From a virus: 33,783 nt of DNA. This document shows positions 1 through 33,783 of the stretch, piece after piece; the stretch's first letter is position 1, and every line of letters starts with the position of its first letter. A model generated the notes under the pieces. That model did no database searches, was not told the origin of the DNA, and saw only the letters and a list, made by a program, of their open reading frames with translations. Location of the stretch: IMG/VR virus record IMGVR_UViG_3300033150_000765, positions 1-33,783 of that record. One strand, 5' to 3'. The position numbers and the translations under genes are program-made.

Positions 1-2
1 AA

Positions 3-485
3 CAGGCAACGCCACTCCATCGAGATGCCATCCTGCTATGCCTGGCAATGGGCGGATTACGTATCGGGGAATTATGCAAGATCACACAGGATAACACGAA
101 CTTCATACAGGGCACGGTAGATATACCCGACCGCAAGGCGGGTGTACCGAAACGATTCTACCTGTCTGATTTCGCCGCATCCATTCTACGCAGAAGGTTT
201 CTGGAAAACGGCGGTGTAGCTTTCAAGCAGACAGCCAGACAACTGATACAGAGGTTTATATATGAGCGGCAGAAAATGAAAGGGGTCAAGCACTGGAGAT
301 TCCACGACCTCCGGCACACGATAACGGATATACTAGGCCGTAATCAGATAGACCTGGAGACCACCCGCCAGATACTGGGCCACACCAAACTCACCACGAC
401 ACAACGCTACATGCACTCGACCGAAACAAAGGAACGGTCGGCACTTGAACTGGTGGAGCAAGAATTATCCCGCCTTACCTCTTGA
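3..485 (+). CDS. int: Tyrosine recombinase (phage integrase), C-terminal catalytic part, cut by left edge
   Basis: Catalyses site-specific integration and excision of the phage. The frame is open to the left edge, so the N-terminal arm-binding and core-binding domains are missing; the first ATG (position 48) is internal. Seen: the first catalytic arginine in GGLRIGEL, the HDLRH box (H-x-x-R), then LGHTKLTTTQRYMH, which supplies the third histidine and the nucleophilic tyrosine. The catalytic domain therefore looks complete and active. It ends in a charged helix, as usual for the family. A strong promoter for the next genes starts 35 bp after the stop, and a candidate attP lies about 1 kb downstream. 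Family assignment is secure; the target site is unknown. Confidence 0.95.
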   Translation, partial: QATPLHRDAILLCLAMGGLRIGELCKITQDNTNFIQGTVDIPDRKAGVPKRFYLSDFAASILRRRFLENGGVAFKQTARQLIQRFIYERQKMKGVKHWRFHDLRHTITDILGRNQIDLETTRQILGHTKLTTTQRYMHSTETKERSALELVEQELSRLTS

Positions 486-519
486 TATATAATCAGATAT
501 AAAATAGTTAAAAAACCCC

Positions 520-548
520 TTGACAATATAACGCTATTGTGCTATATA
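520..548 (+). promoter_or_regulatory. Sigma-70 promoter P1 (rightward)
   Basis: TTGACA at 520-525, a 17-bp spacer, and TATATA at 543-548. It lies between the integrase stop and a Shine-Dalgarno-led small gene. An inverted repeat, ACAATA (523-528) and TATTGT (535-540), fills the spacer, as expected for a repressor-controlled promoter. Confidence 0.8.
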
Positions 549-558
549 TATATTGTAA
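536..558 (+). promoter_or_regulatory. Putative operator O1 over the P1 -10 box
   Basis: The 23-bp stretch reads ATTGTG-C-TATA-TAT-ATATTGTAA. It matches 19 of 23 bases of the stretch at 30960-30982, and in both cases the -10 hexamer begins at base 8. Sequence shared at the same offset in two otherwise different promoters suggests one regulator. The regulator itself is not identified. Confidence 0.55.
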
Positions 559-578
559 CATGGAAGGAGGCGAGAGCG

Positions 579-743
579 ATGGATGTTACAAGGGAATTGG
601 ATAAGATTAAGGCCAAATCTCGTTTGAGAAAAATCGTTTTATCGGCAATCTGGCAACACATCAATGCTGAACTTGCCCGGGATTCTAGCAAAGAGGAGTT
701 TTCGCGGCTTGCTGATCTCGTGGAGGAAGCGTTGCGCGATTAA
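579..743 (+). CDS. Small helical protein of unknown function (54 aa)
   Basis: First gene after promoter P1. I chose the ATG at 579 because AAGGAGG (564-570) sits 8 bases before it; an ATG 42 bases upstream in the same frame lies inside the promoter. The product is short, charged and predicted mostly helical, with no cysteine or membrane segment. It is followed at 28 bp by the repeat-protein gene with its own strong ribosome-binding site, so the two are probably co-transcribed. Position beside the integrase would suit an excisionase or small regulator, but no helix-turn-helix is clear to me. Confidence 0.75.
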   Translation: MDVTRELDKIKAKSRLRKIVLSAIWQHINAELARDSSKEEFSRLADLVEEALRD

Positions 744-771
744 AGTGATAACTTTTAAAGGAGGAGAGAAA

Positions 772-1389
772 ATGAACTTGAAAGTCGTATCGGCTGACTG
801 GACGGGAGTGCATGAAGACGCACGCCAGGATGTTGTGTACAAGGTGGGCGAGATCGCCGAGTGTCCCGACTGGGATCCCGAACCCGAATGCGGTGGGGGG
901 CTGCATTACGCAGAGAACTCGTGGGACTACCTGCCCGAGACGCCGGAGGATGGTCACCTACTGGAGGTCGAGCCCATAGGTGAGGTTGTACGCGTCGAGG
1001 GCAAAAAATCGAAAACCAACCGCCTGCATGTAATACGTGAGATCACGGCAGTACCTACACCGGATGAGGAACCAGATAAGTTTGTGCGCTGCCAAATAGC
1101 GAAACACATCCCGGCCAAATACATCGATCACGTGTTAACGGACTTCGAGGAGATCGAAATCGAGGTACGATGGCAGGTGGCAGATCGCATTCCCGCGGAA
1201 CGCATCGATCATCTGCCGACGCAAGATGAGGAGCCGGACGTGGGAGTGCGCCTAAGGCTGGCTGAGCGTATCCTCCTGGAGCGCATCGATCATCTGCCGA
1301 CGCAAGATGAGGAGCCGGATATCGACATACGCCAGACCCTGGAGCATCGTATGCGGGTAGAGCAGAAAGTAGATCGGAGGTGCCAGTAG
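772..1389 (+). CDS. DUF7666-like protein with four 27-residue alpha-type repeats
   Basis: 205 aa, starting at the ATG after AAAGGAGG (757-764). Residues 1 to about 93 resemble small phage domains with a G-LH motif (here GGGLHYAENS, 42-51) followed by a valine-rich strand pattern (DUF7666-like; tentative). Residues 96-203 are four tandem 27-residue units. The consensus is roughly T-x-DEEPD-x-x-VR-x-x-(I/V/L)A-x-R-I-x-x-ER-IDHLP, which resembles leucine-rich-repeat-variant or HEAT-like helices. Units 3 and 4 are recent: 38 bp at 1201-1238 recur exactly at 1282-1319, an 81-bp period. The fold suggests protein or nucleic-acid binding; function unknown. The stop TAG abuts the next ATG, so the two genes are translationally coupled. 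Confidence 0.8.
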   Translation: MNLKVVSADWTGVHEDARQDVVYKVGEIAECPDWDPEPECGGGLHYAENSWDYLPETPEDGHLLEVEPIGEVVRVEGKKSKTNRLHVIREITAVPTPDEEPDKFVRCQIAKHIPAKYIDHVLTDFEEIEIEVRWQVADRIPAERIDHLPTQDEEPDVGVRLRLAERILLERIDHLPTQDEEPDIDIRQTLEHRMRVEQKVDRRCQ

Positions 1390-1524
1390 ATGAATAAGCA
1401 CATATTCACATTCGACCTCACCGAGCCTCTCTACAATAAGCTACGCAAGTTGGCCTTCAGGCGGCGGGTATCGATAGCCGAGATCATTAGGGGGGCGATA
1501 GAGGATTACCTGGCCCGAAATTGA
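1390..1524 (+). CDS. Ribbon-helix-helix (CopG/Arc-type) DNA-binding protein, 44 aa
   Basis: The start codon abuts the stop of the repeat protein (TAGATG). The N-terminal strand HIFTFDLTEPLYNKL is followed by two helices ending REIIRG-like (AEIIRGAIEDYLARN), the standard ribbon-helix-helix layout: alternating residues in the strand contact DNA, and the protein dimerises through the helices. The length, 44 aa, is typical for a single-domain member. Standing last in the P1 operon, next to the candidate attP, it could autoregulate P1, act as an excision directionality factor, or serve as an arc-like repressor. The fold is clear; its role is inferred. Confidence 0.85.
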   Translation: MNKHIFTFDLTEPLYNKLRKLAFRRRVSIAEIIRGAIEDYLARN

Positions 1525-1525
1525 T

Positions 1526-1737
1526 GGACTAAACAGGGACTAATGAAAATACCCACCTCGTAACTTGTTGCAAGGTGGGTATTTCTACATATGCAGATGG
1601 CGGGGCCGACGCCAATTACGCTTTTTCTAACCCATTGCCAATAACGTAACTACAATAAATACAACGGTTGGCATACGTCATTTACGGCACACATGACCCT
1701 CAACGGCAAAAAGACTGGACTAAAAATGGACTAAAGG
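1526..1737 (+). other. Candidate attP with arm-type integrase sites
   Basis: Two pairs of direct repeats of GGACTAA flank this segment: starts at 1526 and 1537 on the left and at 1717 and 1728 on the right. Both pairs have exactly 11-bp (one helical turn) spacing and the same orientation. Paired short direct repeats either side of a core are how tyrosine-integrase arm sites are arranged in temperate phages. The segment is near the integrase and is otherwise gene-poor. No core sequence can be fixed without the host junction. The right pair overlaps a weak minus-strand ORF. Confidence 0.5.
1547..1584. terminator. Bidirectional hairpin terminator between convergent transcripts
   Basis: A perfect 12-bp inverted repeat, AAATACCCACCT (1547-1558) and AGGTGGGTATTT (1573-1584), with a 14-base loop. 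It is U-rich just after the stem on both strands. It lies 22 bp after the ribbon-helix-helix stop and faces the end of the minus-strand operon. It could also be part of the attachment site. Confidence 0.65.
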
Positions 1738-1854
1738 AAATAACGGCTCGGAACTTGCTTTCCTTATTATAGGGACTCTGATACCTATTCGGGGTTTTCT
1801 TGCGTAGATAGCTCTCCAGAGCTTTGACTTTGGTACTGTTACCTTGCCTTTCAC
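1720..1854 (-). CDS. Possible basic 44-aa protein (weak)
   Basis: A GTG at 1854 is preceded at 6 bases by GAGGGG. The product would be strongly basic, starting MKGKVTVPKSKLWRAIYARK. It would be the last gene of the late operon, beyond array 1. I recognise no family, and its 3' end overlaps the candidate integrase arm sites, which argues against it. Listed only because the ribosome-binding site is good. Confidence 0.25.
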   Translation of the reverse strand: MKGKVTVPKSKLWRAIYARKPRIGIRVPIIRKASSEPLFPLVHF

Positions 1855-1887
1855 ACCGTTCCCCTCAAATCGAAGTAGTCAATTTAA

Positions 1888-1972
1888 CCTTGCCTTGCCT
1901 TGCCCCGCCATGCCGAGCCATGCCGAGCCCTGCCGCGCCGAGCCTCGCCATGCCGTGCCTCGCCCCGCCGCG
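1888..1972. repeat. NNGCC pentamer array 1
   Basis: About 16 tandem units of the form NNGCC with GCC invariant; the first two bases vary (TT three times at the left end, then CC, AT, GA, CT, GC, TC, GT). The array starts directly after the stop codon of the metallophosphoesterase on the minus strand. On that strand, which is the transcribed one, it reads GGCNN. Arrays 2 and 3 share its left-end sequence (AACC then TTGCC repeated). Confidence 0.9.
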
Positions 1973-2824
1973 TTATAAACTCTCAATCATAACCGAATGA
2001 TCGCGCTCAATCACGCGGGTAAAATGTCTCGAATATACATCTTCATCACCGCTCCTGATAATCGCCCCGCCTAGCTGTGGCGGCGACAGCCGAGCACCCG
2101 CTATCCTATAAGTGAATGGCGTCTTTAGCTGCCAGCCAGGGGTACAGAAACCAATAGATTCGACGTGCTTATCGGTATCGGTACGTGCGGGGAAGCTCAC
2201 CCGCGCATATCTGTGCCGATGACTGCGTACCACGAATAGCGGCACGCGCTCGCCCCAACGTGCCGACTCATTAAACTCACGAGCCATCTCTGCGTTGATA
2301 GCAGACGCCTCATGCTGCGAGCTAGACGTAGTACCGATGTGATGCATGATATGGCATAGCACGCCGCCAACTTCGATGAATAATTCATCTCTTGCGTATC
2401 GGCCGACCTGATCCGGCTTCGCCCCTAATGAGCGGGCGAGGCGTTCTTCTTCTTGGCCCGATTTACCTACGTGCGCTTCGGTACCGCGAATCATATATAA
2501 TTCGGCCGCCCTGTCGGCAATCGGCTTCAATATCTTTTCTGCTAGTTTCGCTTGATCAGATAGATTGTGCGAGATTTGAGTAACAGCCTTGTGATGTGTG
2601 CCGTCAATAGAATCTCCGTTCACTACTACCGCGAACGGCTCGCCCCTGCTAACCGTAGGTACCCATTCATTCCAAAACTCTTGCCAAATCTCCCATACCT
2701 TGCATTGCAACGCAGATGGTTTATAGTTACCGCCGCCGTCAAGCTCAATACCTTCCGGTGGACACAGCCCAAATTGACAACCTGCATGCAGGTCGGAGAT
2801 TATTACCAGATTATTGATAGCCAT
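1973..2824 (-). CDS. Calcineurin-like metallophosphoesterase
   Basis: 283 aa with TTAGGAGGG just upstream of the ATG. The two-metal motifs appear in order: D11-x-H13 (SDLHAG), NGD 69-71, a variant GNHE box GTEAH (114-118), histidines near 158-162 (HIMHHIG), and the final H-x-H at 202-204 (SHRHR). It should hydrolyse a phosphomono- or diester, with Mn or Fe in the active site; the substrate cannot be read from sequence. Unlike almost every other late gene it does not overlap its neighbours. It is bounded on both sides by pentamer arrays, which suggests separately acquired cargo. A nucleic-acid or nucleotide phosphatase role is the usual guess for phage members. Confidence 0.88.
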   Translation of the reverse strand: MAINNLVIISDLHAGCQFGLCPPEGIELDGGGNYKPSALQCKVWEIWQEFWNEWVPTVSRGEPFAVVVNGDSIDGTHHKAVTQISHNLSDQAKLAEKILKPIADRAAELYMIRGTEAHVGKSGQEEERLARSLGAKPDQVGRYARDELFIEVGGVLCHIMHHIGTTSSSQHEASAINAEMAREFNESARWGERVPLFVVRSHRHRYARVSFPARTDTDKHVESIGFCTPGWQLKTPFTYRIAGARLSPPQLGGAIIRSGDEDVYSRHFTRVIERDHSVMIESL

Positions 2825-2847
2825 TTCTTACCCTCCTAATTTATGAA

Positions 2848-2927
2848 CCTTGCCTTGCCTTGTCTTGCCCGGCCATGCCGCGCCCCGCCGCGCCTTGCCA
2901 CGCCTTGCCCAGCCTAGCCGCGCCCCG
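2848..2927. repeat. NNGCC pentamer array 2
   Basis: About 15 units of NNGCC in perfect 5-bp register with one GTC variant. It begins AACCTTGCCTTGCC, as do arrays 1 and 3, and its right end has TAGCCGCGCC, as does array 3. It fills the gap between the stop codon at 2934 and the ribosome-binding site of the metallophosphoesterase on the minus strand. Confidence 0.9.
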
Positions 2928-2933
2928 TAAAAT

Positions 2934-3488
2934 CTATTCCCATTTAGCCACTTCAAATCGCCCAAACTGCGGACGATATGTACCAAGCCCTATCAATAGA
3001 CCGCCCTTCTCAAAATGCTGTCGAAGCGTAGTCTCCTTCAAATACTCATTCTCAAACAACTCTATCTCAAAGCGTAACTGCCACGGGCGACGAATAAAAG
3101 GACGCTCCTTTGGATTCGGTACCCCATTCTTCAACCGCGCAACATCATGCCTAATCTGTACTTTTTCATTGAATCCGGTGAATATGATAGGATCGCCGTT
3201 ACCGTCAAGGATCGGTATTGGGTCTGGTAGTATTACTAAACAGCTCTTGACCGCCGCTGCAACTCCCTTCCACTTCTTTCCGCAAAACCTTTTTGCGCAA
3301 CTCTGTGTGTTTTCGGCAGCCAGGAAACTGAAAAGGTTCTGGACCGGCAAAACGAGCGTCTTGCCGTCGTCTGCGTAATATAGCTTTTCCTCGATCGCTA
3401 GTGCTGTGTCGTTGTCTCCCGCATATCTGTCGAACATCAGATCGCTTAAGCCATTCAACGTAACCTGCCGTGTCAAACTGTCGTTCAT
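2934..3488 (-). CDS. Conserved phage-type protein of unknown function, array-bounded
   Basis: 184 aa from the ATG at 3488, chosen because AAAGGA lies 10 bases upstream. Two upstream in-frame or overlapping starts (3524, and 3591 in another frame) lack good ribosome-binding sites. Seen: N-terminal QVTLNGLSDLMFDRYAG, then VLPVQNLFSFLAAENT, a proline-rich middle with KNGVPNPKERPF, and a C-terminal glycine-rich GLGTYRPQFGRFEV. The last motif is reminiscent of the glycine-rich loops of RAMP/Cas7-like folds, but that is only a resemblance. No catalytic residues are obvious. Arrays 2 and 3 stand on either side, making a repeat-bounded pair with the metallophosphoesterase gene. Confidence 0.75.
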   Translation of the reverse strand: MNDSLTRQVTLNGLSDLMFDRYAGDNDTALAIEEKLYYADDGKTLVLPVQNLFSFLAAENTQSCAKRFCGKKWKGVAAAVKSCLVILPDPIPILDGNGDPIIFTGFNEKVQIRHDVARLKNGVPNPKERPFIRRPWQLRFEIELFENEYLKETTLRQHFEKGGLLIGLGTYRPQFGRFEVAKWE

Positions 3489-3598
3489 GGTTCTCGTTCC
3501 TTTCTGCGCCTCGGATACTGGCATCTATTAATGCCTTGATCCACTCCGCTTCTTGGATCCCAGAATCACGTATGTCATGCTCTCTGCTCATTTAGTAA

Positions 3599-3675
3599 CC
3601 TTGCCTTGCCTTGTCTCGCCTCGACGAGCCCCGCCGAGCCTCGCCCCGCCGAGCCAAGCCTAGCCGCGCCTTGCC
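3599..3675. repeat. NNGCC pentamer array 3
   Basis: About 15 units in 5-bp register, with GTC and GAC variants. It begins AACCTTGCCTTGCCTTGTC, which is identical at this end to array 2, and ends TAGCCGCGCCTTGCCC. It lies upstream (on the minus strand) of the unknown array-bounded gene. A 197-bp stretch with no convincing gene separates it from the next upstream gene. Confidence 0.9.
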
Positions 3676-3872
3676 CGTTTATCTCACCTCCAATCATGTG
3701 TTGTAGAACCAACCTGACCATTCTCGACATCATCGTATCTTAGTCACAACGACTCAGTGACCAACTTCCCCACTTGGCAGACAAGGCTATGGGGCGGGTT
3801 CGGCCGGAGACAAGAGATGCCCGCGCGCAGGGAAGACAAATCAAGCGACTCCCGGTTAGCATCCTACTCATC

Positions 3873-4115
3873 TCACCCGCCCCCATTCCAAAAATGACTC
3901 CTGATACCCTTCAACGCACTCACCACATAGATGACCGTTATAATTATCACCGCCCATTGCCCGTTGCGCCACGACGTGATGAGCCAGAACGGCTGCGTAC
4001 AGAGCATTACAACAAAACCCCACTTGCGCTTATCAACCTCACGCTTGGTCAAAAACCACCAGGTAACACAAGCTCCGGTCAAGATAATGCCCTGTATGAT
4101 ATATTCAGGAATCAT
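3873..4115 (-). CDS. Small two-TM membrane protein (PnuC-like or holin-like)
   Basis: 80 aa. Membrane segments at about residues 4-22 (YIIQGIILTGACVTWWFLT) and 50-68 (WAVIIITVIYVVSALKG), with a basic loop TKREVDKRKWGF and a QPFWLITSWRNGQW stretch between. The pattern of a K/R-x-W-G-F box, then Q-x-x-W, then a second helix recalls the end of PnuC-type transporters and a common class of tiny phage membrane proteins. It overlaps the upstream gene by 11 bp. A role in lysis is possible but not shown. Confidence 0.7.
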   Translation of the reverse strand: MIPEYIIQGIILTGACVTWWFLTKREVDKRKWGFVVMLCTQPFWLITSWRNGQWAVIIITVIYVVSALKGIRSHFWNGGG

Positions 4116-4548
4116 CGGCGGCCCCCCTCTCCGTATCGCGCAACATTCTGAAATTGATTAGGGAATTAATGTCTTGATATATGGAGTAATACAGGAATGC
4201 ATCTATATCGAAATCGGCCCCGCCTTCCGGCGGCACGTATTCCATCATATCTTCATCTATTCTCGTAATCTCATCATAGATCCAGGTTTTGAAATCTCTC
4301 GGTTTCGATTTCAAGCGCGCATATACCCGCCCCGCTATAATCAGCTTCGCATAATTAATCCTATCGAGGGTCTCCTCCTCGTAATCCCTGGGTATATCCC
4401 TGGCGAGAAAATTCACCTCGGATAGACACACATCCTTATCGCCGTAGTTTATTTCGCCCAACTTCATTCTTCTGCGGCATTGGTCTATAATATTGTGTCG
4501 CTTGTGCCGAATTGCCTCCTCGTATATACGCTCTGGGTTATTCATCAT
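4105..4548 (-). CDS. Hypothetical acidic protein, 147 aa
   Basis: Unrecognised. It begins with two consecutive ATGs (4548, 4545); GGAG of the preceding gene gives better spacing to the second. Residues 1-45 are helical and basic, the rest acidic and helical (DFDIDAFLYYSIYQDINSL near the end). No cysteines form a metal site and there is no membrane segment. Overlaps of 11 bp on both sides place it firmly in the late operon between the HExxE protein and the small membrane protein. Confidence 0.75.
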   Translation of the reverse strand: MMNNPERIYEEAIRHKRHNIIDQCRRRMKLGEINYGDKDVCLSEVNFLARDIPRDYEEETLDRINYAKLIIAGRVYARLKSKPRDFKTWIYDEITRIDEDMMEYVPPEGGADFDIDAFLYYSIYQDINSLINFRMLRDTERGAADDS

Positions 4549-4858
4549 TAGGCTCCATCTTGAAAATGTGTGGATTCGAGATAACGAAGTTGTAATAACC
4601 GAGTCCGAAACCGTTGATAGTCTGATGCGGTAGCCCCTGATTGTTTTCGCCCTTCAATTCCAGCATAGTCGCTATCGCCTCACCCACCTCGTGAAACAAG
4701 ATTTCCTCCGGCACTTTCATGCCCTTATATATCTGTATCTGCCTGTGAACCGGATTGAATTCACCGAGGTTACTCTGCTCATCTAGTACGCGTTCATTCC
4801 GATTGACGGTGAGCGGTATTCCAAACAGATAGAGCTTTTTAGGTATGATGATTCTCAT
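4538..4858 (-). CDS. ImmA/IrrE-like metallopeptidase-type protein with HExxE
   Basis: 106 aa. The N-terminal KLYLFGIPLTV and GEFNPVHRQIQIYKG strands followed by PEEILFHEVGEAIATML match the short phage proteins related to ImmA/IrrE peptidases. In those the helix carries HExxH; here it is H56-E57-V-G-E60, so the second histidine is replaced by glutamate. It may bind zinc differently or be inactive. A second conserved region near the C-terminus (INGFGLGYYNFVISNP) also fits the family. GGGGA precedes the ATG. In the family, members cleave repressors or have unknown phage roles. Confidence 0.72.
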   Translation of the reverse strand: MRIIIPKKLYLFGIPLTVNRNERVLDEQSNLGEFNPVHRQIQIYKGMKVPEEILFHEVGEAIATMLELKGENNQGLPHQTINGFGLGYYNFVISNPHIFKMEPNDE

Positions 4859-4867
4859 TTCCCCGAC

Positions 4868-4984
4868 CTAGATTTTAAACAGCCACCGTATCAGCATAAG
4901 CAGATATGCTCTAACCGGATTGACTTCGGGCCATCCATCCCGGCAAACCCCTCCTGAGTGAACGTATTCCCAATCGGCTTTCAT
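4868..4984 (-). CDS. Small protein, 38 aa, with C-terminal hydrophobic helix
   Basis: Found between two well-supported genes. The ATG at 4984 follows GGGAGAGC, and the stop lies just before the GGGGA of the HExxE gene, so it fits the operon spacing. It begins MKADWEYVHSGGVCRDGW and ends in a hydrophobic stretch, RAYLLMLIRWLFKI, that could be an amphipathic or membrane-seeking helix. No family recognised. Confidence 0.55.
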   Translation of the reverse strand: MKADWEYVHSGGVCRDGWPEVNPVRAYLLMLIRWLFKI

Positions 4985-5045
4985 GCTCTCCCGATCTGTA
5001 GGAATGAGCGGCCAAGCTGCCCCCTACACCTCACATCCCCTTCAC

Positions 5046-5063
5046 GGCCTGACCGCTCAGGCC
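5046..5063. other. 7-bp hairpin after the 90-aa gene
   Basis: GGCCTGA (5046-5052) and TCAGGCC (5057-5063) with a 4-base loop, in the untranslated gap after the stop at 5073 on the minus strand. No U-run follows, so it is more likely an mRNA-end or processing structure than an intrinsic terminator. Confidence 0.4.
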
Positions 5064-5072
5064 TCTTGAGCC

Positions 5073-5345
5073 TTACTCCTCGTTAAATATCGGCAAATCC
5101 CACTCAACCCAGTCTTTTGCCGCATACTCACGCAGACTTTCCAGCCCCGCACCACTGAACACAAAGGACATGAACTCCCGCACGTGCTCCTTGATCTCGG
5201 GGTAATCGTCGGCAAGATTCCAGAGATTGGGGGCCAGGTCCTCTACCTCGGCCATTTTACCCTTCGTCATTTCCGGGTCGATCCACGACTGGATTACGTC
5301 TTGCGCCTCCTTGCCCAGTCGCAGTAATACTGATGCCTTAATCAT
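5073..5345 (-). CDS. Hypothetical acidic helical protein, 90 aa
   Basis: I took the ATG at 5345 because AAAGGAGG stands 8 bases upstream and it overlaps the preceding stop by 8 bp, the coupling style of this operon. The upstream in-frame ATG (5390) has no such site. It begins MIKASVLLRLGKEAQDVIQ and is helical throughout, with no motif I can name. Neighbouring membrane proteins and the endolysin suggest the lysis module, but nothing in the sequence ties it to lysis. Confidence 0.72.
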   Translation of the reverse strand: MIKASVLLRLGKEAQDVIQSWIDPEMTKGKMAEVEDLAPNLWNLADDYPEIKEHVREFMSFVFSGAGLESLREYAAKDWVEWDLPIFNEE

Positions 5346-5793
5346 CTTTCGCCTCCTTTCGCCTGTTAATCCACCATTCCAGTAATGCAACTATTAATTC
5401 CACCAACTTCAACAACACCCTGTTTTTCGTCCCGCCGTTCCTACGTGCTGTCTTGACACTCCATATCTTGCGGCCACCCTCGACGAGGCCCCCACCGACT
5501 CCGGCGATACACGCCCATGCAAGATTGCCCGTAGTAGCCACCACGGTACCGCCCACGCCGGCAAAGCCGATAATGAAATGCCGCAAGAAATCGAACGTGG
5601 AGCCGGAGAGTAAAGACATCTTGATGCGATCCCATTTGCCCGCCTTGTGCGCTATCAGCTCCGGTTCCCATTCGTACTCGGCGTCAATATCGTATATCGT
5701 GGTTGTTTCGTACTCGGTTGTAATCGGCTGAATATCATTCGGCGTATCAACCGTTTTCTCCAGATCATCAATCGTCTCTGGCTTCTTCTTCAT
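5338..5793 (-). CDS. Glycine-rich membrane protein (holin candidate), 151 aa
   Basis: Residues 1-60 are acidic and hydrophilic. Residues about 68-105 form a long hydrophobic, glycine-rich stretch (IIGFAGVGGTVVATTG, then ACIAGVGGGLVEGG), long enough for a helical hairpin with glycine-zipper spacing. A further hydrophobic helix follows at about 128-142 (LKLVELIVALLEWW), with a basic tail. Phage holins and glycine-zipper proteins look like this, and the endolysin gene is 0.7 kb upstream in the same operon, so holin is a reasonable but unproven call. Confidence 0.65.
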   Translation of the reverse strand: MKKKPETIDDLEKTVDTPNDIQPITTEYETTTIYDIDAEYEWEPELIAHKAGKWDRIKMSLLSGSTFDFLRHFIIGFAGVGGTVVATTGNLAWACIAGVGGGLVEGGRKIWSVKTARRNGGTKNRVLLKLVELIVALLEWWINRRKEAKDD

Positions 5794-5965
5794 CGATGTA
5801 CCCCACTTCTACTGTACCAACGCGCACAAAGCTCTCTTTATCCACATACTTTAATTGCCCATCCTTGCTATCAATTATCAGGATTCTATCTTTTGGTTGT
5901 CTTGTTCTCTCCCACATATCTACGATGCGCTGTAATGTTATGGCATTACCCGGCCTCTTTTTCAT
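5768..5965 (-). CDS. Hypothetical 65-aa protein
   Basis: The ATG overlaps the stop of the receiver-domain gene as ATGA (5962-5965), and the gene itself overlaps the next by 26 bp, so it is surely translated in the chain. It begins MKKRPGNAITLQRIVDMWER and then has a strand-rich middle with KDRILIIDSKDG and a very acidic end. No family recognised. The IxDSKDG turn followed by short strands could be a small beta-barrel. Confidence 0.7.
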   Translation of the reverse strand: MKKRPGNAITLQRIVDMWERTRQPKDRILIIDSKDGQLKYVDKESFVRVGTVEVGYIDEEEARDD

Positions 5966-6258
5966 TTCAATATCCTATTCTTTATCGACCTAACCCCCGC
6001 CTCCATTTTCTGCCTTGCCGATGGGTTGCTTGTATGTATCGTTATCTCGGGTGGGATATACTCGGGGTCGTTCGCCATCTCTGTTTCTATCCAGAGCAAC
6101 ACATCATAACCATTCTCGTGTGGCTTCCCGAGATCGTGGTCAAGACTGATATGGGTAACGTCTCTTTTTTTAAGTGCAGCGATTAGTGGGGGGACGCTTC
6201 TAAATACAACCCAATCGTCTCCCGGGGCATCCCTGAAATCATCTAGATATATCTTCAT
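5962..6258 (-). CDS. cREC-type receiver domain protein (cyclic-phosphate processing family)
   Basis: 98 aa, a single receiver-like domain. Seen: acidic pair in LDDFRD (5-10), a conserved arginine in VVFRSV, ISLDHDLG (37-44), GYDVLLWIE (50-58) and TIHTSNPSARQKM (73-85). This set of motifs marks the cREC family, receiver-like domains proposed to process cyclic-phosphate products rather than to relay phosphorylation. The phage role is unknown; handling nucleotide or RNA ends, or counter-defence, are inferences. It shares an almost identical 19-bp leader with the gene upstream and overlaps the next gene by 4 bp. Confidence 0.82.
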   Translation of the reverse strand: MKIYLDDFRDAPGDDWVVFRSVPPLIAALKKRDVTHISLDHDLGKPHENGYDVLLWIETEMANDPEYIPPEITIHTSNPSARQKMEAGVRSIKNRILK

Positions 6259-6274
6259 ATCGCCACCGTCCTGT
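6256..6274 (-). repeat. Duplicated 19-bp translation-start leader, copy A
   Basis: Plus-strand CATATCGCCACCGTCCTGT, covering the start codon and ribosome-binding region of the cREC gene. It matches 6449-6467 at 18 of 19 bases. Confidence 0.8.
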
Positions 6275-6289
6275 TTAGAGGGAGTCGTT

Positions 6290-6451
6290 TCATGCGTACC
6301 ATTTGCCTATCGCGTCATAGGCGTTCTTTATTTCTTCGTCATTGATGTATTCTATTAATGCTTCATCTGCTTTGACATGGGCGACCTCGGTATCGTGGCT
6401 ATATTTTCTATTGATAATATCAAGCCGTTTTATCAGTTCGTCCTTTGTCAT
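6290..6451 (-). CDS. Small helical protein, 53 aa
   Basis: The ATG at 6451 overlaps the endolysin stop as ATGA, so it is translationally coupled. It begins MTKDELIKRLDIINRKYSHD and is helical and acidic, ending AYDAIGKWYA. No cysteine, no membrane segment, no family recognised. Its leader is almost identical to that of the following cREC gene (18 of 19 bases), suggesting local duplication. Too short to be found by length alone, but the coupling makes it convincing. Confidence 0.65.
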   Translation of the reverse strand: MTKDELIKRLDIINRKYSHDTEVAHVKADEALIEYINDEEIKNAYDAIGKWYA

Positions 6452-6849
6452 ATCGCTACCGTCCTGTCATGTACCTGAAAGTGAATGTGATCCCAATGCT
6501 TACCCTTGGGATCCAAATCACCGTAAATGGCGACTTTCATGTGGATGCGCTCGGGGTCATATTGCCAGACTCCGTTGATGTATTCCACCAGACGATTGGC
6601 GTGTTCAGGGATTAACCCACCTTCATATATAATGTTGTTGCACACATCTACATCTATACCCCTACACGGGTTGGTACCATGTACTCCCTTATCACCCGAC
6701 CTCTGCATGGAGGTGATTAACAGCCAATTCAACCCGAACTCTCTTTTCGCGTACAGTGCGGCATCGAAAAAAACCGCCTGCAATAAAGGATGCAAGCGGC
6801 TGAACTCGCCGAACCTGTTCTCATTACCCGCGAAATTTATCAGACGCAT
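6448..6849 (-). CDS. Endolysin: M15 peptidase (D-Ala-D-Ala carboxypeptidase-like)
   Basis: 133 aa. Zinc ligands of the M15/DD-peptidase fold are visible: H57 in GVHGTNPCRGIDVDV with D66 or D68, and the C-terminal H121-x-H123 in KHWDHIHFQV. These proteins cut the peptide stems of peptidoglycan; in phages they are endolysins. There is no signal peptide, so export needs a holin. A membrane-anchored coiled-coil protein lies directly upstream and the strong leftward promoter at 6882-6910 is 35 bp before the start, so lysis genes can be expressed apart from the main late transcript. Confidence 0.85.
   Translation of the reverse strand: MRLINFAGNENRFGEFSRLHPLLQAVFFDAALYAKREFGLNWLLITSMQRSGDKGVHGTNPCRGIDVDVCNNIIYEGGLIPEHANRLVEYINGVWQYDPERIHMKVAIYGDLDPKGKHWDHIHFQVHDRTVAI
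6449..6467 (-). repeat. Duplicated 19-bp translation-start leader, copy B
   Basis: Plus-strand CATATCGCTACCGTCCTGT across the start of the 53-aa gene and the end of the endolysin; one base differs from 6256-6274. Confidence 0.8.
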
Positions 6850-6881
6850 ATAGTACCCCCGCTAGAAACGGTCTGAGCGGC

Positions 6882-6910
6882 ACAATATCACTATAGTTAT
6901 ATTTTGTCAA
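6882..6910 (-). promoter_or_regulatory. Sigma-70 promoter P3 (leftward, lysis region)
   Basis: On the minus strand TTGACA (6905-6910), 17 bp, TATTGT (6882-6887). The spacer contains ATATAAC and TATAGTG, close to the ATATAAC-GC-TATTGTG of promoter P1, so it may share a regulator. It sits between the XhlA-like gene and the endolysin. Confidence 0.7.
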
Positions 6911-6919
6911 GAAAAAAAT

Positions 6920-7189
6920 TCAATTTTTTAACAAGATAATTCTGATTACGAAAAAGGACAGTGTTATTATCGCCCCCAAAAGAAGATATGTTATTCTCGC
7001 GTTGTTCTTATTGCTGGTGTCCAGCCTGTCAATCATTCGGCGGGATTTATCGCATATACCATTGGGTTGGAATATGGGCGTTATCTTGTCGAGTTGTTCC
7101 TTCATATTCATGCTGCGCTCGTTCAACACGATTACCATATTATGAATCTCTTTCAGCAATTGTTCGTTATTCAGGTTTGTTAAAGCCAT
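6920..7189 (-). CDS. XhlA-like membrane-anchored coiled-coil protein
   Basis: 89 aa: a helical, coiled-coil N-terminus (LLKEIHNMVIVLNERSMNM and onward) and one C-terminal membrane helix, ITYLLLGAIITLSFFVIRII, with a short basic tail. This is the layout of XhlA/haemolysin-type phage lysis accessory proteins, which help holin or anchor at the membrane. The start overlaps the preceding stop by 10 bp. It is the last gene before promoter P3 and the endolysin. Call by architecture, not by a diagnostic motif. Confidence 0.7.
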   Translation of the reverse strand: MALTNLNNEQLLKEIHNMVIVLNERSMNMKEQLDKITPIFQPNGICDKSRRMIDRLDTSNKNNARITYLLLGAIITLSFFVIRIILLKN

Positions 7190-10101
7190 TTAGCTGCCCT
7201 TTCGAGTTTTTTCTTTTGCTTTTCCAACGTTCTAGCCGTTGATAGGTCTCCGTTTTTCTTGGCCCGCTTGATACCGAACTCCAATTCACCAATCGCCTTA
7301 CCAATATCATATTTCAAGCGTCGCCTTGCCTTGTTCTCGTCTATTTCATAAGCTCTCCCGAACAGATGATAGACAACCCTATCCCAATAATTGTCATTAC
7401 TACCGAAAAAGAACCGGTTCACTTCCTGGTATATTCTTATCGGTGTTAATATATGAGCATATCTTGATGGTACTTTCGCCCCGAGCACAGTAGTCTTTTC
7501 GCCGGGATAGGCCGGTAATTTGCGTTTTTTGAATAGATCATATCCCCAGAAAACTTCACCCAACGTTTTAACTGGGGTAAGCTGCCTTACAATCAAATCC
7601 TGCATGCCGCGCTTGGCGAGCAATTCCCCCAGATCGGCATGCGGAAGCCAGCCGCGAAGCACTATATAAGTACGCTTACCCGGCTTTTTGCTCCAGCCGA
7701 TAACGTATCCCTCCCTTATCCATTCGGGGTCTATGTCATCCGGCAACTGGCCGCCGCGTAATTTTGTTATTGCGTGCCGTGTACGCTCGACGCGGGCATA
7801 ATGTTTGGGATTCTGAACAAACATCTCCGCATGAAGAGGCAGGTTAAATCTGCTCCACGAATAGAAGGGGAATATCCGGCGCATTATTCCCCTTTCAAAT
7901 GGTGTAAATTTGTCATACGTGGGGTGGAATTTACGCACCATCTCAACGGCACTATTAAATCCCATTTTTTTGATAAACTTATCACCCTTCTTCTCAAGCC
8001 AGAAACGCATGGCGATACGCGGGAAATCCTCCGTAAACTCGCCCAAACTCTCCATCGCCTTCAGGCCGGTTACTCTCTTCCATGCGGGGGTTATTATCTT
8101 GCGGCTTGCACCTATTTCAGACGCGAAAAAACCAGTGCGGATTGTACCGTCCCGAATCATATCAAGATATTTTATCTTCGCCGCCCTATCGCCACTCTTT
8201 ACGGCACTCAAAAATTTCGCCGCCTTTACATAGGCCGTATCGGTAAGCCACATGCCGGCGATGTTGTTCAATAGCATCTCTGAAACAAGGTTTCTGATAT
8301 GGAACTTTCCAAACGGTATCAGCGTTCCATATTTCCACATGCCCAATCCCTTGTCGTACATGCGGACAAATTTTTGAAAATCCTTACTCTGTCCGGTGGT
8401 AATCTTTATACAATTCTCGAAGGCGGTGGCGAGGTCTTTATGAACAAGAAAATCACCCACCATCTTATCTGTTATTCTCTTGAAATTACCCGTCGCCAGC
8501 TCCGCTCCAATGTCCGCAACGTCTTCTGCGGCCCTCACAAGATTTGTACCCCTATACTGTTTTAACAACCCCCTGATGTGGCTCTGATACATAAACGATG
8601 ACCGTAGTCGCAACTCTTGCTCGAAAATCAACTTTGGCAGATTCGTCTCGAACAGTTTCTTATCGACGCCTATATCAACCAGCTTCTTGCCTATATCGGT
8701 TAAGCCCCCCTCGATACGCCGCAGTTGCGTCATGCTGTCTCTGATTCTGATAAATTGATTGACGGCATCCTGAGGAACGCCGGCCTTGCGAAGTTCACCC
8801 GCATTCTTGACATTAAGTATTTTGATTAGATCATCGCCACTCGTTGATTTCGTCAGTTCTTTTATGACATCATCGGTGAGTATTTTACCCTCGTATTTAC
8901 GACATAGCTCTAGTAATTCACCAAAATTATTCTTGTTTCTCGTTACCAAAATCTTGTGTAATCGTCTGTAATTCTGTTTGATTGATAGGTGCGGGATGTA
9001 GTTGAGTCCCAAATCCCTCGCAAAATTATCAAGCATCGCTGTATCTAATATCCGCCGTTTTAATGCCGCCTGAACAAGTCTGCTCTGCACATAATTCGCC
9101 CGTTTATACAGTTCTCTTGCTTCGGGGGCCAGTTTACCCATAGCCAAATCCATCAATTCCTGGAATTCTGGCATTTTATAATGATCCGGTATTTCCCTAA
9201 GATGCTTTACCGTCTCATCAATCGCGCCCATCATCTTATACTGCTCATCAGTAAGCCCGAATACGGGCCTACTTACTCCCCTCAATACATTGTCTATCTC
9301 GTCTTGCGTCACCCCCACCCGCTTGAGTGCGTCAATAAAATCATCGCCCATTCCCCAAACAACTTTTTTGCCTTGTACAATGCGTTTCGGCAGACTCTTT
9401 TCGAACAAATCAATTATTGCTGCGGCCTTTTCCGGGTGTTTCGCTTCTAATTCCGCGAACCATTTTGTCATATCGACATATTCATCTATCATGCTCGCTT
9501 TAAGCGAGGTAAGGCGTGCTGGGATTTTCGCCCCCTCCGATACCGCACGTGATATTTCGGCTACCTTTTCGAGATTATCTAATTGATTAATCTGTTTGGC
9601 TGCCATACGGGCGGCATCATCTATAACGCCCGTAGTCTTGACCCGCTTCAGAATGTCGTCTGCCAACCCACCGGCTTTGAGTGCATTAACGGCATCATCC
9701 CAACCGGAGATGAATTTGAGCTTGGCGGCTGGATCGATGAACGCATATCGCGCTAATACTCCCGCCTTCTGTAGGGTGGGCCATTTTTCGCCCGCAGCCA
9801 TAGAAATGCGGCTAATAGCCGCTGGCAATTTCGTTGCCTTTACCCCTTTTGAAATAGCACCAAAGGGCAAATACGTAAGCGGGTCTAAAGCAAAACCCAA
9901 CAGAAGCCCAAGCGCCGGATTCTCAGTAAGGTCTATATAATCTAGTCTTCTCTGCCCGGACAAGCCCGCCCAGGCGGCTTTGTGCCAATGTTTATAGGGT
10001 GAGCGGCCGATTGCGTATTCGGCTATATTTGCTGACAGATATTCCGGCCTGCGCACATAGTCCATTAGTTTGCCGAAATTAGAGGTTGGCTTCGACTGCA
10101 T
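7180..10101 (-). CDS. Large internal virion / DNA-ejection protein candidate (973 aa)
   Basis: The longest protein apart from the tailspike. It follows two glutamine-rich small virion proteins and precedes the lysis genes, the position of the ejection proteins in short-tailed phages. It is basic and largely helical, with many lysine/arginine-rich stretches. Notable: N-terminal LGLLLGFALDPLTYLPFG (hydrophobic, amphipathic, about 64-81), GKFHIRNLVSEMLLNN at about 595, and FERGIMRRIFPFYSWSRF at about 735-750. The membrane-seeking segments in a soluble helical protein suit an ejection protein that forms a trans-envelope channel. I see no lytic transglycosylase site or polymerase motif. The ATG follows GGAATAATCG, 3 bp after the upstream stop. 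Confidence 0.65.
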   Translation of the reverse strand: MQSKPTSNFGKLMDYVRRPEYLSANIAEYAIGRSPYKHWHKAAWAGLSGQRRLDYIDLTENPALGLLLGFALDPLTYLPFGAISKGVKATKLPAAISRISMAAGEKWPTLQKAGVLARYAFIDPAAKLKFISGWDDAVNALKAGGLADDILKRVKTTGVIDDAARMAAKQINQLDNLEKVAEISRAVSEGAKIPARLTSLKASMIDEYVDMTKWFAELEAKHPEKAAAIIDLFEKSLPKRIVQGKKVVWGMGDDFIDALKRVGVTQDEIDNVLRGVSRPVFGLTDEQYKMMGAIDETVKHLREIPDHYKMPEFQELMDLAMGKLAPEARELYKRANYVQSRLVQAALKRRILDTAMLDNFARDLGLNYIPHLSIKQNYRRLHKILVTRNKNNFGELLELCRKYEGKILTDDVIKELTKSTSGDDLIKILNVKNAGELRKAGVPQDAVNQFIRIRDSMTQLRRIEGGLTDIGKKLVDIGVDKKLFETNLPKLIFEQELRLRSSFMYQSHIRGLLKQYRGTNLVRAAEDVADIGAELATGNFKRITDKMVGDFLVHKDLATAFENCIKITTGQSKDFQKFVRMYDKGLGMWKYGTLIPFGKFHIRNLVSEMLLNNIAGMWLTDTAYVKAAKFLSAVKSGDRAAKIKYLDMIRDGTIRTGFFASEIGASRKIITPAWKRVTGLKAMESLGEFTEDFPRIAMRFWLEKKGDKFIKKMGFNSAVEMVRKFHPTYDKFTPFERGIMRRIFPFYSWSRFNLPLHAEMFVQNPKHYARVERTRHAITKLRGGQLPDDIDPEWIREGYVIGWSKKPGKRTYIVLRGWLPHADLGELLAKRGMQDLIVRQLTPVKTLGEVFWGYDLFKKRKLPAYPGEKTTVLGAKVPSRYAHILTPIRIYQEVNRFFFGSNDNYWDRVVYHLFGRAYEIDENKARRRLKYDIGKAIGELEFGIKRAKKNGDLSTARTLEKQKKKLERAAKWL

Positions 10102-10104
10102 CGA

Positions 10105-10926
10105 TTATTCCTTCCCGCCCATACCCCCAATTGGCGATACTAGTCTAGATTTAGAAGAACCGGTCGCACCAAATCCCGGATGATGCTTTAATATATTACC
10201 GGCCATGTAAGAAGCCCCCCCTCCATAGCCCTTAATTACGCCCTCATCTACCAGTTTCTTGAAGATTTCATCGAGGTCTGCCTGCACCTGTTCCATAGTT
10301 TTGTTTTGATTAACCAGCCCATCCCATATCGCCTGCATTACAAGCTGTTTGTACTTTAGGTTATTGTCTAGTTGTGCTATCCATGAATTCCGTTCTTGCT
10401 GGAGCAATACCTCTCTCCAGATAACCTTTCTTGCCAACTCCATACCAACCGACGGGATTCTTGAATATTCCGATAGTTCCTGTAAAATACTAAACGGCAA
10501 TGTTCCAACATAGCCCTCGGACAGTGCCAGGTCATTCCAGTATTCCCATTCTCTTGGATCAAATTTACCCAGCGTAGCGGCTTCTTTACTAGCGGTGGGG
10601 GGCTTGTAATACGGCCCGATACCCTGTTCTCGCTGGTATTCATTTCGTCTTATATAATCTTGATAAGCCGCCTCTCTTTCGGCCTCGGATTCTTGAGCGC
10701 GTAAACCGGACAAATGCTCCTGCCGTTTCAACCAATCCTCGTATGCGGTCTGACGCTGCTCCTCCGGCGACATATAATTCTGTACTTGCATCTGGTTCAG
10801 CCGGTTTTGTAGGCGCATACGCTCTTGCGCCAATTTATTACCCTGCATTTGCTGGCCCCATTGTTTGGTTTGCATGTATGCCAGGAAGCCGGCCTGTATT
10901 CCCTCTAACAGATTCCCTCTACGCAT
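10105..10926 (-). CDS. Glutamine-rich coiled-coil virion protein
   Basis: 273 aa with AAGGAG before the ATG. Residues 15-110 are rich in Q, E and R with heptad spacing (NKLAQERMRLQNRLNQMQ), a coiled coil. The C-terminus is glycine- and serine-rich (GGGASYMAGN; GATGSSKSRLVSPIGG), flexible. Order and composition match the small internal virion or ejection proteins coded just before the large ejection protein in podoviruses. No enzymatic motif seen. Confidence 0.65.
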   Translation of the reverse strand: MRRGNLLEGIQAGFLAYMQTKQWGQQMQGNKLAQERMRLQNRLNQMQVQNYMSPEEQRQTAYEDWLKRQEHLSGLRAQESEAEREAAYQDYIRRNEYQREQGIGPYYKPPTASKEAATLGKFDPREWEYWNDLALSEGYVGTLPFSILQELSEYSRIPSVGMELARKVIWREVLLQQERNSWIAQLDNNLKYKQLVMQAIWDGLVNQNKTMEQVQADLDEIFKKLVDEGVIKGYGGGASYMAGNILKHHPGFGATGSSKSRLVSPIGGMGGKE

Positions 10927-10935
10927 GACTGCTCC

Positions 10936-11514
10936 TTAATATTGAAAGGCAAGTGCCCTGCCAACGTCGGTAAGCCCATACGTCGGCAGGCCCATCGCCT
11001 GACCAAGTCCGGGCAAGAACGCCGCACTCATACCGACGATGCTCCCGAATGTTTGCCACCAGGACGGGGCATTCAATTCGGCCTGCTGTTTCATCAATTC
11101 CATCTGTTGCTGATAGGCAAGCGCCGCCATTTGCAATTCGTGTGCTTGTTGATCTTCGCGATTCATATAACCCAGGTATTGCCCGGCTTGCCACCGCTTC
11201 CATTGATCGGCTAATTCCATGCCCTTCTGCATACCGGCGGTTTCCATAGCCCCACGAGCGAGATTCCACCATCCACCAGTCCCGGCTCCGGCATATTGGT
11301 TATATCCCATTCGCATTCGGAGCTTCGCCATCTCTCTTTCAAGAACATCACCCGCACGGCTTTGCCCCAATTGAGCCAGTTTCTCTACCTCTGGCTGATA
11401 ATATGTCTGATATTCGTACTGGCGTTCAGCGTGGGCCTCTTCTAACTTCTTTCGCCGCGCCTCCCGCTTCGCCTTTCCTACAATTTCGCCAAATTCACTT
11501 CCGATTATTCCCAT
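10936..11514 (-). CDS. Internal virion protein, gp14-like
   Basis: 192 aa. Begins MGIIGSEFGEIVGKAKREAR, then Q/E-rich helices (YQQQMELMKQQAELN), and ends with a hydrophobic glycine-containing segment, WQTFGSIVGMSAAFLPGLGQ. Small phage ejection proteins of the T7 gp14 kind combine a Q-rich coiled coil with one membrane-inserting segment in the same way. The start codon overlaps the upstream stop (TAATG) with GGAGGG upstream. Similarity is by architecture only. Confidence 0.62.
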   Translation of the reverse strand: MGIIGSEFGEIVGKAKREARRKKLEEAHAERQYEYQTYYQPEVEKLAQLGQSRAGDVLEREMAKLRMRMGYNQYAGAGTGGWWNLARGAMETAGMQKGMELADQWKRWQAGQYLGYMNREDQQAHELQMAALAYQQQMELMKQQAELNAPSWWQTFGSIVGMSAAFLPGLGQAMGLPTYGLTDVGRALAFQY

Positions 11515-11795
11515 TATAACCCTCCCGCTACATAGACCAGAAAATCTGCATCAACGCTGGATTTTATTGTTATATATTTAGAATTAGGCGCGGGGTCTAA
11601 TACCCACGTCGGCAATGCCCCGCCGACTATATATACATCAAGCGGCTGTATAGAAATAATCTTCGGCACCGCTCCAAGACCATGATATAAGCGCGTACCC
11701 TTCGGGCTAATCCGCACCCTGCCGAAATCTTTACTCCTAACCGCACTTCGCCTTTTGGCTTTCTCTAGTAAACGTTCTTCGTCCAGGTCGAACAT
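11514..11795 (-). CDS. Small structural protein, 93 aa
   Basis: Start at 11795, where ATG overlaps the preceding stop by one base (TAATG); an in-frame ATG 36 bases upstream is inside that gene and unlikely. Residues 1-25 are a charged helix; the rest alternates strands, ending in SSVDADFLVYVAGGL. The latter half resembles small beta-rich phage decoration or fibre-associated proteins. It belongs to the tail-fibre part of the operon by position. No specific family named. Confidence 0.65.
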   Translation of the reverse strand: MFDLDEERLLEKAKRRSAVRSKDFGRVRISPKGTRLYHGLGAVPKIISIQPLDVYIVGGALPTWVLDPAPNSKYITIKSSVDADFLVYVAGGL

Positions 11796-12340
11796 TAAAT
11801 ATCCCCAAACGCTTGCCAGTAAAGCGTCCAATTCTCGGTGAAGGTAGCCGTATCACCAGGATCAATATTTACCAGTGCGCTGTCCGTGGCAACAGCCTTG
11901 ATGGTATATCTGGCGGATGTATCATCCGTGTAACAGGTAACGTAAACATGCGGTGTACCGGTATAACCGGGGTCTCCAGCCGTACACACATCTCCGTTGG
12001 TGAAATAGACGGTTATATCTGTATTGGTGGTATCGGCGGCGGTAATGAGTGAGGTGCCCTTTATCGCCATTTGCCCGCCCGTCGTCGTGCGATCCTTGCC
12101 GATCTGAACCACACCAACCCCGTCACCGGTGCCGTAATCAATAGCCGATTCCACTATCACCGAGCCGGCAAACAAGGCAGCAGAATCTATACCACCAGTC
12201 GCTATGTTCGCTCCGGTGATACCCTTGTTGATTATAGCCGACAAATAATCAAAGTTGTTATTCAAATGCGAACCATATAACGTTTCCGTGCTGGTTCCCG
12301 TAGCCCAATCATGCCAGGTATAGGCGTTGGTCTGTACCAT
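11795..12340 (-). CDS. Tail fibre-like beta-structured protein
   Basis: 181 aa, GGAGG 6 bases before the ATG. N-terminal TWHDWATGTSTETLYGSHLNNNF is the kind of attachment motif seen at the start of phage fibres and trimeric proteins that wrap around a tail. It is followed by glycine- and threonine-rich repeats (ANIATGGIDSAALFAGSV) and a C-terminal beta-sandwich. It follows the nozzle gene, where fibre genes are expected. No enzyme motif. Confidence 0.6.
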   Translation of the reverse strand: MVQTNAYTWHDWATGTSTETLYGSHLNNNFDYLSAIINKGITGANIATGGIDSAALFAGSVIVESAIDYGTGDGVGVVQIGKDRTTTGGQMAIKGTSLITAADTTNTDITVYFTNGDVCTAGDPGYTGTPHVYVTCYTDDTSARYTIKAVATDSALVNIDPGDTATFTENWTLYWQAFGDI

Positions 12341-12342
12341 CG

Positions 12343-14565
12343 TTAACCTCCAATAACTCGAACGATTTTACGTTTCGGCAACCAATCTATGCCGATAGAT
12401 TTCATACACAGTTGGGGGCCGATTATATCGGTTGATAATCCTATTTGAAACGATGAGCCCTCCAAGCCCTGCGGTAATGATATAGCGAACGATTTGTCGG
12501 GTGCATTCTCGATGTAATCACTATTCACTATAGATTGATTCACAATGAAACCAAACTCATCGGCTGTTAGCGTAACGGTATTATCGGCCGTATCGGTCTG
12601 GTCAACATATGTTTTGAACAAAGCACCGCCGCCGTAATTGTCTAAATCAATATACGCCCTACGGATTGTTTTCTTTATATCCGGGGCTCCCAATGTAAAA
12701 TTTTTCGTCCTGAAACTGATCTGTATTGGTGATAATTCATAATCCGTTTCGCCCACCTCAAGCTGCCCCACAAATGGATATACATCGTAATGCCCGCCAA
12801 ATAGTAATTTCTCCGACCCGTCGCTGGCATAGTTGAACAGATAATCGACGTACAGATAGAACGTCGCAGAACCCGAGTAGTATCTGTATTGATAGAGATA
12901 CCATTCCTCTAAATCGAAATCATATATAATAACATGGCGGCTATCGGTTTTGCCCTCTATTGGGATAGCCAGGTAATATTTGCGGTTATGGATCGCGGCG
13001 GATACTCTATGCAGGCGATTCGAGGTCAGATTATCAATATAGTATTGCATCTTATCAAAAGTTAAATTTTTCACCTTTTTCCCGTCATACTGATATACGC
13101 CGTTCTTATCAAGCCATATCAATTTGCCCTCAAATTCGCAGATCGAGTGAGCGGCGACACAACCGATGTTATCAGATATTTTAACCGGGTCTATCCAGCC
13201 TTCCCGCCACATGAATGTCTTGCTATTCGTAAAAATAAATACACCATCCTGGAATGCGTGTATTGCCGTTATTTCGTCAGAGACGTTGTATTTCTCGCAG
13301 TAGAAATAATTCGAGGGAGGGAATATGAGCATCGGATACGGCCACATGAAATCGGGTAATTCCATAATAGGTTCTTCTTCAGACCCGAAACCCGTATACC
13401 CACGATAGCTGAAACGCACCATCTTCTTGCCGGATTCCTCGCCGGTATTGGTGATATTGGCAAGTAACACCCTGTTATTAAGCCGCGTCATGTATTTTGC
13501 ATGGACAACGGGCTCACTCGATTCGTCCCTCGGCATGTAGGCGGTGTCGGGGTCTACGGTGCCATTATCAATAAAATCAATGTATAAAGTGGTTTCATCG
13601 GTAGAAGGGTTGTATGTACCGGTAATATCAGTTATAACACCAACCGACTCCCCGTCAGCATCCTCACCGCTCATTGTGTTGCTTTCAAACTGATATACCC
13701 AATCAGAGCCATCGTATATCTTGCGTATATAAGCCTGGTCTATAAGTTCCCACGCCGTTTCGGGCGAATAACTGAAGCTGCCCTGCGTGGGGCTGACCTT
13801 CCTGCGAAATAAATTGACCATCGTAACATCAAAGCCATTCATAGTACACGAAAACGGCTGATTGGTAGCCACGAGGGTTTTATCGGTAGTTGTCGTTTGT
13901 TGCACCGGGTGAGAAGCCGGGAAACGTAAGACAACAGACGGCCCGGGGTTTTTGGGATCCTCCCAACTAGACCACTCGTCCGCCGGTAACGCCCCTATCG
14001 TTTCTCCATCATCGAAATTTTCGCCCAATATATATGATACGTTATATTGATAATATGTATTTGCTTCGAGAGAACCACCTTCCTGGGTGGATATGTACAC
14101 GCTGCAACCTATTGCCGCCTTCGGTTTCGGATAGCTCGCCGTACTAAAATTATCATTACTATCTATCCACGCGAGCGGCTTGCCGGGTGGTAGAAAAAGC
14201 AGTTTATCCTTATAACGATCAAATGAAACGTGCTCGGTTCCACCTATAATAGAAGATATTGGTGTGCTTTCCCATGTGCTCTCGTTTATTTTGTAGAGAA
14301 ACAGATCGCCCATAGCGTACAGTGCTTCTCCGGCGCCTTCCCATTCGGTTTTGTATATTCCCCTGATTTTGGTGCTTCCGCTTATATTGCTGCATATCTT
14401 ATTGTACCCCTTGCGCGATTTGACGGTGCCATCCTTTTCAAGGTACAAATTCAACATGCTGGAAAATTCCGCATCCTCGATATTGCGCGGGTTATCCGAC
14501 TTGTTCAACCCCTTGAATCTGTTAATACGCAAGGTGCCGTATCTGTCTCTGCGCTTATTATACAT
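12343..14565 (-). CDS. Tail nozzle / stabilisation protein, beta-propeller-like
   Basis: 740 aa. The N-terminus GLNKSDNPRNIEDAEFSSML followed by DGTVKSRKGY is the characteristic opening of podovirus nozzle or stabilisation proteins (P22 gp10 / T7 gp12 type): a loop that docks on the adaptor, then a propeller. The remainder is beta-rich and repeated, with blade-like strands, for example GVFIFTNSKTFMWREG and GKLIWLDKNGVYQYDGK. It continues the tail from the adaptor encoded just upstream; the two genes overlap by 8 bp, consistent with partners in one ring stack. The fold is inferred from pattern rather than computed. Confidence 0.7.
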   Translation of the reverse strand: MYNKRRDRYGTLRINRFKGLNKSDNPRNIEDAEFSSMLNLYLEKDGTVKSRKGYNKICSNISGSTKIRGIYKTEWEGAGEALYAMGDLFLYKINESTWESTPISSIIGGTEHVSFDRYKDKLLFLPPGKPLAWIDSNDNFSTASYPKPKAAIGCSVYISTQEGGSLEANTYYQYNVSYILGENFDDGETIGALPADEWSSWEDPKNPGPSVVLRFPASHPVQQTTTTDKTLVATNQPFSCTMNGFDVTMVNLFRRKVSPTQGSFSYSPETAWELIDQAYIRKIYDGSDWVYQFESNTMSGEDADGESVGVITDITGTYNPSTDETTLYIDFIDNGTVDPDTAYMPRDESSEPVVHAKYMTRLNNRVLLANITNTGEESGKKMVRFSYRGYTGFGSEEEPIMELPDFMWPYPMLIFPPSNYFYCEKYNVSDEITAIHAFQDGVFIFTNSKTFMWREGWIDPVKISDNIGCVAAHSICEFEGKLIWLDKNGVYQYDGKKVKNLTFDKMQYYIDNLTSNRLHRVSAAIHNRKYYLAIPIEGKTDSRHVIIYDFDLEEWYLYQYRYYSGSATFYLYVDYLFNYASDGSEKLLFGGHYDVYPFVGQLEVGETDYELSPIQISFRTKNFTLGAPDIKKTIRRAYIDLDNYGGGALFKTYVDQTDTADNTVTLTADEFGFIVNQSIVNSDYIENAPDKSFAISLPQGLEGSSFQIGLSTDIIGPQLCMKSIGIDWLPKRKIVRVIGG

Positions 14566-15217
14566 ATTGGTCAGACTCCGATATTTCGTCCCTTATGTAA
14601 TCATAGGTTTCTGCCGCCGGCTCCAATATATCTTTCGCCTCCAATACCGCTTCTTCGTACAGGTTCTTAAAATATATCGCCCCCTCAAAATCAAGATCAT
14701 CCGCCTCTTTGAATTTCCAGCATGTATAATGCACAAGCGCATCATGGAATTTAACCGGTATATCGGGCACGGAGGAATCTTCTGATAATGCGGTGGGGGT
14801 ATAATAGTAATATACACGCACCGTCTTATCAGCTTCGGGGTCGCAATCGAATTCGATAGTCCTGTCCTCGTAACAGTAAGCTACGGGCGTACCGTCTATC
14901 CCCCCGATATAGTTTTGCAACATCTCAAGATGATCCCTGCTAACACTTTTGAGCTTGTAATATGTATTGGTATCGGTGTAGTATCGTACTTCAGTAATCT
15001 TTAACATATTCGAAAGCGAATCCTCGCTTATATCGTAGATAGCTTTATCGGCCGAGGTGGTGAAGGAGGCATAGGTTTTAAGGCATTTCGTGCGCCTGGC
15101 GAAGTTCTCTTGTGCCCGCTCTATTGCGCTGTTCCAATCAGAATCCGACCACCTACCCCCGCTGGAGGGTTCACCCGATTGCCGCCTTGCCTCGCTTCGA
15201 ATTGTCGCCCTATTCAT
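14558..15217 (-). CDS. Head-to-tail adaptor (gatekeeper) protein
   Basis: 219 aa. An N-terminal helical RSEARRQSGEPSSGGRWSDS with a following W-x-x-A-I-x-x-A helix, then a beta insertion with TPVAYCYEDRTIEFDCDP, then C-terminal helices. The helix, strand insertion (value-of-property strand with P, then DR-TI), helix order is typical of podovirus adaptor proteins that bind under the portal and carry the nozzle. The neighbour downstream is the nozzle. The 8-bp overlaps on both sides suggest stoichiometric coupling. The call rests on this pattern and position. Confidence 0.65.
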   Translation of the reverse strand: MNRATIRSEARRQSGEPSSGGRWSDSDWNSAIERAQENFARRTKCLKTYASFTTSADKAIYDISEDSLSNMLKITEVRYYTDTNTYYKLKSVSRDHLEMLQNYIGGIDGTPVAYCYEDRTIEFDCDPEADKTVRVYYYYTPTALSEDSSVPDIPVKFHDALVHYTCWKFKEADDLDFEGAIYFKNLYEEAVLEAKDILEPAAETYDYIRDEISESDQYV

Positions 15218-16058
15218 CTAATTGCTCCCTGTCATAAGTAACTTTTGACATGCTCCTTCTGGTATAGCTCGATGTCGATAGTGTTCTTTCTGTGAACGAT
15301 AATGTGGATAGCGTTCTTTCCGTAAACGATGTAGTATTAATACTCCTTGCCGTGAAAGCACTGGTGGACAATTCGCGCTGCACCCATTCAAGTACCGCTA
15401 GCCCCCATGTATCAACAAACGGAGAAGTAACCGCGCCAACCGCGCCGGCAGGGGTTCCGGGCGTAATGAAAATAACAACATCCGCAACCGAAACCGTTGG
15501 GCTGGAAACAATCCCAACCGCCGTAGCTGCATCGGGTGAAATGGTTTCTCCACCGCTTGCCATCGTAATTGTAGCCGCCAACGTTCCTATGCTTACACCG
15601 CTGCTGTTATCATACAGCTCAAAAGCGTATTCGTGTCCCGCCTCTGCGTTATCAGTATTAACCGCCCAATGGCATTCAGTGCCATATCCATAAAACAATG
15701 TCACCGATACATCGTTTGCGCCCGCGCGTTCTATCCCCTCAACATACGTATCAACATCATCATCAAAGGTCGCCTCTTGCGCTGTAACCGCATTGCCGTT
15801 TACAAGCGCGGTTATACCGTTCCAATTCAATTCACCGGAGCTGCCGAGATTGGCGAACGAACCTTCATCTGTTACATCCCGCCATCGCAGACGGACGGTA
15901 GAGCTATTCATTGATTTCGGTGTTTTATTCTTATAGGCGGCGGCCACAATAAAGCTGTCTCCAACGACCCAATCGGTGACAGATGTATTCTCAGCCGCTA
16001 GCCATGAGCGGTATTTATCGGCGAATCTTATTCCAACCACTTCTAATTGCGTCGCCAT
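15210..16058 (-). CDS. Beta-rich tail protein with a five-fold 10-residue C-terminal repeat
   Basis: 282 aa. Residues 1-215 are beta-rich (an immunoglobulin-like arrangement: VRLRWRDVTDEGSF and VSVTLFYGYGTECHWAV strands). Residues about 228-277 are five tandem decapeptides with the pattern R-x-(L/I)-(S/N)-T-x-(S/A)-(F/Y)-T-(E/A/R). The repeat is visible in DNA with 30-bp spacing at 15213-15377. Such serine/threonine-arginine ladders can form a short beta-solenoid. Position next to the adaptor suggests a fibre or collar part. Function unproven. Confidence 0.65.
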   Translation of the reverse strand: MATQLEVVGIRFADKYRSWLAAENTSVTDWVVGDSFIVAAAYKNKTPKSMNSSTVRLRWRDVTDEGSFANLGSSGELNWNGITALVNGNAVTAQEATFDDDVDTYVEGIERAGANDVSVTLFYGYGTECHWAVNTDNAEAGHEYAFELYDNSSGVSIGTLAATITMASGGETISPDAATAVGIVSSPTVSVADVVIFITPGTPAGAVGAVTSPFVDTWGLAVLEWVQRELSTSAFTARSINTTSFTERTLSTLSFTERTLSTSSYTRRSMSKVTYDREQLDE

Positions 16059-16061
16059 TAT

Positions 16062-16391
16062 CTACTCAATCTTCTCCCATTTGATACTGCATCCGCTTAT
16101 GATGTCTCCACCGTGACAACAGAGAAACGGACGTCCATCACCATACCCGCACAAATACTCGTTCGCCTCGTATCGCAACTGTTTACACCACCGCTCACCA
16201 TCGACAACCTTCACCCCATAGGGCCAGTCATCGGGGACGCATTTGCAGCACGCACCGCACATATTGCATCTGTCTGTTTTGACTTCCCAATAATTAGTAT
16301 TGGTCAATCGGCGGGCGACCTCTTCTATTCCTGCAAAGATTCTTATATGCCGCCCTTCAACCCAATCGGGGAGTTCTATTTCAATCTTCAC
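16062..16391 (-). CDS. Cysteine-rich YkgJ-like metal-binding protein
   Basis: 109 aa with ten cysteines: a C-x-x-C-x-x-C-C-x-C cluster at 42-51 (CNMCGACCKC), then C69, C81, C91, C92 and C101. The first cluster and the later RPFLCC match the CxxCxxCC pattern of the YkgJ family, which chelates zinc or iron. In a phage tail region this is unexpected: either a virion cofactor protein or a modifying enzyme. It overlaps its upstream neighbour by 4 bp (ATGA). Family match is fair; function unknown. Confidence 0.7.
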   Translation of the reverse strand: MKIEIELPDWVEGRHIRIFAGIEEVARRLTNTNYWEVKTDRCNMCGACCKCVPDDWPYGVKVVDGERWCKQLRYEANEYLCGYGDGRPFLCCHGGDIISGCSIKWEKIE

Positions 16392-16783
16392 CAGTCAACC
16401 CTAACCGGCCCCGATTCTGGCCTTATCTTGTCAAGCCCAAGCTTCCTATAAAAAACCCGCTTGTTGATCTTATCACCCCTGGGGAAATTAACGAATTTCC
16501 AACGATCACCCGTACTTTTGGGGAAATAGAATCGAACGAAATCATACCCACTATCGTACATAAGTTTTTTTATCCTTCGTTGCGCCAGCCATGTGGCGAT
16601 TTGAAGCATGTTCTGCGTTGGATGATCTATGTCCAGCTCGGGCATTACCTGTTTCATAATACCAAGAAACTTGGGATAAATGACATCCGGGTCGAGAACT
16701 ACCCGCAACCGCCCCTTATCATCCTCTCCCCACGATGCCCAGTCGGGCAAATCTATCGACCACTTCACCATCTCTCTTGGCAT
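16388..16783 (-). CDS. Hypothetical 131-aa protein
   Basis: GGGGGG precedes the first ATG by a few bases; a second ATG four codons in is possible. It starts with VKWSIDLPDWASW, echoing the KIEIELPDW start of the next gene, so the two may share a short N-terminal strand motif. The middle is helical (NMLQIATWLAQRRIKKLM) and the end basic with KINKRVFYRKLG. No family recognised. Coupled by 4 bp to the cysteine-rich gene. Confidence 0.65.
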   Translation of the reverse strand: MPREMVKWSIDLPDWASWGEDDKGRLRVVLDPDVIYPKFLGIMKQVMPELDIDHPTQNMLQIATWLAQRRIKKLMYDSGYDFVRFYFPKSTGDRWKFVNFPRGDKINKRVFYRKLGLDKIRPESGPVRVDW

Positions 16784-16793
16784 ATCGGCCCCC

Positions 16794-17255
16794 CTACGAT
16801 TCGTCTATTTCAATCTGCGCGTCTTGAATGGTTATCTTTTGACCATCAGACACGGAATAGTCATCTCCCAGCGACCAGTAGTGATATAGTTCCCTATTGG
16901 CCGTTGTGCTGTTATTGTCGGTTAGGCCGGCATACGCAGCGGCACCCCCGCTGGCGGGTATAGAACCGCCCGATGCAGTCCACGTTACATCGACAATCTG
17001 CACATAGGCCTTGTCGTTGTTGTCATCTTCTGTAAGTGAATCGAAATCGGTGCCGGCGGTAAGCTCGGAGCCGCCCGCGGTGTATCCGTTACCCGCGGTG
17101 ATCTCGGAGGCGTCCCCTATTAAGTTCGCATCCTGCGTTGGTGCAGTTTCGCTTGTATAGAGAACCATAAAGAAACTTGAAGGTACATTCGCTTCCTGTC
17201 CCTCGTATATCCAATTCAGGGCGTTGTATTTTATCCTGTTTGTCCATCCCGCCAT
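16794..17255 (-). CDS. Beta-structured virion or fibre protein, 153 aa
   Basis: N-terminal helix (MAGWTNRIKYNALNWIY) followed by a beta sandwich with SSFFMVLYTSETAP and TIQDAQIEI. Glycine/serine loops such as ASGGSIPASGGAAAYAG are common in phage tail-fibre-associated domains. It lies directly between the signal-peptide proteins and the tail genes. GGAG lies upstream of the start. Not assigned to a family. Confidence 0.62.
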   Translation of the reverse strand: MAGWTNRIKYNALNWIYEGQEANVPSSFFMVLYTSETAPTQDANLIGDASEITAGNGYTAGGSELTAGTDFDSLTEDDNNDKAYVQIVDVTWTASGGSIPASGGAAAYAGLTDNNSTTANRELYHYWSLGDDYSVSDGQKITIQDAQIEIDES

Positions 17256-17288
17256 ACATCGCTCCCAACGCCTCCTCCTTAGCGTTAG

Positions 17289-17642
17289 TTATCTCGCCAC
17301 TTCATAGCAGAAAATATCAGCCGAATCAGCTTTGGTGAAATAAAAACTATCCATCAAAGCGAAACTAACAAAATCAGCACCAGGCCGGAGGATAATAACG
17401 CACGTTTCTATGGCGGAGCTATTGAAATATCTCGTCAGCGTACCGTAGCTACTCGCGCTGTCATCCAGCCAGCAATAGAAATACCACGCATCAAACCCAA
17501 CACCAACGGCAACATTGGTATTGATCGTATCGCATCCGGCCTTATTGTTACCATATGGCCTCGGTTGCCCCTCGGCTAACCCCATAGCCAGGGCGCAAAC
17601 GAGAACCAACCCAAGCAACCCTACCATCATTCTACCGTACAT
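17289..17642 (-). CDS. Secreted small protein with signal peptide
   Basis: 117 aa from the ATG at 17642 (GGGAGC 6 bases upstream; the longer ATG at 17678 would overlap the preceding gene). Residues 1-25 form a clear signal peptide: MYGRMMVGLLG, VLVCALAMG, then LAEGQ. The mature part has TVIILRPG-like strands and three cysteines, suggesting a small beta domain. It is transcribed with the two other signal-peptide proteins and the glycosyltransferase. Function not identifiable. Confidence 0.65.
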   Translation of the reverse strand: MYGRMMVGLLGLVLVCALAMGLAEGQPRPYGNNKAGCDTINTNVAVGVGFDAWYFYCWLDDSASSYGTLTRYFNSSAIETCVIILRPGADFVSFALMDSFYFTKADSADIFCYEVAR

Positions 17643-17665
17643 CTGCAAGCTCCCTTCTTCTGTTG

Positions 17666-20600
17666 TCAGTGTCGCCACATCCGAATAACTTTTTTAGCCC
17701 CGCGCCACAATCTGCGAATAACACTCGTTCCATCCGATACCGCCGTGCCCGTTCCAGACAGCGGAACAGAACTACACGCCGCATCACCGAGTGTAAGCGT
17801 GTCCAGCTTTTCCCCGCTACTCGTCGGAGCGAATTGCACCGTCACGGTACACGCCGCCGAACCGATAAGCGTATCTAACCCGCCGCCGGATTGAATGTTG
17901 AACTCGGTGCTGTCGGACAACCCAATCGATAGATAGAGCGTGCTATCGCCGCAATTGGATATATAGAAATCGTAGTTAGAGATACTATCCACGCTTACGT
18001 TGCCATAATTATGTGTAGTAGGCAACGCCGTACAACAAGTATCTTCTGTTTCTAATGTATAGCGTTCGAATGCACCGAAGTCATCTCCATCCTCGATTAC
18101 GCTTCCCCAAATGGTATCTGTTATCGCTACAGCCTCACCTATACCGAAACTTGTCGTTTTCAGGTGGAAATCCACATTGGCAGAATCTACGAATGCCGGC
18201 GCGGTTGTTACATTGTCCTGGAAATAAGTTGACCAATCATTATTGGCGTCGGCAACGGTTTTCTTGGCCCCTTCCAGGCAGATATTAGTTGCATCGGCAC
18301 CGTCTTTCGATAGAATGATATTATCATGTATAGTTGTACCGGTGTACGTTCCGCGCAGAAGAACATCAACCGGGTCTGAAAAACCGGCATCTCCATCATC
18401 GCCCACGTTGCCATAGATTATATTGTTCGCTATGGTATTATTAGTCAAATCGGCAGCGTTCATATACCAAATAGCCCCACCGCCGTGTTCGCATATGACA
18501 TTATTATATATTAGATTGTTGTTCCCACCACCGTTAGAACCACCCAGTTTATTGAATTCTATTCCGTGTGATTCGCCGCCGTATATTACATTTCTCCGGA
18601 TAGTGTTCTCCGAACCTATTTGCGTAGATGGTTTATACGCGCTAAATAGTGTACCAACATCTTTTACAATATTCCCCTCGAACAGATTGCGTTTGCTCCA
18701 TTCACCTCCCATGTTTTGAAATCCAGAACCCCATCCGCCATCGAGCAGGCTGTTACAACAGGCGTTATAATCAGAACCCTCCGAACCCTGTAGGGTGGTA
18801 CCGAACGAAATGACATCGTGTCCAGAATGTGAATTATGTCCATTAATGAACATGTTATATTCACCTTCAAAGTTGGGTAAACCCGTTCCGCTCTGCCCGT
18901 CATCCGTTCCATAATCTTGCCCGCGACAATTTGATAAAAGGTTATAATCACCGGTTACCTTCGGATTATAGCCGGAGGTGGTAGGAACAGGCCCATTGGT
19001 ATATAAATTTGCAATGGAATTACGATCACCCGATACGCGCCATACATTATCAGTAGTACCAACGCTGTCATTAATCGTGAATCCATCAACGGACCAATAG
19101 TCGTGTGCAATATTTATATAACCCCAAGAGTCACTACTCGTAACGATGGAAACCGAATCCCCCGGATATGCCATCATGACGATCTTGTCATTATAATCCG
19201 TACCATCGTAAGACCCGCTTGCCGCGGAGGTGATATGATTGTTCGATGAATATGTTCCCCCCTTGACGTAGATAAGCATGCCGGCAGTCGCCTGCGATGA
19301 GGCGTAATCGAGCGTCAGCCACGCATGTTCAGAATCATCTGCGGTTCCATCATTCCCGTTGTCGCCATCGGTTCTAACATATCTGATTGTTGTCGGGTTG
19401 ACCGTCGTTTCAGTCGCCGTATTCGAATAACCGCTATATGTCTCACTGCCGTCATCATCGCGGTTATAGCATCTAACCCTGAAGTTGTATTCGGTATTAT
19501 GCAACAACCCGAATACCGGCAACTGGCACGCTGAACCAAGCCCCGTCGAGGTGCCATCGGTTCTGTCTCTGTAGTGATCTTCTGTTACCCAATATGGTAG
19601 GAAACCAAAGCCGTTCTTAAGCAATGCCGTATAATCAGTCCAACTGGAGTATCTTGAATCCGAATCCGATTGAATCTCTACCTTATACCCATAACCGGGA
19701 TTAGACACACCGTTCCAAGTGAGATTGATTTGGTTCGGCCCCTTCGTATTGGCCGCCAATATGATATTCGATGACGGCTCGGTTCCCGTACCGGAAATTA
19801 TGATTGAATCGCAACTATCATGACCGAGTGCAATCGTATCGGCGTAACTCGCCACATCGGGCGGGTCGAATCGAACCTTGAACCAGGTCGTAACGCCGGA
19901 TGCTATATTATACGCACTGTCAGACAGCGGAATAAAAGCGGCATCCAAACCGGCCCAATCTATGTTGCCAACCAGGGCGGAATCGCCACAGTTATAAATA
20001 TAGAACGAATCAACATCAGTAGTGTTGGTATCGACGTTGCCGAAAGCAAGTGTGCCGGAGGTAGAGCAACAAGTGTCACCTTGCGCCGGCGCCCCAGTCG
20101 AACCGAATACATAGAATACGCAATCCATATTAGACGAGGTACCCCACGAGCTGCCATAGGCACAGAAATTACCATCATGATTCAAATCATCAGAATCATA
20201 TCTCACCTGTACATAATTAGAACCATCCCCATGATCGTAACGCACCGTAACTACGTAATGCGAATCGGCTTCAAGTGTGATTCTGTTTTCTCCCGAAAAT
20301 TTGAATGATACCGAATCCCCAGGATAGGCGGACAATGAAGCTGCATATATCGCATCCGACGTTGCAATGGCACCGGCGGCGGTTCCATGCCCATCCGTGC
20401 CATATGTGCCGGTCATATGATATATCTTGGCTTGCAGCGTGTTCGTCGGCGAACCAACTTTTTGAAGCCAAAATGTACACGAATCAAGCGTTACTTCCAC
20501 ATCCGCCGTAAAACACTGACCGCGCTCCTGGTATGTACTAGCACTATCAATCGTCAGCCAACTATCGCCGTTGGCTATCCCATACTCATCTACGGTTACA

Positions 20601-20674
20601 ATGCCAGCGGAAGCGATTAAATACAGGCCAATCAAAACCGCCAACAAAACTATGGGCGTAACAATTCGCCGCAT
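17666..20674 (-). CDS. Tailspike-like multidomain protein: signal peptide, two ASH-type domains, Fn3, beta-helix
   Basis: 1002 aa. Residues 1-24 are a signal peptide or membrane anchor (MRRIVTPIVLLAVLIGLYLI). About 30-195 is a jelly-roll domain resembling choice-of-anchor R. 201-297 is an ASH/choice-of-anchor D-like domain beginning GTLAFGNVDTN. 303-424 is Fn3-like (NQINLTWNG; YNFRVRCYN). 429-870 opens with DGDNGNDGT, typical of DUF1565-type right-handed beta-helices, and runs on in N- and G-rich repeats. 874-980 is a second ASH domain (HNYGNVSVDS). The C-terminus is basic. The start abuts the upstream stop (TAGATG). Beta-helix proteins in this position are host-receptor depolymerases or adhesins; the export signal is unusual for a tailspike. 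Domains are strong by eye, role inferred. Confidence 0.72.
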   Translation of the reverse strand: MRRIVTPIVLLAVLIGLYLIASAGIVTVDEYGIANGDSWLTIDSASTYQERGQCFTADVEVTLDSCTFWLQKVGSPTNTLQAKIYHMTGTYGTDGHGTAAGAIATSDAIYAASLSAYPGDSVSFKFSGENRITLEADSHYVVTVRYDHGDGSNYVQVRYDSDDLNHDGNFCAYGSSWGTSSNMDCVFYVFGSTGAPAQGDTCCSTSGTLAFGNVDTNTTDVDSFYIYNCGDSALVGNIDWAGLDAAFIPLSDSAYNIASGVTTWFKVRFDPPDVASYADTIALGHDSCDSIIISGTGTEPSSNIILAANTKGPNQINLTWNGVSNPGYGYKVEIQSDSDSRYSSWTDYTALLKNGFGFLPYWVTEDHYRDRTDGTSTGLGSACQLPVFGLLHNTEYNFRVRCYNRDDDGSETYSGYSNTATETTVNPTTIRYVRTDGDNGNDGTADDSEHAWLTLDYASSQATAGMLIYVKGGTYSSNNHITSAASGSYDGTDYNDKIVMMAYPGDSVSIVTSSDSWGYINIAHDYWSVDGFTINDSVGTTDNVWRVSGDRNSIANLYTNGPVPTTSGYNPKVTGDYNLLSNCRGQDYGTDDGQSGTGLPNFEGEYNMFINGHNSHSGHDVISFGTTLQGSEGSDYNACCNSLLDGGWGSGFQNMGGEWSKRNLFEGNIVKDVGTLFSAYKPSTQIGSENTIRRNVIYGGESHGIEFNKLGGSNGGGNNNLIYNNVICEHGGGAIWYMNAADLTNNTIANNIIYGNVGDDGDAGFSDPVDVLLRGTYTGTTIHDNIILSKDGADATNICLEGAKKTVADANNDWSTYFQDNVTTAPAFVDSANVDFHLKTTSFGIGEAVAITDTIWGSVIEDGDDFGAFERYTLETEDTCCTALPTTHNYGNVSVDSISNYDFYISNCGDSTLYLSIGLSDSTEFNIQSGGGLDTLIGSAACTVTVQFAPTSSGEKLDTLTLGDAACSSVPLSGTGTAVSDGTSVIRRLWRGAKKVIRMWRH

Positions 20675-21859
20675 CTATTTTCTCCCGATAAATACCAGCT
20701 TCCCATCAACGGAGTTTATCTCTATGTTCTTGATAATCCCCGCAGCGGCGAGCGTTCTCTCAAGACCCTTCTTGGTGAATAGGTTGCGATACGGCTTGTT
20801 TGGCGCACCGATGACACCCTCGATAACCCTTTCGTCTGATTCTTCGGTAAGATTGCGAACGGCACTGACCGTATCCGGCACAACAACTTCTATCCAAGAC
20901 CCAACCTTCATTAAACGCACCAGGCGGGTTAAGAATCCTATGGCATCCTGCACCGGCAAATACTCAATCAAATCTCTTATTTTCACGGCTTCAATATCCT
21001 TATATTTCGTGCGTAGCAATTCCCCGCTTGTAATACCCGCTTCTTCAAAACCTTCTGGCACCTCTTTATCGTATCCCCAACAAACTTTTTTGCCCGCCAC
21101 GGCGGAGGCGGTCGGGTCCGGCCTGTCCGAAGAACCAGCCGTGGGGAAATATCGCACCACACCGTCTTGCGCCATCCATGCGCCCATACCGGCTTCCTTC
21201 CAGTGGAAATAGCGCATGTTATTGGCTTTATCTTCATGTTCGCATTGGATGCCGGCATCTACCCATATCTTGTATCCGGCGTTACGCACCTTCTCGCAGA
21301 AGTACACGTCCTCGCCTATCGTGCCCTGGTATTCATTAGGATCGGCCGATCCCTTGTGATAACTGAAATACGGTTTATCTATCTCGCTGAATATCCGCAT
21401 GTCTATAAGAGCACAACCCAGCCCGATGTAATCAACTTCGAATATATCTCCAAATTCCCAATTCGTATATCCGCCCGGCCAGTTCTTCTTGAGCAATACG
21501 GGGATGGGTGGTACGCTCTTGGTATAGTATACGCCGCTTGCTACCCGCTCCTCCTTACCCGTCTTGGGGTTGAGCTGTAATAGGGCCAGAAGCCGTAACA
21601 AGGAATATTGTGGCGGCAAGGTGTCATCGTCGAGAAAAAACAGATATTTCGCTTTATGTTTTTGAGCCAATTCGACTAATTCATTCCTTGCCTCATCTAC
21701 TGGCTTTCCTTCTACCAGAAGCCGTACCGTGCTGGTGTTGAGAGGTGAACCCACCCCCGTATGAGCCAGATGAGCGTTGATTGACAGTAACCCGTTTTTA
21801 GTGGGTGTACATATGGCAATCACATTCTCCGGCTGCTCGTTCTTTATTGTCGTTACCAT
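20675..21859 (-). CDS. GT-A glycosyltransferase with degenerate methyltransferase-like C-terminus
   Basis: 394 aa. N-terminal GT2-type domain with the metal-binding DDD at 77-79 (FFLDDDTLPP) and the acceptor-side ED at 183-184 (GEDVYFCEKVRNAGYKIWV) plus a late histidine in IQCEH. A proline/alanine linker (about 240-256) leads to a region like the second half of a class I methyltransferase: DLIEYLP, RLMKVGSWIEVVVPD, then KKGLERTLAAAGI. The SAM-binding glycine motif is not recognisable (WGYDKEVPEG), so it may be inactive. It sits among structural genes between two exported proteins, so it probably glycosylates a virion or envelope component; sugar donor unknown. Confidence 0.82.
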   Translation of the reverse strand: MVTTIKNEQPENVIAICTPTKNGLLSINAHLAHTGVGSPLNTSTVRLLVEGKPVDEARNELVELAQKHKAKYLFFLDDDTLPPQYSLLRLLALLQLNPKTGKEERVASGVYYTKSVPPIPVLLKKNWPGGYTNWEFGDIFEVDYIGLGCALIDMRIFSEIDKPYFSYHKGSADPNEYQGTIGEDVYFCEKVRNAGYKIWVDAGIQCEHEDKANNMRYFHWKEAGMGAWMAQDGVVRYFPTAGSSDRPDPTASAVAGKKVCWGYDKEVPEGFEEAGITSGELLRTKYKDIEAVKIRDLIEYLPVQDAIGFLTRLVRLMKVGSWIEVVVPDTVSAVRNLTEESDERVIEGVIGAPNKPYRNLFTKKGLERTLAAAGIIKNIEINSVDGKLVFIGRK

Positions 21860-21889
21860 AACCCCCGCTCCTCCTCCTGCCAGAATAAA

Positions 21890-22783
21890 TCAATCGCCTA
21901 TGGCAACGAAATACACGGTCGTGTTGCCTAATGTTGCTCCGTTCTTGTACTCTGCCCCGCTTGTTATTCGGTAAGGCAGAGCCGTATACGTTGCCGTAGC
22001 AAAAAATCTACCGTCAGCGTTGGTCGGGCTAACCGCAGTAAACTTTTCGTCCGCCGCACTCTGGTCGTGATCCCAGTAGAGGGGTACGCCCGCGGTTCTG
22101 GCCGTGGCAGAGTAAGCAATCTTTATCAACCTGCCACTCGCACTACCATAGGAAACATAAAGGTCGCCCTTGTTGCCCTGAACCGTTCCGTTATACAGCA
22201 AGCGATCAGTACCATCCTCGTCGTAGAAAACGGTATCGCCACCAACTACGCCGACATTCAACCCCACATCACCAACAAGAACCGTATCAAAGATTGGAAG
22301 AACGGTTGAGCTGTCTCTCGCTAACACAAAGGCGTTGGTAGTAAGTGCCCCCTGAACTCCAACCAGTATGGCATATGGAGGGGTTGTGGCGCGGACGACT
22401 ACGGGACGTTCATTGGCTGCGTTATCAGCATCAAGAACGAAAAACGAATCAGCCTGTGAAGCCGTAAACATTGTAGTCCCGCTATTGGGCGATTCGATGG
22501 CGATTAATTTCGAATTGGTATAATCGTATATATATCTAACCCGACTATACGTGCCAGTCCCGAATGGGTGGAGCGTGATATGCTTGATGTGCGATAACCC
22601 AAAGGAACTCGCGGGCAAGCTTATCCCGCCCGTAGCATACGCCTCTCCAGAGATGGTTATATAACCTATCACCACCCTGGAACTTCCCCATACATCGTAT
22701 TTCGATATGGTAACGGTAGCCGTGGCGAATGAATTAACCGCCCAAAAGACTACAATTACCATAGCAAGTAATAGTTTCTTCAT
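21890..22783 (-). CDS. Virion-type beta protein carrying a signal peptide
   Basis: 297 aa, GGAGGAAGGGGAG before the ATG. Residues 1-22 form a signal peptide: MKKLLLAMVIVVFWAVNSFA. The mature part opens with SRVVIGYITISG and YATGGISLPASSFGL, the strand pattern of a common phage head-associated protein that normally lacks a signal. The rest is beta-rich. So either a virion protein has gained an export signal or this is a distinct surface protein. It follows the decoration gene by 70 bp and precedes the glycosyltransferase. Confidence 0.68.
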   Translation of the reverse strand: MKKLLLAMVIVVFWAVNSFATATVTISKYDVWGSSRVVIGYITISGEAYATGGISLPASSFGLSHIKHITLHPFGTGTYSRVRYIYDYTNSKLIAIESPNSGTTMFTASQADSFFVLDADNAANERPVVVRATTPPYAILVGVQGALTTNAFVLARDSSTVLPIFDTVLVGDVGLNVGVVGGDTVFYDEDGTDRLLYNGTVQGNKGDLYVSYGSASGRLIKIAYSATARTAGVPLYWDHDQSAADEKFTAVSPTNADGRFFATATYTALPYRITSGAEYKNGATLGNTTVYFVAIGD

Positions 22784-22852
22784 GCTCCCCTTCCTCCGTG
22801 TATAGTTGTGCGGGGGCGAGAGCGTACCCGCCCCCGCGGTTTATGGTATAAG

Positions 22853-23347
22853 TTAGATGCCACCACATACTTCCACGAGATTGGTACCGGCCTCGGTGAC
22901 CGTTCCAACCGCACGAGCGAAAATGGCACCCTGTGCAGCGAAGTTATTCGCGGTAGTTGCGCCGGTGCTGGGAGTCAAGCCGCCAGTGCCAGACGGCTGA
23001 AGCGGGAAACCAGCAGTGTCAACCGCCGCCGTCATGTAACCAGTACAAACGCCCTTGATGCACACCCATCCATAGTGCTGCGTCCCGATGAGCGTCGCAG
23101 CAATACCAACGGCAAGCCGAGTAGCAAGCGCATCAGTAGTTCTGGCCGCAACAGCCCAACTGTTGTAGGAGGCACTATACAGATAGCAACCGCTATACTG
23201 CGAGATGGAGGTTGTCGCAGAGTAGTTATAAACAAGTCGATACTTGTTACCGTTCTGCGCCGCTACCACCGTACCTGGCTGCATGGGGGCCGTCGTGTAG
23301 GTGTTAGTCAAAATCTCATCAGCGACAAGAGAATAAACTCCACTCAT
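22853..23347 (-). CDS. Head decoration-like protein
   Basis: 164 aa, GGAGGTGATT before the ATG and 18 bp after the capsid stop region on the transcript. Beta-rich, alanine/threonine-rich, with KYRLVYNYSATTS, GTQHYGWVCIKG and TEAGTNLVEVCGGI. Small proteins just after the major capsid gene are commonly trimeric or knob decoration (cement) proteins; the G-x-x-V-x-A-x-x-G-x-K-Y-R opening is common among these. No signal peptide. Position-based call with moderate support. Confidence 0.68.
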   Translation of the reverse strand: MSGVYSLVADEILTNTYTTAPMQPGTVVAAQNGNKYRLVYNYSATTSISQYSGCYLYSASYNSWAVAARTTDALATRLAVGIAATLIGTQHYGWVCIKGVCTGYMTAAVDTAGFPLQPSGTGGLTPSTGATTANNFAAQGAIFARAVGTVTEAGTNLVEVCGGI

Positions 23348-23364
23348 TTGTAATCACCTCCCAA

Positions 23365-24315
23365 TTAGACAGAAATCCCATATATAAGACCCTGACGCTT
23401 ACGATTCGTGCACGCATAGAAGCCCGAAAGCGTCCATTTGGCCGAGTACGCGAATTGATCGTCAGCCAGCATGAACGGCCAATACTTGAAGTTGTCCTTG
23501 CTGTGAATCCAGAGCCTCAGGTATTTCTCGTTCACGAAATATATCCTGCCACCCGTTTCTCCATCCGACTCGAAAGCCGCATCCGTCAGAATCGGAATGC
23601 CGGCGACAACATCCAAACCATCCGCAGTCTTGATCTTGCCGCCATCATTGTACCGTTCCTGCGGCTGAAGCAGACGACCCCAAATGTCGGCCTTGATGAA
23701 TTTGTCGGTATAAAGGCAGGTTGGCGTGTCATCACCATCTTCGCACGCAGCCTTCATGTTGACGATGTCGGGATAGGTAAGAGCAGTACTTGATTTATTC
23801 TGATGCTGCGGATTCCACCAGGTATCCGTTGAGCCAGTGATATTACCATACGCCGTACTGTCGTCGGACGTAGTGTCGGGGATAGCCCTCTGAAGCCCCA
23901 CGAAGTGCTTCGTGTTGGTAGTCCCATCGCTCACGATACCGCTGGTGAGTTCCTTACGCATCTTCTTCTGTGCGTTGCGGGCCTTCGCCTGCAACAGATC
24001 AACCACATCCTCCGCCCCACTACAGATCAGCCGATCACGCTTCGATACCGTAAGCACACAGTAATATTCCTTCAGTTGCCAGTAGGAATAGTCTGTGATT
24101 TCCTTACGGCTCCGGTCGATAGTATCGAGATCGTGCATCGGGCCGCCAATGCCTTCAGCAACTTCTAGCGGCAGTTTATGCCAATCAGCTAGATTGCGGA
24201 CTTTGGCCTTGGCCTTCAATCTTCGAAGCAGAGGAGTAGCGTTATAGACGTTATCTTCAACCTTCGGGTCAATGTACTTGCGTACAAGCTCGTCATAGTC
24301 CCTTGAGGTAGCCAT
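23365..24315 (-). CDS. Major capsid protein (HK97-fold, probable)
   Basis: 316 aa, directly after the acidic scaffold and before the decoration gene. Seen: N-terminal arm (DYDELVRKYIDPKVEDNVY), then NATPLLRRLKAK and a beta/helix pattern (KKMRKELTSGIVSDGTTNTKHFVGLQRAI) seen in HK97-type capsid proteins, with a central A-domain-like part (GLDVVAGIPILTDAAF) and the C-terminal WTLSGFYACTNRKRQG. No N-terminal protease-cleaved delta domain is apparent. The order and size fit a T=7-type head protein. The exact family is not named. Confidence 0.85.
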   Translation of the reverse strand: MATSRDYDELVRKYIDPKVEDNVYNATPLLRRLKAKAKVRNLADWHKLPLEVAEGIGGPMHDLDTIDRSRKEITDYSYWQLKEYYCVLTVSKRDRLICSGAEDVVDLLQAKARNAQKKMRKELTSGIVSDGTTNTKHFVGLQRAIPDTTSDDSTAYGNITGSTDTWWNPQHQNKSSTALTYPDIVNMKAACEDGDDTPTCLYTDKFIKADIWGRLLQPQERYNDGGKIKTADGLDVVAGIPILTDAAFESDGETGGRIYFVNEKYLRLWIHSKDNFKYWPFMLADDQFAYSAKWTLSGFYACTNRKRQGLIYGISV

Positions 24316-24323
24316 CTATATTC

Positions 24324-25247
24324 TCACCCCTTAAATATCCTTTTGGCATCGGCTGTCATCAGAGCTTCAATTTCATCTTCTGACAGCTTCGAAACGTCAA
24401 GCGGGGGCGGTTTCTTCGCGGGCGATCCGCTGGGTGAGATTTTGGCCTTACCCTTCTTGCGGAGGTCTGCAATAAGCTCCTCTCGCGCCTGCTTTCTCGC
24501 CATTTCGCGTTCCGCCTCTATATCGCGCATGCCGTTATAGACAAGCTCGAGGTCATATGTGCCCGTTTCGTTCGCCTTACGCAACACGGCAGCAACCTGA
24601 TCGTCGCCCAAATCCTTGTGATTCTCTCTGAACCTTCCGATAAGTTCATCCGTTCTGCGCTTTAATTCCGCTTGTTCACGTTGCCAATTATTGTATTCGA
24701 TTTGCTGTAATTTACTCTGAACGCCCTTGAGTTGCTCGGCCAACAACCGCTCCGTTTCTGTAGCGTAATTGTCTTCTAATTGCTGCGGTGCGGGTGGCTG
24801 CGGCCCATAATACGATGGCTCAAACTGCGGAGTTTGCTGTTGCATTAACCTGTTCTGCATAACCAACCGGTTAAGCTCTGCGTTTTCCTGTGCAAGTCGC
24901 GTTGAATAAGCCTGCGTATCCTTGAACCTCTTTTCAGCGGTAAGTAATTCCTGTATTTGCTGCGCGGTAAGTTTTGTACCATCCGGCAGTTCATACTCTA
25001 CCGCATCTTCTGAATCAACCTCGGGCTTTTCAGTTTCTTCGTCTTCCGGCGTTTCATCTTCTTCGCCTTCAGACTTTGCGTCCGTCTCCTCCTCTGGCGT
25101 TTCCCCTAATTCCTCCGCGGGGCCGCCAACCTTCGGCACGCTATCCTCCTCCGTCGTTTCCCAATCGACTTTTTTATTAAGTTCCGCCAGGTCTTCTTCG
25201 GTCATTTGCGGGAACGATTCCTCAAATTCCACATGCTCCCCCGACAT
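24324..25247 (-). CDS. Scaffolding protein
   Basis: 307 aa. Residues 1-80 are extremely acidic (EELGETPEEETDAKSEGEED), then a helical region with DGTKLTAQQIQELLTAEKR and a glutamine-rich coiled coil (about 100-200), and a basic C-terminus (LRKKGKAKISPSGSPAKKPP) for capsid contact. This charge layout, length and position immediately before the major capsid gene are those of phage head scaffolds. Scaffold is used inside the procapsid and released on maturation. Confidence 0.85.
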   Translation of the reverse strand: MSGEHVEFEESFPQMTEEDLAELNKKVDWETTEEDSVPKVGGPAEELGETPEEETDAKSEGEEDETPEDEETEKPEVDSEDAVEYELPDGTKLTAQQIQELLTAEKRFKDTQAYSTRLAQENAELNRLVMQNRLMQQQTPQFEPSYYGPQPPAPQQLEDNYATETERLLAEQLKGVQSKLQQIEYNNWQREQAELKRRTDELIGRFRENHKDLGDDQVAAVLRKANETGTYDLELVYNGMRDIEAEREMARKQAREELIADLRKKGKAKISPSGSPAKKPPPLDVSKLSEDEIEALMTADAKRIFKG

Positions 25248-25267
25248 TCTATATCACTCCTCCTTCG

Positions 25268-25600
25268 CTACCTTATGGGCATAGCAGGAGTTCCGCCACC
25301 CTGCGGCGGAGTCTGCTGCCCCATCTGGTGCGATTTTACCAGTTCAACTAATTGCCCCTGAAACCTGCCAAATGCTTCCAAATCCTCCGGTCTGCCCTGT
25401 ACCAGAATTTGTAAAACCTGCTGAAGTAACGGCTCTAGCTGCGAAGGCTGTTGAGGTGCCGCCCCCGGCGGGAGTTGCCCCCCAACTCCGGGCGGAGGAG
25501 GCGGAGAACCCATCGAGGGTGACAGTCCGCCTGGGGATGCACCTGGTCTTGAACCCATGCGCCTAGCCATCTCATTCCTCGCCGAATCATATATTGGCAT
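25268..25600 (-). CDS. Proline/glycine/glutamine-rich small head protein
   Basis: 110 aa. Residues 15-55 are a low-complexity P/G/S stretch (GSPPPPPGVGG) and 60-90 a short helical region with LEPLLQQVLQILVQGRPEDL, ending in a Q/G-rich tail. The start overlaps the previous stop (TAATG). Between portal and scaffold such proteins may be head-vertex or small scaffold components. The low-complexity region makes homology searches unreliable. Confidence 0.65.
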   Translation of the reverse strand: MPIYDSARNEMARRMGSRPGASPGGLSPSMGSPPPPPGVGGQLPPGAAPQQPSQLEPLLQQVLQILVQGRPEDLEAFGRFQGQLVELVKSHQMGQQTPPQGGGTPAMPIR

Positions 25601-25755
25601 TACTTCTTCCCCTTTCTTTTGCTCCTATGCTGCTTCCAAATCCCATATGCTTTAGCAACGGCATGATCTCTCGATAAACCCTCACGCTTAATCATGTATC
25701 GTATCGCGCGGGATATAAAACTCTCCTTCGATTCACCTTTAAGCGGGCGGGGCAC
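25600..25755 (-). CDS. Small conserved phage protein (51 aa), GTG start
   Basis: GTG at 25755 with AAGGTGG 8 bases upstream, inside the last codons of the portal gene; stop overlaps the next start (TAATG). Sequence includes ESFISRAIRYMIKREGLSRD, then HAVAKAYGIWKQHR and a basic tail. The pattern of a helix, then a short D/R-x-x-A-V-A-x-A-x-x-x-W helix, is a recurrent tiny domain beside portal or protease genes in phages. Missed by ATG-based calling because the only internal ATG would cut off the first helix. Confidence 0.7.
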   Translation of the reverse strand: MPRPLKGESKESFISRAIRYMIKREGLSRDHAVAKAYGIWKQHRSKRKGKK

Positions 25756-27637
25756 CTTGAACACCACCTTGTATCGACGCGCCGCCGCTCTGCATACTGG
25801 TTATGTCACCCTCTCCCATGCGCGCTAATATCTCTTCTCTGTTGGGAAATTCAAATATGTCAAGCAACGCACGTCTGTCTATAGCTCCGGCTTCGAACAA
25901 CTGAATAGCCTGCATACGCTGTATGCTCTTATTCGTCGGCATGGTGGAACCCGGTTTTATAAGTACATCTGGCAACCCGGCTTTTAGCTGAACATCCTTG
26001 AAATCGACGGTTTCATATTCAAAGTCAACATCCGGTAAATTCGATTGCCACCGCACAATCCTGGGTTCCTGGTAGTATTGATCGATAATAGAAACCATCA
26101 ATTCGGCCAGCCGCTTCTGCGAATATTCAATCCCCCTGGTTTTAAGACGCAATCTCGTCTGCGCGGCCTCCTGTAATGTCTCAATCGCAATGCCGGCAGT
26201 GATGCCAGCGGGTTTGCGGCCCTGTGTCACATCGTGGATACCACTCACGGTATCAATATCCTTATTTATCTGATCTATATGAGCAAAGGCCGCTGCGGGT
26301 ATCGGCGGGGGCGTAAGCCATTTCACCTTGTCCGTTGCCCCGTTAATCGGCCATATCTGCCCCGGCCTGTTTGTCATCTTGGTCGTGTTCAACCCGCAAC
26401 TTCTATCCAGCACGATGGGCGGGTTAATGCAGATATTGAAGAAATCTATAATCTGCGACTTGCGTTTGTTCAACTCATCCTGTAACGGGATAATCTGATC
26501 TATCTCGCCCTGGGCATATGTTTCGTGGGGAATCAGGTAATCGAAGAACCTGACATACGGCATCTTACCATGCTGATAATCTGACGGCCTATCATCCAGC
26601 AATACCTTCTCGCATACAGTAATAATGCGGCCATGGGGGTACTTCCGCCTATAACGCACCTTGCCAATATCTCTGCCATCTACTATCTCGAAATCCCTGC
26701 CACTATCCTCGGCTTCGAGGTGAGCTTCCTGTGAGTATTCGACGTCCGTTCCATCATCAACGTAGAGAATGTATTTCTCGTCAACCTCCTCCAGGCTCAT
26801 GTCGTCAATCCACATCTCGGTAAAATAGGGCTGATTCTTACCCAAATATTTATCCGATTCGGTGAATTGCCGATAAGTTGTCGTGGTACCCGGTTCGTCG
26901 TCCGCGTTATCATAAGCTATCGTGCCGCGCTCCGAATGGGTACCGGGGATTTGATCGCCAGCCAAGTCTTGTACCGCGGTTCCAAGTATACCGACGGATT
27001 GCCGATCAAGGGCTTCGGCCTTCTCCGGATACCACATTTTTATTTTTTCAAGCGGCTCCCGCGCGTGATAGATAATATACTTGGCATCATCCATCAACGG
27101 GTCCTTGCTCTCGGGGTCTTTATAGAGATATGCCGGATTCACATGAGTAACGCGTAAATCACCCAAACCATCTGATAGCGTTGGATCAAACCAAACCTTG
27201 AGATAGCCGTCGCCGAATATCATCGCATCCCTTATCACCATCGTTGTAAGCATCTCAAGGTTCAGCTCATCCCACTTGGCATCATACACGCGCTTAATAG
27301 TGCGAACGGCATCGATGTCTTCCCTGTCACGAGCGGCTAATTCCGCCTTCGGCCTATTATCGGTGATAATCGGGATAACAGATTCAACGGTTGAGAAACA
27401 TCGGTTATCGGTGATCTTCGCCTTATAATTCGGCATTACCCGATCTTCCCAATGATGCTTGCCGCCCTTATAGTATTTAAGCACCTTCTGACAGCGAGCA
27501 TCATTGGCGGAACGCGCCTGCTTCGCCACGGCCAGAAGATTATGAACCCAGGTAACGGTCTTTTCCTCCGTGTTGTCTCCGGGTAATCTATTTATTAATT
27601 TTTGGAGGTCTTCGATTTTTCTTGGCATATTCCTCAC
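25739..27637 (-). CDS. Portal protein (podovirus, P22 gp1-like)
   Basis: 632 aa. Forms the twelve-fold vertex through which DNA enters and leaves. Seen: YYKGGKHHWEDRVMPNYKAK in the clip/wing entry region, a stretch with AMIFGDGYLKVWFDP (about 138-152), VTHVNPAYLYKDPES, and the C-terminal TAGIAIETLQEAAQTRLRLK barrel or stem helices. The size (about 70 kDa) and motifs fit the large podovirus portals. The start is GTG at 27637 (GGAAG 9 bases upstream); an ATG three codons later has a poorly spaced site. It overlaps the zinc-ribbon gene by 50 bp. Confidence 0.88.
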   Translation of the reverse strand: MRNMPRKIEDLQKLINRLPGDNTEEKTVTWVHNLLAVAKQARSANDARCQKVLKYYKGGKHHWEDRVMPNYKAKITDNRCFSTVESVIPIITDNRPKAELAARDREDIDAVRTIKRVYDAKWDELNLEMLTTMVIRDAMIFGDGYLKVWFDPTLSDGLGDLRVTHVNPAYLYKDPESKDPLMDDAKYIIYHAREPLEKIKMWYPEKAEALDRQSVGILGTAVQDLAGDQIPGTHSERGTIAYDNADDEPGTTTTYRQFTESDKYLGKNQPYFTEMWIDDMSLEEVDEKYILYVDDGTDVEYSQEAHLEAEDSGRDFEIVDGRDIGKVRYRRKYPHGRIITVCEKVLLDDRPSDYQHGKMPYVRFFDYLIPHETYAQGEIDQIIPLQDELNKRKSQIIDFFNICINPPIVLDRSCGLNTTKMTNRPGQIWPINGATDKVKWLTPPPIPAAAFAHIDQINKDIDTVSGIHDVTQGRKPAGITAGIAIETLQEAAQTRLRLKTRGIEYSQKRLAELMVSIIDQYYQEPRIVRWQSNLPDVDFEYETVDFKDVQLKAGLPDVLIKPGSTMPTNKSIQRMQAIQLFEAGAIDRRALLDIFEFPNREEILARMGEGDITSMQSGGASIQGGVQGAPPA

Positions 27638-27914
27638 CTAATAAATCTTCCGTTTCACCGATGTTGTCGTTACCCACTTCAACCAATCCACGTGACGCCA
27701 GGATCGCACGTTTATCCGTTCTGCTATTTACCCAGCACCCAAGTCCCCTGTCATAGTAGGGTTTTATATCCTCTATCACATATGGCACATCATACGTTCG
27801 TTCGCCCAAATTGCCGCAATACGGGCATTCCACCTCTTTGCGGCGCTCATCCATGCGGCAATCGATTTCAAACTTCTTGCCGCATTTATCACAGTAATAA
27901 CCGTATCTAGGCAT
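27588..27914 (-). CDS. FmdB-type zinc-ribbon protein, 108 aa
   Basis: Starts at the ATG at 27914, which overlaps the upstream stop by 8 bp; a longer frame upstream is out of keeping with that. MPRYGYYCDKCGKKFE, then C30-x-x-C33 (ECPYCGN) make a four-cysteine zinc ribbon (C8, C11, C30, C33), the FmdB regulatory-family signature. The C-terminal half is charged with no further motif. It stands between terminase and portal, where small zinc-ribbon genes of unknown role recur in phages. Confidence 0.8.
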   Translation of the reverse strand: MPRYGYYCDKCGKKFEIDCRMDERRKEVECPYCGNLGERTYDVPYVIEDIKPYYDRGLGCWVNSRTDKRAILASRGLVEVGNDNIGETEDLLGEEYAKKNRRPPKINK

Positions 27915-28152
27915 TGTCCTTCTTCGGCCTCCCGACCTTCTTTTTGGGCTTCGCATCATGTTCCGGCGTGGGCTGCGATTTGCGGTAAAATACTCCAAGC
28001 GGGGTAGGCCGACCGGGCGGTTCGAATACAACCGTCATCTGCCAGCCATCCTTCGCCAACTCCTCGATAAGCAATTCATTAATCCCGTGGGGTGTAACAG
28101 TCCCGTCGGCATATCTGGTTTTGTTCAATTCAACTATCTTCACCATCAACAT
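27907..28152 (-). CDS. Small protein with AT-hook-like tail, 81 aa
   Basis: GAGGAGGTTAGAG precedes the ATG at 28152. N-terminal MLMVKIVELNKTRYADGT strand, helix (INELLIEELAKDGWQM), and a basic C-terminus KKKVGRPKKDNA with a G-R-P core like an AT-hook. DNA binding is plausible. The start overlaps the previous gene's end by 23 bp and its own end overlaps the FmdB gene by 8 bp. No family named. Confidence 0.68.
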   Translation of the reverse strand: MLMVKIVELNKTRYADGTVTPHGINELLIEELAKDGWQMTVVFEPPGRPTPLGVFYRKSQPTPEHDAKPKKKVGRPKKDNA

Positions 28153-28300
28153 CTCTAACCTCCTCGTTTATTTTCAACCTAGTCCGAACTTGTATCGCGT
28201 ATCCGCAATGGGGACATTGAAGCTGGAACTTCCCCCACACGTATACAACCCCCACGAATTCCTGACACGACGGGCATATCAACTTCTTCCAATCCGTCAT
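28130..28300 (-). CDS. Zinc-ribbon protein, 56 aa
   Basis: Start at 28300 overlaps the terminase stop as ATGA (28297-28300); an ATG four codons earlier is less well placed. C9-x-x-C12 (ICPSCQEF) and C29-x-x-C32 (QCPHCGYAI) form a compact zinc ribbon. It is coupled directly to terminase and may assist packaging or be a simple nucleic-acid-binding protein; role not shown. Confidence 0.72.
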   Translation of the reverse strand: MTDWKKLICPSCQEFVGVVYVWGKFQLQCPHCGYAIQVRTRLKINEEVRDVDGEDS

Positions 28301-29895
28301 AAACGCATCCATTCATCGGGGTATTCGACGTCCGCCAACGCTCGATAACGCCGTGCCATGTCCTTCTTGTGCGTATCTTGCTCCATAACCAGCGTTGCTT
28401 CGTTATCATTCTTGTTCGCTTCCTCCTGATTACCCCAATTCGCCACCTCCTCCTGCATGGCAAACGCATCGAGCAAATCATCGTGGCCCTTCGGCCCGTC
28501 ATACGTGAGCGAGAGCAACTGATCTTCAAGTTCAATCATGTCCTCCCTGATATAACAGTTCCTAAAACCGAAACGCGGAGCGAGCACGCGCAAGCGCAAA
28601 GCCTTGTTGCCGGAATTGCCGTAATGCTTCAATTCCTCGATATTCAACCATATGCCCTTGCGCCGCATGGCATCCTCTAACGGCTTCTTCAACCATTGGC
28701 CGTAATTGTTTTTCTCAATACCCCAAGTTAAAATGTTCGGATATTCCGCATTTATCTCAAATATCCTCTTCACTATTTCCATAGGATCGGTCGTCTTGAA
28801 CTCATCGTAATGCCTGACATACCACTTGCCGCTATTCGGATTGACAGCGTTGACTACAATCGCGGTACTATCGCTGCGTTTATTGTCGGTATGCGCCAAA
28901 TCAATCGTGACGTAGTGGAAGAACTTGTCCAAATCCTCCTTTCTTATGTGCATGATTCCATCACGCAGATCGGGTGAGCCGGGCAACTTGTATCTCCATT
29001 TAAGTATGTCGGATTTCTTGATTAGAGCGTTGTCCTTGTCGACAGGCATATTTTCGTATTGACAGCTGTAAAAATAGTGGCCCATCTTAACGCGCTGATT
29101 GGCCAATAACTGCTCGGATAACTCCTCGGGGAAAAAGAGCGAACCATCCTCGTTGTGCGCGCTCTTCATGAGAATCTCTATGCGAGCAAGGTCACCAAGC
29201 TGATCCTTTACGTCCATAATGTACTGGTACAGATCACGGTAATCCCACCGGGTACCAATAATCACCATCTCGCCACCGGGCTTCAGCACGGCACCCAAAT
29301 CCTTGTAATATTCGATTACCTTGTCCATCTGCTCAGGCGTTGTAATGTTTGATGCGCCCACAAGATCATCGCAAACAAGAAGGTCAACATGTTTCCCCGT
29401 TTCGCTTGATTCCACACTCGAAACCTCGATGGTCGGAGCGGCACTCGTTATCGTGCGAGTGGCTATGTCAATCCTCGTCTCAGACCATTTCTTGCCACGC
29501 TTGTTCTCGCACGACCAATCGCCGAATAACGCCTTGAAACGCTTGTTGTCCGATATGTGTCCCTTAATTTCCTTCAAGAAATTCTTGCTCTTATCGAGTT
29601 TCTCGTTGGTAATCAAAACCGTTAAATCGGGATTGTTCGCCAACCGCCAGAGCGTATAGCCGACCGTACCGCATACCGTCTTGAAAGAACCGCGGGGCAT
29701 AAGGGCCAGCTTCGTCACCTGCTCACCGGGGCCGTGCGGCACCTCGCGTTGCAGGAACGAGCAGAAGGGCTTATGCACGCGCTCCACCATCTTGCTGTAG
29801 CCGAGTACATGCTTATCGAAATAATACAAATCGGATAATGCCCGCCTGCGTTTTAGCTCAATCTCCGCAAGCAACCGTTTCCGATTCGCATTCAT
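28297..29895 (-). CDS. terL: Large terminase subunit (DNA packaging ATPase-nuclease)
   Basis: 532 aa from the ATG at 29895; a TTG 57 bases upstream would give 551 aa. Walker A-type P-loop with RGSFKT (67-73 in this numbering, PRGSFKT), Walker B with LLVCDDLVG (DD at 176-177), motif III-like VIIGTRWDY, and the nuclease domain opening VTIDLAHTDNKRSDSTAIVV with later acidic residues (DDLLDAFAMQ). It pumps DNA into the procapsid and cuts concatemers, working with the small subunit encoded just upstream, which it overlaps by 38 bp. Confidence 0.92.
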   Translation of the reverse strand: MNANRKRLLAEIELKRRRALSDLYYFDKHVLGYSKMVERVHKPFCSFLQREVPHGPGEQVTKLALMPRGSFKTVCGTVGYTLWRLANNPDLTVLITNEKLDKSKNFLKEIKGHISDNKRFKALFGDWSCENKRGKKWSETRIDIATRTITSAAPTIEVSSVESSETGKHVDLLVCDDLVGASNITTPEQMDKVIEYYKDLGAVLKPGGEMVIIGTRWDYRDLYQYIMDVKDQLGDLARIEILMKSAHNEDGSLFFPEELSEQLLANQRVKMGHYFYSCQYENMPVDKDNALIKKSDILKWRYKLPGSPDLRDGIMHIRKEDLDKFFHYVTIDLAHTDNKRSDSTAIVVNAVNPNSGKWYVRHYDEFKTTDPMEIVKRIFEINAEYPNILTWGIEKNNYGQWLKKPLEDAMRRKGIWLNIEELKHYGNSGNKALRLRVLAPRFGFRNCYIREDMIELEDQLLSLTYDGPKGHDDLLDAFAMQEEVANWGNQEEANKNDNEATLVMEQDTHKKDMARRYRALADVEYPDEWMRL

Positions 29896-30559
29896 CTGCT
29901 TCTTCGAAACTGGCGATGATCTCTTCAAGTTCCCTGTCCGATTTCTTGTCAAAGTTTATATCGCCCTCTACATTTACTTCTGTTTTCTTCAAAGCGACCC
30001 TGTTCATGTAGAAGTCATACTTGCTCTGCTTCAACCCGACTATCTCCAGCAAGCGGTCAAGCGCGGTCTGATTGCCCTGCATGGCAAGCTCTATCTGCTT
30101 CGACATGAGAGGTACGATATACATGCCGATAAGCCCCGTACCAACCGTCTTAACCACCTGATGAAATTGCGGGTCGGCAATGGTGCGAAAGAACTCGGCC
30201 TCGCTCTTCTTGTCCTTGGTCATGCCGGCACGCCAGCAAGCGGCCTTCAACCGGCGAAATACCTCTTTATCGCCCTCCTCGTCGAAGGTCTTTTCGTTGC
30301 GGAAATCGCTGATAATTACGTTGAGGATTTTCTTCTGTGTGTTGGAGAGTTGTTTCTGGAGATGTTCCAGCCCGACTATAGTGGCATCGAGGTTCTCGCG
30401 CGCCTTGGCAACGCTGTTGAACTCCGGTATCTTACCGTACCTCTTTTCGAGGTGCTTTTTCTTACTCTCTAATTTGCGCTTCTTCGCACGCTCGCGTATA
30501 CCCGTCAACTGCTCGTCAGTCTGAGAGAATCGCGTTTTTACCGTAGATTTCTTCTTCAA
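29858..30559 (-). CDS. terS: Small terminase subunit
   Basis: 233 aa. The start is a TTG at 30559 with GAGG 6 bases upstream; no nearby ATG exists. Basic N-terminus (KKKSTVKTRFSQTDEQL), helical coiled middle, and a C-terminal DRELEEIIASFEE helix that is common where small subunits contact the large one. It precedes the large subunit in the usual order and recognises the packaging site. DNA-binding helices are not certain by eye. The overlap with the large subunit is 38 bp. Confidence 0.75.
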   Translation of the reverse strand: MKKKSTVKTRFSQTDEQLTGIRERAKKRKLESKKKHLEKRYGKIPEFNSVAKARENLDATIVGLEHLQKQLSNTQKKILNVIISDFRNEKTFDEEGDKEVFRRLKAACWRAGMTKDKKSEAEFFRTIADPQFHQVVKTVGTGLIGMYIVPLMSKQIELAMQGNQTALDRLLEIVGLKQSKYDFYMNRVALKKTEVNVEGDINFDKKSDRELEEIIASFEEADECESETVACGD

Positions 30560-30728
30560 GTTCTACCTCACGCTTGCCCGTCAAGATGATCGGGTCAACC
30601 TCCTCAATACCACCCAAGAACTTGCCGCGCCCCTCATAGCGCGCCCGAGCCTTGAAACCTACTATGAATCCCGCTCCGAGACACAATCCCGCAAGGAATC
30701 CAAATGAACATACCAATACCGTATACAC
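30516..30728 (-). CDS. Single-TM protein, 70 aa, GTG start
   Basis: GTG at 30728 with AGGAGG about 10 bases upstream. N-terminal membrane helix VLVCSFGFLAGLCLGAGFIVG, then basic residues and an acidic tail (VELEEEIYGKN). An N-terminal anchor with the soluble part inside the cell is likely. It overlaps the small terminase gene by 44 bp. Why a membrane protein leads the packaging genes is unclear; possibly membrane-linked assembly or superinfection control. Confidence 0.6.
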   Translation of the reverse strand: MYTVLVCSFGFLAGLCLGAGFIVGFKARARYEGRGKFLGGIEEVDPIILTGKREVELEEEIYGKNAILSD

Positions 30729-30874
30729 CTTAAAGCCGCCTCCTCATCCGCGGTTAAAATAGAATGTACGCTGAGATCGGGGGGAATGGAGTAGTCACAG
30801 CCTCCCCCCCTGGCTATCTCCGCTTCAAATAGCCCCGCCACCTCCTCATCCTCTATCACGTGAAACGGGTTCAT
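30662..30874 (-). CDS. Possible first gene of the late operon, 70 aa
   Basis: ATG at 30874, about 16 nt downstream of the expected start of transcription from P_L, with AGTGAGAG upstream. Acidic N-terminus (MNPFHVIEDEEVAGLFEAE) and a cysteine/tyrosine-bearing helix at the end. It overlaps the TM protein by 67 bp, more than is usual here, which lowers confidence. No family recognised. Confidence 0.45.
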   Translation of the reverse strand: MNPFHVIEDEEVAGLFEAEIARGGGCDYSIPPDLSVHSILTADEEAALRCIRYWYVHLDSLRDCVSERDS

Positions 30875-30894
30875 ATTTTTTTACTCTCACTTTA

Positions 30895-30923
30895 ATTATA
30901 TCATAAAAAATAGTGTTTGTCAA
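30895..30923 (-). promoter_or_regulatory. Consensus sigma-70 promoter P_L for the late operon
   Basis: On the minus strand TTGACA (30918-30923), 17 bp, TATAAT (30895-30900): both boxes and the spacing are exact consensus. It directs transcription of the entire packaging, head, tail and lysis operon. Confidence 0.88.
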
Positions 30924-30943
30924 GTAAAATGTTAAAATAACAC

Positions 30944-30972
30944 TTGACAAATAAAAACAATTGTGTTATAAG
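30944..30972 (+). promoter_or_regulatory. Sigma-70 promoter P_R (rightward)
   Basis: TTGACA (30944-30949), 17 bp, TATAAG (30967-30972). Its -35 region forms a 10-bp inverted repeat, ACTTGACAAA, with that of P_L, and TGTTA-AAA-TAACA (30930-30942) lies between the two. Confidence 0.85.
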
Positions 30973-30982
30973 CATATTGTAA
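30960..30982 (+). promoter_or_regulatory. Putative operator O2 over the P_R -10 box
   Basis: ATTGTG-T-TATA-AGC-ATATTGTAA, 19 of 23 bases identical to 536-558, with the -10 hexamer at the same offset. Confidence 0.55.
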
Positions 30983-31006
30983 AAGCAACAACCCATCACC
31001 CAAAAA

Positions 31007-31039
31007 GGGGCGGGGAAAAAACTTCGAAGCCCCCGCCCC
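31007..31039 (+). other. Strong 5'-leader hairpin before the zinc-ribbon gene
   Basis: GGGGCGGGG (31007-31015) and CCCCGCCCC (31031-31039), 9 bp, with a 15-base loop that contains TTCGAA. It lies between P_R and the ribosome-binding site. In the plus direction A-rich sequence follows, so a 5'-stabilising or attenuating hairpin fits; in the minus direction a run of five T follows, so it could act as a terminator. Confidence 0.6.
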
Positions 31040-31063
31040 ATAAAAAAAGAAAGGAACTACAAA

Positions 31064-31213
31064 ATGCCGTTCATTCCACTCGCAAGCTGCCCCAAATGCG
31101 GAGCACCTATACTGCTCGACGCCCAGGCAGACAACACCGGCCAGGTAATATCATACACAGTGAAATACCACTGCTCATGCTTCAAAGAAGAAAGATGCAC
31201 ACAAGGGAAATAG
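31064..31213 (+). CDS. Zinc-ribbon-like protein, 49 aa
   Basis: AAAGGAACTAC precedes the ATG at 31064. Cysteines C9-x-x-C12 (SCPKCGAPI) and a later C37, C39, C45 (YHCSCFKEERC) suggest a metal-binding knuckle. First gene of the P_R operon. The codon use is rich in C and A and poor in T on the coding strand, like the next gene and unlike the late operon. Function unknown. Confidence 0.65.
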   Translation: MPFIPLASCPKCGAPILLDAQADNTGQVISYTVKYHCSCFKEERCTQGK

Positions 31214-31228
31214 AAAGGTACTAGAACC

Positions 31229-31516
31229 ATGAAAGAATATGTTTATGTCGTTACTACAGGAGAATATGACAACTACCGTATTGTCGCGGTGTATAAAAAC
31301 CAAAAACAGGCAGAGGCCATGGCCCGCAAAACATTCTTGAAAAGCTCACCAACATACGTCGAAAAATACGCCATAGGAGAACCAGGATCAACGTCAAGAT
31401 ACACAAAAAACCAAATTAAATATAAAACATACGACAGAGAATCCGGAGAATCGGATTACCTAACAGGAGACGAACATTTCCAAAGATATATGAGCTGGCT
31501 AGAAGATAAACGCTAA
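31229..31516 (+). CDS. Hypothetical 95-aa protein
   Basis: ATG at 31229 preceded by AAAGGTACTAG. The opening MKEYVYVVTTGEYDNYRIVAVY looks like a beta-strand-rich small domain (YVV-x-x-G-x-YDxY), a pattern common in tiny phage proteins of unknown role, followed by a helix (QKQAEAMARKTF) and a charged tail. The coding strand is notably A-rich. The P_R transcript likely ends in the gene-free stretch that follows. Confidence 0.7.
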   Translation: MKEYVYVVTTGEYDNYRIVAVYKNQKQAEAMARKTFLKSSPTYVEKYAIGEPGSTSRYTKNQIKYKTYDRESGESDYLTGDEHFQRYMSWLEDKR

Positions 31517-32233
31517 AAACGGGGATCCCCACACCCCAAAAAATTTCAACACCACCCCCAAAATCATAAAATCACGAAAGAGACAATCAATGTAACTAAT
31601 ATCAACCCACCCCACCCCAAAACTGCCTCCCCCCGTCCCCTCCCCATCAAAAGGATAACATCATATGCGGTTTTTCTTCTATCTCAATACAAAGTAAAGC
31701 CTTAAATCCATGTAATAGATTGTATGCTTGCCTCTTATTGGATTGGAAGTTAATTCCCTTGCTATTCCTAGCCCTTTCTTACCTTTTCCCTCTTACTCTC
31801 TTCTTTACTCTTTTCATTTCTTCATCTCTTTTAACCTTTCCATGCTCTCTTTTCCGGAACTACTCTTTTAACCTATCCACAGTCTGTGGCAACAACTATA
31901 GCTTATAATTTATCTTTTTCTTTAAGATTAACTCTGAGGCGTTAGTTTCAGCTACGGGTAACAATAGTGTCTTTTAACGTGTTGTTTACTTGTATTTAAG
32001 ACGTAGTCTTTTATGTGTAGTATAGTATATGGTAACAACTAGGTGGGAGCCGTTGGTATGGTTTGTTCTTTTATTTTTTTGTTGTTTTGTTAAAGAAAGT
32101 ACTTGACAGGATATTGGTTTTTTGTTATATTATTAGTGTGGGTTAATGGTAAAGAAAGGGGGTTAGGCTATTGTGATTCTCTCTTGTAAATTCGTAGGTC
32201 TCTTGTTAGTTTGTAAGTTAGGGAGGTTCTGTG
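31517..32233. other. 717-bp gene-free region, possible replication origin
   Basis: I see no credible gene. On the plus strand the base composition changes in blocks: A/C-rich (about 31520-31640), C/T-rich polypyrimidine (about 31660-31900), then T/G-rich (about 31960-32230). It contains CTATCCACA (31873-31881), one mismatch from the DnaA-box consensus, the inverted repeat CCACAG-T-CTGTGG (31877-31889), and three iteron-like GGYAACAAYTA-type copies at about 31888, 31957 and 32031, each about 70 bp apart. Promoter P4 closes the region on the right. Origin is an inference. Confidence 0.4.
32103..32131 (+). promoter_or_regulatory. Sigma-70 promoter P4 (rightward)
   Basis: TTGACA (32103-32108), 17 bp, TATATT (32126-32131), about 100 bp before the clamp-like gene. 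Same CTTGACA start as the other phage promoters, without the 23-bp operator. Confidence 0.75.
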
Positions 32234-32797
32234 ATGAACAGGGGTGTTCTCGATGCGGTTTCTATTGCCTCCAATTGCAAGGATGATTCCTCTTTCCATC
32301 ATCGCCGGCTTTACTTCCGGAAAGCTTCGGACAACAACCACCACGAATGGGTTGGTACCAGCGGGACCGTCCTTTTCCAGGTTGACACCGACGACCGTGA
32401 GCTGGAGGTAGAACGTGACCTTGGTTCTATCAACGCCGATACCGTTCAGCTCGCCTTAAAGCCCTTCGGCAAGAAAGAGGACGTCAAGCTCTCTATAAGG
32501 TCAGACGAGATCGCTTCTCCGTATGGCAGCACGATCTGCAAGCTCGAAAGCACAGAGGACGATTACGGCCGTGATTTTTTCGAGTTTGCCAAGCGGTATC
32601 TCGATTTCGAAGGCGAGCCGCTTTTTGCCCTAAGGGTTGACATTTTAGAAACGCTCGTAAAGGCCCTGAAGAAGTCAAATTCCAAGGTGGTCTATTTTAC
32701 GAGCGAGAACAAGCGCCACGACGAGCCGTTGGGTTTTTTCACTCAAGAAGATGAGGGCAATTTCAGAGGCGTTATTATGCCCTGTGCATGGGAATAA
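32234..32797 (+). CDS. Possible sliding-clamp-like (DnaN-type) protein
   Basis: 187 aa from the ATG at 32234, GGGAGG 7 bases upstream. Begins with VLDAVSIASNCKDDSSFHH, then GTSGTVLFQVDTDDRE, which recalls the A-TDG-x-RL-x-x-x-D strand of clamp domains. It ends EDEGNFRGVIMPCAWE, recalling the closing (L/V)-MP of DnaN. The middle has KLSIRSDEI and a helix with ILETLVKALKKS. About half the length of a bacterial clamp, so a two-domain or trimeric phage clamp would be implied. The resemblance is partial; it could also be an unrelated beta protein. Confidence 0.5.
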   Translation: MNRGVLDAVSIASNCKDDSSFHHRRLYFRKASDNNHHEWVGTSGTVLFQVDTDDRELEVERDLGSINADTVQLALKPFGKKEDVKLSIRSDEIASPYGSTICKLESTEDDYGRDFFEFAKRYLDFEGEPLFALRVDILETLVKALKKSNSKVVYFTSENKRHDEPLGFFTQEDEGNFRGVIMPCAWE

Positions 32798-32837
32798 GGA
32801 GGCAAGAAAACGAACCTCAAAAGGATGGTGAAATACC

Positions 32838-32975
32838 ATGAACCTGGCCGGATGGATTGTCGTATGCTCCGTTTTGTCGAGTATTGCGGTGTGCTTTGTC
32901 GTGGCAATCAGCTGGACGATAAAGACAATCCGCGAAATCAAAAAGATTAATGAGGAGGCACCAACCAATGAATAG
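32838..32975 (+). CDS. Small single-TM protein, 45 aa
   Basis: ATG at 32838 with AAGGATGGTG upstream. One membrane helix (GWIVVCSVLSSIAVCFVVAI) followed by a basic then acidic tail (KTIREIKKINEEA). It overlaps the next start by 8 bp, with that gene's ribosome-binding site inside its coding sequence, so the two are co-translated. Function unknown; tiny TM proteins of this type may act in superinfection exclusion. Confidence 0.65.
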   Translation: MNLAGWIVVCSVLSSIAVCFVVAISWTIKTIREIKKINEEAPTNE

Positions 32976-33138
32976 CACAAAAAAGTATATCACCACGCCA
33001 GTCTCCCCCGAAATGTGGGAGCGGGTGAGGATAGCAGCATTCAAGGCGAGGGTCTCCCGCGCCGAGTGGTGCAGGAGAGCGATCGCTGAAAAGATCGAAA
33101 GAGACGCAAAGCTGGATGAAGAAGTATTTGGGGAATAA
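32968..33138 (+). CDS. Ribbon-helix-helix-like DNA-binding protein, 56 aa
   Basis: ATG at 32968 with GAGGAGG about 9 bases upstream; an earlier in-frame ATG at 32950 overlaps that site and is unlikely. TKKYITTPVSPEMWERVRI is the strand plus first helix, RVSRAEWCRRAIAEKIERD the second, with the same layout as the regulator at 1390. A negatively charged tail follows. It is a candidate regulator of P4, P_R or P1. Which operator it binds is unknown. Confidence 0.78.
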   Translation: MNSTKKYITTPVSPEMWERVRIAAFKARVSRAEWCRRAIAEKIERDAKLDEEVFGE

Positions 33139-33208
33139 TACCCAATAATCGGGCGCCATATAAGCCCGTAGACACACGAACGCAAAGTGGGTGGTATGAT
33201 TGTGTGGC

Positions 33209-33319
33209 TTAATTACGCCCGTATCGCCGATAGAGGATTGCCGACAACTCGGCCAGGGTGCGCTCAATGGACTGAAGAAGTTCGGTTATCCTATCCGAAG
33301 TTCGGTTATCATTTTTCAT
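33209..33319 (-). CDS. Small helical protein, 36 aa
   Basis: ATG at 33319 with AGGTGC upstream, overlapping the end of the preceding gene by 11 bp, so coupling is likely. Begins MKNDNRTSDRITELLQSIER and ends in a basic YRRYGRN. Helical. Two 14-bp direct repeats (33277-33310) lie within it in different reading frames, so the repeat was not formed by codon-level duplication. No family recognised. Confidence 0.5.
   Translation of the reverse strand: MKNDNRTSDRITELLQSIERTLAELSAILYRRYGRN
33277..33310. repeat. Pair of 14-bp direct repeats, 20-bp period
   Basis: GAAGTTCGGTTATC at 33277-33290 and 33297-33310, separated by CTATCC. The 20-bp period is about two helical turns, compatible with a regulator binding site, although it falls in a small coding sequence. 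Confidence 0.75.
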
Positions 33320-33590
33320 TGTAAGCACCTATCTGAATTTGCCTACCATCACAGGGAAGAATGTATACAGTATCTGACATATACTCGAAGGCGAGGCGCA
33401 CACACTCCTCGTGATAGCATTGTACCTCGGAGGATGCCACCTGCAATTCGAGTTCCCTTGCCTGGACCTTGGCAGCGAGACTTGAGTTGATCTTGTTGGC
33501 TGTATCGAGTTCCGTATTCCGCCTATCCAATTCGAGTAATAGCCCGATTGAGATTATCAAGAGTACGATGCAGAAAATACGCTCAATCAT
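33309..33590 (-). CDS. Membrane-anchored coiled-coil protein (i-spanin-like), 93 aa
   Basis: ATG at 33590 with AAGGAGG 6 bases upstream (a longer frame from 33608 lacks it). N-terminal helix IFCIVLLIISIGLLLEL, then an extended charged coiled coil (NTELDTANKINSSLAAKVQA), two cysteines, and a compact C-terminus. An inward N-terminus with a long external coiled coil resembles Rz-type inner spanins or other single-pass phage proteins; no outer partner lipoprotein is seen. Its start overlaps the upstream gene by 8 bp. Confidence 0.6.
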   Translation of the reverse strand: MIERIFCIVLLIISIGLLLELDRRNTELDTANKINSSLAAKVQARELELQVASSEVQCYHEECVRLAFEYMSDTVYILPCDGRQIQIGAYNEK

Positions 33591-33706
33591 CGTGCGCCTC
33601 CTTGTCATTTTCTAATTTACGAAGTCGCTTTAATGCCGTGCTAATGCAGGATTCCTTGTAGCCGGCACATTACGCGGATCGCGTATTCACGTTCGGTTCT
33701 TGTCAT
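33583..33706 (-). pseudogene. Small gene with apparent +1 frameshift
   Basis: From ATG 33706 (GGAGG 9 bases upstream) the frame reads MTRTEREYAIRVM and soon stops. Skipping one base (33667) continues as AGYKESCISTALKRLRKLEN and ends TGA at 33583-33585, overlapping the next ATG (33590) by 8 bp, exactly the coupling seen elsewhere. Combined, it makes a coherent helical protein of about 40 aa. It could be a sequencing or natural indel, or a programmed shift. No ATG starts the second frame. Confidence 0.55.
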
Positions 33707-33783
33707 TTTCATCGCCCTCCTTCCGCAATACCTCTACGATATACTCCTGTACGGCTAGATAGCGTATCTGTTTCGATAGGCAA
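33687..33783 (-). CDS. Partial CDS running off the right edge (C-terminus)
   Basis: The frame is open from 33782 and ends at TGA (33687-33689). The visible 31 residues are helical, including QIRYLAVQEYIVEVLRKEG. It overlaps the frameshifted gene's start by 20 bp, so it is part of the same minus-strand chain. Too short to name. Confidence 0.55.
   Translation of the reverse strand, partial: CLSKQIRYLAVQEYIVEVLRKEGDENDKNRT

What the first reader, a model, noticed from the sequence alone, without database searches (positions are those of the whole stretch)
1888..3675. Three intergenic arrays of a GCC-locked pentamer (NNGCC) between two late genes
Arrays at 1888-1972, 2848-2927 and 3599-3675 each have about 15-16 units in strict 5-bp register with GCC nearly invariant and the first two bases free. 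All three share the same left end (AACCTTGCCTTGCC), and two share TAGCCGCGCC near the other end. They occur only at the borders of two genes and nowhere else I see in 33 kb. A fixed three-base core with two variable bases suggests selection for a structure or protein contact every 5 bp (half a helical turn) rather than slippage alone. I know no named element family that matches.
Basis: seen in the sequence. Interest (0 to 1): 0.85.

Follow-up and report, generated by a model that had tools for sequence, protein, structure and literature searches.

The report
Phage RNA-guide arrays (VIPR system)
The three odd five-base repeat arrays are almost certainly guide RNAs of a VIPR system, a recently reported CRISPR-like weapon that phages use against one another, and the gene between two of them encodes the matching guide-binding protein.

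Summary
Read on the minus strand, where the neighbouring genes lie, the arrays are 16, 15 and 15 units of GGC-NN (46/46 G, 43/46 G, 46/46 C). The longest such run elsewhere in the window is 2.
They are best explained as guide RNAs (vrRNAs) of a VIPR system, described in a 2026 preprint (PMC13142463): GGY/NN pentamer RNAs held by a small RAMP protein, Vipr. The gene between arrays 2 and 3 (2934-3488, minus, 184 aa) is that protein. Its family profile matches the solved SUSP1 Vipr chain (36pp_D, E 7.7e-35). Its model (pLDDT 96) matches CRISPR Csm/Cas7 RAMPs best.
Relatives agree: 84 of 120 array-bearing viral loci encode a homologue, and 304 of 306 arrays lie on its strand. Most homologues found without using arrays have arrays; 171 control loci have none. 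Between two close relatives the NN letters differ completely while GGC and flanks persist.
I found no natural DNA target for the three guides and no self-target. A metallophosphoesterase gene between arrays 1 and 2 recurs beside related viprs and may be an accessory nuclease.
Verdict: new member of a known, very recently described kind.

The parts
3597..3677 (-). vrRNA-like array 3 (15 GGC-NN units, 13 exact), upstream of vipr
   Evidence: ends in AA AA AA GGTT like the other two
2934..3488 (-). vipr gene (184 aa, ~20 kDa RAMP protein); start inferred from the ribosome-binding site GAAAGGAAC; a longer ORF reaches 3524
   Evidence: profile match to SUSP1 Vipr 36pp_D E 7.7e-35; AF2 pLDDT 96; Foldseek best hits Csm/Cas7 RAMPs
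2846..2926 (-). vrRNA-like array 2 (15 GGC-NN units, 14 exact), just downstream of the vipr stop and upstream of the ribosome-binding site of the next gene
1973..2824 (-). metallophosphoesterase gene (283 aa) between arrays 1 and 2; possible vipr-accessory gene (inferred)
   Evidence: metal-site residues D11, H13, D71, H118, H161, H202, H204 invariant in 27 relatives; fold matches metallophosphoesterases including PolD exonuclease subunit and Mre11/SbcD; recurs beside related viprs
1886..1971 (-). vrRNA-like array 1 (16 exact GGC-NN units), just downstream of the metallophosphoesterase stop

Best explanation
The locus is a phage-encoded VIPR system. The minus strand is transcribed through array 3, vipr, array 2, the metallophosphoesterase gene and array 1. 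Each array yields a guide RNA (vrRNA) in which every GGC is gripped by one subunit of a Vipr (RAMP) oligomer, and the exposed NN pairs together recognise double-stranded DNA with one skipped base between pairs. Binding represses or otherwise hinders the matching gene of a competing phage, satellite or prophage. Shown here by computation: arrays, RAMP fold, homology to SUSP1 Vipr, strand and proximity association across relatives, and guide turnover. Inferred from PMC13142463 and not tested for this phage: transcription, RNA binding, the one-base-skip code and the target. The metallophosphoesterase as accessory effector is a guess.
For: Profile of the window gene's family hits PDB 36pp_D, named 'SUSP1 Vipr protein', E 7.7e-35; the profile of its closest relatives alone also hits it, E 1.2e-6. 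HMM of the same family hits the candidate SUSP1 vipr CDS with 113.6 bits. AF2 model pLDDT 96; the 50 best-ranked PDB fold matches listed are CRISPR effector structures, most of them type III Csm, best E 3.8e-6. Arrays match the published vrRNA format of 9-16 GGY/NN units. 84 of 120 viral loci fetched only for arrays encode a homologue; 304 of 306 arrays are on its strand and the nearest lies within 500 bp in 72 of 85 loci. Homologues found without arrays: 14 of 17 have arrays; 171 control loci: none. L071 against L104: vipr 89% identical in DNA, conserved array flanks, but guide letters 11/42 identical, i.e. chance.
Against: No convincing DNA target for any of the three guides in IMG/VR. No expression data. 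The 3' tail shared by the three arrays is only about GGTT plus the last AA units, with no conserved fold, whereas the characterised clade has a structured tail. Direct pairwise tblastn of the window protein finds nothing in the 'phages' collection, so the link to SUSP1 rests on profiles and fold. 36 of the 120 array contigs had no homologue in the DNA fetched; some are evidently unrelated repeats (e.g. the GCCGT microsatellite of L066).
Confidence: 0.94

Rival explanations
1. The arrays are cis-acting leader elements: Vipr, or another repeat-binding protein, binds them just upstream of ribosome-binding sites to regulate translation, in the manner of TRAP on repeated GAG triplets. This could also be a second role of vrRNAs.
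For: Arrays 2 and 3 end shortly upstream of a start codon or ribosome-binding site, and the same layout occurs in L009, L016, L034, L088 and L109.
Against: Tandem sets of arrays with no gene between them (L015, L090, L298); complete turnover of NN letters between close relatives; pure leader binding would not need variable NN.
Confidence: 0.1
2. The arrays are neutral microsatellites made by slippage.
For: Tandem five-base period; neighbouring units sometimes repeat.
Against: GGC fixed while NN is diverse; tied to one gene family and one strand; none in 1.54 Mb of control viral DNA.
Confidence: 0.01
3. The arrays are DNA sites for replication, packaging or recombination, or borders of mobile cassettes.
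For: They border each gene of the cluster and share one end.
Against: Fixed orientation relative to vipr; absent around the same metallophosphoesterase in 66 loci without vipr.
Confidence: 0.02

Closest known systems
VIPR system of Escherichia phage SUSP1 and its relatives (PMC13142463; PDB 36pp)
   Same: RAMP protein of about 20 kDa; several GGY/NN arrays of 9-16 units flanking it on its strand; phage-encoded; homologous by profile.
   Different: GGC instead of the GGT-rich repeats of SUSP1; arrays alternate with genes; metallophosphoesterase neighbour instead of the SUSP1 accessory gene; short, apparently unstructured tail. Assignment to one of the seven types was not possible because the paper's supplement was not available.
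Type III CRISPR-Cas Csm3/Cas7 RAMP subunits
   Same: Fold of the protein, including the glycine-rich loop (sequence GLGTYRPQFGRF).
   Different: Single small protein; no crRNA repeats and spacers and no cas operon seen; five-base guide period.
TRAP and its GAG-NN binding sites (from own knowledge, not looked up)
   Same: Fixed triplet every five nucleotides, bound by a repeating protein.
   Different: Different triplet, no TRAP homologue identified, NN hypervariable between relatives.

Membership tests
VIPR system | Vipr: small RAMP homologue with glycine loop | tested here: met
VIPR system | vrRNA with 9-16 GGY/NN repeats | tested here: met
   16, 15 and 15 units, GGC throughout with three single-base departures
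VIPR system | Conserved GGY, hypervariable NN | tested here: met
   Within the window and between L071 and L104
VIPR system | vrRNAs intergenic next to vipr | tested here: met
   Window layout; 72 of 85 relatives have an array within 500 bp
VIPR system | Invariable 3' tail after the repeats | tested here: inconclusive
   All three arrays end AA AA AA GGTT, but no longer shared tail or significant common fold; several relatives do share tails within a locus
VIPR system | Accessory (vap) gene | tested here: inconclusive
VIPR system | Guides match DNA targets under the one-base-skip rule | tested here: inconclusive
   Six half-guide scans of IMG/VR gave only chance-level matches outside the seeds; best L209, 26 of 32
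VIPR system | vrRNA expressed and bound by Vipr | not testable with these tools
   Needs small-RNA sequencing and pull-down
CRISPR-Cas class 1 | CRISPR repeat-spacer array and cas genes | tested here: not met
   Tandem-repeat scan and Rfam show no CRISPR repeat; no cas family among the neighbours searched
TRAP-regulated leader | TRAP protein and (G/U)AG triplets | tested here: not met
   Triplet is GGC; partner protein is a RAMP

The most novel reading that the evidence does not exclude
A phage VIPR variant armed with its own metallophosphoesterase (PolD-exonuclease/Mre11-like fold) that cuts or degrades the DNA found by the vrRNAs: a nuclease-bearing VIPR used between phages and not for host defence.
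Probability: 0.18. Interest if true: 0.65.

Novelty: new member of a known kind. Interest (0 to 1): 0.45.

Why it matters
VIPR is reported as an RNA-guided DNA recognition system with a gapped code and as a possible ancestor of CRISPR. The window adds an uncultivated phage member of a GGC-only clade, with arrays interleaved with genes and a metallophosphoesterase neighbour, and the survey shows more than 80 further viral loci. It also shows that vrRNA arrays can be found directly in raw sequence by a simple pattern, which makes large-scale surveys of guides and targets practical.

Tried and rejected
Self-targets in the window under 0-3 skipped bases: none above background. Six one-base-skip scans of IMG/VR with 8-unit halves of the three guides: 171 hits, no full-length target. 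V2's repeated hit in one conserved phage gene family (9 units..NAGAIRKSTT..) stops matching well beyond the seed and is treated as chance. All-against-all test of 174 vrRNAs on 2 Mb: one-base skip gives more matches of at least 75% (251 against 117-145), but codon periodicity and related sequences confound it. Target of one Candidimonas vrRNA in 268 genomes of its family: none. RNA folding of the arrays: no consistent signal (z -0.34, -2.21, -1.67). Promoter and terminator scan: no more than shuffles. Hammerhead or other Rfam families: none. tRNA: none. G-quadruplex reading (GG every five bases) was considered but not tested; it does not explain the fixed C.

Full report
OBSERVATION. The three arrays exist as described. 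All nearby genes of the cluster lie on the minus strand, so the arrays should be read there: [GGC NN] x 16, 15 and 15, each ending ..GGC AA GGC AA GG TT. Over 46 units the fixed positions are G 46/46, G 43/46 and C 46/46, while both N positions use all four bases. A four-unit pattern gives 29 matches against 0.01 expected in shuffles; outside the arrays the longest run is 2. The arrays are intergenic: array 3 upstream of the gene 2934-3488, array 2 between its stop and the ribosome-binding site of 1973-2824, array 1 right after the stop of 1973-2824.

RELATIVES. Some are coding repeats or microsatellites, but 84 of the 120 loci encode a homologue of the window protein 2934-3488 found by iterated HMM search. 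304 of 306 arrays in these loci are on the same strand as that gene, and in 72 of 85 loci the nearest lies within 500 bp.

IDENTIFICATION. A literature search for pentanucleotide repeats in phages returned PMC13142463 (bioRxiv 10.64898/2026.04.26.720920): VIPR systems, made of a small RAMP protein (Vipr) and vrRNAs of 9-16 GGY/NN repeats, whose NN letters recognise double-stranded DNA with one skipped base between pairs; SUSP1 phage is the model. The paper reports vrRNAs co-purifying with Vipr, repression in E. coli and phage defence. I tested membership independently. The alignment of 74 window-family proteins hits PDB chain 36pp_D, 'SUSP1 Vipr protein', at E 7.7e-35, followed at a distance by Csm5. 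The family HMM gives 113.6 bits with the SUSP1 CDS ALH47069.1, which is flanked by GGT-NN arrays as the paper describes. AlphaFold2 gives mean pLDDT 96, and the 50 listed Foldseek matches in the PDB are CRISPR effector structures, most of them Csm complexes, best E 3.8e-6. The C-terminal GLGTYRPQFGRF is a glycine-rich loop of RAMP type (inference from sequence). Conserved residues include R129, W136, G163, G167, G169, R172 and G176.

CONTROLS. To avoid circularity I took homologues found without arrays: through the neighbouring metallophosphoesterase or by protein motif in bacterial genomes. 14 of 17 have GGY arrays in the fetched DNA. After removing loci identical to ones first found by arrays it is about 9 of 12. 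None of 171 viral loci fetched for unrelated patterns has an array or a homologue, and none of the 66 metallophosphoesterase loci without vipr has an array. Genome hits lie in Methylococcaceae, Planctomycetota, Patescibacteria, Paraburkholderia, Candidimonas, Aurantimonas and Gammaproteobacteria records.

GUIDE TURNOVER. L071 and L104 have vipr genes 89% identical in DNA (179/199 aa) and conserved array flanks, yet the NN letters of corresponding arrays agree at 11 of 42 positions, as expected by chance, while GGC persists. This is what guides under changing targets should do, and it argues against slippage or a conserved binding site. In many relatives, as in the window, the last units before the tail are AA, possibly a constant handle (inference).

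TARGETS. Decoded guides (plus-strand order, variable part): V1 CC AT GA AT GA CT GC GA TC AT GT TC CC; V2 CG AT GC CC GC TT AC TT CA TA GC CC; V3 TC TC GA CC GA TC CC GA AA TA GC TT. No self-target. Six scans of IMG/VR with 8-unit halves produced no full-length match. The best, L209 for V3, has 26 of 32 letters and is not significant after the number of hits is considered. The opponent is probably absent from the collection; the code itself is not tested for this clade.

NEIGHBOUR. Gene 1973-2824 is a metallophosphoesterase with an intact metal site. Its model (pLDDT 91.7) matches GpdQ by E-value and the PolD exonuclease subunit by TM-score (0.56-0.59), with Mre11/SbcD also present. It stands beside vipr in several other loci, mostly of the same vipr clade, which hints at a functional link. 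But its closest relatives (47-59% identity) have no vipr within 4 kb, so it may be an independent phage gene. Whether it is one of the published vap families could not be checked.

GENOME. The window is a tailed-phage contig (terminase, portal and major head protein by PHROGs) with an integrase fragment at its left end, i.e. probably temperate, in line with VIPR's reported prevalence in proviruses.

VERDICT. A VIPR locus with three vrRNA arrays: a new member of a known kind, described only in 2026. Function in this phage is inferred by homology; no experiment or target supports it yet.

Noticed in passing
window 1197-1352: 81-bp tandem repeat (1.9 copies) inside the 664-1389 ORF, which matches DUF7666 (Pfam E 2.1e-10).
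   Followed up: no
window 48-485: C-terminal part of a tyrosine-type integrase at the left contig end; suggests a temperate phage cut at this point.
   Followed up: partly
window 1390-1524: Small plus-strand ORF of about 44 aa (MNKHIFTFDLTEPLYNKLRKLAFRRRVSIAEIIRGAIEDYLARN), looks like a ribbon-helix-helix DNA-binding protein; followed by a strong hairpin at about 1549-1585.
   Followed up: no
window 1838-1850: Downstream of array 1 in sense there is a short extra AAAGGCAAGGTAAC, similar to the common 3' end of the arrays; possible remnant of a fourth array.
   Followed up: no
window 3205-3591: A 128-aa minus-strand ORF starts just after array 3 and overlaps vipr in another frame; only its first part is likely coding, if any.
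   Followed up: no
L298 5190-5893: Aurantimonas MAG locus with at least seven tandem vrRNA-like arrays, most followed by a near-identical GGAGATTT-like tail, downstream of a vipr homologue.
   Followed up: partly
L005 6311-7008: Near-continuous GGC/5-nt tract of about 140 units next to a vipr homologue, far longer than the published 9-16 units; similar long tracts in L027, L060, L102.
   Followed up: no
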